13,719 nucleotides of DNA, from positions 5,470 through 19,188 of the forward strand of contig JACQWU010000079.1 of assembly GCA_016209155.1 (NCBI GenBank), written 5' to 3'. Below, in pieces: positions 1 through 13,719 of this stretch; the stretch's first letter is position 1, and the number at the start of each line of letters is the position of its first letter. The notes under the pieces were generated by a model that saw only the letters and a program-made list of their open reading frames with translations, was not told the origin of the DNA and made no database searches. The DNA is from Candidatus Desantisiibacteriota bacterium. GTDB taxonomy: Bacteria > JACRDZ01. Both the position numbers and the translations under genes were made by a program.

Positions 1-648
1 TCTCATTTTAAAGTTAAGTTCAGTTTGACTTTCAGTATCTCTTTTTCTTAAAAGAATATCTCCGTTAAAATTTAAATTCGCAAATTTCGCAACATATTCT
101 CCCAAAAGTTCTGATTGATTATAACCGCGTTCGCGTTTTTTTCTATAATACAATGGGACAGGAACAACATAATCAATAGTGTTTAAATCCAATCTGCCGG
201 AATTTTTTTCCAGCATTTGCAGCATATACATTGCCATATCACGGGCAAGAAAATATTTACCGCTGTATTTAAAGGAAAGTATTAATTTGTTTATCACTTC
301 ATTATTATATTCCGCCGCAGAATAAAGGAAGCGATAAAATGGCTGTATTTTTTTACAATCACTGCATATTCTTTGGTATTCTGTTTCCAAAATAAATGGT
401 TTACAGCAAATTTCACAATAAGGCGGTGCAATTTCTTCTATTTGGCTATAACAAATACTGCAAAGATTCTGCCCAAAGTAATCTTTTCCAATCAAAGTCT
501 TGCAATTAATACATACGCGCGGAAATACAAAATCAAGTAAATTTTTTAAAAATTTTTTACCTGCCCGTCTGCCCCTTAACGGGAAAGCAGTGTATTTTGA
601 AGTAAGGTCTGAATTTATTGAAATTTTTTTTGTTTCTTGTATATGCAT
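1..648 (-). CDS. comF: ComF family phosphoribosyltransferase, 3' end cut by window edge
   Basis: The open frame runs from ATG at 648 to the window edge without a stop (216 codons). It carries four CXXC pairs (C46/C49, C63/C66, C78/C81, C95/C98), the zinc ribbon of ComF/ComFC proteins. At 160-182 is the family signature VVPVPLYYRKKRERGYNQSE. The PRPP-binding DD-TTG loop expected further on lies outside the window. ComF proteins belong to the type I phosphoribosyltransferase fold and are linked to DNA uptake in competent bacteria, although many homologues occur in species not known to be competent. About 45 residues precede the first CXXC, longer than usual for the family. No Shine-Dalgarno is visible before the ATG, but no other in-frame ATG occurs before residue 138. 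It is transcribed away from the lipoprotein gene at 896. Family assignment is firm; cellular role is open. Confidence 0.88.
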   Translation of the reverse strand, partial: MHIQETKKISINSDLTSKYTAFPLRGRRAGKKFLKNLLDFVFPRVCINCKTLIGKDYFGQNLCSICYSQIEEIAPPYCEICCKPFILETEYQRICSDCKKIQPFYRFLYSAAEYNNEVINKLILSFKYSGKYFLARDMAMYMLQMLEKNSGRLDLNTIDYVVPVPLYYRKKRERGYNQSELLGEYVAKFANLNFNGDILLRKRDTESQTELNFKMR

Positions 649-694
649 ATATTAAATATATATTTATTATTAATATTTATATTTTTCATTTTTT

Positions 695-723
695 AATATA
701 TTAAAAAAGTACCAAATTGTCAA
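695..723 (-). promoter_or_regulatory. Sigma70-type promoter for comF
   Basis: On the minus strand TTGACA (723-718) is followed after 17 nt by TATATT (700-695). This is a perfect -35 and near-consensus -10 at ideal spacing. The predicted transcript starts near 688, giving about 40 nt of leader before the comF ATG at 648. Seen in sequence; activity inferred. Confidence 0.7.
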
Positions 724-749
724 GAAAAAGCATTCTATCTGTGAAATGT

Positions 750-766
750 CTAAGAAGGTATCTTAG
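750..766. promoter_or_regulatory. Palindrome between divergent promoters, possible operator
   Basis: CTAAGA (750-755) and TCTTAG (761-766) form a perfect 6-bp inverted repeat around a 5-nt spacer. It lies between the divergent -35 boxes of comF (718-723) and of the lipoprotein gene (784-789). There is no T-run, so it is not a terminator. A binding site for a dimeric regulator is possible, but the half-sites are short and chance is not excluded. Confidence 0.35.
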
Positions 767-783
767 CGGAAATATATTTTTGC

Positions 784-813
784 TTGACAGGTAATTTTAA
801 TATGATATATAAT
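784..813 (+). promoter_or_regulatory. Sigma70-type promoter for the lipoprotein gene
   Basis: TTGACA (784-789) and TATAAT (808-813) are both perfect consensus boxes separated by 18 nt. The start point would be near 820, leaving about 75 nt of AT-rich leader before the ATG at 896, which has a good ribosome site (GGAGG at 880-884). This is one of the strongest promoter matches in the window. Confidence 0.75.
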
Positions 814-895
814 TTCTATCTTAATCTTAATAATTTTAATGTTTAACTATTAATTTTAATATTAAAAGATTTGAATGAAGGAGGTGTGAAAAAGG

Positions 896-1384
896 ATGAA
901 ACAAAAACTTATATTTGTTCTGATGGGAGTTATGTTACTGGTAATTTTAGCCGGATGTTCTACCAAAACTGAAGAAAATAAGGCTGCTGCACCTATTCCT
1001 TCTAAAGAAGCTCCACAGGAATTTACAGATGTGCCTAATGCAGGGGATGACTGGGAATCATTGAAAATTCAAGTTGTGGAAATTTCAAGCAAAAAAATCA
1101 CTGATTATACAGTTAAAATAAACGGGGATTATGTTAATATTGCAAAAACAAATTTAAAAATTAAAATTGAACAGTTTATTCCCGATTTTTATATGAGCGG
1201 ACAGAAGAGGATTGGTTCAAAATCAAAAGAGCTTAATAATCCTGCGGCGCTGATAGTTGTGGCTGAAGAAGGTAAAGTAGAACCTTTCAGAGGATGGATT
1301 TTCTCAAAATATCCGGATATTCATAAAGGACCAAGTGATAAATACTCCTTCCGATTAGTTGATTTAAATAAAAAAAAAAATTAA
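896..1384 (+). CDS. DUF2155-like lipoprotein
   Basis: This 162-residue protein starts with a lipoprotein signal peptide: basic MKQK, a hydrophobic stretch, then the lipobox LAGC with the lipidated cysteine at 21. The acidic residues after the cysteine do not include Asp at +2, so outer-membrane sorting is plausible. A flexible linker (about 22-50) precedes a soluble domain. The second half resembles DUF2155: an Ala-Ala-Leu-Ile-Val strand at 117-122, then a GWIF motif (133-136) followed by a Pro and a final hydrophobic strand (SFRLVDL). The function of that family is not known. The start is supported by AAGGAGGTG at 878-886. The gene stands alone between a consensus promoter and a strong terminator. 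Its last codons lie in a run of 11 A (1370-1380), so slippage could change the C-terminus. Lipoprotein status is firm; the family call is by resemblance. Confidence 0.75.
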   Translation: MKQKLIFVLMGVMLLVILAGCSTKTEENKAAAPIPSKEAPQEFTDVPNAGDDWESLKIQVVEISSKKITDYTVKINGDYVNIAKTNLKIKIEQFIPDFYMSGQKRIGSKSKELNNPAALIVVAEEGKVEPFRGWIFSKYPDIHKGPSDKYSFRLVDLNKKKN

Positions 1385-1428
1385 AAAAAAGGAAAGAAGA
1401 AGTGTATATCTTTTTCTTTCCTTTTTTT
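1384..1428. terminator. Strong, probably bidirectional rho-independent terminator
   Basis: AAAAAAAGGAAAG (1384-1396) pairs perfectly with CTTTCCTTTTTTT (1416-1428). The stem extends inward through 1397-1402 with 1410-1415 (one G-U pair), leaving a 7-nt loop, so about 19 bp in all. The 3' arm ends in seven T and the 5' arm in A-runs, so on either strand the hairpin is followed by U. It lies between the convergent lipoprotein gene (stop at 1384) and cytochrome gene (stop at 1491) and could end both transcripts. Confidence 0.85.
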
Positions 1429-1490
1429 ATTCAAAAATGCCCAAAGTTTTGTATTGTTATACCTAAAAACTTTCCACCTTCAGTATATAA

Positions 1491-2453
1491 TTATTTATTC
1501 CGAATATATTCCTGATCAGAATGACATCCAACATGGCACTTACCGCCATCGGAAGTTTTATAGAAGTCTATTGTGTAGTCATATTCCCCGAATTTACGGC
1601 GTCTTCGGATGAGCTTATTTTGATCAGAGCCATGAGGATCATGACATGCCAGACAATTTTTCCCGGAAAGAGTTTTTTTGTTGACATGCGCAAAATGCAG
1701 GTTTCTTTTTCCGCTTCTGAAACCTGTAGCATTGGTGGTTACCTGTTCAGTGGCAAGACGATAATCGTGGCAGATAAAACAGAATTCGAATGCTTTTAAA
1801 GTGAATACATTCAGATGTTTGTCCGAAAGATTTCCGCGTAAAAAGTATCTATATTCATCTGAACCGTGAGGATCGTGACAGTTAGAGCAATGCCCTTCAT
1901 TTAGTACAGGGTGCCATTTTGGATTTTGTTTAAAAAAATCTTTGAATTTTATATGACAGCTCATGCAAAGTTCTTTAGTCTCTTTTCTAAGCTGATATTG
2001 ATAATCTGTTCCATGAGGACTATGACATGCAGTACAGCGCCCTTCCTCCACCGGAGGATGAGCGAATTTTTTTCCATTTTTTTTACTATGGCAGGCATAA
2101 CATAATTTTGCATCTTCCGGATCGGTACGTAAATTATATTTATAAGGAGCACGATGAGCATTATGGCATCCGCAGTCACCTTTTTTTATGGGGAGGTGCA
2201 TCCAATTCCCCTCAAAAATTTCAGAATGACATATTTTACATAAAACCTGCTTGGGACGTTTTAATATGGCATTAGCTTCAGGATCAGCTGTATGCGCACT
2301 GTGACAATCCAGACATACCTGTTTTTTTACAGGAGTATGCATAACATTCCCTTTTTCAAGTTCATTTCCATCTTCCAGCGCATATATGCTTATAAACCCG
2401 CCCAAAAAACAAAGGATGAGTAAAGAGGCAAAATACCGGGCAAATTTTAACAT
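1491..2453 (-). CDS. Exported multihaem cytochrome c, doubled CXXCH family
   Basis: This 320-residue protein has an N-terminal hydrophobic signal (about 4-24) and then five repeats of a two-motif unit, with His residues before and after each first motif as in the doubled-CXXCH/cytochrome c3-like families. Canonical CXXCH motifs are at 47, 72, 118, 140, 163, 189, 225 and 267. The first site of unit 2 is CGCH (94-97) and the last site of unit 5 is CHVGCH (306-311), so there are eight canonical and two deviant sites. Haem would be attached in the periplasm; the role is electron transfer, partner unknown. ATG at 2453 is preferred to an in-frame TTG at 2459 because AAAGGAGAAG (2470-2461) sits 10 nt from the ATG. 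No other cytochrome or cytochrome-maturation gene is in the window. Confidence 0.9.
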   Translation of the reverse strand: MLKFARYFASLLILCFLGGFISIYALEDGNELEKGNVMHTPVKKQVCLDCHSAHTADPEANAILKRPKQVLCKICHSEIFEGNWMHLPIKKGDCGCHNAHRAPYKYNLRTDPEDAKLCYACHSKKNGKKFAHPPVEEGRCTACHSPHGTDYQYQLRKETKELCMSCHIKFKDFFKQNPKWHPVLNEGHCSNCHDPHGSDEYRYFLRGNLSDKHLNVFTLKAFEFCFICHDYRLATEQVTTNATGFRSGKRNLHFAHVNKKTLSGKNCLACHDPHGSDQNKLIRRRRKFGEYDYTIDFYKTSDGGKCHVGCHSDQEYIRNK

Positions 2454-2504
2454 AAACAAACTTCTCCTTTAAAAATAAGGAAATAAACTTAAAAGATTTG
2501 AAAA

Positions 2505-2534
2505 ATTATATCATGAAATTTTAATCGTATGCAA
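2505..2534 (-). promoter_or_regulatory. Possible promoter for the cytochrome gene
   Basis: On the minus strand TATAAT (2510-2505) is a perfect -10. A weak -35, TTGCAT (2534-2529), lies 18 nt upstream. The leader to the ATG at 2453 would be about 45 nt. The -35 matches consensus only in its TTG half, so this is moderate evidence in an AT-rich region. Confidence 0.45.
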
Positions 2535-2564
2535 CAAAAAAGATTTTGATTATTAATTTCTAAC

Positions 2565-2593
2565 TTGAATATAAATGCCGTTTTATGTATTAT
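2565..2593 (+). promoter_or_regulatory. Possible promoter for the ribH operon
   Basis: TTGAAT (2565-2570) and TATTAT (2588-2593) are 17 nt apart; perfect TATAAT boxes also occur at 2591-2596 and 2603-2608 but without a well-placed -35. The leader to the ribH ATG would be only about 25-30 nt, too short for an FMN riboswitch. This would serve the whole run from ribH onward. Confidence 0.45.
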
Positions 2594-2610
2594 AATAATA
2601 AATATAATAT

Positions 2611-2617
2611 AAGGAGG
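2611..2617 (+). promoter_or_regulatory. Ribosome binding site fixing the ribH start
   Basis: AAGGAGG lies 9 nt before the ATG at 2627. An upstream in-frame ATG at 2585 would add 14 residues unlike the family and would place this Shine-Dalgarno inside the coding region, so 2627 is chosen. Confidence 0.85.
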
Positions 2618-2626
2618 ATATCTCAT

Positions 2627-3094
2627 ATGGTAAATAAATATGAAGGAAATTTGAAAGCGGAAGGGAAAAAATTTGGTATTGTAATTTCCAGATTTAACGA
2701 TTTTTTAACATCCAATCTACTTGAAGGAGCGCTTGATGCACTGCGGCGTCACGGAGCAGAAGATAAAAAAATATCCGTTGCATGGGTCCCCGGAGCGTTT
2801 GAGATACCCTATGCGGCAAAAAAATTAATTAACACAAACAATTTCGACGCTATTATATGTCTTGGAGCAGTAATAAGAGGCGCCACTCCGCATTTTGAGC
2901 TGATTGCAAACGAACTATCTAAAGGGATAGCTAATCTTTCAATGGAAACAGGGGTACCTGTTATTTTCGGAATAATTACCGCTGATACACTCGAACAGGC
3001 GCTTGAACGGGCAGGCACTAAAGCAGGAAACAAGGGTTTTGACGCAGCAGTAAACGCAATCGAAATGGCAAATCTATTTTCAACAATTAAATAA
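2627..3094 (+). CDS. ribH: 6,7-dimethyl-8-ribityllumazine synthase
   Basis: RibH condenses 5-amino-6-ribitylaminouracil with 3,4-dihydroxy-2-butanone 4-phosphate to form lumazine, the penultimate step of riboflavin synthesis in the cytoplasm. At 155 residues it is the usual length. Visible hallmarks are SRFN (21-24) for substrate binding, WVPGAFEIP (53-61), [12 protein letters not shown] (80-91) with the catalytic His89, and the [16 protein letters not shown] segment with Arg128, which matches the phosphate-binding Arg of the family. The other riboflavin genes (ribD, ribE, ribBA) are not adjacent, so the pathway is split or lies elsewhere. ribH followed directly by nusB, 11 nt downstream, is a pairing common in many bacteria. 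Identification is near certain. Confidence 0.97.
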
Positions 3095-3105
3095 AAGTAT
3101 AAAAT

Positions 3106-3510
3106 ATGACCAATCGAAGAAAATCAAGAATTTTAACTATGCATATGCTTTATCAAATAGATACAGGGGAATTTGATCATTATAAAATATTAAATGATTT
3201 TAAAAAGGAATTGAAATATAAACAGGAAATTAAAGATTTTGCTGTAATTTTATTTACCGGGACAGTTGCTCATAAAGAAGAAATTGATGAGGTAATTAAA
3301 AATTTATCCAGCAACTGGCCTTTGTCACGTATGGCATACATTGACAGAAATATCCTTCGGCTGGCAATATATGAAATCATGTTTCTTCCTGAGATCCCAA
3401 AAAATGTAGCTATAAATGAAGCTATTGAAATCGTAAAAAAATACAGCACGGAAGAATCCGGCAAGTTTATAAACGGTATTCTGGATAAAGTTGAGAAAAA
3501 AATAATATAG
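3106..3510 (+). CDS. nusB: Transcription antitermination factor NusB
   Basis: NusB binds boxA RNA with NusE (ribosomal protein S10) and supports antitermination of rRNA operons. The 134-residue all-helical protein has the N-terminal RRKSR...L.MLYQ pattern (basic RNA-binding helix followed by the first helix of the fold). Its C-terminal half has the family signature: RMAYIDRNILRLAIYE (111 residues in from 3106 at roughly 77-92), then IPKNVAINEAIEIVKKYS and the closing KFINGILDKV. No clear Shine-Dalgarno precedes the ATG, which fits translational coupling to ribH 11 nt upstream. The stop at 3508-3510 is 11 nt before ftsK. Length and motifs are normal for the family. Confidence 0.95.
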   Translation: MTNRRKSRILTMHMLYQIDTGEFDHYKILNDFKKELKYKQEIKDFAVILFTGTVAHKEEIDEVIKNLSSNWPLSRMAYIDRNILRLAIYEIMFLPEIPKNVAINEAIEIVKKYSTEESGKFINGILDKVEKKII

Positions 3511-3521
3511 GGTATGCTTAA

Positions 3522-5621
3522 ATGACTATATCGGAAGAACGTAAAAATGAAATTATTGCTATTTTATTAATGGCTTTTTCTGTATTTACTTTCTTGAGTC
3601 TATTTTTTTCTCATTTTTCTTCTCAAAATAAAACAATAGGTATATTGGGAAATTTATATGCCGGTATATTACTTTATCTTTTTGGATTCGCCAGTTATTT
3701 TATTGTATTTATTACAGGAATTCTGGGATGGAATAAATTTTCCCGGAGGGATACAGAAAAAGGAATGGTAAGACTTCTTGGCGCACTCCTTTCACTTATC
3801 AGCCTTACAATATTCATAGAAAATTTTTTTCAAAAAAGTAATAAGCATTATGCAGGCGGAATAATAGGCCATTTTTTTCTGAATTCTGTATTGATTAAAT
3901 TTTTTGGGATGGCAGGGGCTTACATAATAATATTTTCTATGCTGTTTATTTCTTTTATTCTAACCACAGAATTTTTATTTTTTCCGTTTTTCACAAAAAT
4001 AAAAACATCTATGCTTAATGTAATTAATTTATCCTATCCGATTAAACAAAAGAAAAAAAAATATACTTATAAAGATAAAGAAAATACTGCGGAGGAAAAA
4101 ATTGAAAAAAATGATAATACTATCGGCTCAGAATCCTCAAACATTAAACCTGTAAGAGAAACGGCAAGAAAAATAGAAAAAGGCAAATACCAGCTGCCTC
4201 CTCTATCTCTGCTTAAGGACCCTGAAGAAAAATGGCAGGATATAAAAGAAAATCTTGAAGAAAACACTAAAATCCTGGAGGAAGCTCTTAAAAGCTTTGA
4301 AGTCGATTCACATGTGGTTAATGTGACAAGAGGACCGGTTATAACAAGATATGAGCTGGAACTTGCAACAGGTGTAAAAGTAAACAAAATCCTTAATCTG
4401 GCTGATGATCTATCCCTTGTCCTCAAAGCCACCCAGGTTAGAATTGCCGCTCCTGTTCCGGGAAAAGGAGTGGTTGGTATTGAAGTACCGAATAAACGAA
4501 AAAGCCATGTCTTTTTAAAAGAGCTTTTGGAAAAAGAAATTGACCTTGAACAAAAAGCCGGTCTTTTGATCGCTCTTGGAAAAAATATCGCGGGGGATCC
4601 GTATTTCGCAGATCTTGCCCGTATGCCTCATCTTCTTATTGCAGGGACAACCGGTTCAGGTAAAAGCGTCTGCGTTAATTCTCTGATAATTAATCTCTTA
4701 ATTAAATATACTCCAGAAGAAGTTAAATTTATCATTGTTGATCCCAAGAGGGTGGAAATGATCGGGTATGACGGTATCCCGCATCTTTTAATACCTGTTA
4801 TTACAGAGGTTAAAAAAGCATCGTTCGCATTAAAATGGGCAGCTAAGGAAATGGAAAACCGCTATGAAATGTTTGCCCGTTCAGGAAGCCGCAATATTGA
4901 AGAATTTAATGCCGCTCCGATTGAACGGAAAAAATATATCGAACAGAATGAAGAAAAAGTTTTACCTGCTTTTATATCTTACATTGTAATTATTATTGAT
5001 GAACTTGCAGATTTAATGATGATAGCAAGAAAAGATGATGAGGATACCATAACCAGATTAGCTCAAATGGCACGTGCAGTCGGGATACATTTAATACTGG
5101 CAACACAGCGGCCGTCACGCATAGCATTTCAGGTATCTTCGCGCGTAGATTCACGTACTATTCTTGATGCTAACGGAGCAGAGAGACTGCTTGGCGAAGG
5201 GGACATGCTTTTTTATTCTGCTTCTACAGGGGCTTTTAAACCTATACGCATTCAGGGAGCTTATATTTCCAATTCGGAGATAGACAAAGTTGTGGAATTT
5301 GTAAAAAGTCAGGGGTCTCCGGTTTATATGGAGGATATTTTAAAAGCAAGTCTTGAAGAAGAAGAAAGCAGTAATGGTTCTTCCGCTTCGGATGATCCCC
5401 TTTTTGAGGATGCGGTAAAAATAATTCAGAATAGCGAAAATGCATCTGTTTCATTGTTGCAAAGAAAACTTAAAATAGGATATAATCGGGCAGCAAGATT
5501 AATGGATATTCTGGAGCAGGAAGGGATAGTCGGTGCTCAGGACGGAAGTAAACCGCGTACTATCCTGGTACGCAGAGACTGGTTTGAACCTGTAGAGAAA
5601 AATGAGGAAGATGAAATATAA
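3522..5621 (+). CDS. ftsK: DNA translocase FtsK/SpoIIIE, with a missing motor segment
   Basis: FtsK pumps chromosomal DNA at the division septum. Visible order in the 699 residues: hydrophobic membrane segments (about 11-30, 44-70, 83-101, 115-158); a short charged linker (about 175-225); the alpha domain; the RecA-like motor with Walker A GTTGSGKS (375-382) and Walker B IIIDELADL (490-498); and a C-terminal winged-helix gamma domain (about 625-685) of the kind that reads orienting DNA motifs. One deviation stands out. At 527-537 the chain reads ATQRPSRIAFQ, whereas the family has 14 residues (VDVITG.IKAN.P plus one) between QRPS and RIAF. The frame is intact, so this is an exact in-frame loss at 5117/5118. 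Whether the motor still works is unclear. The gene lies 11 nt after nusB and overlaps lolA. Confidence 0.95.
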   Translation: MTISEERKNEIIAILLMAFSVFTFLSLFFSHFSSQNKTIGILGNLYAGILLYLFGFASYFIVFITGILGWNKFSRRDTEKGMVRLLGALLSLISLTIFIENFFQKSNKHYAGGIIGHFFLNSVLIKFFGMAGAYIIIFSMLFISFILTTEFLFFPFFTKIKTSMLNVINLSYPIKQKKKKYTYKDKENTAEEKIEKNDNTIGSESSNIKPVRETARKIEKGKYQLPPLSLLKDPEEKWQDIKENLEENTKILEEALKSFEVDSHVVNVTRGPVITRYELELATGVKVNKILNLADDLSLVLKATQVRIAAPVPGKGVVGIEVPNKRKSHVFLKELLEKEIDLEQKAGLLIALGKNIAGDPYFADLARMPHLLIAGTTGSGKSVCVNSLIINLLIKYTPEEVKFIIVDPKRVEMIGYDGIPHLLIPVITEVKKASFALKWAAKEMENRYEMFARSGSRNIEEFNAAPIERKKYIEQNEEKVLPAFISYIVIIIDELADLMMIARKDDEDTITRLAQMARAVGIHLILATQRPSRIAFQVSSRVDSRTILDANGAERLLGEGDMLFYSASTGAFKPIRIQGAYISNSEIDKVVEFVKSQGSPVYMEDILKASLEEEESSNGSSASDDPLFEDAVKIIQNSENASVSLLQRKLKIGYNRAARLMDILEQEGIVGAQDGSKPRTILVRRDWFEPVEKNEEDEI

Positions 5622-6267
5622 TAAAAAACATATAATATTTATTTTGATAATTTTGATGCGTATAAATATGGTTTTTGCCTTAACAAGCGAAGAAATAATT
5701 AAAAAAATAAAGGAAACACTAAAAAATGCAAATACTATGAATGCGGAGTTTAAACAAATTATCAATAACGTTTCTTTAAAAAATAAACAAATAATTTTTG
5801 GTACATTTAAACTTAAAAGACCCGACAAGCTTTTAATGACATATGAAAAGCCAAAGGAAATGCGTCAGAAACTTATAATTAATGGAAATAATTTCTGGCT
5901 GTATCTTGAAAACAATAATCAAATAATGAAAAAAAAAGTTATTGATTCTGAAAAAGAAGTAGAAAAGCAAATTTTCCCATGGATGGAAAATCTCAATGTT
6001 TACAATATACAAATATTGACAAAGGAAGAAAAATATATAAAATTGGTTGTCTCCCCTAAAGAGAAGGAAGAAGCACCTGAAAAATTTAAAAAATTCATGG
6101 TACATATAGACCCTTCCCGGTGGATTGTTGTTTATACTTATATGCTGGATTTAAGCGATAATGAAATAGAGTTCTATTTTGATAATATAAAATTTAATAA
6201 AAATATTTCTGACAATGAGTTTGAATTCATTTCTCCTCCGGGAGCAGAAATTTTGGAAGGCGAATAA
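5602..6267 (+). CDS. lolA: LolA-family outer-membrane lipoprotein carrier
   Basis: LolA is the periplasmic chaperone that receives lipoproteins from LolCDE and carries them to the outer membrane. The 221-residue protein has a signal peptide (basic MRKMKYNKK, hydrophobic core to about 24, likely cleavage after VFA, residue 26). The mature part follows the family's plan: a helix with the MNAEFKQ pattern, strands with GTFKLKRPDKLLMTYEKP, and a closing FISPPGAEIL, close to the usual F...P.G.E.. ending. The start overlaps the end of ftsK by 20 nt (ATG 5602) or 11 nt (ATG 5611). Either is possible; GAGG at 5604-5607 is too close to the second ATG to decide. The overlap suggests translational coupling. 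The neighbouring lipoprotein gene at 896 is a potential client. Assignment rests on the overall pattern. Confidence 0.82.
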   Translation: MRKMKYNKKHIIFILIILMRINMVFALTSEEIIKKIKETLKNANTMNAEFKQIINNVSLKNKQIIFGTFKLKRPDKLLMTYEKPKEMRQKLIINGNNFWLYLENNNQIMKKKVIDSEKEVEKQIFPWMENLNVYNIQILTKEEKYIKLVVSPKEKEEAPEKFKKFMVHIDPSRWIVVYTYMLDLSDNEIEFYFDNIKFNKNISDNEFEFISPPGAEILEGE

Positions 6268-6276
6268 AACCGATAA

Positions 6277-6297
6277 TTTGAGATTTGAAATTTGAGA
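6277..6297 (+). repeat. Three tandem heptamers TTTGARA upstream of the rodZ-like gene
   Basis: The sequence reads TTTGAGA, TTTGAAA, TTTGAGA in direct succession, continuing with TT. It can also be read as an 11-bp direct repeat AATTTGAGATT (6275-6285 and 6289-6299). It sits in the 52-nt gap between lolA and the next gene, the longest gap in the plus-strand run. Function unknown. Confidence 0.7.
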
Positions 6298-6319
6298 TTA
6301 TATGGTATAGGAGAAAAAA

Positions 6320-7162
6320 ATGGAAACAGTAGGTGAATTTTTAAGACGGGTACGAGAACAAAAAGGTGTTCCACTGGAGCATATAGTTAAAGTTACCAAA
6401 ATCAGAGAAACATATCTTAAAGCTATAGAAGAAAATAATAAATCCACTCTACCCGGGGAATCTTATTATAAAGCTTTTTTAAGAAGTTATGCTACCTGTC
6501 TTGGAATAGACTATGAAGAGTTAAAAAAACAATTTTTTCCGGAAACAGTTACAGATAAAAAAGCCGTACGCAAGACGGAAACTTTAACATATGGGAAAGA
6601 AAATCTAAGCAAAAAAAATATTAAAATTTTTAAAATACAGACTATTTACGATAAAATATGGGGAGATAAAGCAGTACGGATAGGAATTATAATTCTACTG
6701 TTCATTGGCGGCTTATATATTATGTCCTCAAAAAGAGTTAAGGAAAATGATGAAAAAGATGAAAATATTTTAAAAGAAGAAGTAAAAAAGGAATCCGGGA
6801 AAGAATTGAGCAGTATGAATCCGGCAAAACAGGATACAACTGTTCAAATTCAAAATATACCGTTGAATTCCATAAAACAAGCTCCCGCTCAGGAAAAGGA
6901 AAAGACATTTACACTTACAGCAATCGGAATTGATACCACATGGTTGAGAATAAAGATTGATGGCAAGGATACTTATGAACTTTTTATCAAACCTGAAGAA
7001 AAAAAAATTTGGAATGCAGTGCAAAAATTTGAGCTAAAACTCGGCGATGCAGGCGGTGTAAAAATAAAAATAAATAACAAAGACGTCCCCCCTCTTGGTA
7101 AACGCGGACAAGTCATCGATAATATTGTTTTTTTACGCGATAAAGAAAAAAATAAACCTTAA
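6320..7162 (+). CDS. RodZ-like protein: HTH, one membrane span, C-terminal DUF4115
   Basis: The 280 residues have the RodZ plan. At 1-72 is a cytoplasmic helix-turn-helix domain (VGEFLRRVREQKG, then the KIRETYLKAIEE helix and the YYKAFLRSYA segment typical of the HTH_25 type). One membrane span lies at about 119-136. A charged, Lys/Glu-rich linker (about 137-195) leads to a periplasmic beta domain at 196-274 with D-TWL-I-IDG and a closing GQV--I-F, as in DUF4115. RodZ binds MreB and links the actin-like cytoskeleton to wall synthesis; whether MreB is present here cannot be seen. The start is supported by GGAG at 6310-6313. It lies 9 nt before mnmE. Shorter than E. coli RodZ but normal for homologues in other phyla. 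Confidence 0.85.
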   Translation: METVGEFLRRVREQKGVPLEHIVKVTKIRETYLKAIEENNKSTLPGESYYKAFLRSYATCLGIDYEELKKQFFPETVTDKKAVRKTETLTYGKENLSKKNIKIFKIQTIYDKIWGDKAVRIGIIILLFIGGLYIMSSKRVKENDEKDENILKEEVKKESGKELSSMNPAKQDTTVQIQNIPLNSIKQAPAQEKEKTFTLTAIGIDTTWLRIKIDGKDTYELFIKPEEKKIWNAVQKFELKLGDAGGVKIKINNKDVPPLGKRGQVIDNIVFLRDKEKNKP

Positions 7163-7171
7163 AAGTTAAAA

Positions 7172-8602
7172 ATGAAAAACACAGTACAGCCAGCATATTA
7201 TTCTGACACCATTGCAGCTATTTCTACCCCGCCGGGTGAAGGGGGGATAGGGATAGTACGGCTCAGTGGACCTGACACACTTAAAATTACACAAAAAATA
7301 TTTCTACCCTTTAAAAATAATTTTATAAATCCGCGTTCACATTCACTTATTTACGGGAATATTATCAGTCCGGAGTCAAAAGAAATAATTGATGAGGTTC
7401 TCTTAAGTACCATGCGCGCTCCTTATTCATATACAAGAGAAGATGTAGTAGAAATAAATTGTCATGGCGGGCTTTTGCCTTTAACAAAAATTCTTCAGCT
7501 CGTTTTAGAGCACGGGGCACGGCTTGCGGAACCCGGTGAATTTACTAAAAGAGCTTTTTTAAATGGGCGCATTGATCTTGCGCAGGCAGAAGCGGTTATT
7601 GATATAATACGCTCTAAAACTGAAGAAAGTATGCGTCATGCTGCTTTTCAGCTTCAGGGGAAAACTTCAGGAGAAATCACACTTCTACGAAATCTTTTAA
7701 TCGATCTTCGTTCACATTTAGAGTTAAGCATTGATTTTATTGAAGATGATCTTGAAATAATATCCAAAAATAAACTACTGGAGCTTCTTTATCAAGCTCT
7801 GGAAAAAATAGATAAACTGCTTTCAAGCGCTAAAATAGGCAGAATACTAAGAGAAGGGATAAAAATTGCTATTATTGGAAGACCCAATGTTGGCAAATCC
7901 AGCCTCCTGAATAGACTTTTAAATGAAGAAAGAGCTATTGTTACACATATTCCCGGTACTACACGCGATATAATTGAAGAAACGATAAATATTAATGGTA
8001 TTCCCGCCGCTATAATAGATACAGCAGGCATCAGAAAAACAACGGATGAGGTTGAAAAATTAGGTATAGAACGCACTCGCATGTCCATACATCAGGCAGA
8101 TATTGTTTTGCTCACTCTGGATGTAAGCGAAAAATTGCATGAAGAAGACATAGAAATAATAAAAGAAATAAAAAATAAAAAAACAATTTATGTGTTAAAT
8201 AAAATCGATAAGATATTTAACTCTGAATCAAAATCCGTACAAAATTTTTTGGATTTAATTTATGAAGAAACTTTTTCCCGGGAAATTCCGCATATTCAAA
8301 TTTCAAGCTTGACCGGTGAAGGTATAGAAAATCTTAAAAAATTAATTTACAATTTAATTATTAACAAAAGGATTGATAATAAAAATGACGTCTTTATTAA
8401 TAATATACGCCATGAAGAAGCTTTAAAAAAAGCAGGTTATTCCTTACTTAGAGCGATTGAAGGAGTCAAATCAAAGTTGTCACCTGAATTCATAGCTTCA
8501 GATGTAAAAGAAGCATCTGAGAATCTCGGAATAATTACAGGTAAAACCTTTACAGAGGATATACTGGATAATATATTTAAAAATTTCTGTATAGGGAAAT
8601 AA
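7172..8602 (+). CDS. mnmE: tRNA modification GTPase MnmE (TrmE)
   Basis: MnmE works with MnmG to add (carboxymethyl)aminomethyl groups to U34 of tRNAs reading two-codon family boxes. The 476-residue length is typical. The N-terminal tetrahydrofolate-binding domain shows DTIAAISTPPGEGGIGIVR (12-30), with an early AxxTPxG signature, and GGLLPLTKILQLVL near 99-112. The inserted GTPase domain has G1 GRPNVGKS (236-243), G2 TTRD (263-266), G3 DTAG (283-286) and G4 NKID (343-346). The chain ends in FCIGK with the conserved cysteine at 473. No obvious Shine-Dalgarno precedes the ATG; coupling to the rodZ-like gene 9 nt upstream is likely. mnmG is not in the window. The stop lies 4 nt from the stop of the convergent TPR gene, with no terminator between. 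Confidence 0.97.
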   Translation: MKNTVQPAYYSDTIAAISTPPGEGGIGIVRLSGPDTLKITQKIFLPFKNNFINPRSHSLIYGNIISPESKEIIDEVLLSTMRAPYSYTREDVVEINCHGGLLPLTKILQLVLEHGARLAEPGEFTKRAFLNGRIDLAQAEAVIDIIRSKTEESMRHAAFQLQGKTSGEITLLRNLLIDLRSHLELSIDFIEDDLEIISKNKLLELLYQALEKIDKLLSSAKIGRILREGIKIAIIGRPNVGKSSLLNRLLNEERAIVTHIPGTTRDIIEETININGIPAAIIDTAGIRKTTDEVEKLGIERTRMSIHQADIVLLTLDVSEKLHEEDIEIIKEIKNKKTIYVLNKIDKIFNSESKSVQNFLDLIYEETFSREIPHIQISSLTGEGIENLKKLIYNLIINKRIDNKNDVFINNIRHEEALKKAGYSLLRAIEGVKSKLSPEFIASDVKEASENLGIITGKTFTEDILDNIFKNFCIGK

Positions 8603-8606
8603 TTTA

Positions 8607-11357
8607 TCACTGCAGAGATTTTGCGATTTTGTCTATACGATCAACCGCATCATCAAGAAATTTATTGTCAGGATAACTTTCTATAAGTTTTTTATATTCA
8701 TTCAATGCACCGGCTACATCTTTCAATTCTTCATAACATCTGCCAATTTTATATTGGGCATTACCTGAAAATTTCCCTTCACTGTCATACATAACTACTC
8801 TCTTATATTCTTTTATAGCCTGATGATAATCCTTTTTATCGTAATAAAATTCGCCAATCAGATATTGTGCTTCACCTGCAAATGCATGTGTCGGGTATTT
8901 TTCAACTACAATTTTAAATTTTTCAACTGCTTTATCCCGCTCATTAATTCTTTCATATACTAATCCCAATTCAGATAGAGCCGCAACTGTTATTGCCATA
9001 TCAGGATGCTTACTCACAGCTTCATACGCCTCTTTTGCTTTTTTATATTTGATCAGCGAATCCTGAGCAAAATCACTTTGCGGATATTTATCTCTAACTT
9101 CACCAAAAGCTTTCATTGCGTCCTGATATTTTTCCTGATACAGCAGAATATTTGCCAGAAGGTACTGGACTTTTGGCACCTGATCGGAAGACGGATAATT
9201 CTTTAAAAAAAGCTGGTAATTTTTATCTGCCTCATCGTATTTGTTAAGTTTTGTATAAGTCTGTCCCAGTCCAACAAGGGATTTATCCACAAAACCACTG
9301 TTCGAATATTCATTTAATACTTTAGGATATGCTTCAAGAGCACGATCAAAATCTCCTATTATACGGTAGCATTCTCCGGCCTGATAAAGTGATTCGGCGA
9401 CATATTCACTTTTAGGATATTTATTAACCAGCCCTTGAAACCAGACAGCCGCGCGCTTATAGTCTTCTTTCCCAAAATAACTCCACCCAAGCCAGTATTG
9501 AGCATCATCACCAAATTCACTGTCTGAATACTGTTCTGCAACCGTGGCATACGCTTCAGCGGCTTTTTCCAGATTTCCAAGAGCATAATATGCATCCCCG
9601 ACAGTAAATTGGGCTTCAGCAGCCATAGGACTCTGCGGATATTTTTCCATCATTTTATTAAAGCTTGCAATTGACTTTTCATAATTTTTCTGTTCCATAA
9701 ATGCCCATCCCATACCATAATAAGCTTTTTCTGCCAGTTCATTATCCGGATATTTTTCAATGAAAACTTCATATTCCCTGCGGGCATTTTCGAAATCTTT
9801 CTGAGTATAATATATTTCTGCCAGCATGTATTGCGCTTTAATGGAATATTCATCTCTGACGACCACATTCTTAATTATATTATGGTAACTGGTAACAGCA
9901 GAATCATACTTTTTTGCATCAAAATAATTCTGAGCTATAAAAAACTGCGCAGAATTTGCAACTTTACTTTTTGGATAACGCTCCACAAGCTCCTTATAAG
10001 TATTAATAGATTCGGAATTTCTCCCCTGATCCATATAAATTTTTGCAATTCTGTCCATTGCATCGGCAGCAACCATATTCTGGGGATATTTATCTAAAAT
10101 CATTTTATATATTAAATAGGCCTCGTTAGGCTGCTGCAGCTTATAATATGATTCTCCGGCAACAAAAATACTCGATGCTTTAAAATCAATATCAGAAGAA
10201 TATATTTCTACAACTTTAAGATATTCATCAACTGCTTTAGGAAACCATTTTAAATACAGCTCTTTTTCTTTTTCAGATTTATAGTTTGTTGTTTTGGAAA
10301 TAATAGCAGAAAAAGAATCCATTGCTTCTATATAATCTTTCTGTTCAACTGCGATAGTACCGAGTTTGAAGGTTACCTCAGGAATTAATTCACTATTTAC
10401 AAATTCATTAATAATTCTTTTTAAAATACTCCTGGTCTTCTGGAAATTTTTCTTTTTATAATAAATAAGCGCTATTTGGTAATTAGTATCGTCAAGTAAA
10501 TTATTTTTTGATTCACCGTAATTTGCTAAAATTTTATCAAAATTAAATAAAGCCACATCATAATCACCTTTATCAAAATAAATTTTTCCAAGCCAGAATT
10601 GAGCATGTATCGCATATTCACCGGTTGGATATGTCTGAATGACTTTATTGAAAGACTCTCTTGCTTCCTCAAAATTATTATTAGAATAATAAGCAATTCC
10701 CAGATTAAGAGTAGCTTCATCTAATCGATCCCAGCTCGTATATTCATTTATTAAATTTTTATAAGTACGGATAGCTTCTCTGAATTTATTATCATGGAAA
10801 TAAGTATCCGCCATTTTAAAATCTCCTTGCGGAGCATATTTACTGCTTGGAAATTTAACCGAAATTTTATAATATGAATCAGCTGCTTTTTCATATTCTT
10901 TATTTAAAAAATAAATATCACCAATATGCAGTTGTGCTTCAATCCCCTCATCGGCAAGCGGGAAATTCTGCGTTAAATATATAAATCCCTCCATGGCCGA
11001 CACATAATCTTTTTTTTGAAGATGTATATTCGCAAGGGATGAATATGTTTTCCGTGCTATTTCTACATACTGAGAATAATTATTTAGAATATCTTTGTAA
11101 ATAGAGATTGCCTTTTCCAACTCATTTTTATATTTATAGCAATCTGCCTGATAAAGTAAAACGTAGGGAATATTTTTATCTTTTGGAAAATCTTCAATAA
11201 ATTTATTTATTTCCTGTAAAGCCAGATCATATTTTTTATCCTCAAAAAATTCTTTTATTGTTTTATATATTTGATCGGAAGTAATATCTGCAAAAATAAT
11301 TTGAGGGATTAAAATAATTAAAATTAAAAAATATTTTATTAACCTTTTTATTTTCAT
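8607..11357 (-). CDS. Exported protein built of about 22 tetratricopeptide repeats
   Basis: This 916-residue protein has a signal peptide (MKIKRLIKY, hydrophobic to about 22, probable cleavage after IFA). Nearly all the rest is TPR-like helical repeats about 36-38 residues long, the longer type seen in BamD/CpoB (YbgF) proteins. Each unit has the pattern A.y.lG..y....y..A...y..v...YP.S; I count about 22, with a longer non-standard stretch near residues 335-370 and another near 745-765. No enzymatic domain is seen. Such proteins act as periplasmic scaffolds that bind peptides or other proteins. It is the last gene of the exbB-exbD-tonB operon, so a role with that energised complex is likely but inferred. 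A gene symbol is not justified. AGGA about 11 nt before the ATG is a modest ribosome site. Confidence 0.88.
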   Translation of the reverse strand: MKIKRLIKYFLILIILIPQIIFADITSDQIYKTIKEFFEDKKYDLALQEINKFIEDFPKDKNIPYVLLYQADCYKYKNELEKAISIYKDILNNYSQYVEIARKTYSSLANIHLQKKDYVSAMEGFIYLTQNFPLADEGIEAQLHIGDIYFLNKEYEKAADSYYKISVKFPSSKYAPQGDFKMADTYFHDNKFREAIRTYKNLINEYTSWDRLDEATLNLGIAYYSNNNFEEARESFNKVIQTYPTGEYAIHAQFWLGKIYFDKGDYDVALFNFDKILANYGESKNNLLDDTNYQIALIYYKKKNFQKTRSILKRIINEFVNSELIPEVTFKLGTIAVEQKDYIEAMDSFSAIISKTTNYKSEKEKELYLKWFPKAVDEYLKVVEIYSSDIDFKASSIFVAGESYYKLQQPNEAYLIYKMILDKYPQNMVAADAMDRIAKIYMDQGRNSESINTYKELVERYPKSKVANSAQFFIAQNYFDAKKYDSAVTSYHNIIKNVVVRDEYSIKAQYMLAEIYYTQKDFENARREYEVFIEKYPDNELAEKAYYGMGWAFMEQKNYEKSIASFNKMMEKYPQSPMAAEAQFTVGDAYYALGNLEKAAEAYATVAEQYSDSEFGDDAQYWLGWSYFGKEDYKRAAVWFQGLVNKYPKSEYVAESLYQAGECYRIIGDFDRALEAYPKVLNEYSNSGFVDKSLVGLGQTYTKLNKYDEADKNYQLFLKNYPSSDQVPKVQYLLANILLYQEKYQDAMKAFGEVRDKYPQSDFAQDSLIKYKKAKEAYEAVSKHPDMAITVAALSELGLVYERINERDKAVEKFKIVVEKYPTHAFAGEAQYLIGEFYYDKKDYHQAIKEYKRVVMYDSEGKFSGNAQYKIGRCYEELKDVAGALNEYKKLIESYPDNKFLDDAVDRIDKIAKSLQ

Positions 11358-11384
11358 TTAACTTCTTTCCTGATTTTCGCGCTT

Positions 11385-11696
11385 CTACCTGATCTGGCTG
11401 AACTCGATTTCAATATCATAGATCCTTGGTTTTTCTTCCTCACCCGGTTTCAATTCAAGAGGGGCATAAACAGCCTGCCTCGCATTTTCCATTGCCAGAG
11501 TATCCAGTTCAACAAAACCGGAAGATTTTATAAGGTCAACTTTATCTACAGATCCATCGGGCAATACAAATACCCTGACAGTACTTTTTATAATACGCTC
11601 CGATTTTATCTTTCCATATACACACCGTCCGGCTAAATCTTCACCTTCCCATCCGGAACCGGAACCAATCCCTCCGCCGATCCCCCCGCCGCTTCT
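11385..11696 (-). pseudogene. TonB C-terminal domain, displaced into another frame
   Basis: This frame is open from 11696 to the TAG at 11387-11385 but has no start codon at its beginning. It encodes a Gly-rich stretch, then a TonB C-terminal domain: TVRVFVLPDGSVDKVDLIKS, SSGF-ELD-LAM-NARQAVYAPLE, and a final strand IYDIEIEF. It is the missing end of the gene starting at 12258. Removing one G from the six-G run at 11687-11682 joins the two halves through KKRRG-IGGG into one frame of about 290 residues. The domain would contact outer-membrane receptors or periplasmic partners. As the sequence stands it can be made only by frameshifting. A stop (TAA, 11699-11697) in this frame shows that the shift point lies close to the G run. 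Confidence 0.8.
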
Positions 11697-12258
11697 TTAT
11701 CCCATACTTATAACCTTTTTTCAATGTAATAACAGGTTGTGTGCGGCTGGTTTTGCTTCGTGTGATATCTTTTGCTTTTGCCTGCGGTGCTGCTTCCGGT
11801 TCAGGTTTTGCCGCCAGATCTTCTTCTCCTTTTTCTGGTAGAATTTTCTGCAAATCTTCAAGGGTCATATCTTTAAGTTTTTCTGAATTATCAGATTTTA
11901 TCTGATCTATAAGACGGTCATCTATCATCATTTTACCTCCGCCGCCTCCGCCGCCCGGATTTGTATTCCCCATACGTGTTAAAGCCTGAGATATGGGTTT
12001 TGGAGTTTCAATTTTCGGGGGTTCAGCAGGCGGGGGTAAAATTTTCGCAATGATAAGATCTTCTTTCTTATCTTTTTCTTTTCCTGTATGGGTTTTAATT
12101 TCTGTCATATTTAAAGCTATTAGTAAATTAAGGTGTAAAAAAGTGGCTAAAAGATAGTAAAAAAAAGTTAAAGGCTTATTCCCTCTGGATTTACCGGCCT
12201 CCGAATAAACGCCGAGGGCATTTGTAGTAACTGTTGTATCAAAAGTTGTAGTAGGCAC
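11641..12258 (-). CDS. tonB: TonB-family energy transducer, N-terminal part, frameshifted before the C-terminal domain
   Basis: As read, 205 residues: a cytoplasmic N-terminus, one membrane span (about 29-50), a Pro-rich stretch (PPPAEPPKIETPKP), a seven-Gly run (102-108) and a charged linker. This is the layout of TonB, which spans the periplasm and passes ExbB/ExbD energy to outer-membrane partners. From residue 192 the sequence turns into an unlikely Arg-rich tail (DRRRDWFRFRMGR) with a stop at 11641; the real C-terminal domain continues in another frame down to 11385. The start is GTG 12258 with GAGG at 12272-12269; an in-frame stop at 12273-12271 rules out anything earlier. The gene follows exbD by 52 nt and precedes the TPR gene. 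Read as a broken or frameshift-dependent tonB. Confidence 0.75.
   Translation of the reverse strand: MPTTTFDTTVTTNALGVYSEAGKSRGNKPLTFFYYLLATFLHLNLLIALNMTEIKTHTGKEKDKKEDLIIAKILPPPAEPPKIETPKPISQALTRMGNTNPGGGGGGGKMMIDDRLIDQIKSDNSEKLKDMTLEDLQKILPEKGEEDLAAKPEPEAAPQAKAKDITRSKTSRTQPVITLKKGYKYGIKKRRGDRRRDWFRFRMGR
11682..11687 (-). other. Six-G run at the tonB frame change
   Basis: On the minus strand the sequence is CGGCGGGGGGATCGG. Six G give the truncated 205-residue product; five G would give the full TonB with its C-terminal domain. This is the only short run near the required shift point. It may be an assembly error, a mutation or a phase-variable tract. Confidence 0.65.
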
Positions 12259-12310
12259 AACACATTTACCTCATATTAAATTTGCTATAAACCATAACAA
12301 AATCTATCAG

Positions 12311-12745
12311 TTATTCAATATTACTAGTATTTGCATCAAGCAAAGCGGCAAAACCTATATTAGTTAAACCGGATTTTTTACATAAACCCATAACTTTTAT
12401 CACTGTCCCGTGACTGACGCGTTTATCCGCTTTTATAATTATAACTTCATCGGGATTAGAATTTGCAATTTTTTGCAGTTCACTGTCAAGTTCCGGATAA
12501 CTTTTAATTAATCCGTTAAAAACAACTCTATTATCTACTGTAATGTCAATAACATTTTTTTTCTCGCTCTGTTTGGCTGTAACAACTGCTTTTGGAAGCT
12601 GAATTTCAAGTTTATCATCCATTCTTGCCATATCAAATGTTCCTGTTAACATAAAAAAGGATAAAAGCAGAAAGACCATGTCTGTCATTGAAGTAAGCTC
12701 CATATCCACGTCTTCCATACTTCCGCTTCGATTTTTAAACTGCAC
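12311..12745 (-). CDS. exbD: ExbD/TolR-family biopolymer transport protein
   Basis: ExbD and ExbB form the inner-membrane proton channel that powers TonB- or Tol-type systems. The 144-residue protein has a short cytoplasmic N-terminus with the ELTSMTDMVFLLLSFFML pattern: one membrane span carrying the conserved proton-conducting Asp22. The periplasmic domain ends with the family's VIIIKADK and the helix GTVIKVMGLCKKSGL, then a last strand IGFAA. The start is a GTG at 12745, supported by GGGGAG at 12757-12752 six nt upstream. It overlaps the end of exbB by 11 nt, which implies coupled translation and equal dosing. ExbD and TolR are not separable by sequence alone; the adjoining tonB favours the Exb name. 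Confidence 0.93.
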   Translation of the reverse strand: MQFKNRSGSMEDVDMELTSMTDMVFLLLSFFMLTGTFDMARMDDKLEIQLPKAVVTAKQSEKKNVIDITVDNRVVFNGLIKSYPELDSELQKIANSNPDEVIIIKADKRVSHGTVIKVMGLCKKSGLTNIGFAALLDANTSNIE

Positions 12746-13355
12746 CTTGCTCTCCCCTTGCGCTCAGCTCAGCGACAATATCCAATGATATTTCCTGAAG
12801 CTGTAGTATTATAGTGTCAACTCTGCCTTTAAAAATCTGATAAATAAACATTAATGGGACAGCCACTAAAAGACCATAAGCAGTAGTAATTAAGGCTTCG
12901 GCAATACCGGCAGAAATCAAGTCCGGACGGGAAGAACCCATAGTGGCAATGGTCTGAAAAGAAGCTATCATTCCTGTAACAGTTCCCAAAAAACCAAGCA
13001 TAGGCGCCATAGTAATAGCGGATCTAAGTATACCAAAATTAGTTGAAAGATAAGCTATTTCCAATGATCCGGCAGATTCAAGCGCGCGCTCAACTTCGCT
13101 TACCCCTTGATTATGTTTTAATAATCCTGCTTTTAGTATTCTGGCTATTGGAAAATTCTTTCCTTCACATAGCGCAATTGCTTTTGTAATATTTCCGGCA
13201 GGTATTTCCGCTCTGATTGCTTCAACAAAATCAGGAGGGATCATTTTTTTCACCCTTAGTTTAAATCCGCGTTCAAAACAAACTCCAAATCCTACTATAG
13301 AACTAAATAAAATACCCCACATCATTGATCCGCCTTTATCAAAATATTCAAACAT
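12735..13355 (-). CDS. exbB: ExbB/TolQ/MotA-family proton channel protein
   Basis: As read from ATG 13355 the protein has 206 residues with three membrane spans (about 12-29, 107-133, 150-175). Family hallmarks are the GG-MMWGIL-S opening before span 1 with FERGFKL after it, the APMLGFLGTVTGMI segment (117-130) with pore Thr residues, and EALITTAYGLLVAVP (153-167). With ExbD it forms the proton-driven motor of the TonB system. The start is uncertain. An Ala/Glu/Lys-rich linker ending GYTTL is encoded in frame just upstream, back to a TAA at 13442-13440, and a good ribosome site with ATG 13529 lies before that. No other start codon occurs between the TAA and 13355, so this is the only uninterrupted start, with only a weak distant AGGG before it. 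Confidence 0.92.
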   Translation of the reverse strand: MFEYFDKGGSMMWGILFSSIVGFGVCFERGFKLRVKKMIPPDFVEAIRAEIPAGNITKAIALCEGKNFPIARILKAGLLKHNQGVSEVERALESAGSLEIAYLSTNFGILRSAITMAPMLGFLGTVTGMIASFQTIATMGSSRPDLISAGIAEALITTAYGLLVAVPLMFIYQIFKGRVDTIILQLQEISLDIVAELSARGEQGAV

Positions 13356-13529
13356 TAAAGTTGTATACCCTTTTTCTTCGGCAGCAGGAACATCCTTTGC
13401 TGCCTCTGCCCCTGCCTGCTTAGGTGCTTCTGCGTATAATTAGCCATACCGGTAAAAACATAAGGAAAGAGTAAAAATTAATACTCCTAAAAAAATCACA
13501 AAATTATTATTAATTTTGTTTAATTTCAT
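13356..13529 (-). pseudogene. Apparent exbB 5' extension (signal peptide and linker) broken by an in-frame TAA
   Basis: ATG 13529 is in frame with exbB (58 codons upstream). It encodes a signal-like start: MKLNKINNN, then a hydrophobic run FVIFLGVLIFTLSLCF. Codon 30 is TAA (13442-13440), immediately before LYA-EAP, which looks like a signal peptidase site. After it comes a 20-residue Ala/Pro/Glu/Lys linker and then EKGYTTL leading into the ExbB core. Many ExbB homologues have exactly this layout: signal peptide, Ala-rich linker, core. The coding character on both sides of the stop suggests one ancestral gene of 264 codons. A substitution, a pair of small indels or an assembly error could explain it. 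Confidence 0.6.
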
Positions 13530-13539
13530 AAAACTAAAT

Positions 13540-13544
13540 CCCCC
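13540..13544 (-). promoter_or_regulatory. Ribosome binding site before the longer exbB start
   Basis: GGGGG within AAAGGGGGA lies 10 nt before ATG 13529. It is much better than anything before ATG 13355 and supports 13529 as the ancestral start of exbB. An additional in-frame ATG at 13559 has no ribosome site. Confidence 0.5.
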
Positions 13545-13653
13545 TTTCTTAAGCTCCATTTTGATGTTTTTATAATGTAAAATGATTGTATCCCCTGTTA
13601 AAAAAAAATGCAGAGATTTTCAATGTAATTTATAAATTTAACCAATACTCTAA

Positions 13654-13682
13654 ATTATACGACTTTTTTAAAATAAAGTCAA
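13654..13682 (-). promoter_or_regulatory. Sigma70-type promoter for the exbB-exbD-tonB-TPR operon
   Basis: On the minus strand TTGACT (13682-13677) and TATAAT (13659-13654) are separated by 17 nt. The transcript would start near 13647, leaving about 118 nt of leader before ATG 13529. The spacer holds an inverted repeat (GACTTT 13661-13666, AAAGTC 13675-13680) that overlaps the -35 box and could be a regulator site. The rest of 13530-13719 shows no gene. Confidence 0.7.
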
Positions 13683-13719
13683 AAAAATCAATTTCAATAA
13701 ACCGAATTACCATAAATAT

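Follow-up and report, generated by a model that had tools for sequence, protein, structure and literature searches.

The ftsK gene of the window, the whole stretch of 13,719 nucleotides analyzed here, lacks 42 nt in its assembled sequence, an in-frame loss that removes the distal half of the DNA-gripping loop II from the FtsK motor. Among the sequences examined, the deletion is private to one draft genome. We estimate a probability of roughly 85% that it is an isolated lesion in an ordinary ftsK gene, rather than a trait of the lineage or a variant by design.

The junction and the lost half of loop II

By homology and architecture, the FtsK gene is an ordinary one. Its product matches the Pfam domains FtsK_4TM, FtsK_alpha, FtsK_SpoIIIE, and FtsK_gamma, each over the cut-off; the 4TM, alpha, RecA-like beta, and gamma architecture of an FtsK/SpoIIIE DNA translocase is thus present by homology. 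The features discussed below are collected in Table 1.

Table 1. Position of ftsK, the deletion junction, and adjoining features in the window
Feature	Position	Strand	Remarks
ftsK	3522..5621	+	699 aa; 4TM membrane, alpha, RecA-like beta, and gamma (winged-helix) domains
TQRPS codons	5103..5117	+	Retained: T-Q of the phosphosensor, and R632 and S634 (P. aeruginosa numbering) in the proximal half of loop II
CCGTCA, sole remaining copy of presumed direct repeat	5112..5117	+	In-register counterparts in L005/L006
Deletion junction	5117..5118	+	42 nt (14 codons) absent, frame kept; VDVITGLIKANFPS in nearest relatives
RIAFQV strand and loop I	5118..5155	+	Abuts QRPS directly; R at the K657 position, R661 kept; local order lost in the model

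Residues 527-537 of the product read ATQRPSRIAFQ, with A527 at the start, Q537 at the end, and S532 directly followed by R533; the DNA at the junction is CAG CGG CCG TCA / CGC ATA GCA TTT. Alignment with the FtsK of Pseudomonas aeruginosa (2iut) and Escherichia coli (2ius) leaves a single clean gap of 14 residues at this point, where VDVITGLIKANIPT stands in those proteins. The sequence-only reading had described a loss of 42 nt at 5117/5118 with the frame kept, and the size, frame, and position were all borne out by the open reading frame and the FtsK alignments. A misread frame or a masked base was ruled out as the cause: the window contains no N, and the 699-aa frame is open. In an alignment of 27 sequences, the window FtsK departs from the others at 10 of the 96 columns on which 25 or more of the remaining 26 agree, and nine of these 10 belong to the lost segment. 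Judged by this alignment and by the 57 relatives described below, the 14-residue gap is neither chance nor ordinary variation.

The rest of the motor is well preserved. Walker A (GTTGSGKS), Walker B (IIIIDELAD), the arginine finger (ARA), and the ATQ phosphosensor are kept, as are 86 of the 87 near-invariant columns outside the lost segment, which argues that the motor has undergone no long relaxed decay. The only other oddity is a private insertion of two residues about 30 residues downstream (about 5220-5232), where the window FtsK reads LFYSASTGAFKP versus LFSPPGASKP; no other aligned relative has this insertion. Apart from it, the earlier description of a normal motor holds.

When the P. 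aeruginosa numbering is anchored at R632 in QRPS and at K657 and R661 in loop I, the lost residues correspond to V635-T648 of that FtsK. In translocating FtsK, one DNA strand is held by loop II, which uses R632 and K643 together with S634, V635, and G640, whereas K657 and R661 of loop I hold the other (PMC7321959). Molecular dynamics connect R632 of loop II with the TQ phosphosensor (PMC9410874). The window FtsK retains R632 and S634 of loop II, the arginine finger R620, and loop I, which has arginine at both the K657 and R661 positions by alignment, in a region of low model confidence. Missing are V635, G640, and K643, which belong to the distal part of loop II, and all residues from there to the next strand. 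The segment had been placed near DNA-facing loops; more exactly, it is the distal half of the DNA-gripping loop II itself (PMC7321959). A complete loop II (R632, S634, V635, G640, and K643) is a feature of the active dsDNA motor. With V635-T648 absent, the window FtsK should not, on its sequence, be classed as an active translocase.

AlphaFold2 models were made of the window motor and, as a control, of the intact motor of the relative L005, using the same 27 sequences for each. The control model has a strand (300-306), a helix (316-321), and a second strand (324-327), with pLDDT of about 85-93; the loop I helix (333-340) is likewise of high confidence. In the window model, strand 301-307 runs into a short strand (313-315) without an intervening helix, and pLDDT drops to 44-61 across about residues 311-340. 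The best structural match was FtsK in both cases (window: Z 44.9, rmsd 2.0, 375 aligned; control: Z 54.1, rmsd 1.7, 385 aligned). Because the helix connecting two strands of the RecA-like core is gone, the short motor probably folds or grips less well; low confidence is not proof of misfolding, however, and AlphaFold2 responds weakly to small changes. With both the distal part of loop II and the connecting helix lost, we infer that the short motor is probably unable to grip or translocate DNA.

Distribution of the segment and the direct repeat

FtsK sequences were drawn from the genomes of 60 relatives and from a large genome collection. Every one of the 57 relatives whose sequence can be read through the site (L005-L061) has the segment, at unchanged length. 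These include two genomes of the same phylum, L005 and L006, which belong to another family and are the nearest relatives compared (58% identical over the motor). A short form shared by close relatives, which the sequence-only reading had named as evidence against a recent deletion, was seen in 0 of these 57. In a third genome of the phylum (L062, genome G002), the segment is readable as far as KANF (..LIKANFCC), where the contig ends; the remainder of this ftsK was not found in the same assembly.

The short junction was written as a degenerate DNA pattern and searched for in 386 genomes, with a pattern for the intact form as the denominator. The intact form was matched in 298 genomes, the window's genome not among them. 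The short junction was matched in three, and within FtsK only in the window's genome; in the other two (G045 and G385), the matches lie outside FtsK and were rejected. The exact short junction had no match in viral contigs, where two matches to the pattern were attributed to chance, one having a stop in the motif and the other lying in a frame of 43 residues. A second ftsK elsewhere in the genome, a check proposed from the outset, was not found in the 79%-complete assembly: it contains one FtsK_SpoIIIE (PF01580) match over the cut-off, and the DNA of the lost segment, with one mismatch allowed, matched nowhere in it.

In both L005 and L006, CCG TCT or CCG TCC precedes the segment and CCG TCA ends it, in register. 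The relatives also have the flank PSRIAFQVSS, in agreement with the expectation that the lost segment ends in Pro-Ser. On its + strand, the 19-kb scaffold has a single CCGTCA. The proposed loss between short direct repeats therefore finds its counterpart, CCGTC(T/C)...CCGTCA, in the two nearest relatives, from which the window's own repeat is reconstructed; slippage between the repeats and their exact length (5 or 6 nt) are likewise what we infer from these relatives. In the ancestral ftsK, the CCGTC/CCGTCA copies would have encoded the two Pro-Ser pairs that bound the segment. Slippage or template switching would then have removed one copy together with the 36 nt separating the two; this would have happened in the cell, or else during library preparation or assembly. 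The resulting junction would be in frame, and its product would keep Walker A, Walker B, the phosphosensor, the arginine finger, and loop I. As repeats of 5-6 nt lie in register in both nearest relatives, slippage would account for the deletion.

Origin of the lesion: data, population, or function

Because the other landmarks of the motor are kept (86 of 87 columns), the lesion is, on this evidence, either recent or in the data; an intact remainder would, however, also be expected of a functional protein. It is nearly an even chance that the genome is intact and that the 42 nt dropped out of the consensus through slippage in a PCR or library molecule, or through a faulty join where coverage was low. 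Several properties of the assembly agree with this. A run of 133 N lies at scaffold 5337-5469, just before the window start; it breaks the frame of a comF-like phosphoribosyltransferase and is either a gap in the scaffold or sequence that was withheld. The assembly has a single detected gapA (GAPDH), on the same scaffold and upstream of the window (1543-2538, - strand). Its frame contains a TGA after residue 25, at scaffold 2463, whereas the three relatives of the phylum have an open frame there. This gapA is a pseudogene or contains a consensus error. No in-frame stop is reported in the genome's listed ABC_tran and GTP_EFTU matches, which makes the gapA stop unusual and two lesions on one scaffold suspicious. 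Recoding of TGA is unlikely as an explanation of the gapA stop, since those listed matches have no in-frame TGA and TGA terminates two ORFs in the window. The N run and the gapA stop thus raise the odds of sequence error. The contig of L062 ends within the same segment, indicating that assemblies can break there. Loss of the FtsK motor is costly in the bacteria that have been studied, and a null consensus therefore has a low prior.

However, the neighboring genes pgk, ribH, and mnmE align to solved homologs without such gaps. A six-base overlap is also too short for k-mer assembly to make the junction without junction-bearing reads, and cannot by itself mislead an ordinary assembler of this kind. 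Deletion-bearing molecules therefore probably existed, in cells or in the library.

A real and recent deletion in the sampled population, inactivating the FtsK motor and leaving the division-important membrane domain intact, is an only slightly less probable origin, which we hold tentatively. Slippage deletions between repeats of 5-8 nt are a common class of mutation, and such a repeat stands at both ends of the segment in L005 and L006. Because the frame is kept, the membrane and gamma domains would still be made. In E. coli, the N-terminal domain of FtsK is needed for division and the C-terminal motor acts in chromosome unlinking (PMC3870252). Nevertheless, a null allele at consensus frequency would need to have arisen recently and to be tolerated. 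The genome also still has a gene for a tyrosine recombinase (289 aa, possibly XerC/D), and the FtsK-Xer pathway is therefore probably still used.

The short FtsK could instead be functional, provided that R632, S634, and loop I are enough and that the core can do without the crossover helix. It is the sole FtsK found in the genome, its frame and 86 of 87 other near-invariant columns are kept, and the private downstream insertion perhaps helps the core; yet no length change occurs at this site in the 57 readable relatives, the core has lost its connecting helix, and confidence in the model falls steeply around the site, so that this is very unlikely. Less probable still is a working motor that uses proximal loop II only, with the conserved VDVITGLIKAN dispensable in some lineage.

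The isolated lesion would matter in either of its forms. A real deletion would be a natural knock-out of one DNA-gripping loop, in an uncultured bacterium for which no other FtsK was detected; this would open the question of how chromosome dimers are resolved in such a cell, or whether part of loop II is dispensable. If it is an artifact, it is a warning that in-frame losses between tiny repeats can slip through draft genomes, unnoticed because no stop or frameshift flags them.

Gene neighborhood and comparison with known systems

The gene order around ftsK is ribH-nusB-ftsK-lolA-rodZ-mnmE. Divergent from these genes is a putative multiheme cytochrome (1491-2459, - strand) with several doubled CXXCH motifs and a weak likeness to outer-membrane cytochromes of the MtrC/MtrF type. 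A 916-aa protein with many TPR repeats (8607-11357, - strand) adjoins exbB/exbD-like genes (12311-13355).

The window FtsK resembles the FtsK of P. aeruginosa (2iut, 6t8b) and E. coli (2ius) in domain order, Walker A and B, R620, and TQ, and also in R632 and S634 of loop II, R661 of loop I, and the gamma domain. It differs from them in the absence of V635-T648, which includes G640, K643, and the following helix, and in the replacement of K657 by Arg. With the FtsK of L005 and L006 it shares the QRPS and PSRIAFQVSS flanks and the CCGTCA codons at the 3' end of the segment, whereas those proteins carry VDVITGLIKANFPS and are without the two-residue insertion downstream. Nothing useful turned up in the literature on similar deletions between short repeats in assembled genomes. 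In replication-slippage deletions between short direct repeats, one copy and the intervening DNA are likewise lost, although in the present case the repeat is reconstructed from the sequences of relatives. In sum, the short form looks like an isolated deletion of this known class, or a sequence error, and not like a new kind of motor.
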